The translations under genes were made by a program, and so were the position numbers. DNA of 64,000 bases from Bacteroidales bacterium (GTDB taxonomy: Bacteria > Bacteroidota > Bacteroidia > Bacteroidales > Muribaculaceae), in the NCBI GenBank assembly GCA_015061085.1, contig SUXG01000001.1:124001-188000 (forward strand), given 5' to 3'. Of this stretch, positions 1 to 64,000 are shown piece by piece. Positions within the stretch are counted from its first letter, which is position 1; each line of letters starts with the position of its first letter. Under the pieces are notes generated by a model. That model had not been told where the DNA came from, searched no databases, and saw nothing but the letters and a program-made list of their open reading frames with translations.

Positions 1-31
1 TTAATCCGGAAATTTTTAGAAGTATCTTTAA

Positions 32-1117
32 ATGAGACAACATAGATATTGTGTTATCATGTGTGGCGGTGTGGGGTCAAGATTTTGGCCTTTCAGCCGC
101 ACTAATGTGCCAAAACAATTCCTTGACTTCTTCGGGACAGGGAAAAGCTTGTTGCAGATGACAGTGGAACGCGTCAGTACGCTTGTCGATAAAGATCGCA
201 TAGTGCTCGTGACCAACGAGTCGTATGCTGATATGATACGTCAGCAACTACCTGAAATTAAAGAAAGCAACATACTGTTAGAGCCGGCACGTCGCAACAC
301 GGCACCATGTATCTGCTGGGCTGCTCACCACATCTTCGCTCAAGACCCTGAGGCATCGATAATGACGTTGCCGAGCGACCATCTGATACTTAAAGAAATG
401 GCGTTCATCAAAGCGATGGATGAGGGTATGACTTTTGTTGAAAACAACGACGGCTTGCTGACTCTTGGCATCAAACCGACATCGCCGGAAACCGGCTATG
501 GCTATATCCAAAAAGGAATGCAAGTCATAGGCTCTGACGACACAATGAAAGTCAAATCATTTACCGAAAAGCCAAATCTTGAAATGGCTAAAATGCTGAT
601 TGCGACAGGTGAATTTTTCTGGAACTCCGGTATTTTCCTTTGGAGAGCCAAAACTATCCTCGAGGCTTTCAAAAAGTATGCTCCGGAGATTGCTGCTCAT
701 TTCGATATGGGGCTGCCTTACTATGGTACGGAAAAAGAGCAAAATTTCATCAACGATGAATTTGTCAATTCTCCAAGCATTTCAGTCGATTACGCAATAA
801 TGGAAAAGGCTGAAAACGTCTATGTCAAAACTGTCGATCTCGGATGGAGTGATCTCGGCACGTGGAAGGCTCTTTACGAGACATCTCCAAAAAACATAGA
901 AGGCAATGTCACCCAAAATTGCAAATTGATAAGCAACGATTGCAGTGGCACTGTTTTCGCTATTAAAGGCGATAAAGTGATTGTCGCAGTGGGCCTTAAA
1001 GACTATATTGTGGCTGAAAATGGCAATGCTTTGCTGATTTGCCCTATGTCGGAAGAACAGAAAGTTCGACAAATGGTCAACGATGTAAAATCCAGATTTG
1101 GAGAAGATTACATATAA
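32..1117 (+). CDS. manC: mannose-1-phosphate guanylyltransferase
   Basis: Makes GDP-mannose from mannose 1-phosphate and GTP in the cytoplasm, feeding glycan and protein mannosylation. The N-terminal nucleotidyltransferase signature GGVGSRFWPFSR lies at residues 12-23, followed by LEPARRNTAP (83-92), LPSDH (113-117) and FTEKP (about 176). At 361 residues it is the short form without a fused isomerase domain. The ATG at 32 gives the usual N-terminus for the family. A TATCTTTA sequence, close to the Bacteroidales -7 box, ends only one base before this ATG (23-30), so the transcript may be nearly leaderless or start further upstream, outside the window. No operon partner is visible. Family identity is clear; the glycan it serves is unknown, although the DUF2723 gene at 38-41.7 kb is one possible consumer of mannosyl donors. 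Confidence 0.93.
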   Translation: MRQHRYCVIMCGGVGSRFWPFSRTNVPKQFLDFFGTGKSLLQMTVERVSTLVDKDRIVLVTNESYADMIRQQLPEIKESNILLEPARRNTAPCICWAAHHIFAQDPEASIMTLPSDHLILKEMAFIKAMDEGMTFVENNDGLLTLGIKPTSPETGYGYIQKGMQVIGSDDTMKVKSFTEKPNLEMAKMLIATGEFFWNSGIFLWRAKTILEAFKKYAPEIAAHFDMGLPYYGTEKEQNFINDEFVNSPSISVDYAIMEKAENVYVKTVDLGWSDLGTWKALYETSPKNIEGNVTQNCKLISNDCSGTVFAIKGDKVIVAVGLKDYIVAENGNALLICPMSEEQKVRQMVNDVKSRFGEDYI

Positions 1118-1195
1118 CAATTGATAGACGGCAAAGACCGCAGAAAAATATTTTTCGTGATTAACACGTGGGATTTAAATCCCCGTAATCCTATA

Positions 1196-1236
1196 ACGAG
1201 CAGAAGGCATCATCGCTTTCTGTTCGTCGTTTTTTT
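1196..1236 (+). terminator. rho-independent terminator after manC
   Basis: Arms 1196-1205 and 1218-1227 pair over ten bases (one G-U) and are followed by a run of seven T. It lies 80 bases past the manC stop and before the promoter of the next gene. Confidence 0.7.
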
Positions 1237-1280
1237 AGAAAAATAATAAATTCAAAGGAAGAAGGATTATTGGCTATAAA

Positions 1281-1312
1281 TTTGGAAAAATAGAACAATT
1301 GCGTTAATTTTG
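1281..1312 (+). promoter_or_regulatory. Bacteroidales-type promoter of the PAP2 gene
   Basis: TTTG at 1281-1284 and TAATTTTG at 1305-1312 are separated by 20 bases, matching the Bacteroidales -33/-7 consensus. Expected start is about 1320, giving a leader of some 55 bases. Confidence 0.7.
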
Positions 1313-1374
1313 TCGATGAAGAATAAATTGATACGGTTAATCATAGAATATTCGGATAATACGGATTTGAGAAA

Positions 1375-2037
1375 ATGGTGTTTTTGCAGTGGCTTATAGA
1401 AATAGATGAGCAATTATTGCTTGCCATAAACGGATGTCACAATGAGTATTTCGACCATTTTATGTACCTGTTTAGCGATAGGTGGATATGGGTGCCGATG
1501 TATGTTGCGATATTATATGTGATGGTGATAAATCTTTCTTTGCGAAAGATGATTGTCTGTTTGATAGCGATTACTTTGACAATAACAATCGCCGATCAGG
1601 TTGGCGCAAGTCTTATCCGTCCGATAGTTGAGCGAATGCGTCTTTCAAACCCCGACAATCCTATATCGGATTTGGTGCATATCGTCAATAATTATCGCAG
1701 TGGCAGATATGGTTTCCCGTCATGCCATGCGGCAAACACGTTTGGACTCGCATTCTTTGTTTGTTTTTTGTTTCGTCAGCGTTGGCTCACAGTGTTTTTG
1801 ATGTTTTGGGCTGTGGTGACATGTTATTCGAGGGTGTATTTAGGACTGCATTATCTCGGAGATTTGTTTTTTGGTATGATTCTCGGATTTCTATCGGCAG
1901 CCGTGGTCTATTTTGTAATGCGAAAGCTAATTGGCGAGCATTGCGAATGTAGGCTTAAGCACGTCAATACTCCGATCTATGTGGGAGCATTGACGATAGT
2001 CGTAATCTCTTTTATTTCGCCATTTATGCAATTCTGA
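1375..2037 (+). CDS. PAP2-family membrane phosphatase
   Basis: An integral membrane phosphatase of the type 2 phosphatidic acid phosphatase family, 220 residues. The three family motifs are visible in order: an RP-containing first motif (IRPIVERMR, about residues 81-89), the PSxH motif as FPSCHAANTFG (about 114-124), and SRVYLGLHYLGD (about 152-163) with the catalytic His and following Asp. Hydrophobic helices surround them, as expected for a five- to six-helix protein acting on a lipid phosphate at the membrane. Substrates could be undecaprenyl pyrophosphate, a phosphatidylglycerol phosphate or a lipid A phosphate; the sequence does not decide. It is a single-gene unit with its own promoter and an upstream terminator. 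Confidence 0.85.
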   Translation: MVFLQWLIEIDEQLLLAINGCHNEYFDHFMYLFSDRWIWVPMYVAILYVMVINLSLRKMIVCLIAITLTITIADQVGASLIRPIVERMRLSNPDNPISDLVHIVNNYRSGRYGFPSCHAANTFGLAFFVCFLFRQRWLTVFLMFWAVVTCYSRVYLGLHYLGDLFFGMILGFLSAAVVYFVMRKLIGEHCECRLKHVNTPIYVGALTIVVISFISPFMQF

Positions 2038-2091
2038 AATTCGTCTGATAGCCAAGTAGGTTGGCTATTGGCGATAATGTGGTGAAAATCG

Positions 2092-2122
2092 TTTGAATTG
2101 TAGAATAAATTGATTATCTTTG
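2092..2122 (+). promoter_or_regulatory. promoter of the YqeY-like gene (and probably serS)
   Basis: TTTG at 2092-2095, 19 bases, then TATCTTTG at 2115-2122. A small hairpin (arms 2049-2055 and 2061-2067) lies between the PAP2 stop and this promoter. Confidence 0.75.
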
Positions 2123-2150
2123 CGCATTAATAACGTAAATAGACGAAGAT

Positions 2151-2603
2151 ATGAATTTGTTTGATGTAGTGAGCGAGGATATAAAAAAAGCAATGCTCGC
2201 CCGAGATAAAGATAGGCTTGAAGCCCTCAGAAGCGTAAAGAAAGAGTTTCTTGAAGCAAAGACAGCACCGGGAGCCAATGGTGAATTGAGCGACGATGTT
2301 GCAACAAAAATTTTGGTAAAAATGGTAAAGCAGCGTAAAGAAAGCGCTCAAATATATGCTGAAAATAATCGTCAAGAACTTGCCGACACCGAATTGGCAC
2401 AAGCAAAAGTCATCGAAGAATATCTTCCGAAGCAATTGAGTGAAGAAGAATTGGAGGCTGAGTTGAAAGCTATTATCGTCGAAACAGGTGCACAAGGTCC
2501 AAAAGAAATGGGAAAAGTGATGGGCGTCGCATCAAAACGTCTTGCGGGACGCGCTGAAGGCAAGGCTATCTCTGCAAAAGTAAAAGAATTGCTCAACAAC
2601 TAA
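2151..2603 (+). CDS. GatB/YqeY domain-containing protein
   Basis: A 150-residue cytoplasmic protein made of the YqeY helical domain, which is related to the tail domain of the amidotransferase subunit GatB. Family features are the helical N-terminus (residues 1-75, including the stretch DRLEALRSVKKEF) and the C-terminal segment GPKEMGKVMGVASKRLAGRAEG (in parts, about 121-142), which matches the tRNA-binding tail. It stands alone, without a GatB catalytic domain. It is followed 58 bases later by serS in the same direction with no terminator between, so the two tRNA-related genes may be co-transcribed. The exact biochemical role of free YqeY proteins is not established. Confidence 0.9.
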   Translation: MNLFDVVSEDIKKAMLARDKDRLEALRSVKKEFLEAKTAPGANGELSDDVATKILVKMVKQRKESAQIYAENNRQELADTELAQAKVIEEYLPKQLSEEELEAELKAIIVETGAQGPKEMGKVMGVASKRLAGRAEGKAISAKVKELLNN

Positions 2604-2661
2604 GATTGTAAAATCAAAATCGACATTATATCAACACGTCGAAAATTAAAAATAAAAGAAA

Positions 2662-3933
2662 ATGCTTACACTTCAAAGTATTAAAGCCGACCCGGAATAT
2701 ATCATTGCTCGTTTGGCAGTCAAAGGATGCGATGCTCGTGCTCAGATTGAAGAAATTCTTCACATAGATGCTGAACGTCGCCGTCTTCAAACTATATGTG
2801 ACACAGATGCCTCTAAACTTAAAAAGTTGTCATCGCAAATAGCAATCCTTATGAAAGAAGGAAAACGCGATGAGGCAGAAGCCGCCAAAGCTGAGGTGAC
2901 AGAAATAAAATCAGTGGCCAAAGAGTTGCAAACTCAATTGGAAGATGCTGAAAACAGACAACGCGAAATTCTGTTGTCATTGCCGAATACACCATGTGAA
3001 GCAGTGCCGGAAGGAAAAACAGCAGAAGATAATGTGGTAGAAAAAGAAGGTGGCGAAAAACCATCGCTTGGCGAAGATGCTCAGCCACATTGGGATTTAG
3101 CAAAGAAATACGGTATAATAGATTGGGAGTTGGGTGTCAAAGTGACAGGTGCAGGCTTCCCATTCTATATAGGTAAAGGAGCGCGTCTTCAGCGTGCGTT
3201 GATTCAATTCTTCCTTGATGAAGCATGGAATGCAGGTTATATCGAAGTCGAACCTCCGTTTGTCGTTAACGAGGCTTCCGGTTATGGCACAGGACAACTT
3301 CCTGACAAAGAAGGTCAGATGTATCATTGCCAATTAGACGACCTTTATTTGATCCCGACAGCAGAAGTTCCGGTGACAAATATCTATCGTGATGTCATTA
3401 TTCCGGAAAAAGAATTGCCAAAGAAAAATTGTGCATTCTCAGCATGCTGGCGTCGTGAAGCCGGCAGCTATGGTAAGGATGTGAGAGGTCTTAACCGTCT
3501 TCACCAATTTGACAAGGTGGAAATTGTGCGCATCGAAAAGCCTGAAAATAGTTACGCTGCTCTTGAAGAAATGAAAGATCATGTGCAAGGGCTTCTTGAT
3601 AAGCTCGGTTTGCCTTGGAGAATACTTCGCCTTTGTGGTGGAGATATGAGCTTCACTTCTGCAATTACATTCGACTTTGAAGTGTGGAGTGCGGCTCAAA
3701 AACGTTGGCTTGAAGTAAGCTCTGTCAGCAACTTTGAAAGCTACCAGGCAAACAGATTGAAATGTCGATATCGTGGAGAAGACAAAAAGACTCAACTTTG
3801 TCACACTCTTAACGGCTCGGCATTGGCATTGCCACGCATAGTGGCTGCATTGCTTGAAAACAATCAGACACCACAAGGAATTGTTATTCCGGAATGCCTA
3901 CGCAAATACACCGGATTTGATATAATAGATTAA
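2662..3933 (+). CDS. serS: serine--tRNA ligase
   Basis: Charges tRNA-Ser (and tRNA-Sec where present) with serine in the cytoplasm. The 423-residue length is standard. An N-terminal coiled-coil arm (about residues 28-110, rich in Lys and Glu) is followed by the class II catalytic core: motif 2 around FSACWRREAGSYGKDVRGL (about 258-276) and motif 3 around TLNGSALALPRIVAALLEN (about 384-402), the latter with the conserved Arg that contacts ATP. It follows the YqeY-like gene by 58 bases and probably shares its transcript. Nothing unusual is seen in key residues. Confidence 0.97.
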   Translation: MLTLQSIKADPEYIIARLAVKGCDARAQIEEILHIDAERRRLQTICDTDASKLKKLSSQIAILMKEGKRDEAEAAKAEVTEIKSVAKELQTQLEDAENRQREILLSLPNTPCEAVPEGKTAEDNVVEKEGGEKPSLGEDAQPHWDLAKKYGIIDWELGVKVTGAGFPFYIGKGARLQRALIQFFLDEAWNAGYIEVEPPFVVNEASGYGTGQLPDKEGQMYHCQLDDLYLIPTAEVPVTNIYRDVIIPEKELPKKNCAFSACWRREAGSYGKDVRGLNRLHQFDKVEIVRIEKPENSYAALEEMKDHVQGLLDKLGLPWRILRLCGGDMSFTSAITFDFEVWSAAQKRWLEVSSVSNFESYQANRLKCRYRGEDKKTQLCHTLNGSALALPRIVAALLENNQTPQGIVIPECLRKYTGFDIID

Positions 3934-3941
3934 TAACCAAT

Positions 3942-3966
3942 GCCTCTCCGATAAAATCGGAGAGGC
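3942..3966. terminator. hairpin between serS and the pseudokinase gene
   Basis: Perfect 11-bp arms (3942-3952 and 3956-3966) around a three-base loop. It lies eight bases after the serS stop, but a T-run is absent on the plus side, so it may be a processing or weak termination hairpin. Confidence 0.5.
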
Positions 3967-3985
3967 AAAATAATACCGACAGATC

Positions 3986-4762
3986 ATGGCAGCATACATC
4001 AGCAGAGAAGAAAAGAAAATTCCAATCAATGATCCATCCGGAAAATGGACGGACATGACATTGCTCCCGGAATGGGAAGAGGAATTCTATAATGTTTATA
4101 CAGCTAAAAAGCATGGTAAATGGGTGATGCTTAAGGCGTTGAAAAAAGAGTATGCCGACGACCCAAAGTATCAAGAGATGCTCGAAAGAGAATTTGATAC
4201 TCGCTATAACTTGGCGCATGCAAATATTGTCATGGTCAATGATTATGAGCAGATACCCGACATCGGTATGGCGATAATTACCGACGATGTCTATGGCTAT
4301 TCTCTACGACGTCTTATCGATGAAAAGAGATTGTCGCCGATGATTTTGCGCCGAATCGAAACGCAACTTGTCGATGCCATCGACTACATGCAAGAAAATC
4401 ATATCATCCACCACCCGATAACTCCGGATAAAATCATCTTCACTGAGATGACAGAAAATCTCAAGCTTATCGATGTGGGTTACGACCATAAATCATCTCT
4501 AACTCCACAAGATACCGCCGATGATATTTTGGCATACGGAAAAATCCTTAGCGAAGTGCTTGACAACATCCCGAATGCTTCGCCAAGATTACGTAAAATT
4601 GCCAACAAATGTATTGATCCGGATCCAAAACGCCGATATAGTTCATTCTCAGAACTATATCTCGCAATCGAACGACGCAGTAGCAGTCAATTGTATATAT
4701 GGTTGATTGCTTTTATCTGTGCAATGGTAGGATTGCTCGTGTGGTTGACATTGGGTAATTAA
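3986..4762 (+). CDS. membrane-anchored protein kinase-like protein, probable pseudokinase
   Basis: A 258-residue protein with a eukaryotic-like protein kinase fold followed by one C-terminal membrane helix (about residues 235-256), leaving only a very short tail beyond it. The VAIK-type lysine (WVMLKALK, Lys50) and a candidate helix C glutamate (about 67) are present. The catalytic loop, normally HRDLKPEN, reads HHPITPDK (142-149): the catalytic Asp is Pro, the Lys is Thr and the Asn is Lys. The DFG motif is DVG (163-165), so a metal-binding Asp remains. There is no glycine-rich loop that I can recognise. The pattern suggests a protein that may bind nucleotide but does not phosphorylate by the usual mechanism, perhaps a scaffold at the inner membrane. 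It lies between serS and a GNAT-like gene. Confidence 0.75.
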   Translation: MAAYISREEKKIPINDPSGKWTDMTLLPEWEEEFYNVYTAKKHGKWVMLKALKKEYADDPKYQEMLEREFDTRYNLAHANIVMVNDYEQIPDIGMAIITDDVYGYSLRRLIDEKRLSPMILRRIETQLVDAIDYMQENHIIHHPITPDKIIFTEMTENLKLIDVGYDHKSSLTPQDTADDILAYGKILSEVLDNIPNASPRLRKIANKCIDPDPKRRYSSFSELYLAIERRSSSQLYIWLIAFICAMVGLLVWLTLGN

Positions 4763-4860
4763 GCAAAAATCCCCTTTGGTAAAGTTTGCTCATTACTGAT
4801 GAGTGAAAGCTTTATGCTATTAGTTAAAGTAGAAATAAGAATAAATAAAATTCATAGTAA

Positions 4861-5988
4861 ATGGTAGAAATACGCCAAATCAAACCGACACGCAGCAACC
4901 TTAAGAAGTTTGTGGAGTTTCAAATTAAGCTCTACGAAGGAAATCCATACTTCATTCCGCCATTGGTGTCAGACGAAATCGCTACTCTCGACTCTAAGGT
5001 AAACCCGGCATTCGACCACTGCGAGTCAGCCTATTTTATGGCCTATAGCGACGGAAAACCGATCGGTCGCATTGCTGCTATGATTAATAAGCAAGTCAAC
5101 GAGAAAGAGAATGTGTGTCAAGCACGTTTCGGATTTGTCGATTTTATTGACGACGCAGAAGTCAGTAAAGCACTCTTTGACGCAGCTGAGAAATGGGCTA
5201 AACAAAAAGGTATGGACAATATCGTCGGTCCGCTCGGTTTCACCGATCTTGACAACGAGGGGATGCTTATCAACGGATTTGAGGAACTCGGCACAATGGC
5301 GACAATTTACAACTATCCGTACTACCCTGAGCATATCGAGCGCTTAGGCTACGAAAAGGAGGTTGATTGGCATGAGTTCCTTATGGAAGTTCCAGAACAA
5401 ATTCCGGATAAGCACAGGCGTATCGCAGAAATTGTCAAGAAGAAATTTAATCTTCGCGTGTTGAAATTTACCTCGCGTAAGGCGCTCAAAGAACAATATG
5501 GTCAGGCACTTTTTGAGCTGATCAATGAAGCATACGACGACCTCTACGGCTACTCTCGTCTCACAAAACGTCAAATCGACTATTACATCAAGATATATCT
5601 CGGTATGCTCAACCTTGACTTGGTAACTCTTATCGTCGATAGCGATGATAAACTCGTCGGAGTCGGCATCTCTATACAGTCGATGAGTCGTGCGTTGCAG
5701 AAGTCAAAGGGCAAGATGTTCCCATTCGGATGGTGGCATCTACTTAAGGGATTAAAGGGTAAAAACGATCGTGTTGACTTACTACTTGTTGCAGTTAAAC
5801 CTCAATATAAAGGCAAGGGCATCAATGCACTCCTTTTCACCGATCTTATCCCTGCCTACAACAAGTATGGTTTCAAATGGGCTGAAAGCAATCCTGAATT
5901 AGAGTCAAATGCAGCTGTACAAAATCAGTGGGAGGCATTCTCTTATCGTCAGCACCGTAATCGCAGAGCTTATATTAAAAAGATATAA
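4861..5988 (+). CDS. GNAT-like N-acetyltransferase family protein
   Basis: A 375-residue soluble protein conserved in outline with large GNAT-like proteins of Bacteroidetes. Two acetyltransferase-like segments can be seen: an N-terminal half (about residues 1-165) with a small GNAT-like stretch GKPIGRIAAMIN (65-76), and a C-terminal half (about 190-375) whose VDLLLVAVKPQYKGKGINA (in the 300s) looks like the acetyl-CoA pyrophosphate-binding loop Q/RxxGxG/A. The substrate is unknown. The ATG at 4861 is preceded by an AT-rich spacer and no clear -7 box. A strong hairpin terminator follows. It is transcribed alone or with the upstream pseudokinase gene, 98 bases away. Confidence 0.75.
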   Translation: MVEIRQIKPTRSNLKKFVEFQIKLYEGNPYFIPPLVSDEIATLDSKVNPAFDHCESAYFMAYSDGKPIGRIAAMINKQVNEKENVCQARFGFVDFIDDAEVSKALFDAAEKWAKQKGMDNIVGPLGFTDLDNEGMLINGFEELGTMATIYNYPYYPEHIERLGYEKEVDWHEFLMEVPEQIPDKHRRIAEIVKKKFNLRVLKFTSRKALKEQYGQALFELINEAYDDLYGYSRLTKRQIDYYIKIYLGMLNLDLVTLIVDSDDKLVGVGISIQSMSRALQKSKGKMFPFGWWHLLKGLKGKNDRVDLLLVAVKPQYKGKGINALLFTDLIPAYNKYGFKWAESNPELESNAAVQNQWEAFSYRQHRNRRAYIKKI

Positions 5989-6026
5989 AAAGATAAGTAA
6001 ATTTATAGAAGACTTCTTAATAAAAT

Positions 6027-6062
6027 AAATCGGGATGCTTGCAACAACAAGCATCCCGATTT
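6027..6062. terminator. strong terminator after the GNAT-like gene
   Basis: Arms 6028-6041 and 6048-6061 are perfectly complementary (extended by an A-T pair at 6027/6062) around a six-base loop, flanked by A and T runs, so it can work in both directions. Confidence 0.85.
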
Positions 6063-6133
6063 TATAAAGTTGCAGATATATAAAATTCAGTGTAATGTTG
6101 ATTAAAGACTACGGATACCAATTACAAAAAAAT

Positions 6134-6163
6134 AAGGCGAACTCGATTTTGTAAGTTCGCCTT
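6134..6163 (-). terminator. terminator of the GLUG-repeat protein gene
   Basis: Ten-base arms 6134-6143 and 6154-6163. On the minus strand the hairpin is followed by a T-rich tract (6124-6133), 14 bases past the stop of the minus-strand gene. Confidence 0.8.
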
Positions 6164-6176
6164 AGATATTAAAATT

Positions 6177-9100
6177 TTATTTAATTATAAATTTGTGGAT
6201 CAGACGTGTGTTGCCTTTTGTCGCGACAGCAATGTAAAGTCCATCGGAGAGGTTGCTCACTTCGATTGATTCTGCATCGGTATGAGCGACTTTTATGCCG
6301 TTGGTAGCAAAAATTTCGATTAAATCGGATCCTTCTGCAAACAATGTTTTTCCGTCGAATAACATTGTGTTATCAGAATTGTTGCTGATTTCTTCAATTG
6401 ATGATATTCCGATAACATCGCATGTCGCTTTAAGTCCATCACATTCAAATGTGATTACAGCTGAACCAGGAGAAAGAATTATAACGGCAAAAGTTTTGCT
6501 GTTTTCGTCCTTATCAGAAGTTGAACTTGTGAGTTCATTTATTGTAGCAACATTTTCGTCAGAAGAAGATATCGTGATATTATCTAATGTGTTGCCATAG
6601 ATGTTGACAGTGAGTAGTGTATCTTCACCTTCAATAGATTCAATAAGATTTTTGTCGATACTTAAGTATTTGGCGATGTTTTGGAAATAGAGCACCGGAG
6701 TAGTTGCATCTTCTTTCCATGGTTTGCTCATATTCTTGCCATAAAGGAATCCGTATGTTTCGTAAAATGCTTTATCTGTAACAGTAAGGTCTAAATCGCA
6801 ACCATGTATTGAACTAAGATTGTCCGAAGTTATGATGTTGCCTTTAAGAAGCATATTTTTATCGGCATGATTTGCGGCAATACCTATTTCGCTTAATATT
6901 TTTTCTCCCTCTTCAAATTCAGTTAAATCAATAGTCCAACCGACTATTCTACCGACACTCTTTGCATCACTTGATGCGTTTATGCTTTGTTGAGCGGCAA
7001 TGTTATTGTAGATTACTTTGGTAGTCGAATTGCCTGTCCAATCCCCTTCTAAATAACCACAAATGCCACCGATATTGGCAACTCCGTTTTTAGCATTAGA
7101 AGTCAACATGCCACGTACGATGTTGTTTTGGATTAGTCCGCGACTTGATGAATTGCCGACAATTCCTCCGATGTTATATTGTCCGATAATATTAACGGAT
7201 ACGTTGCAATTTTTAACTTCACAGTCAGAACCTGTCATGCCGACCACACCACCGATGTCAGACAATCCAACGATTTGACTGATGTTTTTATGAGTATCGC
7301 CGACGTAGCAACCCATGATAGTTGTAGCGGTGCGTGTATCGCCTGCTATGCCACCGATATAAGTAGCATCGGCTGCATCGATAATGATGTCGTTGACACT
7401 ACATCTGCTGATTGAGGTGTAGTAGCATGCTTCACCAATCATACCTCCGATAGTGTTTGTGTTGTTGTTGCCGATAATCAACGGGTTGAAAATATGGATA
7501 TTATCAAAGGTTGATTTCATTGTCATGCCGGCAACTATTCCGGTGTAGTAGTTTTGCTTTGTCATCTCAATTGTCGGCTCGATGAATACAATGTTTCTAA
7601 CCTTCGATTCTGCATCAAGGTAGCCAAATAATCCACAATAGTCGGCCGTAGAATTGATGTATAGATTTTTTATGGCATGGTTTTGTCCGTCAAGACTGCC
7701 GGCAAATGTGGGGATAGGGCGCCATGTTCCGGAGTAATCGGCTAAGTCTATGTCACAACCTAAAATATAGTGAGCTTCAGGCTCGTTGGCTATTTGTTCA
7801 AGGTCGCCAGCTGATGTGATTATATACGGGTTTTCGGCTGAACCATCACCTCCGGCTTCAAATTTTTCAAGTGGCAATTGATAAAAATCGATTGTATAAA
7901 TGTCGGTATCTGCATCGCAATATGCAATGAAAAGAGACGCATCGGAAGGATCAGTTGCGATAAAGCCTCCATTATAGTACAAGCCCTTTTCTTCGTTGTC
8001 AGAGAAATGGCGAATTATGCTTCCGTCTTCTTTTGCAATATAAAGATTATTGTTTAGTGTATTTGTATCGGTATTACGTGTTTTTGTGAGGAATACATAT
8101 TCATATTCGGCATCCGAATCAACGAGGTAAGGATTGAGAATTTCGCCATTGATATAAGCTGAGAAATATTCCACATTAGCATCAAGAGTGAAGTCAACAT
8201 AATGATCTATTTGACCATTGCTATCATACCACCCGATTGAGGAAATGACATTTCCATTTTTGTCGATATCGCCTTGACTGACTGAGATTACATATTTATA
8301 ATCTCCTTCATTGATGCAACGATCAATGTTTGTGGAGATTAATCTATTATCAATGATACCCGGCAGTGTCACTGCAAGATTACAGCTTGGGAGATCGACC
8401 ATTTCAATCATTCCTTCGCCAACATCTGTTTTGATAAGACCGACTTGGTCCTCATATCCTTTAAGTGTACTCATGTGTATCCATCCGGCTATGCGATTGC
8501 CAATGTTTGCTATTTTATCACCATTTTGGTCAAATACATCAAAATGATATACATAACCATCAGATTCGAGCAGATAATCGTATCTTGAGATGATAAAATT
8601 CAATTGATCGTCACCACTGTATTTACCTATTGAAAGGTCGCATGTTGAGAATATTCCAAATGCTGCAAATGTGTAGAACGCATCTTCTCCTCCTTCAAGT
8701 GGAATGTTGAGTGTTGTCACCGGTTGGAAATCGTTGTCAAACACTTCTAAGACAAATGTATTGTCAGGAGTTGGCTCCGGCTCAATCATGAAATCGTCTG
8801 TAGGAATCATATATTCTTTTTCATAATGGCTCAGTACATAGTAGATTTTTCCATCAAGGTTGTAAGCGTTGATGTAGGCCGCATCCATATAGTTGATGAG
8901 TTTGGCTTCGATGGTAAATGTATGAGCAATAACCGGCTCTGTAGTATCCCAACCACCTCGATTGTAAATATCAATCTTAATATTACCTTCGTTGTCAGGT
9001 CGGCATGTGATTAATTGTGGATTTTGCTTAAAATCGGTCGATGCATCGAAAAACATCGCTGCTTCGCATTCGTAACTTGTCGCTTTTTCTCCTGTTGTCA

Positions 9101-9620
9101 ATGTATAGACATCAACCCAGAATTTCCCCATATAATCTTCTGTGACGGCATGATTGAATATTGCGATTTCGTATGTCGAATTATTGCGCTCGAAGAAGTT
9201 GGTGGTCACAGTTCCGAATGGCTCCATTTGGTTGACACTTAATCCCTCAGGCGACTGAATAGAAAGTTTGCCCACTTCGGAATAATCGCTGTCATAGACT
9301 GTTATTTCAGTCGATGCGTAGTACCATCCATCGAATGTAAATGTTTGAGAGTAGAACCAATCTGATCCATCAGGTCCTTTAAGAAATCCCCATGTCATGG
9401 AGTTGTTGACTGTCGCTGTTGGGTCTTCGCTTGAAACGACTCGTTGAGGCACTGATTTCAATGAGATACCATTTTCTCCTAATTGGTGAGTTAAGGCTTT
9501 TATAGGAGAGTCAATGCCTACATAGCGCTGACTCATGTCTGAAAAATTAATTGCATCGGAGTTGAATGTAGAGAATCCAATAGTTCCGATTAGAGCGATC
9601 GATAGTAGATTTTTCTTCAT
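6177..9620 (-). CDS. T9SS-exported GLUG-repeat surface protein
   Basis: A large secreted protein of 1147 residues from the ATG at 9620, chosen because it begins with a signal peptide (MKKNLLSIALIGTIGFSTF); the frame is open for 36 more codons upstream, but these cross the promoter. The N-terminal two thirds have no domain I recognise by eye. The middle to C-terminal part (about 600-960) carries repeated GLUG-type units with cores such as GGMIGEACYY, GGIAGDTRTA, GGVVGMTGSD, GGIVGNSSSR and GGICGYLEGD. A bacterial Ig-like stretch (about 990-1060) follows, then a C-terminal T9SS sorting domain ending in GLYIAVATKGNTRLIHKFII. It probably acts on the cell surface or outside the cell, perhaps in adhesion. 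It is a single-gene unit with its own promoter and terminator. Confidence 0.85.
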   Translation of the reverse strand: MKKNLLSIALIGTIGFSTFNSDAINFSDMSQRYVGIDSPIKALTHQLGENGISLKSVPQRVVSSEDPTATVNNSMTWGFLKGPDGSDWFYSQTFTFDGWYYASTEITVYDSDYSEVGKLSIQSPEGLSVNQMEPFGTVTTNFFERNNSTYEIAIFNHAVTEDYMGKFWVDVYTLTTGEKATSYECEAAMFFDASTDFKQNPQLITCRPDNEGNIKIDIYNRGGWDTTEPVIAHTFTIEAKLINYMDAAYINAYNLDGKIYYVLSHYEKEYMIPTDDFMIEPEPTPDNTFVLEVFDNDFQPVTTLNIPLEGGEDAFYTFAAFGIFSTCDLSIGKYSGDDQLNFIISRYDYLLESDGYVYHFDVFDQNGDKIANIGNRIAGWIHMSTLKGYEDQVGLIKTDVGEGMIEMVDLPSCNLAVTLPGIIDNRLISTNIDRCINEGDYKYVISVSQGDIDKNGNVISSIGWYDSNGQIDHYVDFTLDANVEYFSAYINGEILNPYLVDSDAEYEYVFLTKTRNTDTNTLNNNLYIAKEDGSIIRHFSDNEEKGLYYNGGFIATDPSDASLFIAYCDADTDIYTIDFYQLPLEKFEAGGDGSAENPYIITSAGDLEQIANEPEAHYILGCDIDLADYSGTWRPIPTFAGSLDGQNHAIKNLYINSTADYCGLFGYLDAESKVRNIVFIEPTIEMTKQNYYTGIVAGMTMKSTFDNIHIFNPLIIGNNNTNTIGGMIGEACYYTSISRCSVNDIIIDAADATYIGGIAGDTRTATTIMGCYVGDTHKNISQIVGLSDIGGVVGMTGSDCEVKNCNVSVNIIGQYNIGGIVGNSSSRGLIQNNIVRGMLTSNAKNGVANIGGICGYLEGDWTGNSTTKVIYNNIAAQQSINASSDAKSVGRIVGWTIDLTEFEEGEKILSEIGIAANHADKNMLLKGNIITSDNLSSIHGCDLDLTVTDKAFYETYGFLYGKNMSKPWKEDATTPVLYFQNIAKYLSIDKNLIESIEGEDTLLTVNIYGNTLDNITISSSDENVATINELTSSTSDKDENSKTFAVIILSPGSAVITFECDGLKATCDVIGISSIEEISNNSDNTMLFDGKTLFAEGSDLIEIFATNGIKVAHTDAESIEVSNLSDGLYIAVATKGNTRLIHKFIIK

Positions 9621-9663
9621 GAAATTTGTATTTGGTATTATTATTGTTGTTAAGTTTAGAGTT

Positions 9664-9671
9664 GCAAATAT
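9664..9671 (-). promoter_or_regulatory. -7 box of the GLUG-repeat protein gene
   Basis: TATATTTG on the minus strand, 43 bases before the chosen ATG. A clear -33 TTTG was not found at the expected distance. Confidence 0.5.
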
Positions 9672-9801
9672 AGTAATTTTTTCATTATATCGCTGACTTT
9701 GTCCTATTGAAATATTGCTTGACAACAAATAATTGCTACTAATGATTAATCTTTTGACTCAATTGATTGTCAGTTATATAAATTTAACTAACACCGATAG
9801 A

Positions 9802-10179
9802 ATGATGAAACGTCTATTAATACTTTCACTATCCCTTATTATAGGATTTGCATTATCAGCGTATGCCAATAATTCTCAACCATCCTACCCCGGAGGAGAA
9901 GAGGCTTTGAGAAACTATTTGTCGGAAAATATTCAATATCCTCCGATGGCAGCCGAGATGGGAATCGAAGGTGTTGTGACAGTGGAATTTATGGTCAAGG
10001 CTGACGGCTCAATTGGCGATGCAAAGATTGTCAGAATGGTCGATCCTGATCTCGAAGAAGAGGCTTTGCGTGTCGTGATGAATATGCCTCGTTGGAATCC
10101 GGCTTCTAAGGATGGGGTGCCTGCTGATGCCTGGTTTAGTTTGCCGATTAAATTCATATTGCCGACTGCAGAAAATTAG
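9802..10179 (+). CDS. secreted TonB C-terminal domain protein
   Basis: A protein of 125 residues from the ATG at 9802 (or 124 from the adjacent ATG), chosen because a signal peptide begins there; the frame stays open upstream but that part is not signal-like. After the signal peptide (about residues 1-22) the rest is a TonB C-terminal domain: YPGGEEALRNYLSENIQYPP, then GIEGVVTVEFMVKADGSI, and a closing region with RWNPASKDGVP. Full TonB proteins have an N-terminal membrane anchor and a proline-rich spacer, both absent here, so this is likely a periplasmic stand-alone domain rather than a working energy transducer. It is divergent from the GLUG-repeat gene, and a terminator follows. Confidence 0.8.
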   Translation: MMKRLLILSLSLIIGFALSAYANNSQPSYPGGEEALRNYLSENIQYPPMAAEMGIEGVVTVEFMVKADGSIGDAKIVRMVDPDLEEEALRVVMNMPRWNPASKDGVPADAWFSLPIKFILPTAEN

Positions 10180-10187
10180 AAAACAAA

Positions 10188-10220
10188 AAAGTTTGCCGAC
10201 AACATCTTTTGGCAAACTTT
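10188..10220. terminator. bidirectional terminator between the TonB-C gene and proC
   Basis: Ten-base arms 10188-10197 and 10211-10220 with A-rich flank on the left and T-rich flank on the right; it serves the converging genes on both strands. Confidence 0.8.
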
Positions 10221-10247
10221 TCTATTTTTAAGCGTTTAAGAGAATTC

Positions 10248-11030
10248 TTATTTGGAGGCTTTAAGTCCTTGGACTACTGCATTTGTAAATCCATGAGCTT
10301 CCATGGCGTTTAGCCCTTTTATGGTTATTCCTCCGGGCGTAGTTACTTTGTCGATTTCTGATTCCGGATTATTGCCGGTGGCTTCAAGCAATTCGACGGC
10401 GCCTCTGAGAGTTTGCAGAACATATTCTTTCGCATGATTAGGATAGATGCCCAATTCGACCCCGCCTTCTGTCGCAGCACGCACATATCTCATTGCGAAT
10501 GCTATTCCGCAGGAGCATAAAGCTGTGGCGGCAGGCATCAATCGCTCTTCAATGATTGCACAGCGCCCTAATGCGTCAAATATTGATTTGACCTGTGCGA
10601 TTTGCTCCGATGTGGCATTTTCGTTGTGGCAAATAAATGTCATGCTTTGACCGACGGATATTGCTGTGTTCGGCATCGCTTGGAAAATAGAAGCCTTTGT
10701 CTCGCAAGGTAGAAAAGAGGCGATTTGCCCTAACGAGATTCCTGCTGCTACTGAGACTAAAATTGTGTGCTTGAAATTTACTTGCTCTGTAATTTCGTTT
10801 AAAACGCTTTCAATCAGCCAAGGCTTTACTGCTAAAAGGACAATGTCTGCATTTTCGATAGCTTTGCAATTGTCGGTAAAAGTCTCAGTCTGAGAAAATT
10901 CTTTTTTTATGGCATCTAATTTTGTTGTGCTTGGATTTGATATAGCGATAGAAATATCTTGGCGGATAGAAGATAATCCGCGAGCAATGGCTCCACCCAT
11001 ATTTCCTGCACCGATGATTGATAATTTCAT
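10248..11030 (-). CDS. proC: pyrroline-5-carboxylate reductase
   Basis: Last step of proline synthesis: reduces pyrroline-5-carboxylate with NAD(P)H in the cytoplasm. The N-terminus IIGAGNMGGAIARGL (residues 5-19) is the Rossmann dinucleotide-binding loop; LAVKPWLIESVL (about 66-77) and the C-terminal VTTPGGITIKGL (about 229-240) match the conserved family segments, the latter lining the active site. Length, 260 residues, is normal. It begins 28 bases after the polA stop on the same strand, so polA and proC are probably one transcript, ending at the hairpin at 10188-10220. Confidence 0.95.
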   Translation of the reverse strand: MKLSIIGAGNMGGAIARGLSSIRQDISIAISNPSTTKLDAIKKEFSQTETFTDNCKAIENADIVLLAVKPWLIESVLNEITEQVNFKHTILVSVAAGISLGQIASFLPCETKASIFQAMPNTAISVGQSMTFICHNENATSEQIAQVKSIFDALGRCAIIEERLMPAATALCSCGIAFAMRYVRAATEGGVELGIYPNHAKEYVLQTLRGAVELLEATGNNPESEIDKVTTPGGITIKGLNAMEAHGFTNAVVQGLKASK

Positions 11031-11058
11031 TTGATAGTCGTTTAAATTTGATCGTTGA

Positions 11059-13842
11059 TTAGTGTGCTGTCAGCCAGTTAGGACCTGTGCCACACGATGC
11101 AGTGAGGCTGACGCGACCATTGTAGGCGTTCTGCATATTTCGGCATACAAGTTCTTTGACAATTTCTAATTCTTGAGGGAGGACATCAAAATTCAATTCG
11201 TCATGCACTTGCATAATCATTTTCGATTTCAAACCTCGTTTGGCAATCTCGTCGAAAATATTGACCATTGCAATTTTGATTATGTCGGCGGCAGATCCTT
11301 GTATCGGAGCATTGATTGCATTTCGTTCGGCATATCCTCTCACTACGGCATTTCGGCTATTGATGTCGGGGAGCATGCGTTTACGACCTTTGATTGTTGT
11401 CACATATCCGTTTTCTCTTGCTTTTTCAATTGCCTCGCTCATGTATTGTTGTACGGTAGGGAATGTTTCGAAATATCCGTCGATGAGTTTTTTCGCTTCT
11501 GCGCGTGGAATGCCGAGTCGTGATGCAAGACCAAAGGCTGAAATGCCGTAAAGAATTCCGAAATTGGCTGTTTTTGCATTTCTGCGCTGTGTCGCAGTCA
11601 CGTTTTCCAATGGCGTTTTGTAGATTTTTGCTGCCGTAATGGCGTGAATATCTTTGTCGTTGGCAAAGGCATCAAGCATTACCTTGTCGTTTGAAAAATC
11701 AGCCACAAGCCGAAGCTCAATCTGAGAATAATCGGCAGATAAAAATGTGTGTCCTTCATCGGCGATAAATGCTCGACGGATTTCACGACCAATTTCATCG
11801 CGAACAGGGATGTTTTGCAGATTAGGATCGGTTGAAGAAAGACGACCGGTAGCTGTAACTGTCTGATTGTAAGTGGTGTGGATTTTGCCTGTCGTCGGAT
11901 TTATTGTGTTGGGCAACGCATTAAGATAAGTGCTTAGCAACTTTTTGAGTTGGCGATACTCTAATATTTTATTGACCACGGGGTGGAGGTGTGATATTTT
12001 TTCAAGCACCTCTTCGCTTGTGGAATATTGTCCTGTCTTGGTTTTCTTTGCTTTAGGATCAAGTTTAAGTTTGTCGAATAATATTTCGCCTACTTGTGCC
12101 GGAGATCCAATGTTGAAAGTTTCTCCGACAAGAGCATGGATTTCGGTCTCTATGCTGTCAAGTCGTAATGTTAATGTTTCAGAAGCCTCGTTAAGAGCTG
12201 CGACGTCAATGCGAACTCCGGCAATTTCTATTTCAGCGAGTACGCGTGTCAATGGCAATTCGATTTCGTTGAGAAGCTCGGAGAGATTTTCTTTTTCAAT
12301 TGATTGTGATAATATGGGGTATAGGCGCATTGTTGCATCAGCCTGTTGGCATGCCCAATTGCTCAATTTGTCGATGTCTATCGATTGCATTGGGATTTGT
12401 TTTGCTCCTTTGGAACCTGCAATCTCGCTATAAGACACAAGCGAGAGGTTGAGGTATTGAAGTGCAAGATTATCGATGGAATGGCGTATTTCCGGTTGAA
12501 GCAGATAGTGGGCAATGGTGATGTCGTAATAATTTCTAATCGGTTCGGATGATGAAAGTCCTGAGTTGGAAATTATGACATAGTCACGCTTCGTTTGGCT
12601 GCTGACTACCTTAATCTTCTCATTGGCATGTAGAGAAATGATAAATTCTTTCGCTCCGGTTATGGCGTTGTCGATATAATAGGTCTTGCCATTGTGTAGA
12701 GCTAAAGCTGTTCCGACCCATTGCGCAGTCATGTCGGAGTCGCCTTGAGCCACGATGAAAACGGCACATTTGCCCGACTCGGCAATAAAACGTTCAATTT
12801 CCCCGATTTCATCGGAGTTTTTTATGATGTGATAATTTTGGGTATTTATTTCGTAAATTTCCGATTTCATCGGGGTTTTTGGCTCATCTTCCGAGATATC
12901 GTCGAATAGTGAGCCTTGAATAGCTTGTGATGGTTGCGCTGAAATCTTTGAAGCAGAATCAGTGTCGTTTTTCTTTGCTATTTTATCAATCAAAGTCCGG
13001 AATTCAAGACGTCGGAAAATTGATGTTAGTTCTTCGATGTCGGCTTGTTGAAGTTTTAGCGAATCAATGTCGCAATCGATAGGTACGTCGGTTTTAATTG
13101 TGGCGAGGAACTTTGAGAAAATTATTTGTTCTTTGTTGTCTTCGACCTTTTTCTTGAGGGCACCTTTTAGACTATCAGTGTTCTCAATCAGATTTTCAAT
13201 GGAGCCAAAATCATTGATAAGTTTGATGGCTGTCTTTTCTCCGACACCGGGACATCCCGGAATGTTATCGACTTTGTCGCCCATAAGAGCAAGTAGGTCG
13301 ATGACCTTGTCCGGCGAACTGATTTCGTATCGTTCGCACACTTCTTTGGCGCCTCTGATTTCAAATTCGCCACCTCGATAGCCCGGTTTGTATTGGAATA
13401 CATTGTCAGAAACTAATTGGCCGAAGTCCTTGTCGGGAGTCATCATGAACGTAGAGAAACCCTCATTGCCGGCTTTTGTAGCCAATGTCCCTATTACGTC
13501 ATCGGCTTCGTATCCCTCGATTTCGATTATGGGGATGCGATAAGCACGAATGATTTCTTTGATTATAGGTACTGATATTTTGATGTCTTCAGGTGTTGCT
13601 TCACGCTCTCCTTTGTATTCTTCAAATACTTCATGGCGGAAAGTCGGACCGGGAGGGTCAAAGCATATAGCAATGTGGGTAGGTTTTTCTTTACGCAGTA
13701 ATTCTTCCAGGGTGTTTACAAAACCAAAAATGGCCGATGTATTAAGACCGGTAGAGGTGATTCGTGGCATTTTGATTAAAGCATAATATGCTCTGAATAT
13801 CAAGGCGTATGCATCGAGAAGGAATAAGCGTTTTTGTTCCAT
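11059..13842 (-). CDS. polA: DNA polymerase I with eroded 3'-5' exonuclease motifs
   Basis: Fills gaps and removes RNA primers during replication and repair. The 927-residue protein has an N-terminal 5' nuclease (about 1-285, with YEADDVIG at 111-118 and the helix-hairpin-helix CPGVGEKTA at 197-205), a 3'-5' exonuclease-like domain (about 330-515) and the polymerase domain (520-927) with DYSQIELR (704-711) and QVHDEL (878-883). In the middle domain the Exo I motif, DxE in proofreading enzymes, reads AVFIVAQGD (360-368), and the Exo III motif YxxxD reads WACQQ (496-500); only the Exo II Asp (about 420) survives. Proofreading is therefore probably lost, as in several other Pol I enzymes. proC follows closely. 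Confidence 0.95.
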   Translation of the reverse strand: MEQKRLFLLDAYALIFRAYYALIKMPRITSTGLNTSAIFGFVNTLEELLRKEKPTHIAICFDPPGPTFRHEVFEEYKGEREATPEDIKISVPIIKEIIRAYRIPIIEIEGYEADDVIGTLATKAGNEGFSTFMMTPDKDFGQLVSDNVFQYKPGYRGGEFEIRGAKEVCERYEISSPDKVIDLLALMGDKVDNIPGCPGVGEKTAIKLINDFGSIENLIENTDSLKGALKKKVEDNKEQIIFSKFLATIKTDVPIDCDIDSLKLQQADIEELTSIFRRLEFRTLIDKIAKKNDTDSASKISAQPSQAIQGSLFDDISEDEPKTPMKSEIYEINTQNYHIIKNSDEIGEIERFIAESGKCAVFIVAQGDSDMTAQWVGTALALHNGKTYYIDNAITGAKEFIISLHANEKIKVVSSQTKRDYVIISNSGLSSSEPIRNYYDITIAHYLLQPEIRHSIDNLALQYLNLSLVSYSEIAGSKGAKQIPMQSIDIDKLSNWACQQADATMRLYPILSQSIEKENLSELLNEIELPLTRVLAEIEIAGVRIDVAALNEASETLTLRLDSIETEIHALVGETFNIGSPAQVGEILFDKLKLDPKAKKTKTGQYSTSEEVLEKISHLHPVVNKILEYRQLKKLLSTYLNALPNTINPTTGKIHTTYNQTVTATGRLSSTDPNLQNIPVRDEIGREIRRAFIADEGHTFLSADYSQIELRLVADFSNDKVMLDAFANDKDIHAITAAKIYKTPLENVTATQRRNAKTANFGILYGISAFGLASRLGIPRAEAKKLIDGYFETFPTVQQYMSEAIEKARENGYVTTIKGRKRMLPDINSRNAVVRGYAERNAINAPIQGSAADIIKIAMVNIFDEIAKRGLKSKMIMQVHDELNFDVLPQELEIVKELVCRNMQNAYNGRVSLTASCGTGPNWLTAH

Positions 13843-13911
13843 TTGAATCTTTATTTTTTGCTAAATTAGTAATTTCAAATGGAATAATCACAATAATTCC
13901 CAATTTTTCAC

Positions 13912-13919
13912 TATTTTTG
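13912..13919 (+). promoter_or_regulatory. -7 box of the polyprenyl synthetase gene
   Basis: TATTTTTG, 19 bases before the ATG at 13939; no clear -33 element at the proper distance. Confidence 0.45.
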
Positions 13920-13938
13920 CAAGATATTTTTAATTTGT

Positions 13939-14913
13939 ATGGTTAAGTTTGACTCGATACTCCAAACTCTTAAACCCGAATTGACAGCTCTCAATCGGAT
14001 TATTACAGAATCACTCAATGCAAATAATGCGTTGATGGATCAGATTATTGCGACATATCTAAAAACAAAAGGTAAGCAGATACGCCCTATATTAGTGATA
14101 TTGAGTGCAAAGATGCTTGGGGAAGTCAATAACCATGTGTTGTATGCAGGGGCTGCTTTGGAGATGCTTCACAACGCCTCGCTGATTCATGATGATGTGG
14201 TCGATGAGACAAAGTTGCGTCGAGGTGTGCCTACAATAAACAATACGTGGGATAATCATATCGCAGTGCTTGTCGGCGACTTCTTTGTATCGACAGCCTT
14301 GGCAGTCGGCATCCACACCGGTAGAATTTCAGTGCTTGGAGCATTGTCCGAATTGGGTAAAGAATTGTCATTAGGCGAGATTGACCAAATATGTAATGCA
14401 AAAGAGCGTCATCTCAACGAGAATGCTTATCTGTTGGTGATCAGAAAAAAAACGGCTTCATTATTTATGAAATGCGTCCAACTTGGAGCAGAAACAGGTG
14501 ATGCTCGTCCCGAAGACATAGCACCAATGGTGGAATATGCCGAATTGCTTGGATTGTGTTTCCAAATTAAAGATGATATTTTTGACTACTTCGAAGACGG
14601 AAAAATCGGTAAGCCGACAGGCAACGATTTGCGTGAAGGCAAAGTGACACTGCCATTGCTTTATGCTCTTAACCATGCTAAGGGAGACGATGCCAAAGAG
14701 ATGAACGAACTCATACAGCGTGGTGATCTCACTGAAGAAGAAATCGCTCGACTCATCGATTTTGCAAAACGCGAAGGAGGTATCGATTATGCCTACTCCA
14801 AGATGCTTGAAATGCAACGTCAGGCAGATGCGATAATTTGTCGCTATCCGGAAAGTGATGCACGCAAAGCATTCCGCGAAATTTTCGAATTTATCATACG
14901 CCGAGACAAATAG
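13939..14913 (+). CDS. all-trans polyprenyl diphosphate synthase
   Basis: Adds isopentenyl units to an allylic diphosphate to give a long-chain polyprenyl diphosphate, probably the menaquinone side chain. The first Asp-rich motif is LIHDDVVDE (about residues 81-89) and the second IKDDIFDYFED (about 212-222); the residues before them, GKQIRPILVI (45-54), are the conserved diphosphate-binding stretch. Length, 324 residues, fits octaprenyl or related synthases (IspB-like), but product length cannot be read safely from the sequence. rnhB begins four bases after the stop, so the two genes form an operon. Confidence 0.93.
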   Translation: MVKFDSILQTLKPELTALNRIITESLNANNALMDQIIATYLKTKGKQIRPILVILSAKMLGEVNNHVLYAGAALEMLHNASLIHDDVVDETKLRRGVPTINNTWDNHIAVLVGDFFVSTALAVGIHTGRISVLGALSELGKELSLGEIDQICNAKERHLNENAYLLVIRKKTASLFMKCVQLGAETGDARPEDIAPMVEYAELLGLCFQIKDDIFDYFEDGKIGKPTGNDLREGKVTLPLLYALNHAKGDDAKEMNELIQRGDLTEEEIARLIDFAKREGGIDYAYSKMLEMQRQADAIICRYPESDARKAFREIFEFIIRRDK

Positions 14914-14916
14914 TTT

Positions 14917-15522
14917 ATGCCATTGCTTCAATATCTTGAGCCGGGACGTATTGAGGTCGGATGTGATGAAGCCGGAAGAGGGTGTCTCGCCGGTCCCGTG
15001 GCGGCAGCAGCAGTAATTCTGCCTCCTGATTTCAGCAATGATTTACTAAATGATTCAAAGAAGCTGACCGAACGTCAGCGCAATTTGTTGCGCCCGATTA
15101 TTGAACGTGAGGCTTTGGCATGGTGTGTCGTGATGGTTTCTGCCGAAGAAATCGATAAAATCAATATCTTGAACGCTTCGATTGTCGGCATGCAACGTGC
15201 TATCGACGGACTTGCTGTCAGACCCGAACATATCCTCGTAGATGGTAATAAATTTAGACCGTATCAGGATATTACTTATACTACGATTGTCAAAGGAGAC
15301 GGTAAATTTATGTCGATAGCAGCGGCTTCCATTCTTGCCAAGACGCATCGTGATGAGTATATGGAGAGAATAGCCCGAGACTATCCTCAATATCAATGGA
15401 GTAAAAACAAGGGCTATCCGACAAAAGAGCATCGTGTCGCTATTCTTGAGCATGGCATCACAGAGCATCATCGTCGCACATTCGGACCATGCCTTCAGCC
15501 ATCCCTCTTCGATGAAATATAA
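14917..15522 (+). CDS. rnhB: ribonuclease HII
   Basis: Cleaves RNA embedded in RNA-DNA hybrids, including single ribonucleotides in DNA. The metal-binding acidic residues are visible: GCDEAGRGCLAGP (residues 8-20) gives the DE pair, ILVDGNKF (about 107-114) the next Asp, and KTHRDEYM (about 141-148) the last Asp region. The 201-residue length is normal. It is the second gene of an operon with the polyprenyl synthetase (three bases between stop and start). Confidence 0.95.
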   Translation: MPLLQYLEPGRIEVGCDEAGRGCLAGPVAAAAVILPPDFSNDLLNDSKKLTERQRNLLRPIIEREALAWCVVMVSAEEIDKINILNASIVGMQRAIDGLAVRPEHILVDGNKFRPYQDITYTTIVKGDGKFMSIAAASILAKTHRDEYMERIARDYPQYQWSKNKGYPTKEHRVAILEHGITEHHRRTFGPCLQPSLFDEI

Positions 15523-15860
15523 ATATCGGTTTCATTATCTCAATTTGGGACACACTGACTCAACGAGCGAGTGCGAACCAATAAAATATTTCAATTCTTT
15601 CGGTCTGTTTTGGTGCTATTGGGTAGCAATAGCGAAGTCGTTTGTTATAGAGTTCGTGCCACCCACGAGGCACAATGAGATTGATTGACACCGCAAAAAC
15701 ACAACAAGGTTGCAAATCAAAAAGAATGTTGCTACACCACGACTGTTGGTGCCAACGAGAGCAGAATGAAGTTTACTTCAATTATGCCGAGTGCAGCCCA
15801 ACTTGTGCGTAGCAAAGGTACAGTACATTCTCTATGCGTAAAATAAACAAGAAGCTATTC
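15523..15860. repeat. gene-free stretch with intergenic repeat copy A
   Basis: No credible gene. Positions 15650-15687 are identical over 38 bases to 16376-16413 on the other side of the next gene; inside is a short inverted repeat, GTGCC and GGCAC around eight bases. Further on, 15719-15739 and 15814-15843 resemble the two arms of a hairpin found compactly in copy B (16425-16474); here about 75 extra bases separate the arms. The rest shows no pattern I can name. Confidence 0.6.
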
Positions 15861-16289
15861 CTATTTGTTTGCTAAACTTTTCTTTAATATTGGCATTCGC
15901 TTAATAATATGACCAAGACTTATTCCTGTCATAACTATCCCTATACGATAATGCCATAGCCCCATTCCGCTATTAGCTCCATCAATAGCAACAATTAAAA
16001 TAATCCCTGTAATTGAAATAAAAATAAATATAACTGAAAGTATAGCCGTCACACGACTTTTGTTTCCAATCCCTTTCATCAACCAATTCTTATACCATCC
16101 CAGATGAGTGTTTATATGCATTATTCCGGCTATCAAAAAAGCCACACTTGAAATAGTATGTACAACAGCCCAAATATGCCACACTTCGTGAGGACAACGA
16201 GTTCCGGAAATATGCATTCCAAATCCCGAAATAGCTGTAATAAGAAACAATACTACAAGCCACCAATCAATTACAAATATCTTTTTCAT
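15861..16289 (-). CDS. DUF4405-like four-helix membrane protein
   Basis: A protein of 142 residues from the internal ATG, chosen over a TTG five codons upstream because it begins directly with a positively charged start of a membrane helix (MKKIFVIDWWLVVLFL). Four hydrophobic helices are visible. Histidines in or near helices (GMHIS, VWHIWAVVHT, IMHINTHLGW, GLWHYR) fit the DUF4405 family, which resembles the heme-binding cytochrome b561 fold, so a role in membrane electron transfer is possible. A TACCTTTG box on the minus strand ends a few bases before the ATG, so the leader is very short. The gene is isolated and flanked by two copies of one intergenic repeat. Confidence 0.7.
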   Translation of the reverse strand: MKKIFVIDWWLVVLFLITAISGFGMHISGTRCPHEVWHIWAVVHTISSVAFLIAGIMHINTHLGWYKNWLMKGIGNKSRVTAILSVIFIFISITGIILIVAIDGANSGMGLWHYRIGIVMTGISLGHIIKRMPILKKSLANK

Positions 16290-16375
16290 ATTACAAAGGT
16301 ACAAATAATTTCAAAATCGATATAGTTTTTTGTTGCTGTTTCCAATTTAAAGAGCTATAATCGCATCACCGAGAA

Positions 16376-16474
16376 GAGTTCGTGCCACCCACGAGGCACA
16401 ATGAGATTGATTGTTTTCATAAAAAAAGAATGTTACTATACCACAAAGGTACAGTAACATTCTATATGCGTAAA
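16376..16474. repeat. intergenic repeat copy B with hairpin
   Basis: The first 38 bases (16376-16413) equal 15650-15687. They are followed by a hairpin with arms near 16427-16440 and 16449-16463 (AGAATGTTACT paired with its complement) and then a tail, TATGCGTAAAA, shared with copy A. The hairpin sits just past the stop of the minus-strand gene at 16485 and may end its transcript. Confidence 0.65.
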
Positions 16475-16484
16475 AGACAATAAA

Positions 16485-17033
16485 TTATTTGACAGAGAAA
16501 CACAACATCTGAGCAGGTTTCTCATCTTTATTGTTTGGATTGAATATTAATAAACCATATTCACCCGGTTCTTCTATTAAGGGGAAAATCAAATAAGAAG
16601 ATGCACCATATCTCTTGGCATCGAATTGTTGGTCATTTATATTATTCCCCTCCTTAACTTGTCCTGTCAATATATTTATAGAAGACATTTCCATTTTTCT
16701 CTCTTTTTTCTTTTGTTGTAATTTTACAATACGCATAAAAGATGCTGGATCCTCCATGTTATTATTCATTCGAACTATTAGAGCAAATGGTTTACCACTT
16801 TCGATAACACAATTAGAAGTTTTGCCTTTAATTACTGCATGTACTTTGGGGCTAAAAGACCATTCACTTGGTCCTGAATAACTTACTGTAGAACGGTCAA
16901 GTTTTGTAACGATAGTATCGGAAGCTGAAAAGTTAGTGATTAGGACTCCCGAATTATTAAATTCTGGTTCAAATTTTTGTGACCAACAGCACAAATTAGA
17001 TATTAAAAATAAAGCAAAAAGAACTATTTTCAT
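16485..17033 (-). CDS. small secreted protein of unknown function
   Basis: A 182-residue protein that I do not recognise. It has a signal peptide (MKIVLFALFLISNLCCWSQ), after which the mature protein is soluble. The visible features are a lysine-rich patch (QQKKKERKMEM, about residues 105-115) and a C-terminal part that looks like a beta-sandwich strand series ending in AQMLCFSVK. There is no T9SS sorting domain. The phrase EEPGEYGLLIFNP resembles the closing strand of small domains that occur in outer-membrane or periplasmic proteins, but this is only an impression. It has its own -7 box (17053-17060) and is a single-gene unit. Confidence 0.7.
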   Translation of the reverse strand: MKIVLFALFLISNLCCWSQKFEPEFNNSGVLITNFSASDTIVTKLDRSTVSYSGPSEWSFSPKVHAVIKGKTSNCVIESGKPFALIVRMNNNMEDPASFMRIVKLQQKKKERKMEMSSINILTGQVKEGNNINDQQFDAKRYGASSYLIFPLIEEPGEYGLLIFNPNNKDEKPAQMLCFSVK

Positions 17034-17052
17034 GATACTAATATATTTTTCG

Positions 17053-17060
17053 CAAAGTTA
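17053..17060 (-). promoter_or_regulatory. -7 box of the gene at 16485-17033
   Basis: TAACTTTG on the minus strand, 19 bases before the ATG at 17033. Confidence 0.55.
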
Positions 17061-17402
17061 CAAAAACTTTCAGAACCAATAGCCTTTATTTTCTTTTTTG
17101 TTTTCAAACTTTGGTGGCGAAAATAGTTTTGCCGTGTCGGAGTTGTGCCACTCGGAAACTCTTCAGGATTATTGCAATTAGCAATGGCGAGGCGTTGAAG
17201 GTCGGGAAGAAGGTGAGAAATGAATTTTACGATGTCAATCATTCTGCATCGGTTGGTTGGCTTGTCGTGAATGAAATCCACAATTTGTGGTTTCATTTGA
17301 GTGACGATCCAATAGTGATTTTTTTTATTCAACGCATATACTTAAATGCAACGACAGCCACCCCATGAGAGGCAGCTGTCGCCAAAATACGCTAATCGGA
17401 AT
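17061..17402. other. gene-free stretch, possible decayed coding or repeat DNA
   Basis: Both strands hold open frames of 85-100 codons here (17030-17332 minus, 17111-17368 plus), but the minus frame runs through the promoter and start of the neighbouring gene and neither has a recognisable domain. An inverted repeat of seven bases (CGACAGC and GCTGTCG, near 17350-17380) lies between the stop of the large T9SS gene and this stretch, and may be its terminator, although no T-run follows. I treat the stretch as non-coding. Confidence 0.4.
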
Positions 17403-20400
17403 TTACTTAACGATAAATTTTAAAATCTTGCTATTATTGCTTGAATATGCTTTAGCGATATATACGCCTGAAGCAAATTCTGTTGTCGAAATGCTATAGG
17501 TGTTTGCATTGATGTGATTTACAGATTTGAGTATTTGTCCGGCGATATTCATAATCTCTATTTTGTCAATGTTATTATCAGCAGTTACAACCAATTGGCC
17601 TGCAGTGTGATTAATAGTAAGATCATCTTTATTGACAGATGTCACAGACAACGTGGTTTTAACTTCGATATCATCGACCATGAGACATACGTTCTTTACA
17701 AATTCACCGACATACTGAATAGCAACATAGACTTCTTCATTATTATATTTTGATAAATCTACTTCAACTTTTTCCCATTCCAACGCAGCTTCGCGCATTT
17801 CTTCACCAAGCACGACAAAACTTTCAAAATTGTTGTCAGTAGTGGAAATCAACAGACGATATTTTTCCAATTCTTGATCCATTGTTTCAAGAATACGAGT
17901 CTTGACAAATAATTCGAGAGAAGAAGATTCTCCAAGCTTTAATTTTGGTGAAATCAACCACACATCGCTGATAGTCACTTCTTCATTCCAACCTACGCAG
18001 AATGCAGCACCAAATCGTTCACCGGAATTAGGCATAAATCCCGGAAGGTCTTCGGTATTTACTTCGGGTTCTGTAGATGATGGATTAAATGCTATGAATC
18101 CGACCGGTTCTCCACGATATTTATGCTCATATCTCCAGAAATAGTCTGTCGGCATATTGTTTCGATCGACTGTTGTCCAACGAGGGTTAAAAGTATCCGG
18201 GGCAGCATCGAAGTCATAACAATTTTCAAAGTTCATCACATACGGATTAGCTTCTTCGACAGATGTATAGACTTTAGTAAGTTCATTGTTTTCGGTTGAC
18301 TCATCACCTTCAAGTTTTGTCTGAGCGACAACTGTGTATTCACCGACTGCCGACATATCAATACCTGCAAATTCTACAATACCTTCATTATACGGAGCTA
18401 ATGTAATTTCAGAATTGTATTCCACTCCGTTTACCGACAATGATACAGGGATTAATGCTTCTTCATAACCATTGTTTTTGATATTAACTGAAATTGTTTC
18501 ATTGTCAGAGAATAGTGTCGCATCTTTTTCAGGATAGACAAATGCTTTCAAAGCAGCATCTTTAGCATATACAGTCAAATCTGAATTGAAGTTTGCGCGT
18601 ACAACTAAAGAAGCACCTATCGTCTTGCTTAATTTGCCATCAATATTTTGATAACAATAGTTGGTCGCATCTGAATCGTCATATCCGAGCCCCATGTTAT
18701 AAGTAGATAATTGTTGTACCTCTACATAATATTTTCCGGCAGATAACTTCATCGGGTCAAATGCTATGTCAATTAAGCCTCCGAATCCACGTTCAAATTC
18801 TTTACGACATATCATATTACCGACATTAAATTCAGAATCAAGATTATAGATAGCAACAGCGATTGATTTTCTTGCCAGATCAGCTTCTTCCTCGCTTGCC
18901 GGAGCTAAACCTATTGTCACAGACTCTAAAATATCTGAGGCAACGAGTGTATATACATTACCGATAGATAATGGTTCACCCCATGAGCCTGTACCTTTCG
19001 TAATTTCTGTAAGATTTTCTGTCGCATATACTCCATCTGTAACATTGATTGTTTTAATGGCATACACATTATCATCTTCGTATGAGTCTGCCTCTGTCGC
19101 TTCGACTTTCATTGTCAAATTGAGTTTAGCACCTACTTCCACAGTAGGAAGAGTAGCCTTCATAGGAATATTTACAACCTCATTCGATGACATATTTACG
19201 TTTTCAACGCTACTGCCGAGCAGTGTCTCGCCATCATATAATGACACCTTGACATTTGTCATTTCTTTAGAGCCACGGTTTACAACCTTAGCGATATATT
19301 CTCCTTCTAAAGACAATTGATTCTGTGGCGTATAGTTCGATGCCGGATAAATCACGTCATCGATGCGCAAATCATGCTCTGCAAGGTTTGAGATAGTAAA
19401 TGTATAGAAATACAAACTTCCAGATTGCTCTGAGTCATTGACGATTATAAAGCTATAACTGTCGGGATTTGTAATAGGAACAATAAATTCCGCCTCTGTA
19501 TCACCCTCTATCGATGTGTTCTCATAGATAGTTTCGTATGTTGAAATATCAGCTCCGGCTTTACCATAAGCAATGTGCATTGCACTATTTGACCATCCTC
19601 CTTTAGAATATTGTACTTTTAATCTAATATCATTCTCGAGATTGTAACAGTGTGTCAACAATCCGTTTTCAATACCATTTACATCCGTTCCAAAGGCTCC
19701 TGACATTTCATCGATGTTCCATGTGCCCGGTGTCATTTCTGTCCAATAATCTTCATAATTTTCACCAGTATAGAAATTAGTTGTCACAGGCAATGTAGTT
19801 ATAGGTTCATAACAATGGACTGTTTCGCCTAAAGCGCTTTCTTGTTCTGTCGCAGATGTCGCTGTGACATAAACACGATATTCTCCTATTTCTGCAAAAT
19901 CAGCAGTAGTCTCAAAATAGATTACTTTAGATTCTGTAGGAAGAATTACTTCTTCAAATTTCTCGATCACTTGATTTTCGCCATTGATTGTATAAGAAAG
20001 AGTGATTTCTGATGTCGGACCGGTGCCGGTGTTTTTGATTAATGCGCCTACTTTGCTTGCATCGGATAATCCACAATTAGAATAAGGAAGCACCACTTTC
20101 TCTACACTTAAATAAGGACTCACCTGATAGAAGCCGGCGTCAATCGTAAGATTATCAATAAATACATTCATGCCGCCGACAGACTTAACATGGAATGCAA
20201 AATAATATATTCCTGATTCCTCAACATTGAAGTTTATAATACGTTTTACCCAATCTTCTTGATTGATTGAATAATCGCCGATAATAGTCATTTCATCGAC
20301 ATCGGTTGTTTTTCCATAACGCACATCTAACAATTCAGTAGCATCTTCACCATTGATACATTTTGTATAAACGATTAAATGTACATCTCCGGCAGGAAGA

Positions 20401-21560
20401 TTGATAGGAGAAGATATTAAATTGTCATTACCGGTTTGATCGTCACCATAGGCTCCTCCACAATTTACGGCACCTTGGTTGCCATCTGCACCGGTGGTCC
20501 AGTCATTATATTCCCATTGAGAATAGTCTTCATTGACATTCTCTACTATCCAATCGGAAGCCAAGCCGTCAACTCCATATTCAGAGAAGTCATAGTTGTA
20601 GGGCAATGAAGCGACACCGATATGCTTGCATTTGCCACTCATAGAGTCGTTTGAAGCAATCATATCACCTTCGAGTGTTACCCATGCTTTAATTTCATAT
20701 TGCTTTTCTGCTGACAAATCAGCTTTTGTAGAGAATGTATATGAGGCTGTCTCTCCTGCTTCGATAGTGCCGGTAAAAGTCTCAGTCACAGCCTGATTGT
20801 TGTCTATCTGATAAGAGACTTGAAAATCTGTAACTGCAGATGTGCCTCTGTTTTTAATTTCGATTGTTATATCTTCATTGCTTAAATCCATGCTGTTAGG
20901 CGGAAGATTTAATGCAGCTAAAGCGACATCGACATCAGTATATAAGAATGCCATTTCCGAGAAGAAGCCATCTTCATTTTCTGCATATTCGATTACAAAA
21001 CGATAAGTGTTTCCTCCTTTAAATTCAAAGTCATCAAACTTGGCATATTCGCCACGAGGAAAAATAAGTCCATCGCCGGGGAATGGATATAAAATCATAA
21101 AATCGTAAGTTCCGACAGGCACCTCAATAGCTATAGCTTCATCATATACTATGTTTTCTGAGGATTCCGAAGGATCTGCATTTTCAGGAATCTTGTATTC
21201 AAAATCATCATACGTGCCATAATAACCACCCGACCAATCATAGAATAATTCGCCATAGGTGTTAGCATCTGCATCTAATAGCATTTGGAAGCCAATCTTA
21301 GCAAATTCACCAAACACTTTGTGTGCCTCCAATATTACTTCTGCTTTATCCGAAGCAACGTTAGATTTACACTGATATACACGATAGGTCGTGTTATTCG
21401 CATGATACCTCATTAGCATATATGCTTCCGGGGTATGACCTTTTAACTGATCAGATTTCAATTTTACATCTTTTTGATGATTCAAATGACCGAAATCTGA
21501 AACTTGTCCCATTGCAAACATGCTGCACATTGACAACACCATTAATAAAAATTTCTTCAT
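17403..21560 (-). CDS. giant T9SS-exported multidomain protein
   Basis: A 1385-residue secreted protein with signal peptide (MKKFLLMVLSMCSMFAMGQ). Several repeated beta-sandwich units can be seen: CARDB-like domains with the phrase IEIKNRGTSAVTDFQVSY (about 235-252) and again near 515, 800 and 1110; choice-of-anchor or cleaved-adhesin-like units beginning LPYNYDFSEYGVDGL (about 322) and VMNFENCYDFDAAPDTF (about 1155). The end is a T9SS sorting domain (VYIAKAYSSNNSKILKFIVK). It is predicted to be delivered to the outer surface, and may bind host or glycan ligands. It faces a divergent membrane regulator gene at 21804, which could control it; that link is inference. Confidence 0.85.
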   Translation of the reverse strand: MKKFLLMVLSMCSMFAMGQVSDFGHLNHQKDVKLKSDQLKGHTPEAYMLMRYHANNTTYRVYQCKSNVASDKAEVILEAHKVFGEFAKIGFQMLLDADANTYGELFYDWSGGYYGTYDDFEYKIPENADPSESSENIVYDEAIAIEVPVGTYDFMILYPFPGDGLIFPRGEYAKFDDFEFKGGNTYRFVIEYAENEDGFFSEMAFLYTDVDVALAALNLPPNSMDLSNEDITIEIKNRGTSAVTDFQVSYQIDNNQAVTETFTGTIEAGETASYTFSTKADLSAEKQYEIKAWVTLEGDMIASNDSMSGKCKHIGVASLPYNYDFSEYGVDGLASDWIVENVNEDYSQWEYNDWTTGADGNQGAVNCGGAYGDDQTGNDNLISSPINLPAGDVHLIVYTKCINGEDATELLDVRYGKTTDVDEMTIIGDYSINQEDWVKRIINFNVEESGIYYFAFHVKSVGGMNVFIDNLTIDAGFYQVSPYLSVEKVVLPYSNCGLSDASKVGALIKNTGTGPTSEITLSYTINGENQVIEKFEEVILPTESKVIYFETTADFAEIGEYRVYVTATSATEQESALGETVHCYEPITTLPVTTNFYTGENYEDYWTEMTPGTWNIDEMSGAFGTDVNGIENGLLTHCYNLENDIRLKVQYSKGGWSNSAMHIAYGKAGADISTYETIYENTSIEGDTEAEFIVPITNPDSYSFIIVNDSEQSGSLYFYTFTISNLAEHDLRIDDVIYPASNYTPQNQLSLEGEYIAKVVNRGSKEMTNVKVSLYDGETLLGSSVENVNMSSNEVVNIPMKATLPTVEVGAKLNLTMKVEATEADSYEDDNVYAIKTINVTDGVYATENLTEITKGTGSWGEPLSIGNVYTLVASDILESVTIGLAPASEEEADLARKSIAVAIYNLDSEFNVGNMICRKEFERGFGGLIDIAFDPMKLSAGKYYVEVQQLSTYNMGLGYDDSDATNYCYQNIDGKLSKTIGASLVVRANFNSDLTVYAKDAALKAFVYPEKDATLFSDNETISVNIKNNGYEEALIPVSLSVNGVEYNSEITLAPYNEGIVEFAGIDMSAVGEYTVVAQTKLEGDESTENNELTKVYTSVEEANPYVMNFENCYDFDAAPDTFNPRWTTVDRNNMPTDYFWRYEHKYRGEPVGFIAFNPSSTEPEVNTEDLPGFMPNSGERFGAAFCVGWNEEVTISDVWLISPKLKLGESSSLELFVKTRILETMDQELEKYRLLISTTDNNFESFVVLGEEMREAALEWEKVEVDLSKYNNEEVYVAIQYVGEFVKNVCLMVDDIEVKTTLSVTSVNKDDLTINHTAGQLVVTADNNIDKIEIMNIAGQILKSVNHINANTYSISTTEFASGVYIAKAYSSNNSKILKFIVK

Positions 21561-21597
21561 AGGTCGTTATTTTAAAAAAATTATGAAATTCTTTTTG

Positions 21598-21605
21598 CAA
21601 ATTTA
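21598..21605 (-). promoter_or_regulatory. -7 box of the giant T9SS protein gene
   Basis: TAAATTTG on the minus strand, 37 bases before the ATG at 21560. Confidence 0.55.
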
Positions 21606-21735
21606 ACAATCTATCATTAATTTTTTCTCTAAAATCTAATAGACAAATAATAGACAAATGCATTCTACTGGCAATAAATCAATAAAAAGCAGCATAATAT
21701 TATTGTTTTAGTCATTTCTTTTAGAAAAAAATAGT

Positions 21736-21743
21736 TAACTTTG
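21736..21743 (+). promoter_or_regulatory. -7 box of the TPR/LuxR-type regulator gene
   Basis: TAACTTTG, 60 bases before the ATG at 21804. The open frame begins within this box (ATT/ATG-like start at 21741), which shows that the upstream start is not used. Confidence 0.6.
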
Positions 21744-21803
21744 TCTATATTACTTCATAATAAAATAATTAAAAATATTATAAATTTATATAGACAATTC
21801 GGT

Positions 21804-23516
21804 ATGAAGTATCTAAAGCTATTTGTCGTTTTCTTACTACTGCAATTTTGTTTTGTTGTCGTAGCAAATGATTATAATATATATCGGTGGATGCCAATCA
21901 ATGATCATTTTGATTCCATAGCATATAGATTGGATAACGGTATTTTTTACGACTATGCCCGTTCAAGCTATTCACATGAGGTGAAAGAATTGAATATAAT
22001 AGGTGAGGCATCTGAGAATAATCAGTTAAAAGCACGCGCAGCATTTTGGACAGCATGGTTGAATGCGCGAACTAATCCGAACAATGCGTTTAATCTGATT
22101 GAGAAAGCTTTTAGGCTAAATGCTTCGTCGCTTTATTCATACGATACTCTGAGAATGAAATATCTAAAAGGAGACATCCTTCGAGCAAAAGGGCAATGGG
22201 TAGAATCGTATATTATAAATAAAGAAATAGAACAAGAATTCGAGAAAATTAAAGATTATTTCTGGCAAGCCAAATCATGCGTTTCCATCGGTGCGATACT
22301 CCAAAATCTTGGTGAAAACCAAGAGGCATTAAATTATTTTCAGAAAGCAAACGATATATTTGAAAAGATTGAATGTAAAAACTGCCAAATAAAAAATAGG
22401 ATAAATATCAGTAATAACCTTTATATGCTTGGGAAGAAACAGCAGGCGTTAAATATTCTCAAAGAATTAGAAAAAGAGCCGGTTGTGATGCAAGACACTC
22501 TTTATCTTGTCAACGTTCTTATTTCCATATTCAGCGTTTCTGATCAAAAAGAACTCAAGGCTTCTAATAAAGCTTACAATTTAATTAAGAAAATGCACTA
22601 TGATGAACTGCTTTCATTAGTAGAAATGACGCGTGGTTCGGAGATGAAAATTCAACACAAAAATGATAGTGCATTATATTATTATCGTTTAGCGTGGGCT
22701 TCTGCCATTCGCACTAATGATGTATATAATAAGCCCATTATTCTAAAAGGCCTCTCTGAAACTTTTTATCAGATTGGTAAATCTGATAGTGCATATTACT
22801 ATATGAATTTAGCAAATATTTACCAAGATTCGCTCATCGATTATAACAAAATTATGGAATTAAGTCGATTGGAAAATCGGGCAATGTTTGAAAAATATGA
22901 AGCTGAAAAACAAATTATCGAGCAACGTGGAGAATATCAAAGAAACATAGCATACATGATTACAATCGCTCTTACTTTATTCTTTTGCTTGATATTCTAC
23001 ATTCTTTGGCTGTCTCGAAGAAAAGCTAATATGAGCGAACAATTAAAGGATACACAAAACAGAGAGCTTATGTTGCAAAACAAACAGCATCTGCTTGAAA
23101 TAGAGTCAATGCATCGTGAATTATCGTCTAACACCATGTTGATAGCTCAAAAAAATGCCAAATTAAAGGAGTTGTATTCAAAATTAGAACAAAACGACGC
23201 AAATGACAAAGTCAGTGATGAGCTGAAAATAGATATTAAATCTCAATTAATCAATGATGATGATTGGCAATATTTTATAATCAAATTTGAAAAAATTTAC
23301 CCTCATTTTTTTGAAAACTTAAAACAACAATTTTCTTCTTTATCAGAAACCGAGTTGAGATTATGTGCATATATTCGAATCGGGATGAGTGCAAAAGAGA
23401 TTGCAAAAATTTTGTCAATCCAACCGGAAACGGTCAATACTTCTCGCTATCGGATAAGGAAAAAGATGAAACTTTCTTCAGGAGAATCATTGGAAGCTCT
23501 ACTTCGTTCATTCTGA
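21804..23516 (+). CDS. membrane-bound TPR regulator with C-terminal LuxR-type HTH
   Basis: A 570-residue one-component regulator from the ATG at 21804, where a signal or membrane-entry helix begins (MKYLKLFVVFLLLQFCF). The first 370 residues form tetratricopeptide repeats, for example around ALNYFQKANDIFEKIE and SALYYYRLAWASAI, lying outside the inner membrane. One membrane helix (about 387-407) is followed by a cytoplasmic coiled coil and a C-terminal helix-turn-helix (about 515-570): LSETELRLCAYIRIGMSAKE and ETVNTSRYRIRKKM match the GerE/LuxR recognition helix. No kinase or receiver domain is present. Such proteins of Bacteroidetes probably convert a periplasmic signal to DNA binding. It is divergent from the giant T9SS gene. 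Confidence 0.8.
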   Translation: MKYLKLFVVFLLLQFCFVVVANDYNIYRWMPINDHFDSIAYRLDNGIFYDYARSSYSHEVKELNIIGEASENNQLKARAAFWTAWLNARTNPNNAFNLIEKAFRLNASSLYSYDTLRMKYLKGDILRAKGQWVESYIINKEIEQEFEKIKDYFWQAKSCVSIGAILQNLGENQEALNYFQKANDIFEKIECKNCQIKNRINISNNLYMLGKKQQALNILKELEKEPVVMQDTLYLVNVLISIFSVSDQKELKASNKAYNLIKKMHYDELLSLVEMTRGSEMKIQHKNDSALYYYRLAWASAIRTNDVYNKPIILKGLSETFYQIGKSDSAYYYMNLANIYQDSLIDYNKIMELSRLENRAMFEKYEAEKQIIEQRGEYQRNIAYMITIALTLFFCLIFYILWLSRRKANMSEQLKDTQNRELMLQNKQHLLEIESMHRELSSNTMLIAQKNAKLKELYSKLEQNDANDKVSDELKIDIKSQLINDDDWQYFIIKFEKIYPHFFENLKQQFSSLSETELRLCAYIRIGMSAKEIAKILSIQPETVNTSRYRIRKKMKLSSGESLEALLRSF

Positions 23517-23576
23517 GATTAATAGAACAATCCAATTAAAGGCATATTTCTGTCATAAAATAACTCATTATAATGA

Positions 23577-23610
23577 ATAAGTCCTCATAGCAATCTCTAT
23601 GAGGACTTAT
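23577..23610. terminator. terminator after the TPR regulator gene
   Basis: Perfect 14-base arms 23577-23590 and 23597-23610 around a six-base loop; T-rich sequence follows within ten bases on the plus strand. Confidence 0.75.
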
Positions 23611-23728
23611 CCTAAATTTTAAGTATCTATTGAAATAAAACATGTAGCACACAAAAGGAAGAACTCCTACAAAAGTATTAACTAAATCAGAGAATTAATA
23701 GAAGTTTCCTCTAAATAGTAGCCGAGAA

Positions 23729-25981
23729 TTATTTTATTTTTACGAGTTTTATGCAGTCGATGATGGCGTGATTTGTCGAAAGATTCATATTTTCGTTCTC
23801 AGGACGATAGTCGATGGTCAAGATGTGCTTTCCGGCTGAAAGGTTGGCTTTAAGAGCGTTGGTCATGCCCCAATCATTCCAGTTTGCGACGCCACGATGC
23901 GGCATGACTGCGATTCCGATTTTTTCTCTATCGACAGAGATTGTGCGAATTGCACATTTGTTTTCAGTGTTGACCGGTCCGTTTCCGTTGGCATAGCGAA
24001 TGTAAATGGCATATTCTCCGGCTTTTTTTACCTTGATAGGGATGTTGATTGCATCGGTCGCATGGTCAATTTCGACAAACCCTTCACCCATATATCCTGC
24101 AATCGGTTGAGTCGGTTGATAGCTTATTTCTTCCGATTTCATCGATGTTTTTTCGTCTGAGAACTGAATAATGAAAGACTCAGCGTTGCTGCGTGGTTCG
24201 CTGGCAAAAGACTCAACGCCTTCGTTGCTGACGCCGATCACTTGCCATTCGCCTTCGCTTGTCAATTTGTAAGAAGTCTGATTGGTTTTTGCGATGCGTT
24301 TGCCGTTGAGGAGTACTTCGTAATGACCAATATATTCGATCGGATTCCAGCATAAGCAGTCGTTTTCAATCCATGCGATGGGCGTAAGAGGTGCTTTAAG
24401 GTTAGGCACATTGTTGACTTTCATCGCAGGGATGTCTTCGCAGTCCATTATGATGTGGATGTCGTTTTCTCCGCTGATGTCGGCAGGGATAAACGGCTTT
24501 TGCTCTTTGCCGTTGAGGCTGAAATGCTTTATGCGATCGCCATAGCCTTCGACTGTAATGTTGAGTGTGGCGTTGCGATATTTAAAGTTGCTCAGCGTGC
24601 GTGTGTCTGAAAGAGTTTTCGGTACAAACGGGCTGAATGATAGTCCGTCAGCTTCGTAGTTGATACCGAAAAGAATTCTGCAAGTGATAGCAATATTGCC
24701 GGATAGCGACCATAGCATATTAGAAGAATTCAACTCGGTGGCGATATCGCCATTGTCAAGGTTGAAATTTTCTTTGTTGGTGGCAAACAGGGCAGCAGGG
24801 CGGAACACCGATCCGATGCCTTGAAGTGTTGCTTGTTCGTTGCCGGCCTTTGCACAGGCTAAAGTCCAATATGATGCGACAAATGGCCATAATGCATTGT
24901 TATGGTAAGATGGCATATCGCTGATTTGCGGATAGAAAATCGCTGTGCCGTAAGGAGTTGTCGGGTTGTTTTGGGAAATTGTTTTTGCTCGTTCAGGGTC
25001 TGCAATATCGAAAATGATAGCAAGTGACTCGCCTAAAGTTTCGGCTCGAGGGTTAAGAATCATATTTTCACGGCCGTATGTGTACATTCCGTAATATCCT
25101 TTGTCGCTCATCCAGAAATTTTTGTTTATGGCAGAAGCTATCTCTTCTGAAGCTTTTTTATACTTCTCTGCGATATTAAAATCGCCCATTTCATCGGCGA
25201 TTTTTGATAATATGCGAAGACCTTCGGCATGAACGATTGAGGTGTTAAGCGATTCGCTGTTATAGATGTCGGCAGTCTGCATCCACTTTGGATAGCTTTG
25301 TTCACGCCAATCGATAAACGATGTTTCTCCTTTTACCAATCTTGTCTCTTTGTTGTGTGTCGTTTTAAAATCGTCCTCAAACGAATTTCGTATTACAGGG
25401 TAAATAAATTTCAGCCACTCTTTGTCGCCGGTTACCTTATAGACTTCGTATGCGGCAACAGCCCAAATCATTCGGTCGGAGCTGATAGGCCATGCACCAC
25501 CGGAGCCTGTGTCTTGAATAATACGTCCATTGGCGTTGACTTTCTTCTTAAGTGAAATCATTGATGCTTCCGGTTGCATGTATGCCATTGAGAGGATTAT
25601 CGAATAGCTTACATCGCGAGTCCATACTCCCGCCCACTCTTTGCCGGTGCGCAGTGTTGTGTCAGGCTCAACGGCGTTTACCATTTCATCAAGACCCATA
25701 TTAAAGATTGCGCTATGCAATGTGTTTGATGTCTTAAGTTTAGGGTATGAGCTGATGTCGTTTTTAAGTTTCCATGTCTGTTCTACCGGCATGAAATAAT
25801 GTGGTTGAGCGTGATATGACGACACAATCTCATACTCGGATGGGGCGTATGCGCAAAATTCGCCTTGAATAATGGAGTCGCCTTTCCATACGTAGGCATC
25901 GGTTCTTACTATCTCTTGTGCTCCTAATGAAAAAGAGCATGACGCAATTGCAGATGTCAATAAAATATTTTTGATTTTCAT
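23729..25981 (-). CDS. secreted six-hairpin glycosidase with C-terminal carbohydrate-binding-like domain
   Basis: A 750-residue secreted hydrolase from the ATG at 25981, which starts a signal peptide (MKIKNILLTSAIASCSFSLGA); the frame runs 15 codons further up, through the promoter. Residues about 75-480 form an alpha/alpha barrel of the glycogen-debranching/six-hairpin superfamily: WAGVWTRDVSYSIILSMAY, GGAWPISSDRMIWAV and SYHNNALWPFVASYWTLA are typical substrate-pocket segments with acidic residues. The C-terminal 140 residues (IRYANGNGPVNTENKCA, then HAIIDCIKLVKI) look like a CBM35/CBM6-like beta-sandwich. The exact GH family and substrate cannot be fixed by eye. It is a single gene, with no SusC/SusD pair beside it. 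Confidence 0.75.
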   Translation of the reverse strand: MKIKNILLTSAIASCSFSLGAQEIVRTDAYVWKGDSIIQGEFCAYAPSEYEIVSSYHAQPHYFMPVEQTWKLKNDISSYPKLKTSNTLHSAIFNMGLDEMVNAVEPDTTLRTGKEWAGVWTRDVSYSIILSMAYMQPEASMISLKKKVNANGRIIQDTGSGGAWPISSDRMIWAVAAYEVYKVTGDKEWLKFIYPVIRNSFEDDFKTTHNKETRLVKGETSFIDWREQSYPKWMQTADIYNSESLNTSIVHAEGLRILSKIADEMGDFNIAEKYKKASEEIASAINKNFWMSDKGYYGMYTYGRENMILNPRAETLGESLAIIFDIADPERAKTISQNNPTTPYGTAIFYPQISDMPSYHNNALWPFVASYWTLACAKAGNEQATLQGIGSVFRPAALFATNKENFNLDNGDIATELNSSNMLWSLSGNIAITCRILFGINYEADGLSFSPFVPKTLSDTRTLSNFKYRNATLNITVEGYGDRIKHFSLNGKEQKPFIPADISGENDIHIIMDCEDIPAMKVNNVPNLKAPLTPIAWIENDCLCWNPIEYIGHYEVLLNGKRIAKTNQTSYKLTSEGEWQVIGVSNEGVESFASEPRSNAESFIIQFSDEKTSMKSEEISYQPTQPIAGYMGEGFVEIDHATDAINIPIKVKKAGEYAIYIRYANGNGPVNTENKCAIRTISVDREKIGIAVMPHRGVANWNDWGMTNALKANLSAGKHILTIDYRPENENMNLSTNHAIIDCIKLVKIK

Positions 25982-26023
25982 TTTGTAGATAATTGTTAAT
26001 TTCCTTAAGATTAGTAACTTTCG

Positions 26024-26055
26024 CAAAGTTACAAAATATTCTTTATCTCAACAAT
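26024..26055 (-). promoter_or_regulatory. promoter of the glycosidase gene
   Basis: On the minus strand TTG (26053-26055), 21 bases, then TAACTTTG (26024-26031), 42 bases before the ATG. Confidence 0.6.
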
Positions 26056-26124
26056 TGTCTTTGAGTTTTTATGATATTTTTAGATTAACAGCTTAAAATT
26101 CGGCAATATTTGAATTTTTATTAC

Positions 26125-26132
26125 TAATTTTG
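26125..26132 (+). promoter_or_regulatory. -7 box of the endonuclease gene
   Basis: TAATTTTG, 48 bases before the ATG at 26181. Confidence 0.5.
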
Positions 26133-26180
26133 CAAATCATCGATAGGATATTAATCGAAGAAAAATATAAAAATTGCGAT

Positions 26181-27803
26181 ATGAAACTTGGAAATATCTT
26201 TCTTTTGACACTTTTGTTGTCGGTATTTACAGTGTCGGCAGAGATCCCGGCAGGTTATTATGATGCTTGTGTAGGCAAGAAGCAATCGGCATTAAAGTCG
26301 CAACTATATGCCATAATTAAGAATCATGATAAAATTTCGTATGGATCGTCCGGCACATGGGGCGCTTTTCGTGATACTGACGTCAGGAGCAATGGCACAG
26401 TGTGGGATATATACTCAGATGATGTCGTAGATATGCCAAGCAGTGGTTCAGCTTCCGGAATGAACATCGAGCATACATTCCCAAAATCATGGTGGGGAGG
26501 TAGCAAAAATGATACTTATTGCGATATTATGCATTTAATGCCTGTAAATTCCACGGTAAACAGCCGTCGTAGCAATCATCCATACGGTGAGGTGGCATCG
26601 GAGTCATGGAGTAATTCTCGCAGTAAAGTAGGCTCGCCAAAAAGTGGACATGGGGGTGGATCTTCTACCGTATTCGAGCCGGACGACGAATATAAAGGAG
26701 ACTTGGCGCGCACATATTTTTATATGGTGACATGCTATCAGAATTTGTCGTGGCAAGGTAACGGATTGCTAACGGCTGCCAATGGAACATATCCGACACT
26801 TCAAACATGGGCTATCGATATGCTGCTCGATTGGCATCGAAATGACCCGGTGAGTCAAAAGGAAATAGACAGAAATGAAGCAGTGTATTATCATCAAGGC
26901 AATCGTAATCCGTTTATCGATTATCCTGATATGGTGGAATATATTTGGGGAACGATGCAAAATGTAGAATGGACTGAAGAGGGTGGTGTATTGCCTCCTC
27001 CGTCGCAAGATCCGGAGTTGACATCTCCTCTTCCAAACGATTTTTTCTCATTTGGAGAAGTGGCTTACGGCGAATCGGCTCAAATAGAAATCCCGGTGCT
27101 TGGCACTAATTTCAAACATTCGGCTTTGGCAACGCTTAAAGGCGATGATGCGCAAATGTTCAGCCTGATATTTGCCAATACAGAGATGAATGCTCTAACA
27201 TTGACAGCAAATCAAATCAACAGCACGACAGGTCATGTGCTTAAGGTGAGATATACTCCGACATCGATTACAGCTGAGGATTTGGCTCATTCGGCTGTCA
27301 TAGAGTTGACGTCAACCGACCTTGCCGAGCCTATAACTGTCTATATTCAAGGTTCGTGCTATGAGAAGCAGAACGTGCAGCCGGTTGTGGCTCTTGAAGC
27401 ATCAGACATTACCGGTGACAGCTATGTGGCTAATTGGATGCCGTCGGCACAAGACATAGATTATTACACAGTCTATCGCAACGTGTGGGACGAAAAAGGA
27501 GAGGAGATAGTGGTTGTAGAAGTATATGAAGTCGATGCTCCGGAAACATCGTTGAAGATGTCCGGACGAATGGCAGACTGCCGAGAGACCTACACTGTCA
27601 CAGCGACAATGAATGGCGTAGAAAGCGAACATTCTAATATGATAACAGTTGATGCCATCAATTCAATTATCGGCGTAGATGCTGATGATAGCGAGGCGCA
27701 ATATTTCTCTGTGGATGGAATACGTTTAATGTCAAAACCAACTGTGAGCGGGGTATATGTTGTGCGCAAAGGAGGTAAAACATCAAAAATCACAATAAGA
27801 TAA
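26181..27803 (+). CDS. secreted endonuclease I family nuclease with T9SS sorting tail
   Basis: A 540-residue extracellular DNase from the ATG at 26181, where the signal peptide starts (MKLGNIFLLTLLLSVFTVSA). The EndA/NucM-type His-Me finger nuclease domain spans about residues 20-265: MNIEHTFPKSWWGG carries the catalytic His and YCDIMHLMPVNSTVNSRRSN the metal-site Asn. An abnormal-spindle-like or DUF-type beta-sandwich (about 290-400) and a fibronectin III-like unit (about 405-490) follow, then a T9SS sorting domain ending VYVVRKGGKTSKITIR. It likely degrades external DNA for nutrition or matrix turnover. The MazG-type gene starts four bases after its stop. Confidence 0.9.
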   Translation: MKLGNIFLLTLLLSVFTVSAEIPAGYYDACVGKKQSALKSQLYAIIKNHDKISYGSSGTWGAFRDTDVRSNGTVWDIYSDDVVDMPSSGSASGMNIEHTFPKSWWGGSKNDTYCDIMHLMPVNSTVNSRRSNHPYGEVASESWSNSRSKVGSPKSGHGGGSSTVFEPDDEYKGDLARTYFYMVTCYQNLSWQGNGLLTAANGTYPTLQTWAIDMLLDWHRNDPVSQKEIDRNEAVYYHQGNRNPFIDYPDMVEYIWGTMQNVEWTEEGGVLPPPSQDPELTSPLPNDFFSFGEVAYGESAQIEIPVLGTNFKHSALATLKGDDAQMFSLIFANTEMNALTLTANQINSTTGHVLKVRYTPTSITAEDLAHSAVIELTSTDLAEPITVYIQGSCYEKQNVQPVVALEASDITGDSYVANWMPSAQDIDYYTVYRNVWDEKGEEIVVVEVYEVDAPETSLKMSGRMADCRETYTVTATMNGVESEHSNMITVDAINSIIGVDADDSEAQYFSVDGIRLMSKPTVSGVYVVRKGGKTSKITIR

Positions 27804-27807
27804 CGCA

Positions 27808-28125
27808 ATGGAAATAAAAGAAGCTCAACTGCTTGTCGATGAGTGGATTAAGACGGTAGGGGTGCGCTATTTCAGCGAGTTGACTAATATGGCATTGCTG
27901 ACGGAAGAAGTCGGTGAAGTCGCTCGGATTATGGCCAGAAGATATGGCGATCAGGTAGCGAAAGACGGCGACCTTGACAAGCAATTGGCTGATGAACTTG
28001 CCGATGTCCTTTGGGTTGTGATATGCCTTGCCAACCAGACCGGCATAGACCTCGAAGATGCTCTGCGTCGCAACCTTGATAAAAAGCGCTCTCGCGACAA
28101 GCATCGCTTCGATGCCTTAAAATAG
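27808..28125 (+). CDS. MazG-like nucleotide pyrophosphohydrolase
   Basis: A 105-residue cytoplasmic protein of the all-alpha NTP pyrophosphatase family. The metal-binding acidic residues are in LLTEEVGEVARIMARRYGD (about residues 30-48; the EExxE pattern) and in LADELADVLWVV (about 60-71; ExxD pattern). It hydrolyses a nucleoside triphosphate to monophosphate, perhaps a damaged or non-canonical one. Starting four bases after the nuclease stop, it is probably co-transcribed with the secreted DNase: one gene breaks DNA outside, the other cleans up nucleotides inside. That functional link is inference. A good terminator follows. Confidence 0.88.
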   Translation: MEIKEAQLLVDEWIKTVGVRYFSELTNMALLTEEVGEVARIMARRYGDQVAKDGDLDKQLADELADVLWVVICLANQTGIDLEDALRRNLDKKRSRDKHRFDALK

Positions 28126-28170
28126 TTGAGCACCGACGTAAATAAGTATTAATATAATTGCAATAAGACT

Positions 28171-28211
28171 AAGGAGCTAAATCTCTGAGATATAGCTCCT
28201 TTTGTTTTTTG
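28171..28211 (+). terminator. terminator after the MazG-like gene
   Basis: Nine-base arms 28171-28179 and 28193-28201, followed by TTTGTTTTTT. Confidence 0.85.
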
Positions 28212-28281
28212 TGGCGCTTAAAAACAACACACATATATGTATCCCAATATATGGTGCAAGATAATACATTTTTTTTGGTAA

Positions 28282-28460
28282 GAGGTGCGTTTTCCTACGA
28301 AAAATCACCCCGAAAAACTGCGTTTTCCTATAAAATGTGACCGTAAAGAGGTGCGTTTTCCTACGAAAAATCACCCCGAAAAACTGCGTTTTCCTATAAA
28401 ATGTGACCGTAAAGAGGTGCGTTTTCTTACGAAAAAACACCTTGAAAAACTGCGTTTTCC
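28282..28460. repeat. tandem 66-bp repeat built of two 33-bp half units
   Basis: Two identical 66-bp units (28282-28347 and 28348-28413) and a third, partly diverged one (28414 to about 28460). Each unit is two 33-bp halves that share the core TGCGTTTTCCTA and differ in between. Because 33 is a multiple of three, frames stay open on both strands and read as repeating 11-residue peptides (for example RFPTKNHPEKL and RFPIKCDRKEV). No start with a sensible context exists on either strand. There are no unique spacers, so it is not a CRISPR array. It lies between a terminator at 28171 and the bidirectional hairpin at 28561. Confidence 0.9.
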
Positions 28461-28560
28461 GTATTTTGTCATAACAAAATTGTAGCAGACAGGAAAAGTA
28501 AATACTAAAAATCTGTCAAAATAGACCAATCCACCAAAATTTTTGCCGGAAAGTAATAAC

Positions 28561-28594
28561 AAATAAGTCATCGATAAAATTCGATGACTTATTT
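28561..28594. terminator. bidirectional hairpin before the beta-helix lipoprotein gene end
   Basis: Perfect 14-base arms 28561-28574 and 28581-28594 with A and T ends on both sides; on the minus strand it lies 45 bases past the stop of the gene at 28639-30069. Confidence 0.75.
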
Positions 28595-28638
28595 GCGATG
28601 TGACTTATATGGACAATATATACAATATAAAGGTTTTC

Positions 28639-30069
28639 TTATTCTTCGATGAGGTCGTGGTTGTAGATCCAGACGAACGCTCCGAGGTCAGGGATTCCGG
28701 ATGATAGTCTATAATTGCCGTAGATGTCGTAAAGCGATTCTTCAGGTACAAACTCAGCAGATCCCATGCCAATGGCAGGAGAGTCGTTTTTGAGTCGATA
28801 GTCGAATATATAGTCTTCTCTTATGGTATAAAAGAGAGGGTCGGCATCCCATACGCAGTTTATAAAGTTGTCGTCGTCAGAGCCTGCTGATTTCAGCAAC
28901 ACATTGCGTAGATAGACATTGGAGCCGGTGAGGTCGCCTTCGTTGATGTCAGCGGTCATTCCGTAAAGAATGCTGTTTTCAAAGCTTGCTTGCATTAAAG
29001 GCCTATCGCTGATTTCAGAGCCCGGGAGGCAGTGATAAAGACAGAGCAAAGGTTCAAACATTGCCGAGAAAAGATAGTAGTTGGAGATAGTGCATTGGGA
29101 GAAACGATATTTTCCACCCCAAAGTTCGACCACTCCGTTTGCCGCTTCAGAGAAGCAGCATCCGAAGGCATCAACCCATGCGTATTTGGCGACGATGGCT
29201 GAGGATTGCGAATTGTGCAACCAACTATTGACAAGTAGGAGTTTTCGTCGGTCGGTTGAACTGCAAGAGTCGATTTGCAAGCCGATCGCAGTAGAGCGCA
29301 TATTGACAAACTCTAAACGGTTGTCGAAACTTTCGGCTTCAATTCTTATGCCATGCCATTGTCCTGCCATAATATCGTATTCAACATCGGGCAAGACATT
29401 GTCTAATCGGTCGCCACGGAAATGTATCATGTTTTCGACAGAGCCGACAGCCTCAATTTGCCCTCGGACTGTCAATGAAGCTTTGTCATGGAAGAGCAAT
29501 CGCGCACCCGGATCGATGGTTAATTTAGCTCCTTTTTCTACCACAAGACTATCGAAAATTACGTATGGGCGTTCGGCTGTGAAACGGGTGTCGGAGTCAA
29601 TGCGCAAGTCGCGCAATCGAGTGACATTCTGTCCGTAGGCTTCTACTTGGACTTCTTGGGTGACGCCATTTGTGACGAACTGCAATTTGTCTTCTATTAG
29701 ATATGGCTCGTTGTCGGAATTTGCATCGATGAAACATTCGATGAAGATATATATCGAGTCGCCACCTCTGATTTCGACATTTTGGAACGATTTGCCGTTC
29801 ATGCCGTCAACATTCATGCTGAAGTTTGAGTCTTCGTTGCGCTTGAAAGCAATGTTTGAGATGTTGATTGATTTTTTTGCTTTGTTATAGACCAATAAAC
29901 GGGCTGTCGGAGTTCCTAAATCGGTAAAGACGGTGTCGAAACTGACAGTGTCGCGCGAAAATGTCAGGATGTCGGAAGGCGAAGTGGTAAAATCGTCCTC
30001 AATACAAGAGTGAGAGATTAAACCAAACAGGCCGATGAATGTCAATAGTAAATAACGCATCTTTTTCAT
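28639..30069 (-). CDS. lipoprotein with right-handed beta-helix-like repeats
   Basis: A 476-residue predicted outer-membrane or surface lipoprotein. The signal peptide ends in a lipobox-like LISHSC (Cys about residue 22), followed by acidic residues, IEDDF. The middle (about 165-440) has the short hydrophobic strands and turns of a parallel beta-helix, for example KGAKLTIDPGARLLFHDKAS, GIRIEAES, and later strand sets ending in DPLFYTIREDYIFDYRLKN and SPAIGMGSAE, the usual closing part of pectate-lyase-like repeats. No catalytic residues can be named. It is a single-gene unit; the divergent neighbour is lpxB. Confidence 0.75.
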   Translation of the reverse strand: MKKMRYLLLTFIGLFGLISHSCIEDDFTTSPSDILTFSRDTVSFDTVFTDLGTPTARLLVYNKAKKSINISNIAFKRNEDSNFSMNVDGMNGKSFQNVEIRGGDSIYIFIECFIDANSDNEPYLIEDKLQFVTNGVTQEVQVEAYGQNVTRLRDLRIDSDTRFTAERPYVIFDSLVVEKGAKLTIDPGARLLFHDKASLTVRGQIEAVGSVENMIHFRGDRLDNVLPDVEYDIMAGQWHGIRIEAESFDNRLEFVNMRSTAIGLQIDSCSSTDRRKLLLVNSWLHNSQSSAIVAKYAWVDAFGCCFSEAANGVVELWGGKYRFSQCTISNYYLFSAMFEPLLCLYHCLPGSEISDRPLMQASFENSILYGMTADINEGDLTGSNVYLRNVLLKSAGSDDDNFINCVWDADPLFYTIREDYIFDYRLKNDSPAIGMGSAEFVPEESLYDIYGNYRLSSGIPDLGAFVWIYNHDLIEE

Positions 30070-30138
30070 AATATAAAAAACGTAACAGCGAGGTGCATTA
30101 TTATATAGAAGGTGTTAATTTTAAAATCAGAGCTCTAA

Positions 30139-31377
30139 ATGAAATATATGATTGTGGCCGGCGAGGCATCTGGCGACCTCCATGCGTCAGGATTGATTGA
30201 TGCGATTCGTAAGATTGATACTTCGAGTGAATTTTGCTTCTTTGGAGGCGATTATATGGAAAAGGCGGCAGGTGTGCATCCGTATGTACACTACACGGAA
30301 ATGAATGTTATGGGTTTCAGCGAAGTTTTGCGAAAATTGCCTCAACTATTAAAACACCTTAAAATAGCAAAACGTCTTCTGAGTGAATTCAAACCCGATG
30401 CTCTGATTCTTGTCGATTATCCGAGTTTTAATCTAAAATTGGCTAAAGTAGCTAAAAAAATCGGTATCCCTGTTCATTATTTTATTTCGCCCAAAATATG
30501 GGCATGGAAAGAATATCGCATAAAAAGCATCAAACGCTATGTGGATGCAATGTATTCGATATTGCCATTTGAAGTTCCGTACTATAAGAAGCATGACTAT
30601 AAAGTGACATATGTCGGCAATCCGTCGGTGCAAGAAATGGATTACGCTCTGGGCCACATGCCTCCGTTGAGGCATTTTCTTGAGCGTCAAGGTATTACCG
30701 ATGACCGTCGTATAATAGCATTGCTCCCGGGTTCGCGCAAGGGGGAAATACGAAATAATCTTCCTCTGATGATTGAGGTAGCCAAGAAGTTTTCTGACTA
30801 TCAATATGTTGTTGCTGCCGCTCCGACAATTTCGCTTAGATACTATCGACAGATAGCACAAGACCCCGGATTGAAAGTTGTCTTTGGATGTACTCCGATG
30901 TTGGTTAAACATTCGATAGCGGCATTGGTCACTTCCGGAACGGCAACACTTGAGACTGCATTGCTTGGAACGCCGCAAGTGGTGTGTTATCGCTCAAATG
31001 GAAAACGTATCGCCTACCAAATAATGGAGAAATTGCTCAAGGTGAAATATGTTTCCTTACCAAATCTGATAGTTGGCAACGAAGTCATACCTGAGCTTTT
31101 GGTGCATCGTTGCACAGTGGAGGGAATCAGTCGTAATTTGTCGCCATTGTTGGTGTCGAGTCCGCAACGAGATTGGCAAATAGGGGGCTACCGAACAATG
31201 AGAAGAAAACTCGGGACTCATTCAGCAACAGGATACGCAGCAGAATTGATTTGTCGATCGTTGAACTTGGAGATAGAGCATGATCAGGACTCAAACGAGG
31301 AGACTAAAAAGCGACGTAGAAGAAAATCGCGTCCAAAAACCGACGAAGAAAAACAGTCGCAAACAATAAATAGTTAG
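30139..31377 (+). CDS. lpxB: lipid-A-disaccharide synthase with basic C-terminal tail
   Basis: Joins UDP-2,3-diacylglucosamine and lipid X to form the lipid A disaccharide at the inner face of the inner membrane (GT19). The N-terminus MIVAGEASGDLHASGLIDAI (residues 4-23) is diagnostic, as are PHFISPKIWAWKEYRIK-like segments (about 113-130), LLPGSRKGEI (about 195-204) and TSGTATLETALLGTPQV (about 277-293). The protein is 412 residues, some 25-30 longer than usual; the extra tail (about 384-412) is rich in Lys, Arg and Glu, with KKRRRRKSR, and could bind membrane phosphates. In many relatives surE precedes lpxB; here it does not. Confidence 0.94.
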   Translation: MKYMIVAGEASGDLHASGLIDAIRKIDTSSEFCFFGGDYMEKAAGVHPYVHYTEMNVMGFSEVLRKLPQLLKHLKIAKRLLSEFKPDALILVDYPSFNLKLAKVAKKIGIPVHYFISPKIWAWKEYRIKSIKRYVDAMYSILPFEVPYYKKHDYKVTYVGNPSVQEMDYALGHMPPLRHFLERQGITDDRRIIALLPGSRKGEIRNNLPLMIEVAKKFSDYQYVVAAAPTISLRYYRQIAQDPGLKVVFGCTPMLVKHSIAALVTSGTATLETALLGTPQVVCYRSNGKRIAYQIMEKLLKVKYVSLPNLIVGNEVIPELLVHRCTVEGISRNLSPLLVSSPQRDWQIGGYRTMRRKLGTHSATGYAAELICRSLNLEIEHDQDSNEETKKRRRRKSRPKTDEEKQSQTINS

Positions 31378-31400
31378 ACTTGAATTGCAAATAACGATAT

Positions 31401-31443
31401 AATCTGCAGATGTAACTCATAAATAATGTTGCTTCTGCAGATT
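31401..31443. other. inverted repeat between lpxB and ruvB
   Basis: Ten-base arms 31401-31410 and 31434-31443 (AATCTGCAGA and its complement) around 23 bases. No T-run follows, so termination is uncertain. Confidence 0.5.
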
Positions 31444-31481
31444 TACGTAATGACAATATGCTGATAATTCCAAAAAAGACT

Positions 31482-31489
31482 TATCTTTG
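31482..31489 (+). promoter_or_regulatory. -7 box of ruvB
   Basis: TATCTTTG, 21 bases before the ATG at 31511. Confidence 0.55.
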
Positions 31490-31510
31490 CAGTCAGAATA
31501 GGTAATAAGA

Positions 31511-32536
31511 ATGGAATCACAAAATTTCGACATACGAAATCAAGGCAGAGAACGCGACAAAGATTTTGAAAAAGCATTGCGACCGTTGTGTTTCGATGAC
31601 TTCAGCGGGCAGGACAAGATAATAGAAAATCTGCGTGTTTTTGTGGCTGCAGCCCGAATGAGAGGCGAAGCGCTTGATCACACATTGCTTCATGGCCCTC
31701 CGGGATTGGGTAAAACTACGCTTTCTAATATCGTCGCAAACGAGTTGGGCGTCGGTTTCAAAGTTACGTCGGGTCCGGTGCTTGATAAGCCCGGAGATTT
31801 GGCAGGTATATTGATGTCGCTTGAAGAAAACGATGTACTTTTTATCGACGAAATACATCGTTTGCATCCGATCGTGGAGGAATATTTGTACTCTGCAATG
31901 GAAGACTATCGAATCGATATATTATTGGATAAAGGACCGGGTGCTAAAAGTGTGCAACTGTCACTTTCTCCATTCACATTGATTGGAGCCACAACTCGTA
32001 GCGGGTTGTTGACATCACCACTCAGAGCTCGCTTTGGGATAAATTGTCATCTTGAATACTATGATCAAGGTGTCTTGGAGCGCATTATTCGCCGATCGGC
32101 AGGATTATTGAAAGTAGAATGTACGAAAGAAGCTTCGCTTGAAATCGCATTGCGTAGTCGAGGTACTCCGCGAGTAGCAAATGCGTTGTTGCGTCGAGTG
32201 AGAGATTTTGCCATGGTGAAAGGTTCAGGCAAAATAGATTTGGAAATAGCTCGTTTTGCTTTAGAGGCTCTGAATATAGATAAGCATGGTCTTGATGAAA
32301 TAGATAATAAGATATTGACGACAATAATAGATAAATTCAAAGGAGGTCCGGTGGGCCTATCCACAATAGCCACTGCTTTGGGAGAGGATGCAGGAACACT
32401 TGAAGAAGTCTATGAACCATTCCTCATAAAAGAAGGGTTTATAAAGCGCACTCCACGAGGTCGAGAAGTGACAGATATTGCTTACCGACATCTCGGGCGT
32501 TGGCGAGAATCCGAACAAGGTTCGCTTTTTGATTAA
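31511..32536 (+). CDS. ruvB: Holliday junction branch migration helicase RuvB
   Basis: The motor of the RuvAB complex that moves Holliday junctions during recombination. The AAA+ core shows Walker A GPPGLGKTT (about residues 57-65), Walker B LFIDEIHRL (about 109-117) and the sensor stretch ATTRSGLLTSPLRARFG (about 157-173) with the arginine finger; the C-terminal winged helix includes GGPVGLSTIATALGE (about 278-292). 341 residues is standard. It has its own -7 box and is followed by about 140 bases of AT-rich spacer before the tRNA promoter. Confidence 0.97.
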   Translation: MESQNFDIRNQGRERDKDFEKALRPLCFDDFSGQDKIIENLRVFVAAARMRGEALDHTLLHGPPGLGKTTLSNIVANELGVGFKVTSGPVLDKPGDLAGILMSLEENDVLFIDEIHRLHPIVEEYLYSAMEDYRIDILLDKGPGAKSVQLSLSPFTLIGATTRSGLLTSPLRARFGINCHLEYYDQGVLERIIRRSAGLLKVECTKEASLEIALRSRGTPRVANALLRRVRDFAMVKGSGKIDLEIARFALEALNIDKHGLDEIDNKILTTIIDKFKGGPVGLSTIATALGEDAGTLEEVYEPFLIKEGFIKRTPRGREVTDIAYRHLGRWRESEQGSLFD

Positions 32537-32676
32537 AATAATGAATAGACGAGACTGTAATAATTTTTTGATGAATTTAAATATGGGTAATATATTGGTT
32601 ATCAGAATCTTGTCGTTGGTTTGATGTAATGCTCAGAAGAATAATTAAAAAAAAATAATCCAAAAAAGCGAAAAAA

Positions 32677-32708
32677 TTTGGTGGATTAAAAAAAACGTTG
32701 TAACTTTG
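32677..32708 (+). promoter_or_regulatory. promoter of the tRNA-Glu-rpsT-tRNA-Glu unit
   Basis: TTTG at 32677-32680, 20 bases, then TAACTTTG at 32701-32708: an exact match to the Bacteroidales consensus, 34 bases before the tRNA. Confidence 0.85.
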
Positions 32709-32742
32709 CACTCGCAAAATGCAAAAAGCAGTTGCGATAAGT

Positions 32743-32817
32743 GGCCCATTCGTCTATCGGTTAGGACGTGAGATTTTCATTCTCAAAAGAGGAGTTCGAC
32801 TCTCCTATGGGCTACCA
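32743..32817 (+). tRNA. tRNA-Glu (anticodon UUC), copy 1
   Basis: A cloverleaf can be drawn: acceptor arm GGCCCAT paired with ATGGGCT, D arm with GTC...GAC, anticodon arm TGAGA-TTTTCAT-TCTCA giving anticodon TTC, T arm GGAGT-TCGACTC-TCC. CCA (32815-32817) is encoded. Copy 2 (33177) is identical over the 72-base body. Confidence 0.96.
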
Positions 32818-32848
32818 AGTAAAAACAAAAAAGATTTTAGAAATAACG

Positions 32849-33100
32849 ATGGCAAACCATAAATCATCAGAAAAAAGAATCCGCCAAACGGAAAAGAGAA
32901 GAATCGAAAACCGTTATTGGGCAAAGACTTCTCGCAATGCAGTTCGTCGTGTTCGTAAAATGACAGACAAAGCTGAAGCTACAGAAGCTCTTAACAAGGT
33001 GAGTGCTCTTCTTGATCGTCTCGGTCGTAAGCACATTATCTCTAAAAACAAAGCATCTAACCTTAAGAGCAAATTGGCTAAACACGTTAATTCTCTCTAA
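32849..33100 (+). CDS. rpsT: 30S ribosomal protein S20
   Basis: Binds 16S rRNA early in small-subunit assembly. The 83-residue protein from the ATG at 32849 begins MANHKSSEKRIRQTEKRR, the typical basic N-terminus, and continues as three helices ending in ASNLKSKLAKHVNSL. Longer frames from upstream would run into the tRNA gene. It starts 32 bases after the CCA of tRNA-Glu copy 1 with no terminator, and tRNA-Glu copy 2 follows 76 bases after its stop, so mRNA and both tRNAs are likely cut from one transcript. This layout ties S20 output to tRNA processing. Confidence 0.97.
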   Translation: MANHKSSEKRIRQTEKRRIENRYWAKTSRNAVRRVRKMTDKAEATEALNKVSALLDRLGRKHIISKNKASNLKSKLAKHVNSL

Positions 33101-33176
33101 GAGTATTAATAGTTCAGTAGTTAGCTAAAAAAATAAAAACCGGCACTAACGAATAGTTGTGCGTATGGTTTAGGAT

Positions 33177-33248
33177 GGCCCATTCGTCTATCGGTTAGGA
33201 CGTGAGATTTTCATTCTCAAAAGAGGAGTTCGACTCTCCTATGGGCTA
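33177..33248 (+). tRNA. tRNA-Glu (anticodon UUC), copy 2
   Basis: Identical in its 72-base body to copy 1 (32743-32814), but the bases after the discriminator are CGA, so CCA is not encoded and must be added by an enzyme. Confidence 0.96.
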
Positions 33249-33250
33249 CG

Positions 33251-33283
33251 AAGGAGTTTCCAAATAAGGAGACTCCTTTTTTA
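33251..33283 (+). terminator. terminator of the tRNA-rpsT-tRNA unit
   Basis: Eleven-base arms 33251-33261 and 33268-33278 (one G-U) around AAATAA, then a T-run. Confidence 0.88.
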
Positions 33284-33389
33284 TTTTGATTTCAGGGTAT
33301 TAACTTTGGGATTGAGGCAAAACGAATTAAGAAATTTATTAACAAAGAATAATGTTTTGTTGTAAAGCAAAAGCAAAGTAGGTTTGGCG

Positions 33390-33542
33390 ATGGCAGACAA
33401 TTATTTGGAGAAGCAATATGAGGAGTATCTGAAGTCGAAGACATCGGGAGGTGAGGCTCGTAGGTTGCGTTGGCGTAAGCAGTTGAAGGCACAACAAGCT
33501 CGACAAAAATCAGAGGCTCAGCAAACAAAAAAGGATGAGTAA
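33390..33542 (+). CDS. small basic protein of 50 residues
   Basis: A short open frame beginning MADNYLEKQYEEYLKSK and ending in a run of charged residues (KQLKAQQARQKSEAQQTKKD, then E). The composition (Lys, Arg, Glu, Gln; no hydrophobic core) suggests a helical, possibly RNA- or ribosome-associated peptide. I recall similar 50-residue proteins with a MADNYLEK start in Bacteroidales, where automatic annotation is uninformative, but cannot verify this here. It lies between the tRNA terminator and bcp, 48 bases before the latter, and may share its transcript. Confidence 0.7.
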   Translation: MADNYLEKQYEEYLKSKTSGGEARRLRWRKQLKAQQARQKSEAQQTKKDE

Positions 33543-33590
33543 ATGTTTACTTAAAGATTACAGATATAGCATTTAAAGAAATATAAAATC

Positions 33591-34043
33591 ATGAAAATAG
33601 GAGATAAAGCGCCGGAAGTGTTGGGCGTTGATGCCAGTGGCAATGAAGTGAAATTGTCGGATTATGCAGGAAAAAAAATAGTGTTGTATTTCTATCCGAA
33701 AGATAATACGTCGGGTTGTACAGCACAAGCATGCAATTTGCGAGATAATTATGAAGCGTTGCGTAGAGCAGGTTATGAGGTGATCGGAGTCAGCAAAGAT
33801 AGTGCGGCTTCGCATGGTCGTTTCGCCGAGAAACATGGTTTGCCTTTCCGCTTAGTGGCTGATGTAGATAAGACTCTTAACGAGGCGTTTGGCGTTTGGC
33901 GCGAAAAGAGAATGTGTGGACGTGTCGGAATGGGTACGGTGCGCACTACATTTATCATCGATGAAAATGGAGTGATTGAAGATATTATAGAAAAAGTAAA
34001 TACAAAAGATCATACCAACCAGATTTTGAATAAAAATAGTTAA
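33591..34043 (+). CDS. bcp: thioredoxin-dependent thiol peroxidase (Bcp/PrxQ)
   Basis: Reduces hydrogen peroxide and organic hydroperoxides using thioredoxin. The peroxidatic Cys43 sits in DNTSGCTAQACNLRDNY (38-54) with the resolving Cys48 five residues later, the arrangement of the alpha-type BCP subfamily. 150 residues is standard. The stop codon TAA (34041-34043) is also the start of the TAACTTTG box that serves the next gene, so transcription of the following cassette begins inside the end of this gene. Confidence 0.95.
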   Translation: MKIGDKAPEVLGVDASGNEVKLSDYAGKKIVLYFYPKDNTSGCTAQACNLRDNYEALRRAGYEVIGVSKDSAASHGRFAEKHGLPFRLVADVDKTLNEAFGVWREKRMCGRVGMGTVRTTFIIDENGVIEDIIEKVNTKDHTNQILNKNS

Positions 34044-34048
34044 CTTTG
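34041..34048 (+). promoter_or_regulatory. -7 box of the O-acetylation cassette
   Basis: TAACTTTG overlapping the bcp stop codon, 58 bases before the ATG at 34107. Confidence 0.55.
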
Positions 34049-34106
34049 TATCGTTTTTGCAACAATATAATCAGAACGGAACAAAGTGACTGAAAATAAA
34101 ACGACT

Positions 34107-34937
34107 ATGATAATCAAAGAGTGGCGTAGCATTGTAGTTGCTATGCTACTCTTTATAGCATATATGCCGAGTGCAAAAGCAATGTGCAGTAATCATTCAG
34201 AAATGGATGTGGTTTTGCTTGGAGATTCCAATACGTGGCTTGGAGGTGAAGATTGCAACAACTCCAAAGGTTGGAGCAAATGGTTTAAGGATACGTTTCT
34301 ACCAAAATCGATTAGCAGTTATGCTCGAAGTGGAGCGACGTGGGCCAATACACCATCGACAGTTTGTAATTTGACAGAGAATATAGAAGTATTGGGCGAC
34401 AATAATGTGGTCTATAATCAAGTGTGTCGGTTGAAGTATGCGTATGCAGTCGGTAAGCAGCCTGTTCCGGAGTTGATTATAATTTCGGCAGGGACAAATG
34501 ACGCATGGTTTTCGCAGCATCGTCCGTATGCAATGCAGCGAAGAAAAAAGTCGGATAATCAAAGAGAAAACACACTCTCGTTAGAACCGTCGAAAAATTT
34601 GACAATAGAGGAATCCATCGCTCTTTGTTATGAATTGCTCCGAGAAGATTTTCCGGATGCTGAAATAGTATTGCTAACGCCATTACAGACAATAAAAGTT
34701 GACAAGAGTATTATCGAATTTGTCGGCGAGCTTATAGAATCTGTGGGGATAGGTTTGGGATGCTATGTTATTCGTCAAGATTTGGAGGGATGCGTCAGGA
34801 GTAATGAGGAATCAAAGGAAAAGGTAAATACATATGACGGCACGCACACTTCAGAACGGGGTGCTCGCTTAAATGGCGAGATGATCGCGTGCAAAGTTTG
34901 TGAATTTATTTGTGAAGAAAATAAAGTTAGTGAGTAA
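34107..34937 (+). CDS. secreted SGNH/GDSL hydrolase, O-acetylation cassette
   Basis: A 276-residue periplasmic esterase or acyltransferase of the SGNH fold, from the ATG at 34107 with a signal peptide (IVVAMLLFIAYMPSAKA); a GTG at 34086 in the same frame is an alternative. Block I is VVLLGDSNTWLG (nucleophile Ser), block III is SAGTNDAWFS (Gly-x-Asn-Asp) and block V is DGTHTSERGARLNG (Asp and His). The stop overlaps the ATG of the MBOAT gene by one base, so the two are translationally coupled. With the next two genes it forms a set like that which O-acetylates exopolysaccharide; here it may finish or edit acetyl groups. Confidence 0.82.
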   Translation: MIIKEWRSIVVAMLLFIAYMPSAKAMCSNHSEMDVVLLGDSNTWLGGEDCNNSKGWSKWFKDTFLPKSISSYARSGATWANTPSTVCNLTENIEVLGDNNVVYNQVCRLKYAYAVGKQPVPELIIISAGTNDAWFSQHRPYAMQRRKKSDNQRENTLSLEPSKNLTIEESIALCYELLREDFPDAEIVLLTPLQTIKVDKSIIEFVGELIESVGIGLGCYVIRQDLEGCVRSNEESKEKVNTYDGTHTSERGARLNGEMIACKVCEFICEENKVSE

Positions 34938-36385
34938 TGGTTTTTTCTGATTTATTTTTTCTGTTTGTATTTATACCACTGTTTGCTCTATGTTATTTGA
35001 TAGGGTGTTGGTTGGATAATCGAAACGTTCAAGGCGTCGCGAAGCAAAACAATGCTTACAAGAATATGATGTTGGTGATCTTCTCGCTTGTGTTTTATGC
35101 TTGGGGAGAGCCGATTTATGTTTTTTTGATGTTGATATGTGTGTATATCAACTATTTGTCGGGATTGTGGATAGCTCGGTCTGAAGGAGGCAAACGTCGT
35201 ATGGCGTTAGTGTCCGGGCTTATTGGTAATTTGCTTATATTGGGTATATTCAAATATGCCGGATTTTTTGCTCAGGTGCTGAATGATATAGGGTTGTCGG
35301 TCGGCGTTCCACAAATATCGTTGCCAATAGGTATCAGTTTTTACACTTTTCAGTCAATCTCTTATTTGGTTGATGTCTATAGACGCGAATCGCCGGTGCA
35401 ATATAAGTTTAAAGATTTGTTATTGTATATTTCGATGTTTCCGCAGCTTGTCGCCGGTCCGATAGTTCGCTATGGTACGGTGGCTGAAGAAATTCATAAT
35501 CGTAGTGTTTCAATAAAAGATTTTTCCGATGGTGCGTTTCGTTTTCTTATCGGTCTTGGAAAGAAAGTGATATTGGCAAATCAGTTTTCGGAGATAGCTG
35601 ACCAGTTTTTGATAGATGGACTTGGGACATTGTCAACATTCGGTGCGTGGATTGGGGTATTGGCATTTACATTTCAAATATATTTTGATTTTTCCGGCTA
35701 TAGTGACATGGCGATAGGCATGGGACGATGTTTAGGATTTCATTTCAATGAAAACTTCAATCATCCTTATTGTTGCAATTCTATAACAGATTTTTGGCGA
35801 CGTTGGCACATGTCGTTGGGAAGCTTTTTCAGAGACTACGTCTATATCCCATTGGGAGGAAATCGTTCGCATCAGTCGTTGAATATAATGATAGTGTGGT
35901 TTCTGACCGGGATGTGGCATGGTGCAAGTTGGAATTTTATAATTTGGGGTCTGTATTTCGGTCTGATAGTCATGATAGAGAAATACACAATCCTAAGGAT
36001 AAAAGACAGAGTGCCGGGAGTGTTGATGCACATCTATAGTCTGTTGTTGGTTGTTGTCGGGTGGGGAATTTTCTATTTTGATGATTTTGGAAATATGACA
36101 CAATTCTTTTCGTCGTTTGTGGGCAACACAGTATATCAAAGCGATGTCATAGAACAAGGCGCACTGCTCGATAATTTTTGGCTATGGGTGGCGGCGATAG
36201 TATTCAGCCTGCCGATAAGAAGCAGAATAGTAGGGCTTGCTGACAGATTATTGCCTGGCGACAACGTTTTGAAAGGGATATTGTTTGTGTCTGCCCGAGT
36301 AACAGTGTCGGTTGCAATATTGACACTGAGTGTGGCATTGCTTGTCGGAGCGACAAATAATGCGTTCATCTACACACGTTTTTAA
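34937..36385 (+). CDS. MBOAT-family O-acyltransferase (AlgI-like)
   Basis: A 482-residue polytopic inner-membrane protein that moves acyl groups, most likely acetyl, across the membrane onto a sugar acceptor. The DltB/AlgI hallmark segment FWRRWHMSLGSFFRDYVYIP (about residues 286-305) and the essential-His segment GMWHGASWNFIIWG (about 324-337) are both intact. More than ten hydrophobic helices are visible. It overlaps the SGNH gene by one base and lies 18 bases before the DHHW gene, so the three are one operon. Confidence 0.93.
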   Translation: MVFSDLFFLFVFIPLFALCYLIGCWLDNRNVQGVAKQNNAYKNMMLVIFSLVFYAWGEPIYVFLMLICVYINYLSGLWIARSEGGKRRMALVSGLIGNLLILGIFKYAGFFAQVLNDIGLSVGVPQISLPIGISFYTFQSISYLVDVYRRESPVQYKFKDLLLYISMFPQLVAGPIVRYGTVAEEIHNRSVSIKDFSDGAFRFLIGLGKKVILANQFSEIADQFLIDGLGTLSTFGAWIGVLAFTFQIYFDFSGYSDMAIGMGRCLGFHFNENFNHPYCCNSITDFWRRWHMSLGSFFRDYVYIPLGGNRSHQSLNIMIVWFLTGMWHGASWNFIIWGLYFGLIVMIEKYTILRIKDRVPGVLMHIYSLLLVVVGWGIFYFDDFGNMTQFFSSFVGNTVYQSDVIEQGALLDNFWLWVAAIVFSLPIRSRIVGLADRLLPGDNVLKGILFVSARVTVSVAILTLSVALLVGATNNAFIYTRF

Positions 36386-36403
36386 TATAATACAGATAGA
36401 GCA

Positions 36404-37900
36404 ATGAAGGGAAGTCATATAATATTTTCAATTGTGGTGGTGGCAATGTTTGCCGGCTACACAATAGTCTTTGATACATTTCCTCGGAGTACATTTTCAG
36501 AGCTGGAAAAGCGCGATTTAGCGGCATTTCCGGAATTTACTTGGAATAAATTGTTTTCCGGCGACTATACGAAAGAGATTTCATCATGGTTTAGCGATAG
36601 TGAACCATATAGAGATATGTTTATGGCGTGGAGTATGGAGTTTGACGAAGCGAAACGTCTTTCTATTGGAGACGATGATGTCAAAATTCAGATTTCACAA
36701 GATAATGTGGCAATATCAAATTCTCAAGAAGCGTTGGGAAATGAGGTAGGTGATGAAGAATATCAGGATAGTTTGAATTTGGAGGATAATGCAAAATTGG
36801 CAAATTCCGGGATAATCATTGCCGGTAGCGGAGAAAATGTCAGAGCATTGATGATATTTGGTGGTGGGTCAAAAGGAGGAGGCGCATACGCAGAGGTGGT
36901 CAATAAGTATAAAGAAACATTTGGCTCAAAAGTAAATATTTATTCAATGACAATTCCGAATTCAATAGAATTTTATTGTCCGGAAAAGGTAAAGAAATAT
37001 TCTAATCCGCAGCGACCATTCATAGAAAATGTTCACTCATTGTTGTCATCCGGTGTAAAAGCTGTCGATGCTTATACGGCATTGCGACGCCACGCCGATG
37101 AAGATATTTATCTGCGCACCGATCATCATTGGGCTCCGCTTGGAGCTTATTATGCGGCAGAGGCTTTTGCCAAAGTGGCAGGAGTGCCATTTAAGTCGTT
37201 GGATAGTTATGATTGCAGAGTCGTTAAAAATTTTGTCGGGTCGATGTATGGTTATTCTAAGGATATATCAATAAAGAAAGCTCCTGAAGATTTTGTGTAT
37301 TATGTCCCGACGGGAGTGGATTATGCGACGACATACATAGTCTATGATGTCAACAAAAATTATCAAGTGACTCGCGAAAGCAAACCCATGTCCGGACCTT
37401 ATTTTTATAAATTTAATGATGGCTCGGGTGGAGCATATAGTACATTCATGGGTAGCGACAAGAAGTTGACAAAAGTGGAAACCTCAACAAAGAATGGGCG
37501 AAAGGTGCTTATAATAAAAGATAGCTATGGCAATGCTTTGCCGGGATATTTGTTTTATTCGTTTGAGGAGGTGCATGTGGTTGATGCTCGATATTTCACT
37601 AAAAACATGAAACGTTATGTCGAGGGGCATAAAATCACCGATATACTTTTTGCCTTTAATGTATTCAATGCTTATTCGTCGAGTTTTTCAAAAAAGGTTG
37701 AGCGTTATCTTTCTCAGCCGGATGGGACGACATATCCAGCCGATAAGACAGATGAAGAGAAGAATGACACAGTGAAATTAAATACAAAACAGCAAGAGTC
37801 TGCTGTTGAAATTGAGGATTTAGCGACGGAAAATAGTGTCGATAAATCAGAACATGCAGGAGCAAACAGTAAGAAAGAAAAGGTTGATTCGATACCATAA
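36404..37900 (+). CDS. DHHW/AlgX-like O-acetyltransferase
   Basis: A 498-residue protein with one N-terminal membrane anchor (IIFSIVVVAMFAGYTIVFD) and a periplasmic AlgX/AlgJ-type SGNH-like domain. The name-giving motif is in LRTDHHWAPLGAYYAAEA (about residues 235-252) and the candidate nucleophile Ser in VLIIKDSYGNALPGY (about 367-381). Such proteins accept acetyl from the MBOAT partner and place it on polysaccharide. A Glu/Lys-rich tail (about 445-498) is not expected in the family and looks disordered. Third gene of the cassette. Confidence 0.85.
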   Translation: MKGSHIIFSIVVVAMFAGYTIVFDTFPRSTFSELEKRDLAAFPEFTWNKLFSGDYTKEISSWFSDSEPYRDMFMAWSMEFDEAKRLSIGDDDVKIQISQDNVAISNSQEALGNEVGDEEYQDSLNLEDNAKLANSGIIIAGSGENVRALMIFGGGSKGGGAYAEVVNKYKETFGSKVNIYSMTIPNSIEFYCPEKVKKYSNPQRPFIENVHSLLSSGVKAVDAYTALRRHADEDIYLRTDHHWAPLGAYYAAEAFAKVAGVPFKSLDSYDCRVVKNFVGSMYGYSKDISIKKAPEDFVYYVPTGVDYATTYIVYDVNKNYQVTRESKPMSGPYFYKFNDGSGGAYSTFMGSDKKLTKVETSTKNGRKVLIIKDSYGNALPGYLFYSFEEVHVVDARYFTKNMKRYVEGHKITDILFAFNVFNAYSSSFSKKVERYLSQPDGTTYPADKTDEEKNDTVKLNTKQQESAVEIEDLATENSVDKSEHAGANSKKEKVDSIP

Positions 37901-37914
37901 AAAGGCATTATGCT

Positions 37915-37945
37915 TTTGCCAATTGTGGATTTTGTTGTAAATTCG
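37915..37945 (+). promoter_or_regulatory. possible promoter of the DUF2723 gene
   Basis: TTTG at 37915-37918, 19 bases, then TAAATTCG at 37938-37945, one base off the consensus. Confidence 0.45.
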
Positions 37946-37965
37946 CAGAAAATAGAGTGTTCAAA

Positions 37966-40900
37966 ATGATTTCAGAGCGCATATATAGGCTGATAGATAA
38001 AATTGCAGGCTTGACGGTTTTCATAATCGCCATGCTTACTTATATGTTGACGCTTGAGCCTACGGTTTCATATTGGGATTGTGGGGAATATGTGGCACAG
38101 GCAGCGATGCTTGAAGTGGGGCATCCTCCGGGAAATCCGATTTTCATGTTGGCAGGCAGAGTTTTCTGCAATTTCGCATCAGATGCTACGCAATTTGCTT
38201 TGATGGTAAATGCAATGAGTGGAGTCTTAAGCGCACTGACGATATTGCTTTTGTTTTGGACGATAACGATGTTGGTTTCTCGTTTTTGCAAGAAAGAAAG
38301 AGGGTATTCTCTTGCATCTGTGATTGCAGTAATTGGCAGTGGTGTAGTGGGTTCGTTGGCTTATACATGGAGCGATACCTTTTGGTTTTCTGCAGTTGAA
38401 GCAGAAGTCTATGCTTTTTCGTCTTTTTGCACAGCGTTGGTTGTGTGGCTTGCTTTGAAGTGGGAACAATGTGCAGATAATTCTCACTCGGACCGTTATT
38501 TGATTCTTATAGCATACGTGATAGGAGTTTCGGTAGCAGTACATCTTCTGAATTTATTGTGTATTCCGGCTATTGCGCTGATATTTGCTTATCGCAAGAG
38601 ACAACGTCTTAGTGCAATTCAAGTTTTAGGAGTCCTATTGCTTTCGTTTGCGATTGTCGGATTGATACTTTTTGGTTTGGTGCCTGGATTTATCAAGGTT
38701 GCTCAGCTGGTAGAGTTGTTGTGTGTCAATACATTGCAGATGCCTTTTAATAGTGGTGTGTTTGTGTATGTTGTGCTGCTTATGTCGTTGATGATATGGG
38801 CGTTATGGGAATTAAATTCGCAACGTTCTTCACAGAGAATACGTCTTTCGGTATTTTTATCTGTTGCTGTTTCCGGAATGTTGTGTATTGGTAGTCCGGT
38901 GATGATGATGTTGTTGCTTGCAATATGGGGTGTATGGATTTTTCTTGTGGTTAGGAGAATAAATGTGCGTATCTACAACGTAATCGTGTGGAGCATATTT
39001 GTAATATTTATCGGTTATTCGAGTTATGGCGTTATTTTGATACGAGCAAATGCAAATCCTCCGATGAATCAGAATGCGGTCGATAATTTGTTTTCTTTGG
39101 CATCATATCTTAACAGAGAGCAATACAAGGCTCATCCGTTGTTGTATGGTCCTACACCATTCTCAGAACGCATAAAAATAGAAAAAGAGACAATCGATAC
39201 CATCTCGGGAGAAAGCGACTACAGCTACAAATACTATTACAAGAAACAGGGAAAACCAAAATTCATAAAAGGACAGTATGGACTCCTACCTCGTCTGAAT
39301 AGCGGATTTGCTACTATTGAAGATTCTGCTCGTAACTCGCAATTGATAGCTCGTGGAGGAGATTGTTATTTATTCAATGATTATGAGTATGAGTATGTGA
39401 CAACGCCTGAGTTGAATATGATTTTACCTCGAATATTCAGTGCGTCTCACATTGATGATTATCGAGGTTGGACAGGTATGACTCCAGAAAATATGGATAG
39501 TGTAGAGGTGACAGACGCCGTTACAGAGAGTGGTGAATATGTGGTGATGGCAGATGCTTTGACCGGAGAGAGGACTGCACGTCGCTTGCCAAAGCCGACG
39601 TTTATTCAGAATATGAGTTATCTCTTCGGCTATCAGATGGGCTATATGTATATGCGCTATTTCATGTGGAATTTCTGCGGCCGTCAGAATGACCTACAAA
39701 GTCAGGGGCAGGCCGATGCCGGAAACTTTATCACAGGATTTCCTCTTGCTGATGATGCTATGCTTGGCAAACAATCGTTGATGCCCGATGATATAGGTCA
39801 TGGCAATAGAGGTAATAATCGATACTATATGTTGCCGTTGCTATTAGGTATCTTAGGTATAGTATGGCAATGTCGAAAGGGGAAAGAAGGACGTCGTCAA
39901 GCCATTATGACTTTTGTCCTTTTCTTTATGACAGGGATTGCGATAGTGATTTATCTTAATCAGACACCGGGCGAACCACGTGAGCGTGATTATGCGTTTG
40001 CCGGCTCATTCTATGCGTTTGCTATTTGGATCGGTGTAGGAGTGATGATGATCGGCAAGTGGGTAGGGCAAATCTTCGATAGATTTGCTTTAAAAAGCCA
40101 TTATGCAGCAATGTTCGCTGTCGCTATCTGTTTGGTTGTGCCTTTGCAGATGTTGTCGCAGACAGCTGATGACCATGATAGAAGCGGACGAAAAGCAGCA
40201 AGAGATTATGCTGTCAACTATCTCGAGAGTCTTGAGCCGAACGCAATACTTTTTCTTAATGGCGATAATTTTACGTTTCCGCTATGGTATGCTCAAGAAG
40301 TGGAAGGTATTCGTCGCGATGTCAGAATAATCAATCTTGCTTATCTGACGACTGATTGGTATGCGGCGCAGTTGATGCAACCGGCATACGAAGCAGACCC
40401 TGTGCCGACAATAGCCGAGCCAAAAGATATCGCAATGCGACGACGTTCGATTGTTTATTTCTTCGATTGTGATTCTTCGCCGGTTGACGCATTGACGTCT
40501 TTGCGCGAAATATATTCAGATTCAGCTATTTGCAACAATCGTTTACAGCCACAAGTAAAACATCCGGTGGTGACAATTCCCTTGGATAGGCGTGCGCTTG
40601 TGGATGTAGGGATGGTGTTCGCTGAAGATACAGTAGATTTGCCGTCGTGCATCACTATCGACATGAGAAAAATATTGTCAGGAAGAACAAGCCACATTCG
40701 TATGGATGAATTGTTGATGCTTGATATTATTTCCACTAATGCAGCAGAAGGGTGGAAACGACCGATTTATTGGACTAATATATGTCGAGGCAAAGAGTTA
40801 CTTGGTTTTACTCCTTATCTGCGACAAGAGGGCATGGCATATCGTTTAACTCCGATTTCGCGCTTGGGTAATATCAGTATTGACGCAGAACGCACGTTGC

Positions 40901-41691
40901 GAGCAGTGGAAAAATTCCAATGGGGAGGTGCTGATGCAGATAAGGTGCCGTATTTTGACGACACAAACGGTAAGATGCTATCCTATCAGCGTAGAATGTT
41001 GGCAGAACTTGCCAATACATTAATTGACGAGGCTAAGTCTGAACCAGAAAATCGTAAAATCAAGGCGCAGAAAGCATTAGAGGTGCTTAATGTGATTGAG
41101 GAAAAACTTCCACAAAAGGCTTATCGCTACATGATGTATATGAAAAATTATGTACCTAAGAATGAGGCGATAGAAATAGGTCAGGCCTACATCGAACTTG
41201 CCGGATTGCTTGATGATGTCAGTCTGGAATATAAAGGATTAGAGGTGTTGAAAGAAGCGGTGAGTCATGCAGCTGACTACTATCGTTACTATCATTCTTT
41301 AGGTAAACGAGCTATCTATACAACAAGCAACACCGGATTGACAGCACGCAATTTCTTTATGACAATCGATGCCTATTGCAGAGCCGGCGGTGATATGTCG
41401 CAACTTGAATCTTTGCCGGAACTGAAAGGAATAGATTTAGCGACAGCCGAAAATAATTGGAAACTCTATTATACCAGACAGACACTATTGAATGATGCGC
41501 GAGCACTTACATCGTTGTCTTTGATGTCGGAAAAGGAGCGATTGCTCCAATCATCAGAGTTATTACGTGCTGATTCTACAATGTCGCAACGCATAGAACG
41601 GTATGTCGAATTAGGGGGTACGATTGAGAAATTGAAGACTTTTGCGGAATTTTCGGAGTTTCCGTTTGAGAAATATATGATTATTGAATAG
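37966..41691 (+). CDS. DUF2723 protein, GT-C-type membrane glycosyltransferase
   Basis: A 1241-residue protein from the ATG at 37966 (a GTG three codons upstream is possible). The first 350 residues and a segment near 610-730 hold about eleven membrane helices; the rest is soluble. The N-terminal TYMLTLEPTVSYWDCGEYVA and the loop GHPPGNPIFMLAGRVF are the DUF2723 signature, in which an Asp (WDCGE) sits in the first external loop as in GT-C enzymes that use polyprenyl-phosphate sugars. NQTPGEPRERDYAFAGSFYA is a second conserved stretch. The C-terminal 450 residues are helical. Members are linked to protein or surface O-glycosylation in Bacteroidetes; the sugar is unknown. Confidence 0.85.
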   Translation: MISERIYRLIDKIAGLTVFIIAMLTYMLTLEPTVSYWDCGEYVAQAAMLEVGHPPGNPIFMLAGRVFCNFASDATQFALMVNAMSGVLSALTILLLFWTITMLVSRFCKKERGYSLASVIAVIGSGVVGSLAYTWSDTFWFSAVEAEVYAFSSFCTALVVWLALKWEQCADNSHSDRYLILIAYVIGVSVAVHLLNLLCIPAIALIFAYRKRQRLSAIQVLGVLLLSFAIVGLILFGLVPGFIKVAQLVELLCVNTLQMPFNSGVFVYVVLLMSLMIWALWELNSQRSSQRIRLSVFLSVAVSGMLCIGSPVMMMLLLAIWGVWIFLVVRRINVRIYNVIVWSIFVIFIGYSSYGVILIRANANPPMNQNAVDNLFSLASYLNREQYKAHPLLYGPTPFSERIKIEKETIDTISGESDYSYKYYYKKQGKPKFIKGQYGLLPRLNSGFATIEDSARNSQLIARGGDCYLFNDYEYEYVTTPELNMILPRIFSASHIDDYRGWTGMTPENMDSVEVTDAVTESGEYVVMADALTGERTARRLPKPTFIQNMSYLFGYQMGYMYMRYFMWNFCGRQNDLQSQGQADAGNFITGFPLADDAMLGKQSLMPDDIGHGNRGNNRYYMLPLLLGILGIVWQCRKGKEGRRQAIMTFVLFFMTGIAIVIYLNQTPGEPRERDYAFAGSFYAFAIWIGVGVMMIGKWVGQIFDRFALKSHYAAMFAVAICLVVPLQMLSQTADDHDRSGRKAARDYAVNYLESLEPNAILFLNGDNFTFPLWYAQEVEGIRRDVRIINLAYLTTDWYAAQLMQPAYEADPVPTIAEPKDIAMRRRSIVYFFDCDSSPVDALTSLREIYSDSAICNNRLQPQVKHPVVTIPLDRRALVDVGMVFAEDTVDLPSCITIDMRKILSGRTSHIRMDELLMLDIISTNAAEGWKRPIYWTNICRGKELLGFTPYLRQEGMAYRLTPISRLGNISIDAERTLRAVEKFQWGGADADKVPYFDDTNGKMLSYQRRMLAELANTLIDEAKSEPENRKIKAQKALEVLNVIEEKLPQKAYRYMMYMKNYVPKNEAIEIGQAYIELAGLLDDVSLEYKGLEVLKEAVSHAADYYRYYHSLGKRAIYTTSNTGLTARNFFMTIDAYCRAGGDMSQLESLPELKGIDLATAENNWKLYYTRQTLLNDARALTSLSLMSEKERLLQSSELLRADSTMSQRIERYVELGGTIEKLKTFAEFSEFPFEKYMIIE

Positions 41692-41722
41692 AGATTAGTG
41701 TAGAATTTATTTTTGAGTGGAT

Positions 41723-43099
41723 ATGGGCATGACTTCGCTTCAAAGGCTGAAAATATGGTCAGCGTATAAAAACGAATATAAGATACTTTTGCGATTAGGC
41801 TTGCCGGTGTTAATCACCGAAATAGGTAAAATAGTGGTCAGTTTTGCCGATACAATGATGGTCGGAGCATACGGCACAAAAGAACTTGCCGCTGCTGCGT
41901 TTGTAAATAATTTTTTCGTCGTAGCGATAGTGATGCTGATTGGCTTTGCCGCCGGTGCGACACCTTTGTTTGGTGCATTGTATAGCCAAAAGAAGAACCT
42001 TGAAATGGGGCAAACCATCAGAGTGTCGCTGCAACTCAATGCCATTGCTGGAGTTGTGTTTACTGTTGTAATGGGTGTTGTGTATTTCTTTCTCGATCGA
42101 ATGGGCCAACCCGAAGAGTTGCTCTCGCTGATACGTTCATACTATCTGATTGTGCTTGCATCGCTTATACCGATGGCTATCTTCAATTGTTTTCAGCAAC
42201 TTGCCAACGGTGTCAATGATACAGCTATGCCGATGTGGGTGATGCTTGGCATGAATGTGCTCAACATTGTTGGTAATTATATACTGATATTTGGTTGTTG
42301 GGGTTTCCCGGAATTGGGCTTGGTTGGGGCAGGGGTGAGTACCTTGTTTGCTCGTCTTGTCGGAGCTGTGGTGATTACGATAATCGTTCTGCGTTCTCGT
42401 CGTTATAGCATCTATTATCAAGGGTTGATGTCTAAAGTCCCATTGTCAAAGGAGCGCAAGCATGCTCTGAAAATTGCCGTTCCGGTGATGCTGCAAAATG
42501 GTATAGAGTGTGTGTTATGGTCATTTGGTGCTGTGGTGTGTGGATGGTTTGGTACGTTTCAATTAGCCGGCTATCAAGTGGTCATTACGATCAGCCAATT
42601 AGGCTTTATGACTTATCTGAGTTTTGGTGTCGCTGTTTCGATTCGTGTAGCCAACTATATGGGTATCAACGATCTTGTCGCAATACGACGTATTTCTTCT
42701 GCCGGATTGCATATAAATCTGTTGCTTGCCACAATTGCTTGTGCGATATTCATAGTCGGATCGGAGCATTTGCTTGGGTTGTTTACACAAGATGCTGATG
42801 TGATATCTGTGGGGTTGGCACTCATTCCGCCGTTGGTGCTTTATCAGTATGGCGATGCAGTGCAGATCACTTACGCCAATGCACTCAGAGGGACATCTCA
42901 TGTCGCTCCGTTGTTATGGATTTCGATGGTATGCTACTTATGTGTGGGTGTGCCTTTGCAATTATTGTTGGCAACGACTTTCGGTCTGAAAAGTATCGGT
43001 GTATATTATAGTTTTTCAGGAGCTCTATTCCTTGCGGCAATTCTTCTTATATGGGCATTCCGTCGCACTCTGAAACTTCATCGGCAATCTCACTATTAG
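41723..43099 (+). CDS. MATE-family multidrug/organic cation exporter
   Basis: A twelve-helix inner-membrane antiporter of 458 residues. The N-terminal repeat shows GLPVLITEIGKIVVSFADTM (about 23-42), with the polar residues typical of helix 1, and the pseudo-symmetric second half starts at ALKIAVPVMLQNGIECVL (about 250). GYQVVITISQLGFM and the C-terminal FRRTLKLHRQ are in line with the NorM/DinF group. A GTG two codons upstream (41717) is an alternative start. It lies 31 bases after the DUF2723 gene in the same direction and may be read from it; a large repeat region follows. Confidence 0.9.
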   Translation: MGMTSLQRLKIWSAYKNEYKILLRLGLPVLITEIGKIVVSFADTMMVGAYGTKELAAAAFVNNFFVVAIVMLIGFAAGATPLFGALYSQKKNLEMGQTIRVSLQLNAIAGVVFTVVMGVVYFFLDRMGQPEELLSLIRSYYLIVLASLIPMAIFNCFQQLANGVNDTAMPMWVMLGMNVLNIVGNYILIFGCWGFPELGLVGAGVSTLFARLVGAVVITIIVLRSRRYSIYYQGLMSKVPLSKERKHALKIAVPVMLQNGIECVLWSFGAVVCGWFGTFQLAGYQVVITISQLGFMTYLSFGVAVSIRVANYMGINDLVAIRRISSAGLHINLLLATIACAIFIVGSEHLLGLFTQDADVISVGLALIPPLVLYQYGDAVQITYANALRGTSHVAPLLWISMVCYLCVGVPLQLLLATTFGLKSIGVYYSFSGALFLAAILLIWAFRRTLKLHRQSHY

Positions 43100-43120
43100 G
43101 ATAGTTTTGTGATACAACCT

Positions 43121-43370
43121 GCATAAACGGCTCTCGGCATAGTCAAAATCTAAAAACTTCGTTTTTTGTTTTGCACTCTGCTTTCGTTTGCTTAACTTTA
43201 AATAAGTTCTGCTGCACTCGGCATAAACCAAATTGAAACAAGTTTCATTTGGTATTCTGCGCTCGTTTGCTTAACTTTGGCGTTGCCCAAGTTAGGCGGC
43301 GGTTCGGAAAAATTGCAAACAAGTTTGCTTTTTCGCTCACCTTGCACTAACTTTGCATAAATTTGGTTAA
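43121..43370 (+). repeat. tandem promoter-bearing intergenic repeat (three modules)
   Basis: Three consecutive modules about 77 bases apart each hold a TTTG and a TAACTTT(G/A): 43170-43173 with 43193-43200 (19 between), 43248-43251 with 43272-43279 (20 between) and 43324-43327 with 43348-43355 (20 between). In modules 2 and 3 the TTTG lies in the right arm of a small palindrome (near 43229-43252; GCAAAC-AA-GTTTGC at 43314-43327). CGTTTGCTTAACTTT is shared by modules 1 and 2 and, reversed, by the DNA upstream of gldE. No gene fits here; the last module is the natural promoter of the ABC exporter gene. Confidence 0.8.
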
Positions 43371-43464
43371 TAGTAGATTTTTGTGTTGTAAGATGTCGCT
43401 GTCGGAACAGGTCGAATATGGCAAGTTTTTCAACGTGAAAGTCACGATTTTAAGATAATAATAA

Positions 43465-45303
43465 GTGAAAGATTTTTTTGTCCTTTTACGTAGATTTGTG
43501 GCTCCGTATAAGTGGAACGTGATATTGAATATCGTGTTCAATCTTCTTGCGGCGTTTATGACTCTGTTTTCATTTGCCTTTATTGTGCCTATTTTGCAAA
43601 TGCTTTTTCAAATCGATAATACTCATTATGAGTATATGATGTGGGGCGCAGGCTCGTTTAAGGATGTTGCTGTCAATAATTTTTATTATTATACGCAGGT
43701 TGTAATAGAAAGTCATGGGGCGTCTGTGGCGTTGGCTTGCTTGGCAACTATGCTTGTGGTAATGACTTTGCTTAAGGTCGGAGTCACATATCTCAGTTCT
43801 TATTTTATAATACCGATGCGCAATGGCATCGTGCGCGACATTCGCAATAAGATGTATGATAAAATAGTCAGTTTGCCGATAGGCTTTTTTACATCCGAGC
43901 GCAAAGGTGACGTAATGGCTCGCATCTCAGGAGATGTCACCGAAATAGAGGTTTCGGTGATGGCATCGCTCGATATGTTGTTTAAAAATCCGGTGATGAT
44001 TATTGCCTGTTTGGTTATGATGATTGTGGTGAGTTGGGAACTGACGCTTTTTGTGCTTGTATTGCTTCCGATTGCAGGCTACATAATGGGCAAAGTGGGA
44101 AGCAGGCTCAAGCGTAAGTCGCTTGAGGCACAACAACAATGGGGGCAAATTCTATCGACTACGGAAGAGACATTAGGCGGATTGCGTATTATAAAGGCTT
44201 TTAACGCAGAGAAAAAAATGGAGAGCCGTTTTCATGGCGAGACACAATGGTTCTACAAAATATCAAATGCTATTCAGCGTCGTCACTCGTTGGCTCATCC
44301 GATGAGCGAATTTTTGGGTACTGCTGCAATATCGATTCTTCTATGGTTTGGCGGAACATTGATACTTTCGGGTGATAGCACGATTGATGCTGCCGGGTTT
44401 ATTTACTATATGGTCATTTTCTATAGCATCATTAATCCGGCAAAAGATTTGTCGAAAGCCGGCTACTCGATCCAAAAGGGTATGGCATCAATGGAGCGTA
44501 TCGACAAAATTTTAGGTGCAGAAAATCCTATATGCGATCCCGAAAAGCCTCTCGATCTGAGTGTCATAGAGCCACAGAAAGCGCCTATATCGTTTAAAAA
44601 TGTAGTGTTCAGTTATGATGGTGAGCATTGTGTTGTCGATGATGTGTCGCTTGAAGTTCCTGCCGGAAAGACAATAGCAATTGTAGGTCAGTCAGGTTCT
44701 GGAAAATCGACGTTGGTTGACCTATTGCCTCGTTTTTGGGATGTCGATTCAGGATCGATCGAGATTGGAGGAGTTGATATTAAGGATTTTAAAGTCAAAG
44801 AGTTACGCTCAATGATGGGAAATGTCAATCAAGAAGCGATTCTCTTTAATGACTCTTTTTATAACAATATCACATTTGGTGTTGGAAATGCTACTCAGCA
44901 AGAGGTGGAGGCTGCGGCACGAATAGCTAATGCTCATGAATTCATAATGGAAACTCCCGAGGGCTACCAAACAAATATCGGCGATCGAGGGTGTAAACTT
45001 TCGGGGGGTCAGCGACAACGTCTGAGTATAGCTCGTGCTATTTTGAAAAACCCACCGATTCTGATTCTTGACGAAGCAACATCTGCTCTCGACACAGAGA
45101 GTGAACGCTTGGTGCAAGAAGCTTTAGAACGACTAATGAAAAATCGAACGACTTTGGTTATCGCTCATCGCTTATCGACCATAGTCAATGCCGATATGAT
45201 ATGTGTGATGAATCAAGGAAAAATTGTAGAACGAGGCTCGCATGAGCAATTGCTCGCGCTCAATGGATTTTATAAACGCCTCGTCGATATGCAGAAATTT
45301 TAG
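43465..45303 (+). CDS. ABC exporter, fused permease and ATPase
   Basis: A 612-residue half-transporter that works as a homodimer or heterodimer, MsbA-like. Six membrane helices (about residues 15-320) precede the nucleotide-binding domain: Walker A GQSGSGKST (about 409-417), signature LSGGQRQRLSIARA (about 512-525), Walker B ILILDEATSALD (about 532-543) and the His-loop VIAHRLSTI (about 565-573). The start is GTG at 43465; no upstream ATG is in frame. Its leader begins at the tandem promoter repeat. Lipid or lipopeptide export is likely; MsbA function is possible but not shown. Confidence 0.92.
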   Translation: MKDFFVLLRRFVAPYKWNVILNIVFNLLAAFMTLFSFAFIVPILQMLFQIDNTHYEYMMWGAGSFKDVAVNNFYYYTQVVIESHGASVALACLATMLVVMTLLKVGVTYLSSYFIIPMRNGIVRDIRNKMYDKIVSLPIGFFTSERKGDVMARISGDVTEIEVSVMASLDMLFKNPVMIIACLVMMIVVSWELTLFVLVLLPIAGYIMGKVGSRLKRKSLEAQQQWGQILSTTEETLGGLRIIKAFNAEKKMESRFHGETQWFYKISNAIQRRHSLAHPMSEFLGTAAISILLWFGGTLILSGDSTIDAAGFIYYMVIFYSIINPAKDLSKAGYSIQKGMASMERIDKILGAENPICDPEKPLDLSVIEPQKAPISFKNVVFSYDGEHCVVDDVSLEVPAGKTIAIVGQSGSGKSTLVDLLPRFWDVDSGSIEIGGVDIKDFKVKELRSMMGNVNQEAILFNDSFYNNITFGVGNATQQEVEAAARIANAHEFIMETPEGYQTNIGDRGCKLSGGQRQRLSIARAILKNPPILILDEATSALDTESERLVQEALERLMKNRTTLVIAHRLSTIVNADMICVMNQGKIVERGSHEQLLALNGFYKRLVDMQKF

Positions 45304-45342
45304 TAAAAACTACAACCTCTATAATAATGTAAATTACAGATT

Positions 45343-46428
45343 ATGAAGAAAATAGCAATTCTCGCATCAGGCAGTGGTACGAATGCAGAAAACATAGTGC
45401 GCCTTTTTCACGAAGGAAACAAGATACGTGTAGTGCATGTATTGGCAAATCGACAAAAAGCAGGAGTGCATGATAGAATGCAAAAACTTGGTGTTCCGAC
45501 AGAGTATATCCCAAATTCGGTGTGGGAAAATGAAGCATACAAAGTAGTAGATATTCTGCAAAGTAAAGAGGTTGACTTAGTGGTGCTTGCAGGCTTTATG
45601 CGCAAAATAGATTCAGAGATTATCAACGCCTATAAGGGCAGAATTATCAATATACATCCATCTCTGCTCCCTGCTCACGGAGGGAAAGGAATGTGGGGAC
45701 ACCATGTCCACGAAGCCGTAATTGCTGACGGCGACAAGCAAAGTGGTGTGACTGTTCATTATGTTACCGATGAAATCGATGGTGGCGAAATCATAATGCA
45801 ACAAGCTATCGATTTGGAAGAAGGTGAGACAGCTGAATCGTTGGAAGCTAAAATACATCCGGTGGAGTATGACTTATATCCTCGTGCAATTGTGGCGGCG
45901 CTCAAACGTCTGGATACTTCTACTTCGAATCCGACTTCGATAGTCGATTTGGAAGAAGAATCGGCATTTGGCTCTTACGCAATGCCAGTAGAGGAAATAA
46001 AGCCGGAAAAATCTGCTGGTCAGACTCCGGAAGAAGAATGGGCAAAGGAATTGAATATGAAGTATGAACCACAAAACGAGCCGATATCGGCACAGGTTCA
46101 GACTATTAATACACAACAGACTGCGACACCTCCACCCGTAACAGCTCAGCCTCAAAGAGTAGAAACGTCTCATGAGCCGATGCCTTCTACAAATCTTGTG
46201 TGGGCAGTGATTATGACTCTTTGCTGTAATACAATAGCGGGCATTATAGCTATAATCTTCAGTGCGCAAGTGAGCTCTAAATATCATGCCGGAGACATCG
46301 AAGGCGCCAAACGTGCATCTCGTATGTCGGAAGTTTGGATTATAGTTTCGTTTGTTGTCGGTATGCTTGCCAATACGTTGCAGTTCCCGTTGTTGCTCTC
46401 TAAAGAGCTTCTGCTCAATGCATTCTGA
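45343..46428 (+). CDS. purN: PurN glycinamide formyltransferase fused to a CD225/dispanin membrane domain
   Basis: Residues 1-192 are a complete PurN, the N10-formyl-THF enzyme of purine synthesis: ILASGSGTNAEN (6-17) binds the phosphate of GAR, INIHPSLLPAHGG (102-114) holds Asn103 and His105, and VTDEIDGGEI (141-150) holds Asp146. PurN normally ends here. Instead the frame goes on through an acidic, Pro/Gln-rich linker (193-278) into a CD225/dispanin domain (281-345) with two hydrophobic segments flanking SSKYHAGDIEGAKRASRMS. The reading frame is continuous, with no sign of a frameshift. An internal ATG at 45982 could give a separate CD225 protein. The DUF2752 gene overlaps the stop by one base. 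Confidence 0.9.
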   Translation: MKKIAILASGSGTNAENIVRLFHEGNKIRVVHVLANRQKAGVHDRMQKLGVPTEYIPNSVWENEAYKVVDILQSKEVDLVVLAGFMRKIDSEIINAYKGRIINIHPSLLPAHGGKGMWGHHVHEAVIADGDKQSGVTVHYVTDEIDGGEIIMQQAIDLEEGETAESLEAKIHPVEYDLYPRAIVAALKRLDTSTSNPTSIVDLEEESAFGSYAMPVEEIKPEKSAGQTPEEEWAKELNMKYEPQNEPISAQVQTINTQQTATPPPVTAQPQRVETSHEPMPSTNLVWAVIMTLCCNTIAGIIAIIFSAQVSSKYHAGDIEGAKRASRMSEVWIIVSFVVGMLANTLQFPLLLSKELLLNAF

Positions 46429-46805
46429 TGACACGTCGCTCGATATTGCGCCTGATATGGATAGCGGTTGCGATTACCGTAGTAGTGCTATATGTGCTGT
46501 TTGATCCATCGCAATATGGTGTGTTTCCAAAGTGTTACTTCTATCAGTTGACAGGGTTGCAATGCCCGGGTTGTGGCTTGCAACGAATGTTTCATGCACT
46601 ATTGCATGGTGACATCCTTGCTGCATGGCACTACAATGCCTTTCTGCTTTGTTCGCTTCCGTTTTTAGCCTTTCTGTTATGGGTTGAAATGATGCGAACA
46701 AGACGCCAGGCACTATATGCTCGAGTTTACTCCATGCAGACAGTTTGGATAATCATCGTGTTGACTCTCGCATGGTTTGTTTTGCGCAACATCATATCAA
46801 TATAG
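46428..46805 (+). CDS. DUF2752 membrane protein
   Basis: A 125-residue protein with three hydrophobic helices. The family hallmark, a double-Cys turn with following helix, is TGLQCPGCGLQRMFHALLHG (residues 43-62). In Bacteroidetes such genes commonly sit beside CD225/dispanin genes, as here, where the CD225 domain is fused to PurN. The start codon overlaps the stop of the fusion gene (TGATG), so translation is coupled. Function is not known; a Cys-pair near the membrane could bind a metal. Confidence 0.85.
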   Translation: MTRRSILRLIWIAVAITVVVLYVLFDPSQYGVFPKCYFYQLTGLQCPGCGLQRMFHALLHGDILAAWHYNAFLLCSLPFLAFLLWVEMMRTRRQALYARVYSMQTVWIIIVLTLAWFVLRNIISI

Positions 46806-46874
46806 AGGCGCAATACAATGTAGATAAGGCACATTTAGTGCTGAGATTAGGGCGAATGTTGACTAAATAAAAAT

Positions 46875-46904
46875 ACCCCAAAGTTTGGACAAAAACTTCG
46901 GGGT
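46875..46904. terminator. bidirectional terminator between the DUF2752 and phosphopantetheinyl transferase genes
   Basis: Twelve-base arms 46875-46886 and 46893-46904 (one mismatch), A-rich left flank and T-rich right flank; serves converging genes. Confidence 0.8.
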
Positions 46905-46926
46905 TTACTTTAAATTTAGGAGAATT

Positions 46927-47574
46927 TTATTTGCGCTTTTTGAAGGTTGCTGTTTTAAGGGATATTGCGAGTGTTATAATGTATCCTTCTGATTCGTAGC
47001 TGTATAAAACGAACTCTATTTTGTTTCCGTCATCGTCGATGACGTATGCATTGGCTGTGCTATTACTATTGAGAGTCGGTAGTGACTTGATTCTTATACG
47101 ACTACGGAAATCGATGCCTTGTATTAAAGCAGCTTTGTAGAGAGCTTCTTTTGCAGTCCAAGCGATGATGTTTGCAGTGATGTCGTCAGCCGGAACGATA
47201 GCTAATTCTTCATTGCTGAGGTAGCGATCACGAACCTTAAGCACCTGCTCACGAGAGTTTGACTCAACATCGATACCAAGTGCTGTGCGAGGGTTGAAAA
47301 TCGACAAATCGACTTCAGGAGTTTTAGGTAAGGAAGCGACGATAAGCATGTGTCCGGTGTGAGATACGGAGATGCGTGACGATTCGCCGTCCAAAAATGG
47401 AGCGCCGGAGTCGTAATGATCGATGACTCTATAACCGTCTTTGCTATTTTCGCTAAACACTTGTTTGGCAAAAGCGACCCAATTAGGACCCGATAATTGT
47501 TCGTAACCGGTGATTTCTTCAATTCTGACTCCTATGGGAGTAGTGTGGCGGTAGTATATAAATTCGGTCTCCAT
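46927..47574 (-). CDS. 4'-phosphopantetheinyl transferase superfamily protein
   Basis: Transfers phosphopantetheine from coenzyme A to an acyl- or peptidyl-carrier protein. Of Sfp type (215 residues, two pseudo-symmetric halves). SRISVSHTGHMLIVAS (about residues 66-81) is the first conserved stretch; LGIDVES (about 98-104) carries the Mg-binding Asp, and IIAWTAKEALYKA (about 136-148) the WxxKE motif with a key Glu and Lys. It starts 11 bases after the gldE stop on the same strand, so the two form an operon. The carrier protein it serves is not in this window. Confidence 0.88.
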   Translation of the reverse strand: METEFIYYRHTTPIGVRIEEITGYEQLSGPNWVAFAKQVFSENSKDGYRVIDHYDSGAPFLDGESSRISVSHTGHMLIVASLPKTPEVDLSIFNPRTALGIDVESNSREQVLKVRDRYLSNEELAIVPADDITANIIAWTAKEALYKAALIQGIDFRSRIRIKSLPTLNSNSTANAYVIDDDGNKIEFVLYSYESEGYIITLAISLKTATFKKRK

Positions 47575-47585
47575 AGATTATGTAT

Positions 47586-48971
47586 TTAGTCGTTTTCAGT
47601 GGTGTTAGTAGCGTCAGGTTGGATTTCGTTCATCACTTTGACACGTACGCTTATGATGCGATGTTTGCGAATTTCCAAGACAAGAAATCTGCAACGACCG
47701 CAGACTAATGCCTCATTTTTTGTCGGGAAGTCTCCTTTGAGAGCAAGAAGAAGTCCGGCTAAAGTTTCGACTTCGCCGATGTCGCCAAATTCTTCTTCTT
47801 CGACATCAGTGACGCGACAAAAGTCGCTTAGCGATATTTTGGCTTCAAACACAAAAGTGTCGTCAGAAAGTTGTTGGTATAACTTGTCTTCTTCGTCATA
47901 TTCGTCGTCAATATCGCCTACGATTTCTTCAAGGATGTCTTCTAAGGTGACGATACCTTGGGTGCCACCATATTCATCGACCACAATGGCAATATGTGTT
48001 TTCTTTTTGCGAAAGTCCTCTAAGAGGTCGTCAATCATTTTTGACTCAGGGACATAATATGCATCACGCAACAAGCGCTGCCATTTGAATGAATCGTCTT
48101 GCTTGCCGATGTATGGTATGAGGTCTTTGCTATAAAGTACACCTTTAATATTGTCCTGATTTTTCTCATATACGGGAATTCGAGAAAATCCGGATTGAAG
48201 GATTGTTTCGACTACTGTGCTCCATGATGCGTTATATTCGATGTCGGTCACATCGATACGTGAAATCATGATTTCGGAGACTTCCTTTTCGCCAAACGAA
48301 AGAATTCCCTCAAGCATCTCTTTATCCTGCTCGGATTTGACATCTGAGATTTCAAGTACTTGCGAAAGCTCATCGGCAGAAATACTGTCTGATTTCTTGG
48401 TGATAAATCGATTGACAAAGGTTGTTGAATTTGCCATGATTTTGGCAAGAGGTCCGACAAGATTATAGATTATCGTCAATGGCGTTGCGGCGAAAATAGC
48501 CCAACGCAAGGTACGCCCTTTTGCGATAAGTTTAGGAAGGATTTCACCAAAAAGGAGTAGAAGGAAAGTGAGAAATACTGTCTGAACCAAAAAGTTGACA
48601 ACATCGCTATTGAAGATAATTGTTTGGCTTATGGCAAACGAAAGCAGGATGACAAGAGTGACGTTGACAAGATTGTTCGAAATTAGTATTGTGGCAAGAA
48701 GGCGTTCGCTATTGTTTATAAGATTATAAGCTTTATTCTTATGCTCATCGTCTTGGCTTTCTTCAAGTTCTTCAATTTCTTGAGGTGTTAATCCGAAGTA
48801 TGCGATTTCGCTTCCGGAAACAAAAGCCGACATACACAAGCACAAAAGAGCAATTCCGACGATAAATGCCCAACTAAGCCATGAGTCAGGGGCATGAAAT
48901 TCGATTGCTTGTTGCAATAATATCAAAAGATTGACCGTCGGAGACGGCGTAGGTAAAGGGTCTGTATCCAA
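47586..48971 (-). CDS. gldE: GldE-like CNNM/CBS/CorC transporter-associated protein
   Basis: A 461-residue inner-membrane protein: CNNM/DUF21 membrane domain (about 25-205), tandem CBS domains (about 225-345, with DDSFKW... and IAIVVDEYGGTQGIVTLEDI at the end) and a C-terminal CorC_HlyC domain (about 365-450). This is the layout of GldE, which supports gliding-motility lipoproteins and the T9SS in Bacteroidetes; a metal transport role is also possible. The start is TTG at 48971: no in-frame ATG is near, and the -7 box at 49000-49007 leaves about 22 bases of leader. The phosphopantetheinyl transferase gene follows by 11 bases. Confidence 0.85.
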   Translation of the reverse strand: MDTDPLPTPSPTVNLLILLQQAIEFHAPDSWLSWAFIVGIALLCLCMSAFVSGSEIAYFGLTPQEIEELEESQDDEHKNKAYNLINNSERLLATILISNNLVNVTLVILLSFAISQTIIFNSDVVNFLVQTVFLTFLLLLFGEILPKLIAKGRTLRWAIFAATPLTIIYNLVGPLAKIMANSTTFVNRFITKKSDSISADELSQVLEISDVKSEQDKEMLEGILSFGEKEVSEIMISRIDVTDIEYNASWSTVVETILQSGFSRIPVYEKNQDNIKGVLYSKDLIPYIGKQDDSFKWQRLLRDAYYVPESKMIDDLLEDFRKKKTHIAIVVDEYGGTQGIVTLEDILEEIVGDIDDEYDEEDKLYQQLSDDTFVFEAKISLSDFCRVTDVEEEEFGDIGEVETLAGLLLALKGDFPTKNEALVCGRCRFLVLEIRKHRIISVRVKVMNEIQPDATNTTEND

Positions 48972-48998
48972 AACTATATAAAAATTGGTTATCGGAGT

Positions 48999-49040
48999 GC
49001 AAAGTTAAGCAAACAAGAGCAAAATGCCAAATGAAAAAGT
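48999..49040 (-). promoter_or_regulatory. promoter-bearing repeat upstream of gldE
   Basis: On the minus strand TTTG (49028-49031), exactly 20 bases, TAACTTTG (49000-49007). The body shares TTTGCTTAACTTTG and the spacing with the modules at 43170-43355, in opposite orientation. Confidence 0.8.
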
Positions 49041-49156
49041 ATATTTCTATTGAAATCGATGCTATCGATTAGCGATGTTGTGTGATTTGCAGTGCAATGG
49101 TGGACGTAATTGCAAGAAATTTCAGCTCTTTTTGTTGTTGATTGTCCAATTTGTTG

Positions 49157-49164
49157 TAACTTTG
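49157..49164 (+). promoter_or_regulatory. -7 box of the flippase-like gene
   Basis: TAACTTTG ends only eight bases before the ATG at 49173, so the message may be nearly leaderless or use the Met at 49182. Confidence 0.55.
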
Positions 49165-49172
49165 CAGACATT

Positions 49173-50228
49173 ATGGAAGAAATGTCGATAAATCCCGAAA
49201 ATAACGATAAGACACCATTAAGCAAGCGCTTAATCTCGTATGCAGTGAAGTATCTGTTGCCATTGGCTTTGACAGTAGCGTTGGTGTGGTATATGTTTGA
49301 AAAAGTTGATTTCTATCAGATGATGGACATCATTCGCCAAGGTGTGAACTATTGGTGGATACTTTTGGCAATGTTTATCAGTATTTTCAGCCACGTTTTC
49401 AGAGCGTTGCGCTGGCGTCTGCAACTCAGAGCTTTGGGTATCAATCCTCCATTGATGGCTTTGTGTTGCTCAATCTTTGGTACATATGCGCTCAACCTTG
49501 TCTTTCCTCGTCTTGGCGAAGTGTGGCGATGCACTTATATAGCTCAACGCGAGAAGGCATCGTTTACGACAGTCTTTGGTTCTATGCTTGCCGATCGCAT
49601 GACCGATACGTTGACGGTTATAACATTGACTATTTTTACATTCATCGTGGCTTCAGGTGCATTAATCACTTTCTTGACCAAATATCCTGTCGGTCAAGGC
49701 ATCTTGGATTTGGCGCAAAATCCATTATTTTGGGCTGCAATCATCGGGGTGATAGTGATCGTGGTGGTGGCGTTTAAGGTTTTTAAAAGCACGAAGATTG
49801 TCAAAAAAATCACAGAAATGGCTCATGAATTTTGGCAAGGATTTATGGTGGTGACAAAGATGGAGGGCCGTTGGAAATTCTTGGGTTTGACATTCTGTAT
49901 CTGGGGGTGTTTCTTCTTCCAACTCTATGTGGCATTCTATGCTTTCAGTTATACAGCAGAATTGTGCTTTACCGATGGTTATGTCTTCGGTCTTGTGCCT
50001 TGCTTGGTGGCATTTGTGCTTAGTTCTATCGGAATGGCTGTCCCTTCAAATGGCGGATTGGGTCCGTGGAATATCGCAGTGATGTTCGGATTGGCGATAT
50101 ATGGTATCACTGATGCTCAAGGCACAGCGTTCTCAATGCTTGTGTGGAGTGCGCAGACTGTGATGCTTATAATTTTAGGTATATACACTATGATATATAT
50201 ATCAATCGGAAAGAAAAGCAAAAGATAA
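49173..50228 (+). CDS. lysylphosphatidylglycerol synthase TM-region (YbhN-like) flippase protein
   Basis: A 351-residue protein from the ATG at 49173; the frame is open for 21 more codons, but those cross the -7 box. Eight or so membrane helices are visible. The conserved family phrases are FRALRWRLQLRALG (about residues 71-84), YALNLVFPRLGEVWRC (about 108-123) and the C-terminal AVPSNGGLGPWNIAVM (about 289-304). Relatives without the lysyl-transfer domain (UPF0104/YbhN) are thought to flip or bind lipids in the inner membrane. The next gene begins 19 bases after the stop and is likely in the same operon. Confidence 0.85.
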   Translation: MEEMSINPENNDKTPLSKRLISYAVKYLLPLALTVALVWYMFEKVDFYQMMDIIRQGVNYWWILLAMFISIFSHVFRALRWRLQLRALGINPPLMALCCSIFGTYALNLVFPRLGEVWRCTYIAQREKASFTTVFGSMLADRMTDTLTVITLTIFTFIVASGALITFLTKYPVGQGILDLAQNPLFWAAIIGVIVIVVVAFKVFKSTKIVKKITEMAHEFWQGFMVVTKMEGRWKFLGLTFCIWGCFFFQLYVAFYAFSYTAELCFTDGYVFGLVPCLVAFVLSSIGMAVPSNGGLGPWNIAVMFGLAIYGITDAQGTAFSMLVWSAQTVMLIILGIYTMIYISIGKKSKR

Positions 50229-50246
50229 ATTCTTATACCGCAAGAT

Positions 50247-50816
50247 ATGAAATTCTTTAACTCCAACGACGAGGAAAATGACCTGTTTACAGCGACAGAT
50301 CTTCCAAAACAGCCCAAGCCGGTAAAAATGCCTAAGCAGACTCCTGATAATCCGGAGTATTGGGATAAAGAAGAGGGAAGGTGGGATCATTTGCGTATCA
50401 CAGCAAGCATGAAACGATTGCTATTGATCTCTGGTGTGTTGCTCTTAATCATAGGAGTTCTGGGAATTGTAGTAACCTTTTTTAATCCATACATCGATGA
50501 GGCTTCTCAATATGGATATATCGATACGGTAGAGCGCCATGGTTCTCTGATAAAAACTTATGAGTGCAGTTTAATTCCGTACAAGAGTCTTAAAGATACA
50601 GTTGAACCATTTCAAGGAGATTTCAAATTTTCTGCATCTCGCAAATTAGGAAAGGAAATAAAAGAATATCGACATACAGGAACGCCGGTAAAAATAGAAT
50701 ACAAGATATATAAATCGGCAATGCCATGGCGAGGTAATAGCAAAATTGTCGCAGTTTCAATAGATTCGGTCAGCGCCGACTCTATTGTCCCTCCTTTCAG
50801 TAAGAAGTTCGAATAA
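50247..50816 (+). CDS. single-span membrane protein of unknown function
   Basis: A 189-residue protein I do not recognise. The cytoplasmic N-terminus (about 1-52) is polar and proline-rich, with a run of Asp/Glu (NSNDEENDLF) and Lys/Pro (KQPKPVKMPKQ). One membrane helix (about 57-80, LLLISGVLLLIIGVLGIVVT) leads to a periplasmic part (about 85-189) with alternating beta-strand character and a mild basic charge. There is no signal peptide. It follows the flippase-like gene closely, so it may be a partner of that protein. Confidence 0.75.
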   Translation: MKFFNSNDEENDLFTATDLPKQPKPVKMPKQTPDNPEYWDKEEGRWDHLRITASMKRLLLISGVLLLIIGVLGIVVTFFNPYIDEASQYGYIDTVERHGSLIKTYECSLIPYKSLKDTVEPFQGDFKFSASRKLGKEIKEYRHTGTPVKIEYKIYKSAMPWRGNSKIVAVSIDSVSADSIVPPFSKKFE

Positions 50817-50914
50817 ATGGGTACATAACCCAGGGTATTAGGCATAAATGTCACAAAAAAGCACCAAAATATTTTTAACCTAAATCATAATTGCTGAAAA
50901 AAATCGATAATTCT

Positions 50915-50945
50915 TTTGAAATATGGTTAAAATATGATAAATTTG
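50915..50945 (+). promoter_or_regulatory. promoter of the fumarate reductase operon
   Basis: TTTG at 50915-50918, 19 bases, then TAAATTTG at 50938-50945. It leaves a leader of about 145 bases before frdC, which is long and A-rich near its end. Confidence 0.8.
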
Positions 50946-51098
50946 CACGATATTCCACATTTAGTATGCAACTGCAAGTGAGGAATGTTGATTTTTATTC
51001 TGAATCTTAAATGATTTAGAAAGCAAATAAAAACAAAGTAAATAAGAACTAAATTAACTAACTAATTAATAATTAACAATCTAAAAAACAGAACTGCT

Positions 51099-52079
51099 AT
51101 GTGGTTAACAAGCTCATCTGTAGGACGTAAGTTTATCATGGCACTTACCGGTGCTGCTCTCGTCCTATTCATCACATTTCACTGTGTGATGAACAGTGTG
51201 GCAATCTTCTGGCCTTCTGCTTACAATGTAATCTGTGAGTTCCTTGGAGCTAACTGGTATGCATTGGCTGCAACAATGGGTCTTGCTGCACTATTCGTGA
51301 TTCACATTATTTACGCTTTCTGGCTTACAATCCAGAATCGTAAGGCTCGTGGTGCCGATCGTTATGCTGTAACAGCTCGCCCTAAGGGTGTTGAATGGTC
51401 ATCACAAAACATGTTGGTACTCGGTATCGTTGTATTAGCATTCCTTGCTCTTCACCTTTACCAATTCTGGGCTAAGATGCAATTGGTGGAAATCACTTCT
51501 CACGGCATCGAAGGCTGGCATCAATATGAAGGTGCTTCTGTACCTCCAACTGCCGGCACACTCTTCATTCAAGAAGTGTTCTCTCAATGGTGGGTAGTAG
51601 TGGCTTACCTTGTTGGTTTCATCGCTCTTTGGTTCCACATGACTCATGGTTTCTGGTCAATGTTCCAAAGCATCGGTTGGGACAGCACAGCATGGATTCC
51701 ACGTCTTAAGAAAATCTCTGATTGGTGGACAACTATCGTTGTAGGTCTTTTCGCTATCCAAGCAGTAGTGTTCTACGTTCAAGCACAAGACAATTTCTAC
51801 ATCAACGATAAAGGTCTCGAAAAGCAATATATCGAGTCTTTCCAAAACCACTACAAAGTGGAAGCTGAAGACTTGGATCCTATGAGCGAAGAAGCTCAGG
51901 TTGTAGGTCAAAAGTATCAACAATCTCTTGAAAAGTTCATCCCTACTATCAAGGCTGAAAGCGAAGCTCAACAAAAGGCTCAACAAGAAGCTCAACAAAA
52001 AGCTTACGAAGAATACATGAAGCAACAAGCTGCTCAACAAGAAGCTGCTACAGAAACTAATGAAGAACCTCAAAACTAA
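51099..52079 (+). CDS. frdC: fumarate reductase / succinate dehydrogenase cytochrome b subunit with long tail
   Basis: The membrane anchor of a di-heme quinol:fumarate reductase. Five hydrophobic helices (about residues 12-228) hold the usual heme-ligand histidines, for example in FHCVMNS (His28), VIHIIYAFW, ALHLYQFW and WFHMTHGFW. The family normally ends near residue 230; here a hydrophilic tail (231-326) follows, the last 40 residues being a Gln/Ala/Glu-rich helix (QQKAQQEAQQKAYEEYMKQQ). Fumarate reductase is the final step of anaerobic fumarate respiration (succinate production) in this phylum. frdA starts nine bases after the stop. Confidence 0.93.
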   Translation: MWLTSSSVGRKFIMALTGAALVLFITFHCVMNSVAIFWPSAYNVICEFLGANWYALAATMGLAALFVIHIIYAFWLTIQNRKARGADRYAVTARPKGVEWSSQNMLVLGIVVLAFLALHLYQFWAKMQLVEITSHGIEGWHQYEGASVPPTAGTLFIQEVFSQWWVVVAYLVGFIALWFHMTHGFWSMFQSIGWDSTAWIPRLKKISDWWTTIVVGLFAIQAVVFYVQAQDNFYINDKGLEKQYIESFQNHYKVEAEDLDPMSEEAQVVGQKYQQSLEKFIPTIKAESEAQQKAQQEAQQKAYEEYMKQQAAQQEAATETNEEPQN

Positions 52080-52088
52080 TCAAGCGAT

Positions 52089-54107
52089 ATGGAAAATAAA
52101 GAAGTGAAAATCATGAATCCTGCGGATTCTAAAATCCCGGAAGGTCCTATCGCTGAGAAATGGACCAATTATAAGGCTCATCAAAAACTCGTAAACCCTG
52201 CTAACAAGCGTCGTCTTGACATTATCGTTGTGGGTACGGGCCTTGCAGGTGCTTCTGCAGCATCTACACTTGGCGAAATGGGCTTCAATGTGTTGAACTT
52301 TAATATTCAAGACAGCCCTCGTCGTGCACACTCTATTGCTGCTCAAGGTGGTATCAATGCAGCTAAAAACTATCAAAACGACGGCGACTCAATCTATCGT
52401 CTTTTCTACGATACAGTAAAAGGTGGTGACTATCGTGCTCGTGAAGCTAACGTTTATCGTTTGGCTGAAGTGTCTAACAATATCATCGACCAATGCGTTG
52501 CTCAAGGTGTTCCTTTTGCTCGCGAATACGGAGGTCTTTTGGCTAACCGTTCATTCGGTGGTGCTCAAGTGTCTCGTACGTTCTACGCTAAAGGTCAAAC
52601 AGGTCAACAACTTCTTCTCGGTGCATACTCTTCACTCAACCGTCAAATCGAACTCGGCAAAGTTAAGAGCTACAACCGCTACGAAATGCATGATGTCGTT
52701 CTTATTAAAGACGAAAACGGCGTAGAACGTGCTCGTGGTATCATCGCTAAGAATCTTGTGACAGGTAAATTTGAACGCTTCGCTGCTCACGCTGTGGTTA
52801 TCGCTACTGGTGGTTATGGTAATGCTTACTTCCTTTCTACTAACGCTATGGCTTGTAACGGCTCTGCTGCTGTGGCTTGCTATCGCAAAGGTGCGTTGTT
52901 TGCTAACCCTGCATTCGTTCAAATTCACCCAACTTGTATCCCTGTTCACGGTGACAAACAATCAAAGCTTACTTTGATGTCAGAATCACTCCGTAACGAC
53001 GGTCGTATCTGGGTGCCTAAGAAAATAGAAGACGCTCAACGTCTCCAAAAGGGTGAAATCACAGGTAGTGATATTCCTGAAGAAGATCGCGACTACTATT
53101 TGGAACGTCGTTACCCTGCATTCGGTAACCTCGTGCCTCGTGACGTTGCTTCTCGTGCTGCTAAAGAACGTTGCGACAAGGGCTTCGGTGTCAACAACAC
53201 AGGTCTCGCTGTATTCCTTGACTTCAGCGACGCTATCAACCGCCTCGGTATCGACCAAGTGCGTCAACGTTACGGCAACCTCTTCGATATGTATGAAGAA
53301 ATCACCGACGTTAACCCTGGCGAACTCGGCAAGGAAATCAACGGTTACAAATACTATAACCCAATGATGATTTATCCATCTATCCACTACACAATGGGTG
53401 GTATCTGGGTGGACTATGAACTTCAAACATCTATCAAGGGTCTATTCGCAATCGGCGAATGTAACTTCTCTGACCACGGTGCTAACCGTCTTGGTGCTTC
53501 TGCTCTTATGCAAGGTCTTGCTGACGGTTACTTCGTACTTCCATACACAATCCAAAACTATCTTGCTGACCAAATTCGTGTGCCTCGCTTCAGAACAGAC
53601 AGCCCTGAATTTGACGAAGCAGAAAAGAAATGTCAAGCAGAACTTGATCGCATGATGAACATCAAGGGTAAACGTTCTGTTGACTCTATTCACAAAGAAT
53701 TGGGTCGTGTGATGTGGGATTACGTTGGTATGGCTCGTACAAAAGAAAGCCTCACTACAGCTATCGCTAAACTCAAAGAATTGCGTAAAGAATTCAATAC
53801 TAACCTCTTCATTCCTGGTGATCAAGAAGGCATGAACATCGAGCTTGACAAAGCGTTCCGCCTTCGTGACTTCATCACTATGGGTGAACTCATGGCTCAC
53901 GATGCGTTGAATCGTAACGAGTCTTGTGGTGGTCACTTCCGTGAAGAATACCAAACAGAAGAAGGCGAAGCTAAGCGTGACGACGAAAACTACTTCTACG
54001 TTGCTTGCTGGAAATATGAAGGAGAAGATGGTAAAGAACCAACTCTCATCAAAGAAGCTCTTAACTACGAAGCTATCAAAGTTCAAACACGTAACTATAA
54101 GTCATAA
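52089..54107 (+). CDS. frdA: fumarate reductase / succinate dehydrogenase flavoprotein subunit
   Basis: The catalytic subunit, 672 residues, on the cytoplasmic face. [18 protein letters not shown] (49-66) is the FAD-binding Rossmann loop; the flavin-linking His81 is in [17 protein letters not shown] (78-94). Active-site segments [14 protein letters not shown] and [17 protein letters not shown] supply the His and the proton-donating Arg, and [11 protein letters not shown] the second flavin contact. The gene has codon choice of a highly expressed gene (GCT, CGT, GAA preferred), leaving long open frames on the other strand that I do not count as genes. It sits between frdC and frdB. Confidence 0.98.
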
Positions 54108-54128
54108 AACAATTAAAACTAATTAAAA

Positions 54129-54887
54129 ATGGCAGAATTATCAATGAAAGTCAACCTTAAGGTGTGGCGCCAAGCCGGACCTAAGGCAAAAGGTGGTTTC
54201 GTGACTTATAACGACGTTGAGACCACTTCAGACACTTCATTCCTTGAGACTCTCGATATCCTTAACGAAACTCTCATCGAAAGAGGTGAAGAACCAATCG
54301 TATTCGACCACGACTGCCGCGAAGGTATCTGCGGTATGTGCTCACTATACATCAATGGTCACCCTCACGGACCGGCTACAGGCGCTACTACTTGTCAGCT
54401 CTACATGCGCCGCTTCAAAGAAGGTGAAACTATCACAGTTGAGCCATGGCGTTCTGCAGCGTTCCCTGTGATCAAAGACCTTATGGTGGACCGTAACGCA
54501 TTCGACAAGATCCAACAAGCAGGTGGTTATGTATCATTCAATTGTGGTGGCGCTCAAGACGCTAACGCAATCCCTGTGTCAAAGGAAATGGCTGACGAAG
54601 CTATGGACTCTGCGACATGTATCGGTTGCGGTGCTTGTGTGGCAGCTTGTAAGAACGGCTCGGCTATGCTCTTCGTTTCTGCGAAAGTCAGCCAATTCGC
54701 TCTTCTTCCACAAGGTCAAGTGGAAGCTGACCGTCGCGTACGCGCAATGGTGAAGAGAATGGACGAACTCGGCTTCGGTAACTGTACTAACACAGGTGCT
54801 TGCTCAGCTGAATGTCCTAAGCAAATCAAGCTTTATAACATCGGTCGCATGAACCGCGGTTATATCGCAGCTAAATGCAAAGAATAA
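54129..54887 (+). CDS. frdB: fumarate reductase / succinate dehydrogenase iron-sulfur subunit
   Basis: Carries electrons from the cytochrome to the flavin. Cysteines for the [2Fe-2S] cluster are at 63, 68, 71 and 89 ([14 protein letters not shown] and ATTC); those for the [4Fe-4S] and [3Fe-4S] clusters are in [16 protein letters not shown] (about 161-176) and [14 protein letters not shown] (about 218-231). Length 252 is normal for the Bacteroidetes type. It is the last gene of the frdCAB operon (21 bases after frdA), closed by a strong terminator. Confidence 0.98.
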
Positions 54888-54910
54888 TTCGACAACTGAA
54901 ATATTCTCAA

Positions 54911-54953
54911 CGCAAGGTCTTGCTCATCACGAGCAGGACCTTGTTGCGTTTTC
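54911..54953 (+). terminator. terminator of the frdCAB operon
   Basis: Thirteen-base arms 54913-54925 and 54931-54943 (one mismatch) around ATCAC, followed shortly by TTTT. Confidence 0.85.
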
Positions 54954-55020
54954 TCCACCCCATATCACCATCGCCTGTCGGATACTTTTTTCAAATCCCC
55001 CAACCATAACCTCTGCAAAG

Positions 55021-55077
55021 GTTTTAGAGAAACTAAAAAGACAAGTCGATTAATCATTTTGTCGGGCCTGAGATTTG
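55021..55077 (+). pseudogene. vestigial 3' end of a duplicate of the next gene
   Basis: These 57 bases match 55585-55641 at both ends: the first 18 bases are identical and the last 21 differ at one base. In frame the first part reads KVLEKLK(RQVD, stop), as the true gene ends KVLEKLK(ENSSD, stop). Upstream of 55018 the similarity stops, so only the tail of a former tandem copy, or a copied junction, remains. Confidence 0.65.
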
Positions 55078-55112
55078 ATAGTAATAATTTTTTATGTTAA
55101 TTAGTAAAAAGG

Positions 55113-55143
55113 TTGCAAAATTCAAAGTATATATCTATATTTG
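55113..55143 (+). promoter_or_regulatory. promoter of the gene at 55162
   Basis: TTG at 55113-55115, 20 bases, then TATATTTG at 55136-55143, 18 bases before the ATG. Confidence 0.6.
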
Positions 55144-55161
55144 TGAAAAATTTATTGCGAG

Positions 55162-55620
55162 ATGAGAACGATACTATCAGTTGTGTTTGTTTTTTGTGCA
55201 TTATCAGTTAGTGCCATGAGATTTGTTAGTTCAACAGATCATAATGAAATGCGCGTTTTTTTATGTTGGATAATTTTAGAAGAATTTAGTGAAGATGCTT
55301 TGATTCAAGATTTTGCTAAAAATCCCAAACAACGGGCAGTGATAAAAATCACCTATCATTTTGAAAAAAATCAAATTTCAGTAGAGTTTTTAGCGGCAGA
55401 TGGATTTTTTGCGGATGAAAATCGACAGAGGCAGTTTATTGAAGCAATATCATCTGTGGATGCTATATTTTTTTACGAGCCATTCCGTTATGCTCATCTC
55501 GTTCCTCCCGTTAAAGAAATTACAGCAAACTATGTAATCTTTACAAAGCCTGATTGGGTAAAATTAAAAGAAAATGATTCTAAAGTTTTAGAGAAACTAA
55601 AAGAAAATTCATCTGATTGA
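55162..55620 (+). CDS. small secreted protein of unknown function
   Basis: A 152-residue protein with a signal peptide (MRTILSVVFVFCALSVSA) and no family that I recognise. After the signal it is soluble and mixed alpha/beta; the middle KITYHFEKNQISVEFLAADG looks like two strands of a sheet. The C-terminal 20 residues are Lys/Glu-rich. It has no T9SS domain. The segment encoding its last residues is partly repeated upstream at 55021-55077. Base composition is AT-rich compared with panB next to it, in line with recent arrival or relaxed selection. Confidence 0.7.
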   Translation: MRTILSVVFVFCALSVSAMRFVSSTDHNEMRVFLCWIILEEFSEDALIQDFAKNPKQRAVIKITYHFEKNQISVEFLAADGFFADENRQRQFIEAISSVDAIFFYEPFRYAHLVPPVKEITANYVIFTKPDWVKLKENDSKVLEKLKENSSD

Positions 55621-55711
55621 TTTTGTCGGGCGTGAGATTTGTGATACAGGGGCAGGAGAATGAATAGTAGAAATATGGGGATATAAAAAGAGAAATAAAA
55701 GTGGTGATATT

Positions 55712-55743
55712 TTTGGATAATAGGTCGGGTTGCACTAATTTTG
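55712..55743 (+). promoter_or_regulatory. promoter of panB
   Basis: TTTG at 55712-55715, 20 bases, then TAATTTTG at 55736-55743; leader of about 80 bases. Confidence 0.7.
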
Positions 55744-55828
55744 TCGGAAATTAGTTTTTGCTTGCAAAATCATGGCTTGCAAAATCGTAAATGAACAGAA
55801 AATATTAACAGCATAAGCAATAAATATT

Positions 55829-56650
55829 ATGTCAACAAACACAGTCGATGACCCTCGCAAAGTGACCACGCATCGCCTCATCGAGATGAAGCAACGAGGC
55901 GAGAAAATCTCAATGCTCACAGCCTACGACTATTCAAGTGCTAAAATTATCGATGCAGCAGGCATCGACATGATACTCGTCGGAGACTCGGCTTCCAATG
56001 TGATGGCCGGTAATGTCACCACTCTCCCGATCACTCTCGACCAGATGATCTACCACGGCAAGTCGGTGATGAAAGCCGTCAAGCGTGCATTGGTGGTGGT
56101 CGATATGCCTTTCGGTACGTATCAGGGCAACTCACTCGAGGCGTTGGCTTCAGCTATTCGCATCATGAAGGAGAGCCATGCCGAGGCAGTCAAGATGGAG
56201 GGTGGCGCCGAAATTCGTGAGTCGATAGAGCGCATCCTTTGCGCCGGCATTCCGGTGATGGGACACCTCGGATTGACTCCACAGTCGATCAACAAATTTG
56301 GTACCTACACAGTGCGTGCACGCGAAGAGGCAGAGGCAGAAAAGTTGATAGCCGATGCGAAGTTGCTCGAAGAAATAGGCTGTTTTGCAATAGTAATCGA
56401 GAAAGTGCCGGCAGAACTTGCAGAACGTGTAGCCAAGGAGCTGACTATTCCTATCATAGGCATCGGAGCTGGAGGTGGTGTCGATGGTCAAGTGCTTGTT
56501 ATGCACGACATGCTTGGCATCAACAAAGGCTTCTCTCCGAGATTTTTACGTCGTTATGCCGACCTCGATTCGGTAATCACAAATGCAGTGCAACACTACA
56601 TAGAGGATGTGAAATCAGGTGATTTCCCGAATGAACGCGAACAGTACTAA
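55829..56650 (+). CDS. panB: 3-methyl-2-oxobutanoate hydroxymethyltransferase
   Basis: First step of pantothenate synthesis: adds hydroxymethyl from methylene-THF to ketoisovalerate. The 273-residue length is standard. [20 protein letters not shown] (in the first 50 residues), [13 protein letters not shown] (about 51-63), [12 protein letters not shown] (about 89-100), and KMEGGAEI (about 121-128) are the family segments, holding the Mg-binding Asp and Glu and the catalytic Glu. A higher GC content than its 5' neighbour is visible. It is a single-gene unit; panC and panD are not in the window. Confidence 0.96.
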
Positions 56651-56747
56651 CGACAGCGTTTTAAACCGAAAAATAATCGTTGGCGAAGCAGAAAGGTTGG
56701 TGTAAACTATTTTTTATGCGCATAAAAGATAAAAAAGAGTAAAAAAA

Positions 56748-56779
56748 TTTCTTCAACAACAAATTTTCTATTAATTTTG
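56748..56779 (+). promoter_or_regulatory. promoter of the TPR protein gene
   Basis: TTTC at 56748-56751, 20 bases, then TAATTTTG at 56772-56779; leader of about 45 bases. Confidence 0.6.
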
Positions 56780-56828
56780 CACGTTGAAAATTCTGAATAA
56801 AAACAATTTAAATAAATAAAACCATAAA

Positions 56829-57506
56829 ATGGCAGAAAACAAACAAGCTCCACAACAGGATGAAACTCTCGACAACCTCAACAACTCATTGACATCGGCT
56901 GGTGAAGCAATCGTTAAAAACAGCAAGGTGATTGGTTGGTGTGTAGGTGGTGTAGCAGTAGTCGCATTGGCTATTTTGGCATACATCTTCTTCGTACAAA
57001 ATCCAAAAGAAGAAAAGTCAATAGAGGCTTTCAATAATGTAGAAGCAACAGCAACTACAGACTCTGCATCTGCAGTAGGCTACAAGAAAGTGGCAGATGA
57101 ATTCGGAAGCACAGTAGGTGGCAATTTGGCTGCTCTTGCAGCAGGTGAAGCTCTTTATGAAGAAGGAAAATATGAAGAAGCTATTAAGTATCTAAAAGAA
57201 TTTGACGGCAAAGGCGACGAGGCTATTGAAGCAGGTGCTACTTGCATGATTGGCGACTGCTACGTTAACCTTAAGAAATATGATGAAGCAATCTCTTATT
57301 TCGATAAAGCTATTGTGGCTGCTAACGGTAATGGCGCTTTGATCCCACGTTTCATTGATAAGAAAGCTACAGTATTTGCTGCTCAAAAGAAATACGACAA
57401 GGCTCTTGAATGTTACGAAACAATTAAGAATAACTATCCTAAGTATTCAGCATCTTACAATGTTGATGCTTACATTGCTCGTGAAAAAGCACGCGCAGGA
57501 AAGTAA
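56829..57506 (+). CDS. membrane-anchored TPR protein (YfgM-like)
   Basis: A 225-residue protein with a short cytoplasmic N-terminus, one membrane helix (about residues 36-58, VIGWCVGGVAVVALAILAYI) and a periplasmic part of three to four tetratricopeptide repeats, for example AAGEALYEEGKYEEAIKYLK, YVNLKKYDEAISYFDKAIV and AAQKKYDKALECYETIKN. Proteins of this layout are thought to help protein export or envelope assembly by holding partners. Codon choice suggests strong expression. Single-gene unit with promoter and terminator. Confidence 0.85.
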   Translation: MAENKQAPQQDETLDNLNNSLTSAGEAIVKNSKVIGWCVGGVAVVALAILAYIFFVQNPKEEKSIEAFNNVEATATTDSASAVGYKKVADEFGSTVGGNLAALAAGEALYEEGKYEEAIKYLKEFDGKGDEAIEAGATCMIGDCYVNLKKYDEAISYFDKAIVAANGNGALIPRFIDKKATVFAAQKKYDKALECYETIKNNYPKYSASYNVDAYIAREKARAGK

Positions 57507-57557
57507 TTTGTAGCAATCTAACATCGTACAAAATAATAAAACATTTGCTTATTATTG

Positions 57558-57597
57558 AAAGGGCAAGAATCTTAGGGTTCTTGCCCTTTTCCTTTTT
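57558..57597 (+). terminator. terminator of the TPR protein gene
   Basis: Twelve-base arms 57558-57569 and 57578-57589 followed by a T-rich tract. Confidence 0.9.
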
Positions 57598-57660
57598 GAT
57601 ATGTCGATTTGTTGCGGCGTAATTCATTTAGGGAGATGCAAATGCCTTTGATATAATTAC

Positions 57661-57870
57661 ATAAAGTGAGCGAAGCGAGAGGTATCCGATAGGTTTGGTA
57701 ATGGCTTGGCATCAGTACTCAGCGAGAGATACCCCCGGTGCAACGAGCGCAGTGTGTGAGATACCCCAATCGGGGTATTATTTCGATAACCGGTGGTAAC
57801 CGAGCGTAACGAGTGCCACCACCGGAACTGAAGTGCACATATATACCAACCCCAATCGGGGTTGCACATA
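57661..57870. repeat. cluster of REP-like palindromes
   Basis: Three near neighbouring hairpins: ATACCCC/GGGGTAT around AATC (57761-57778), CCGGTGGT/ACCACCGG around 20 bases (57790-57797 and 57818-57825), and AACCCC/GGGGTT around AATC (57848-57863). Several copies of short GC-rich words (AACGAG, GAGCG, CGAAGCGAGA) lie between them. No credible gene is present. The composition is unlike the AT-rich surroundings. From memory, similar DNA is scattered between genes in many Bacteroidales and often gives false short proteins; I cannot check that here. Confidence 0.65.
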
Positions 57871-58159
57871 GCCTATACTGTTAATGTGAGGGATATAGCT
57901 CGCCAGGCAGCGAGTTTAGATGATTTATAGTGGGTTTCAGGTGTATGTATGTTCAGTATGGGAAAGGAAGAAAAGAACAATGCTTGAGATTGCAGAGGCA
58001 GTATGAGACAGACGTTGTCGGCGAAATAAATACTCAAATGTGAGTATTAAAACCTCAAATACGGATTAAAAATAGACAAAGAAAGGGATTGTGTAAGAGG
58101 TAATATTTCAGGAACTTTGTGATAGAAAATTTTAGGTATTCAAAAGGAAATAATGACTA
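57871..58159. other. gene-free leader region before the Xus-like operon
   Basis: About 290 bases with no gene. An eight-base inverted repeat (AATACTCA and TGAGTATT around AATG, 58029-58048) could be an operator for a regulator of the operon that follows, but its distance from the start is 112 bases and I see no clear -7 box. No Fur-box-like sequence was noticed. Confidence 0.35.
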
Positions 58160-60538
58160 ATGAATAGTAAATCGTATCTCAAAGTTTTTGTGCTTTTGAT
58201 AGCATTGATGTCAAGTAGTCTCATTTGTTTCGCTTCAGAAAGTTTCTCAGTCAAGGGCGTCGTGCGAGACACCGAAGGCGGGGTTGTCTCTTATGCAAAT
58301 GTAGCGCTGAAGGGAACATCCTACGGATGTGTTACAGATGAAGACGGCAAGTATCATATTACAGCTCCTGCCGGAAAATACACAATGTCGGTCACAATGT
58401 TAGGCTATTCAAGCGTCGAGAAAAAAATCGATCTCAGCAAGGATAATCTGTTGGATGTAAAATTGACCGATTCGGGTATAATGCTTGATGAGGTTATTGT
58501 CGCTTCAAGTGCAGTATCGAAAGTGCGTCAATCAGCCTACAACGCAATTGGCGTAGATGCAAAAGAACTTAAAAATACGACTAAAAATTTAGGGGATGCT
58601 TTGGCAAAGGCTCCGGGTGTAAAGCTAAGGGAGTCGGGAGGAGTCGGCTCTGACATGCAGTTGATGCTCGACGGCTTCAGTGGCAAACATGTGAAAGTCT
58701 TTATCGACGGAGTGCCTCAAGAGGGTGTAGGCAATTCGTTCGGGCTTAATAATATTCCGATTAATTTTGCCGATCGCATCGAGATTTATAAAGGAGTGGT
58801 GCCGGTCGGTTTTGGTACAGATGCTTTGGGAGGAGTGGTGAATATTATCACTTCCAAGAAGCGAAACAAATGGTTTTTAGATGCCTCTTACACATTTGGC
58901 TCGTTTAATACCCATAAGTCGTATGTCAACTTCGGACAGACGCTCAAAAACGGCTTTACATACGAGATAAATGCGTTTCAAAATTATTCCGACAACGATT
59001 ATTCGGTCTATGCGCCGGTGGAAGATTTCGCAACAGGAAGAATAGATAAGAATAAATATGAAAAGGTCAAACGTTTTCATGACACCTATCATAATGAGGC
59101 AGTGGTGGCAAAGGTCGGTTTTGTCTCAAAATCGTGGGCAGACAGATTGATGTTGGGATTTATCTTTTCCAATATGTATAAGGATATTCAGACCGGGGTG
59201 CGTCAAGAGATAGTCTATGGCGAAAAGCATCGCAAGGGCTACACATTGATGCCCTCGCTGGAGTATGTGAAGCACAACCTTCTTGTCGATGGGCTTGACT
59301 TGTCGATGTCGGCAAACTATAATCGTAACATGACGGAGAATGTCGATACGTCGTCATATAAATATAATTGGCATGCCGAGAAAAAAATGCTTAATTCGCC
59401 GGGCGAGCAGTCTTATCAATATTCTCGTTCGTACAACAACAATTGGAATGTCACAGCTACTATCAATTACAGATTAGGGAAATATCATCTATTCACATTC
59501 AACCACGTTTTTAATGGCTTTTCTCGCTCCAATGAGTCGTTGTTGGCAAAGGAAGTAATGAAGTATGCCTTTGATAAGCAGACACGTAAAAACATCTCCG
59601 GCTTGTCATATCGTCTGATGCTTTCGGAGAAATGGAATGTGTCGCTCTTTGGAAAATACTATGATTTGTATGTCAGTGGTCCGATCGCGACAGATGCCAA
59701 TCAGACCGATTATGTGAAGACATCGCGAGCGCTTGGCTCGTTTGGTTATGGCGCTGCCGGGACATATTTTGTCTTGCCGCAATTGCAGGTGAAGCTTTCT
59801 TACGAAAAGGCTTATCGCCTACCGACTATCGATGAAATGTTTGGTGATGAGGATTTGGAAATAGGCGACATCGGCATAAAACCGGAAAAGAGTGATAACC
59901 TGAATCTTAACATCAGTTATAATACAAAAATCGGTCGCCACAATATCTATGCTGAGGGAAGTCTTATCTATCGTGATACAAAAGATTATATTCAGCGAAA
60001 TATTACCGATCTCAGTGGTGGTAAATTTGCTGCGTCTTACATCAATTATGGCAAAGTGTTGACAAAAGGTTTTAATATTGCGTTGAGGTATAATTATGGT
60101 GGTTGGGTTAGTGTTGGAGGAAGTTTTTCTCAAATGAATGTTCGCGACAATATGAAGACAGCTCTCGGCTCGTCAGCTACAAACATCGCCTACAAGCAGC
60201 GCATGCCTAATATCCCATATCTCTTTGCCGACTCAGATGTGACGTTGACATGGCGTGGACTTGGCAGAAAGGCCAACAATCTGTCGCTGACCTACGACAA
60301 TCACTATCTGCATAAATTCTCTTATTATTCTGCGAATATCGGTGCCAATAAAAATGATTATATCGTGCCTACGCAATTTTCGCACGATATCTCCTTGACA
60401 TATAGCATCGCAGACGGAAAGTATAATGTCATGGCAGAATGTAAGAACTTTACCAACGAGCGACTCTATGACAACTTCAGTCTGCAAAAAGCGGGACGGG
60501 CATTTTATGTTAAATTCAGAATATATTTAGGAAATTAA
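58160..60538 (+). CDS. TonB-dependent outer-membrane receptor (XusA-like)
   Basis: A 792-residue outer-membrane transporter. The signal peptide (residues 1-26) is followed by a carboxypeptidase-regulatory-like beta-sandwich (about 30-108, from [20 protein letters not shown]), the plug domain (about 115-235, with [18 protein letters not shown] and [15 protein letters not shown]) and a 22-strand barrel closing with [11 protein letters not shown]. No SusD gene follows; instead a DUF4374 lipoprotein gene is next, 14 bases downstream. This matches the Xus xenosiderophore system of Bacteroides (receptor, DUF4374 lipoprotein, PepSY membrane protein), so catecholate siderophore uptake is the best guess. 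Confidence 0.9.
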
Positions 60539-60552
60539 TAATACATACAATT

Positions 60553-61962
60553 ATGAACAGAAAATTTTTCAGCAAATCATTCTTTGCTATCGCCTTGACA
60601 TCAGTGGTCATGGCATCGTGTGACAACGGCTCAAGCCAAAACGACGAGCCTCAATTGCCTAACGAAAAGAAATCAGCGTATGTGATCGCTTCGTCGGTCA
60701 CAGCATCAGGCAACACAACTAACGTGCTTCTCACAGCCGAATCGCTCGACGAGGGCGTGGTCTCACCGGTCAACAACGGATTGGTCAACGATGGTGCCAG
60801 CCAATGGGTGTTCTACGACAATAAATACCTTTATGGTTTGACCTACAATCAAGGCAATGCGGGCACAACTCGCTCGTTTATTCTTAACTCAGAGGGTCAG
60901 ATAGAGGCACGCTCAAGCGAATATGCCGTGAAACGATTTACTACAAATGGCATCTACGGCGACTATGTCATGACCTCATCGACAGGCGACGGTCCGACCG
61001 AATGGAACGATGAAAACGGATATACTCCAAAATCATTCCTACTCTCTTATCTTCACGCCGAAAATGAAACATTCACCACCAATGACACTCGCAATGAAAT
61101 CTATCTGTCGGAAAATTTCCTCGGCAATGGTGAGTATGTGACTCTCGCCGGTATCCTCGAAAGCGGTGGCAAACTATATAGCGCAGCTATCCCTATGGGA
61201 CTCAGCCAATACGGCACAAAAGCAGAAGGTGGAAAATATGTTTTGCCGGGTAACGAGGATTTGGTCAAGACAGAAGCCGGAGGTTCAAATTCAAGTGCGT
61301 ACAAAAAAGATGAATTGCAATGGACTCAATATCCAAACGAATGTTGGGTGGCTATCTTCGACGATGAAAACCTCAACGGTAAGAAGCTTATCAAGACCGA
61401 TAAAATCAGCTACGCTTGCGGCCGTCAGAAATCACAATATTATCAGACAATTTGGGAAGCCGACAACGGCGACATCTATGTGTTCTCACCAAGCTACGCC
61501 AAGACTATGACCGACCCTCGTCAGCAGACAACGCTCGATGCCGGCGTAGTCAGAATCAAGAAGGGCACAGAGCAATTCGACAACTCTTACTACTATAATA
61601 TCGAGGCTCAAAGCGGTGGTCGCTCATTCCTTCGCACATGGTACATCGCAGGCAACTATTTTCTCATGCTGATGTATGACCGTCCATTGACCGAGAAAGG
61701 ATTTGTAGCTAATCAATTGGCTGTGTTTGATGCATCTACCGGCAAATTGACTGCCGTAGAGGGACTTCCTTCAGCTGAATTGATTTCAGGCTTCGGCTAT
61801 GCGCCATATTGTGAGAACGGCTATGCCTATATCGCTGTGACCACTACTGAAGGCTACCCTGCAATCTATAAGATTGACCCTGCGACAGCCACAGCTAAAC
61901 GTGGTGTGGAAATTCAAGTAACGCAGATCACAGGTGTCGGCAAGTTGAATCAGGTAGATTAA
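60553..61962 (+). CDS. DUF4374 lipoprotein (XusB-like siderophore binder)
   Basis: A 469-residue surface lipoprotein. The lipobox VVMASC places the acylated Cys at residue 23, followed by DNGSSQNDE, which fits the acidic lipoprotein export signal of Bacteroidetes. The mature part is a DUF4374 domain, probably a propeller of repeated strands, for example [40 protein letters not shown] and DGDIYVFSP-like units. In Bacteroides thetaiotaomicron the DUF4374 protein XusB binds ferric enterobactin outside the cell; the same role is proposed here. GC content is higher than that of the esterase gene which starts two bases after it. Confidence 0.88.
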
Positions 61963-61964
61963 AA

Positions 61965-62804
61965 GTGAAAGTATTCAGAAGCATTATAATAGTCAGTTTT
62001 CTCCTGCTCGGCATCGTAGTGAGAGGGCAGGAGATTATATCTATAGGTAATGCCTACACTCTGCATTCACAAATATTAAATCAGGAGCGCGACTACATGG
62101 TCTATCTTCCGGAGGACTATGGTAAGGATACCACAAAGCAATATCAAGTGATATATCTGCTCGACGCAGAGTCGTTTTATTTGCCGGTGGTGGGTATGGT
62201 GAAAGGCTTTTCAAAGATGAAAGATAAGGCAGATGAGTCCACTATTGTTGTAGGCATCATAAGTGAGAATCGAACAAAAGATTTCACACCGGTAGCATCT
62301 AATTGCGGCAGAAATGGGATTGCCAATAAAGAAGAGCCGATGGCAGGTGGTGGCGCTGAAATGTTTTATCGCTTTATTGAAGAAGAGCTAAAACCGACTA
62401 TCGAAAAGGCTTATCGCACTAATACGACCGACATTCTTATAGGGCATTCCTATTCCGGTTTGTTCGCGTTATATACGATGTTTTATCATACCGAAAGTTT
62501 TGTTAAAGTGATTGCAATAGATCCGAGCTTATGGTGGGACTGCGGGACAATACTTGATGAGATAATGCTAAGAGTAAACGACAGGGATTATGTCGATAAA
62601 TATTTGTATCTCGGGTTTTCTATCAAGAAGCGCTATGATAGAAATGATGATATAATAGGAGATCTTAAACAACAATTGTGTGAAGATATACTGCCTAAAG
62701 CTATTAAATTGAACTATGATTATAAAAACTATCCTGAAGAAAATCATGGGACAGTAGCCATTCCCGGTTTTTATGATGGATTAAAACATATATTTGGAAA
62801 ATGA
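61965..62804 (+). CDS. alpha/beta hydrolase esterase in a Xus-like operon
   Basis: A 279-residue exported esterase of the PF00756 (Fes/IroE/BesA-like) family. The start is GTG at 61965, giving a signal peptide (VSFLLLGIVVRGQ). The nucleophile is Ser162 in ILIGHSYSGLFALY, with the His in YPEENHGTVAIPGF (His261); IAIDPSLWWD (184-193) is the conserved core. The gene is visibly lower in GC than both neighbours and overlaps the next gene by four bases (ATGA). Its place between the DUF4374 and PepSY genes suggests that it cuts the ester backbone of an imported siderophore such as enterobactin to free iron. Other esterase substrates are possible. Confidence 0.82.
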   Translation: MKVFRSIIIVSFLLLGIVVRGQEIISIGNAYTLHSQILNQERDYMVYLPEDYGKDTTKQYQVIYLLDAESFYLPVVGMVKGFSKMKDKADESTIVVGIISENRTKDFTPVASNCGRNGIANKEEPMAGGGAEMFYRFIEEELKPTIEKAYRTNTTDILIGHSYSGLFALYTMFYHTESFVKVIAIDPSLWWDCGTILDEIMLRVNDRDYVDKYLYLGFSIKKRYDRNDDIIGDLKQQLCEDILPKAIKLNYDYKNYPEENHGTVAIPGFYDGLKHIFGK

Positions 62805-63943
62805 GAAAGATTTTTAAGAAGTTACATTTATGGTTGTCAGTGCCATTCGGATTGGTCATCGCTATCATCTGCTTCAGCGGCGCAATGCTCGTGTTTGAGC
62901 AAGAGATCACCGAGGCAGCTCAACGCGACATGGTCTATGTCGAAAAGGTAGGCGAAAAGCCGTTGCCGGTCAGCGAGATTGCCTCAAAGGTGGCAGCTAC
63001 ATTGCCCGACAGCATCAAGGTGACAGGCGTGGTCGTTTCGTCCGACCCTGAACGAAGTTATAAGGTCAACATCTCCAAGCCGAAAAAAGCATTTGTCTAT
63101 GTCGATCAATACACAGGCGAGATTAAGGGCAAAAACGAACGACTCGGATTCTTCAATGTGATGTTTAGGCTTCACCGTTGGCTGATGGATAGCAAACCCG
63201 AGGACGGAGGCATCTATTGGGGCAAAATGATTGTCGGAGTCTCTACGCTCGTCTTCGTCGTTATCCTCATCACCGGGCTTGTGATATGGATTCCCAAGAG
63301 CCGTAAAGCGTTGAAAAATCGCCTTGCAGTCTGCGCTACCAAGGGATGGAAACGTTTGTGGTATGACCTTCATGTTGCCGGTGGATTTTACGCATTGCTC
63401 TTGCTCCTCGCTATGGCATTGACAGGCTTGACATGGTCATTCTCATGGTATCGCACAGGTTTCTACAAGGCTTTTGGCATTGAAACTCCTGCCAAGCCTG
63501 CATCGCACGCAGAAGCGAAGTCCGAAAGCGACAAGCGTGGCAAAAGCAGACGTGGCGAACGAAAAGAGAAGAGCGACCCGTTTGCATCGTGGACCGTAGC
63601 TCTTGACAACGTGATGAAGACCGAAAGCGACTATAGCCGTATCACAGTCTCTGACGGACGTGTCAGCGTCTCGCGAGACACGTTTGGCAATCAACGAGCA
63701 TCCGACACCTATCGCTTCGACAAACGCTCAGGCGAAATTACCGAAGTGCAACCATACGCCGATGCTGATGCAGCCACAAAAATGAGAGGGTGGATATACT
63801 CTGTGCACGTTGGCAACTGGGGAGGAATGTTGACACGCATCTTGACATTCCTTGCCGCAATGTTCGGCGCATCACTCCCACTGACCGGCTACTACCTATG
63901 GATTCGCCGTCTCTACCGAAAACGCACCAAGCAATGCCCGTAA
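62801..63943 (+). CDS. PepSY-associated TM protein (XusC-like)
   Basis: A 380-residue inner-membrane protein. Four membrane helices are visible (near 12-34, about 143-167, about 195-218 and about 345-367), with PepSY domains between helices 1 and 2 and between 3 and 4. His residues in FRLHRWLMDS, LHVAGGFYALL and SVHVGNWGG could bind heme, as proposed for ferric-reductase-like PepSY proteins. A charged insertion (about 235-262, SDKRGKSRRGERKEKS) lies between helices 3 and 4. It completes the Xus-like set and would reduce or pass iron at the inner membrane. The ATGA overlap with the esterase gene shows coupling. Confidence 0.88.
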   Translation: MRKIFKKLHLWLSVPFGLVIAIICFSGAMLVFEQEITEAAQRDMVYVEKVGEKPLPVSEIASKVAATLPDSIKVTGVVVSSDPERSYKVNISKPKKAFVYVDQYTGEIKGKNERLGFFNVMFRLHRWLMDSKPEDGGIYWGKMIVGVSTLVFVVILITGLVIWIPKSRKALKNRLAVCATKGWKRLWYDLHVAGGFYALLLLLAMALTGLTWSFSWYRTGFYKAFGIETPAKPASHAEAKSESDKRGKSRRGERKEKSDPFASWTVALDNVMKTESDYSRITVSDGRVSVSRDTFGNQRASDTYRFDKRSGEITEVQPYADADAATKMRGWIYSVHVGNWGGMLTRILTFLAAMFGASLPLTGYYLWIRRLYRKRTKQCP

Positions 63944-63963
63944 TAATTGCAACTACATAATAA

Positions 63964-63999
63964 AGAGAAGGAGCCTACATTGCAGTGGACTCCTTCTCT
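63964..63999. terminator. terminator of the Xus-like operon
   Basis: Ten-base arms 63964-63973 and 63990-63999; the window ends at the hairpin, so the T-run cannot be judged. Confidence 0.7.
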
Positions 64000-64000
64000 T

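Follow-up and report, generated by a model that had tools for sequence, protein, structure and literature searches.

The window, by which we mean the whole analysed stretch of 64,000 nucleotides, carries what probably is a complete catecholate-type Xus operon with a built-in periplasmic trilactone esterase, in which, judging by gene content and conserved residues, hydrolysis of the siderophore would be followed by reduction of the iron. ORF calls and Pfam domains yield a tight four-gene operon on the forward strand, encoding a XusA-like receptor, a DUF4374 lipoprotein, an IroE-like esterase and a PepSY protein; the intergenic gaps are 14, 2 and -4 nt in operon order. An Rfam search of the whole window at gathering scores returned two tRNAs and nothing else.

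Esterase-bearing Xus operons are not new, as the esterase BDI_3403 in the Xus operon of Parabacteroides distasonis has been noted in a 2026 PNAS paper (PMC13142918). The P. distasonis operon comprises the same four kinds of genes as the window (XusA, a DUF4374 XusB, a periplasmic esterase and a PepSY protein), with 47% identity between the esterases and 60% between the XusB proteins, although the two genomes belong to different families and the XusB hook contacts are GSG in P. distasonis and NSS in the window. The gene order and the 4-bp overlap are also the same as in the window in locus L193, which we take to be that of P. distasonis ATCC 8503.

Receptor, lipoprotein and esterase

The first gene (58160..60538, +) encodes a XusA-type TonB-dependent receptor with an N-terminal carboxypeptidase-like domain (Pfam CarbopepD_reg_2, Plug and TonB barrel), which matches B. 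theta XusA (9gbc_A) over nearly its whole length (residues 5-791, 1023.9 bits). The second (60553..61962, +) encodes a XusB-type DUF4374 lipoprotein (PF14298, 660.6 bits) with a catecholate hook and, as judged by eye, a lipobox-like ASC and an acidic tail. It matches the solved structures 9gbc_B (3.4e-129) and 9gar_A (3.8e-127), the latter presumably being the XusB of B. viscericola, for which binding of ferric enterobactin has been reported. The B. theta XusABC system (BT_2065-2063) is similar to the window in having XusA and XusB homologues, largely retained ligand residues and a PepSY protein as the third component; it differs in having three genes, no esterase and a circularly permuted XusB (in the sequence alignment, 9gbc_B is a circular permutant, whereas 9gar_A is collinear with the window protein).

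The putative catecholate contacts of the window XusB are N246, S247, S248, K293, S294, Y98 and Q100, the hook reading GGSNSSA. Residues corresponding to the B. theta contacts N120, S121, S122, S168, Y189, Y411 and Q413 are identical, while R167 and R255 are replaced by Lys, S123 by Ala, and S254 by Glu. The predicted catecholate signature of XusB is found in 16 of 18 operons with an intact esterase, compared to 47 of 86 without it (Fisher p = 0.007, with relatedness of the loci ignored); the two exceptions are L204, whose XusB is short and hookless, and L090, where Gln replaces R/K at L2.

The third gene (61965..62804, +; GTG start) encodes the esterase (PF00756, 77.6 bits at a cut-off of 22). 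Its Ser162 and His261, described as intact in the earlier note, are indeed so, both being invariant in all 14 aligned operon-linked esterases (the alignment took in 14 of the 18 intact copies). The N-terminus resembles a signal peptide and would direct export of the enzyme: read by eye, it is hydrophobic and continues with RGQE, Q22 being invariant in the same 14 orthologues. Among solved relatives, the family profile matches the IroE-like 3gff (5.1e-59), PfeE (6gi0, 2.9e-17) and IroE of the salmochelin system (2gzr, 1.7e-13); neither the PfeA/PfeE nor the IroE system is known to have a DUF4374 surface lipoprotein. Matches to ferulic-acid esterases are confined to a stretch of approximately 40 residues. 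The initial description of the operon as Xus-type, carrying an esterase of the siderophore type, is borne out. The cut-off of the enterochelin esterase equivalog NF007758 (NCBIfam) was missed by a wide margin (25.5 vs 222 bits), and an AlphaFold model of the esterase built from two sequences was too poor for use (pLDDT 47).

The substrate could be another ester-linked ligand (bacillibactin, salmochelin only, or a fungal siderophore of the fusarinine type), the esterase then marking a ligand shift and no release step. This is consistent with 2qm0, deposited as BES, and fungal siderophore esterases, all of which rank above PfeE among the profile matches, and with ligand loops that differ between esterase operons; nevertheless, given the catecholate signature in nearly all esterase operons, we consider it unlikely.

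Distribution and origin of the esterase gene

Seventeen further intact operon esterases were found, 16 of them directly after xusB. Their hosts belong to a Tannerellaceae-like family (the assignment is presumed; the genome of the window belongs to another family), plus one Candidatus Azobacteroides genome. A contig profile search with the esterase sequence alone produced no confirmed locus, and one with a two-sequence alignment produced a single record, from Candidatus Azobacteroides. The gene is present in 15 of 48 long-form Xus operons of one family and in 2 of 13 in a sample across the order. On a tree of 83 leaves its presence requires 11 changes, compared to three for the reductase type; some operons retain decayed esterase remnants, and in one near-identical pair L189 has the esterase and L261 does not. 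The esterase is hence a labile accessory, unusually often gained and lost among relatives.

The earlier note took the low GC content of the esterase gene as a sign that it looks inserted. The GC content (0.387) is lower than that of its neighbours (0.421, 0.469 and 0.507), but it is not foreign: among 307 mechanically called ORFs (at least 150 aa, taken from 520 kb of this genome) it falls at the 25th percentile (z = -0.69), and GC3 at the 41st. A first, smaller sample (71 ORFs) had placed it at the 8th percentile, and the foreign-composition candidate was dropped with the larger one. Compared to the same 307 ORFs, the outlier in the operon is the PepSY gene (98th percentile for GC, 99th for GC3), whereas the esterase is mildly unusual only in codon usage (4th percentile). 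Averaged over the other 17 intact operons, the GC offset of the esterase from its neighbours is +0.007, although in one of them, L198, the dip (-0.088) is as deep as that in the window (-0.078).

A recent insertion of the esterase alone from a foreign source would agree with this codon usage and with the relationships of the operon. The nearest XusAB relatives, L088 and L089 (in a FastTree phylogeny whose support values were not inspected), lack the esterase, which was likewise found in none of the nine genomes searched in their family and in none of 32 operons fetched from the family of the window; the esterase tree also conflicts with the XusAB tree (AU p = 0.0045). On the other hand, GC and GC3 are ordinary for the genome, no close donor was found (identity at most 49%), and the position and the overlap are the same as in other lineages.

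Furthermore, partial repeat copies bracket the whole operon and not just the esterase. Blastn located one copy, covering positions 1-127 of a repeat unit of approximately 335 bp that is rare in the genome, at 57752..57880 (+), and a complementary one, covering unit positions 95-275, to the right of the operon at C3:188023-188219, that is, 23-219 bases beyond the end of the window. Over the 520 kb of sequence from this genome, four places match the repeat at E <= 1e-5, two of them being the operon flanks. In a search for an empty site in the genus, none of 20 congeneric stretches had a Xus operon at the site of the neighbouring TPR gene, which adjoins a divergent rpoN in 14 of the 20; in the genome of the window the gene order is rearranged, so that the TPR site offers no simple comparison of states before and after. 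With no sign of an insertion of the esterase alone, the claim of the earlier note is not confirmed, and we regard such an event as improbable.

Proposed siderophore hydrolysis and iron reduction

The fourth gene (62801..63943, +) encodes a XusC-type PepSY inner-membrane protein, presumably a siderophore-iron reductase (PF03929, PepSY_TM, 239.2 bits; PF03413), with a weak match to 7abw (E = 0.0033). Its His 9, 125, 191 and 336 are invariant in all 69 homologues longer than 340 aa. The proposed coupling to the esterase gene through an ATGA overlap was found as described (-4 nt). The 4-bp overlap recurs in 11 of 12 esterase operons of the PepSY type and is absent from the six with a Ferric_reduct-like gene. 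All 18 intact esterase operons retain a reductase-type gene, 12 of them PepSY and six Ferric_reduct-like, although in two of them (L198 and L201) the PepSY frame is about 225 aa and the reductase may be incomplete. Hence the suggested contrast with systems that reduce the iron does not hold, and hydrolysis most likely assists reduction.

We suggest that XusB at the cell surface would bind a ferric catecholate, e.g. ferric enterobactin or salmochelin, and pass it to XusA for import. The periplasmic esterase would then open the ester backbone, leaving catechol-serine chelates that are weaker and easier to reduce. Reduction of the iron would then fall to the XusC-type protein, and Fe2+ would enter by another route, the whole operon presumably being regulated by iron. 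The esterase would be an accessory module gained or lost by lineages that retain the receptor, lipoprotein and reductase. It is not essential to the scheme, since B. theta uses ferric enterobactin with three genes and no esterase (PMC13142918). The PfeA/PfeE system of P. aeruginosa is similar (PMC8001512): a foreign catecholate passes the outer membrane and meets a periplasmic esterase, enterobactin is not used without periplasmic PfeE, and iron release is attributed to hydrolysis together with a reductase not yet identified there, whereas in the window the presumed reductase is encoded in the operon.

Alternatively, the esterase could mainly clear the periplasm of siderophore after XusC has taken the iron, or destroy it against recapture by the producer. 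Esterase-free operons are common, whereas almost every locus (101 of 106) has a reductase-type gene, so the esterase may be dispensable for iron release; yet the PfeE precedent (PMC8001512) places hydrolysis on the release path, and the overlap fits a shared step, even if the Ferric_reduct-type operons lack it, making mere clearance quite unlikely. That a carbohydrate (acetyl-xylan or feruloyl) esterase occurs in the operon by chance is highly improbable. PF00756 also takes in such enzymes, and distant homologues in the genus have longer open frames (385-441 aa), but the best solved relatives are siderophore esterases, position and overlap are conserved in several lineages, and every one of the 18 top-scoring relatives in the Tannerellaceae-like family sits in a Xus locus, so that the association with acetyl-xylan or feruloyl loci named in the earlier note as counter-evidence has no force for close relatives. 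Among more distant relatives, none of 20 fetched loci (13 + 7) has XusB.

Significance for siderophore piracy

Commensal Bacteroidales can take up enterobacterial siderophores (PMC13142918). A tentative and rather doubtful extension is that the esterase acts as a switch in this piracy that lineages rapidly acquire and lose: with it, the stolen catecholate would be cut irreversibly before reduction and could not return to the producer, whereas without it the siderophore might survive and be reused. If so, this single gene would separate gut species that destroy a given siderophore from those that recycle it, and the natural pair L189 (with the esterase) and L261 (without it) would make this testable. 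Destruction of siderophores by commensals would decide how much returns to the maker, and the Xus esterase is a candidate for that choice.

The four-gene operon and its XusB protein

Four genes on the plus strand, with intergenic gaps of 14, 2 and -4 nt, form one operon: a TonB receptor with carboxypeptidase-like and plug domains (XusA-like, 58160-60538), a DUF4374 protein (XusB-like, 60553-61962), an esterase (61965-62804) and a PepSY_TM protein (XusC-like, 62801-63943), all identified by Pfam. The window covers positions 124001-188000 of contig C3, and the source genome (2.16 Mb, 47 contigs) is 81.5% complete. The receptor matches Bacteroides theta XusA (9gbc_A) with 1023.9 bits over residues 5-791, and the DUF4374 protein matches both B. 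theta XusB (9gbc_B, 3.4e-129) and 9gar_A (3.8e-127), which we take to be B. viscericola XusB, the entry's own title being only "DUF4374 domain-containing protein". These assignments agree with the reading of the earlier note, that the receptor, DUF4374 and PepSY genes are Xus (xenosiderophore-utilisation) components, and the gaps agree with its placement of the esterase between the second and third of them, overlapping the PepSY gene. The four-gene arrangement with an esterase has already been published for Parabacteroides distasonis, as the main text of PMC13142918 notes; a literature search with most subscription journals outside its scope, passages of PMC10434189 included, found no further paper on a Xus/DUF4374 operon with an esterase. 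The window operon is a real and well-built example of a kind already reported. Elsewhere in the window, two tRNA genes with equal scores (32743-32814 and 33177-33248), about 430 bp apart, are the sole Rfam matches at gathering scores.

Ligand contacts of B. theta XusB are listed in PMC13142918. As read from the alignment, N120, S121, S122, S168, Y189, Y411 and Q413 are identical in the window XusB, R167 and R255 are replaced by Lys, S123 by Ala, and S254 by Glu. A simple catecholate signature of our own, which asks for a hook of 14 or more residues, R/K-S at L2, and both Y and Q at L4, was observed in 16 of the 18 operons with an intact esterase vs. 47 of 86 loci without an esterase (Fisher p = 0.007, ignoring relatedness).

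Residues 154-466 of the window XusB align to 34-348 of the B. theta protein and residues 36-147 to 348-460, that is, in swapped order; the alignment to 9gar_A is in a single piece. The P. distasonis-like XusB of locus L193 likewise aligns to 9gbc_B in two segments, of which the stronger pairs 158-467 with 33-348, and to 9gar_A in one. A circular permutation of B. theta XusB relative to the window protein would explain these alignments. A permuted propeller would also account for the B. theta hook lying in blade 2 instead of blade 4, the hook position being known to differ in this manner between XusB proteins (PMC13142918). The string "permut" does not occur in the main text of that paper, and our literature search found no report of a circular permutation in XusB.

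Family and distribution of the esterase

The solved structure closest to the window esterase in a single-sequence search is the IroE-like hydrolase 3gff (1.3e-33). A profile built from 14 intact operon-linked esterases, of 18 in total, also has 3gff as the best match (5.1e-59), followed by 2qm0, fungal siderophore esterases, PfeE (6gi0, 2.9e-17) and IroE (2gzr, 1.7e-13); the match to ferulic-acid esterases is confined to approximately 40 residues. Ser162 and His261, previously described as intact, are invariant in all 14 aligned operon-linked esterases, as are the acidic residues D186 and E259.

In the order-wide sample of 247 genomes, DUF4374 scores above the cut-off in 16 genomes and at E < 1e-140 in 13, two of the latter having an esterase beside it, the window and a Candidatus Azobacteroides MAG. 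Within the window's family, DUF4374 is found in 35 of 198 genomes, and the esterase is absent from all 32 operons fetched from the other 34, some of the fetched stretches stopping at contig edges. Esterase matches (E <= 1e-10, the window's own excluded) in the 111 genomes of its genus are at most 34% identical. The family of genome G105, presumably Tannerellaceae (118 genomes), contains an esterase relative at E <= 1e-10 in 21 genomes, and at 15 of its 48 long-form DUF4374 places (E < 1e-110; all 48 fetched) the operon includes an intact esterase. As to the survey of homologue neighbours proposed in the earlier note, each of the 18 strongest esterase matches in this family (E up to 2.2e-30) falls within a Xus locus, and none of 20 fetched loci of more distant relatives (13 plus L164 and L207-L212) has an XusB, weak receptor matches being present in two or three of them.

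Composition, loss and likely exchange of the esterase

The esterase had been considered an insertion of foreign composition. Compared with 307 mechanical ORFs from 520 kb of the same genome, it ranks at the 25th percentile for GC content (0.387) and at the 41st for GC3, so that foreign composition is not borne out; its GC is below that of the neighbours, and its codon-usage fit is at the 4th percentile. As XusB and the PepSY gene are at the 89th and 98th GC percentiles, and the mean esterase offset from its neighbours in the 17 other intact esterase operons is +0.007, the visible dip mainly reflects how GC-rich the adjoining genes are. In four of these 17 operons the esterase is below its neighbours, deeply in L198 and L203.

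The 106 XusB loci, not a random sample, as esterase-bearing loci were fetched for having the esterase, comprise 18 with an intact esterase, two with a fragment and 86 with none. On the 83-leaf XusA+XusB tree (17 leaves with an intact esterase, the L206 fragment scored as absent) esterase presence requires 11 changes, vs. a mean of 15.7 and a minimum of 10 in 1000 shuffles, and hence is scarcely more clustered than by chance. Loss is visible in remnants: the esterase signal peptide fused in frame to the C-terminal end (L269), a gene with an internal deletion and a disrupted frame (L206), approximately the first 31 residues (L262), perhaps 11 residues (L264, weak), and split pieces (L205). Esterase-bearing L189 and esterase-less L261 have XusA, XusB and XusC identical at 98%, 97% and 93%. 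In L205, an ORF that looks transposase-like by eye (L205:3900-4817) separates XusB from the Ferric_reduct-like gene, close to the split esterase.

The XusA+XusB tree (FastTree, midpoint root, 83 of 106 loci after length and score filters) groups the window with L088/L089, both without an esterase, at branch support values left uninspected. The window esterase has a long branch, with 34-49% identity to the 17 other intact ones; its XusB is 52-68% identical to the counterparts from the same operons, save L204 (32%). In an AU test on 18 rows, the XusAB topology is rejected by the esterase data (p = 0.0045), and the esterase topology, from a weakly supported tree, by the XusAB data. Some exchange in addition to loss is therefore likely.

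Each side of the operon has a partial copy of a rare repeat of approximately 335 bp, which contains palindromic CCCC...GGGG motifs and shows a sub-period of 86 bp. The two copies, found by blastn, are on the same strand, at 57752-57880 (unit positions 1-127) and at 188023-188219 of the window's contig C3 (L004:8024-8220; unit positions 95-275). Elsewhere in the 520 kb (E <= 1e-5) the repeat occurs in two places only, a tandem array on contig C15 (L213:3244-4206) and a 41-bp fragment. Most simply, the operon as a whole may have been acquired at a copy of this repeat, or have entered one by recombination.

The reductase-type gene

All 18 intact esterase operons contain a reductase-type gene, 12 of them a PepSY XusC (a frame of just about 225 aa in L198 and L201) and six a gene from another membrane family, in which four of five tested members match Pfam Ferric_reduct (PF01794). 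The esterase and PepSY genes overlap by 4 bp in 11 of the 12 PepSY-type operons. Over the same non-random set of 106 loci, 81 have PepSY, 20 have the Ferric_reduct-like gene, and in five neither was found (two at contig ends). The 20, with the Ferric_reduct-like gene downstream of XusB and no PepSY match found, are L092, L192, L196, L199, L200, L203, L204, L205, L259, L272, L273, L276, L282-L285, L287, L288, L293 and L294. Four His are invariant in XusC (69/69) and three in the Ferric_reduct-like family (20/20). The replacement of PepSY XusC by this family supports reduction as the probable role of the gene in the XusC position, and the presence of a reductase-type gene in all 18 esterase operons argues for hydrolysis as an aid to reduction. 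The phrase "ferric reductase" is absent from the main text of PMC13142918. Two loci, L098 and L099, have two adjoining DUF4374 genes behind one XusA-like receptor; no reductase gene was found on the same strand in either, and the PepSY match in L099 is on the opposite strand.

On the 83-leaf tree the reductase type changes three times (shuffles: mean 13.2, minimum 10). A labile esterase combined with a stable yet interchangeable reductase is a wider pattern worth testing.
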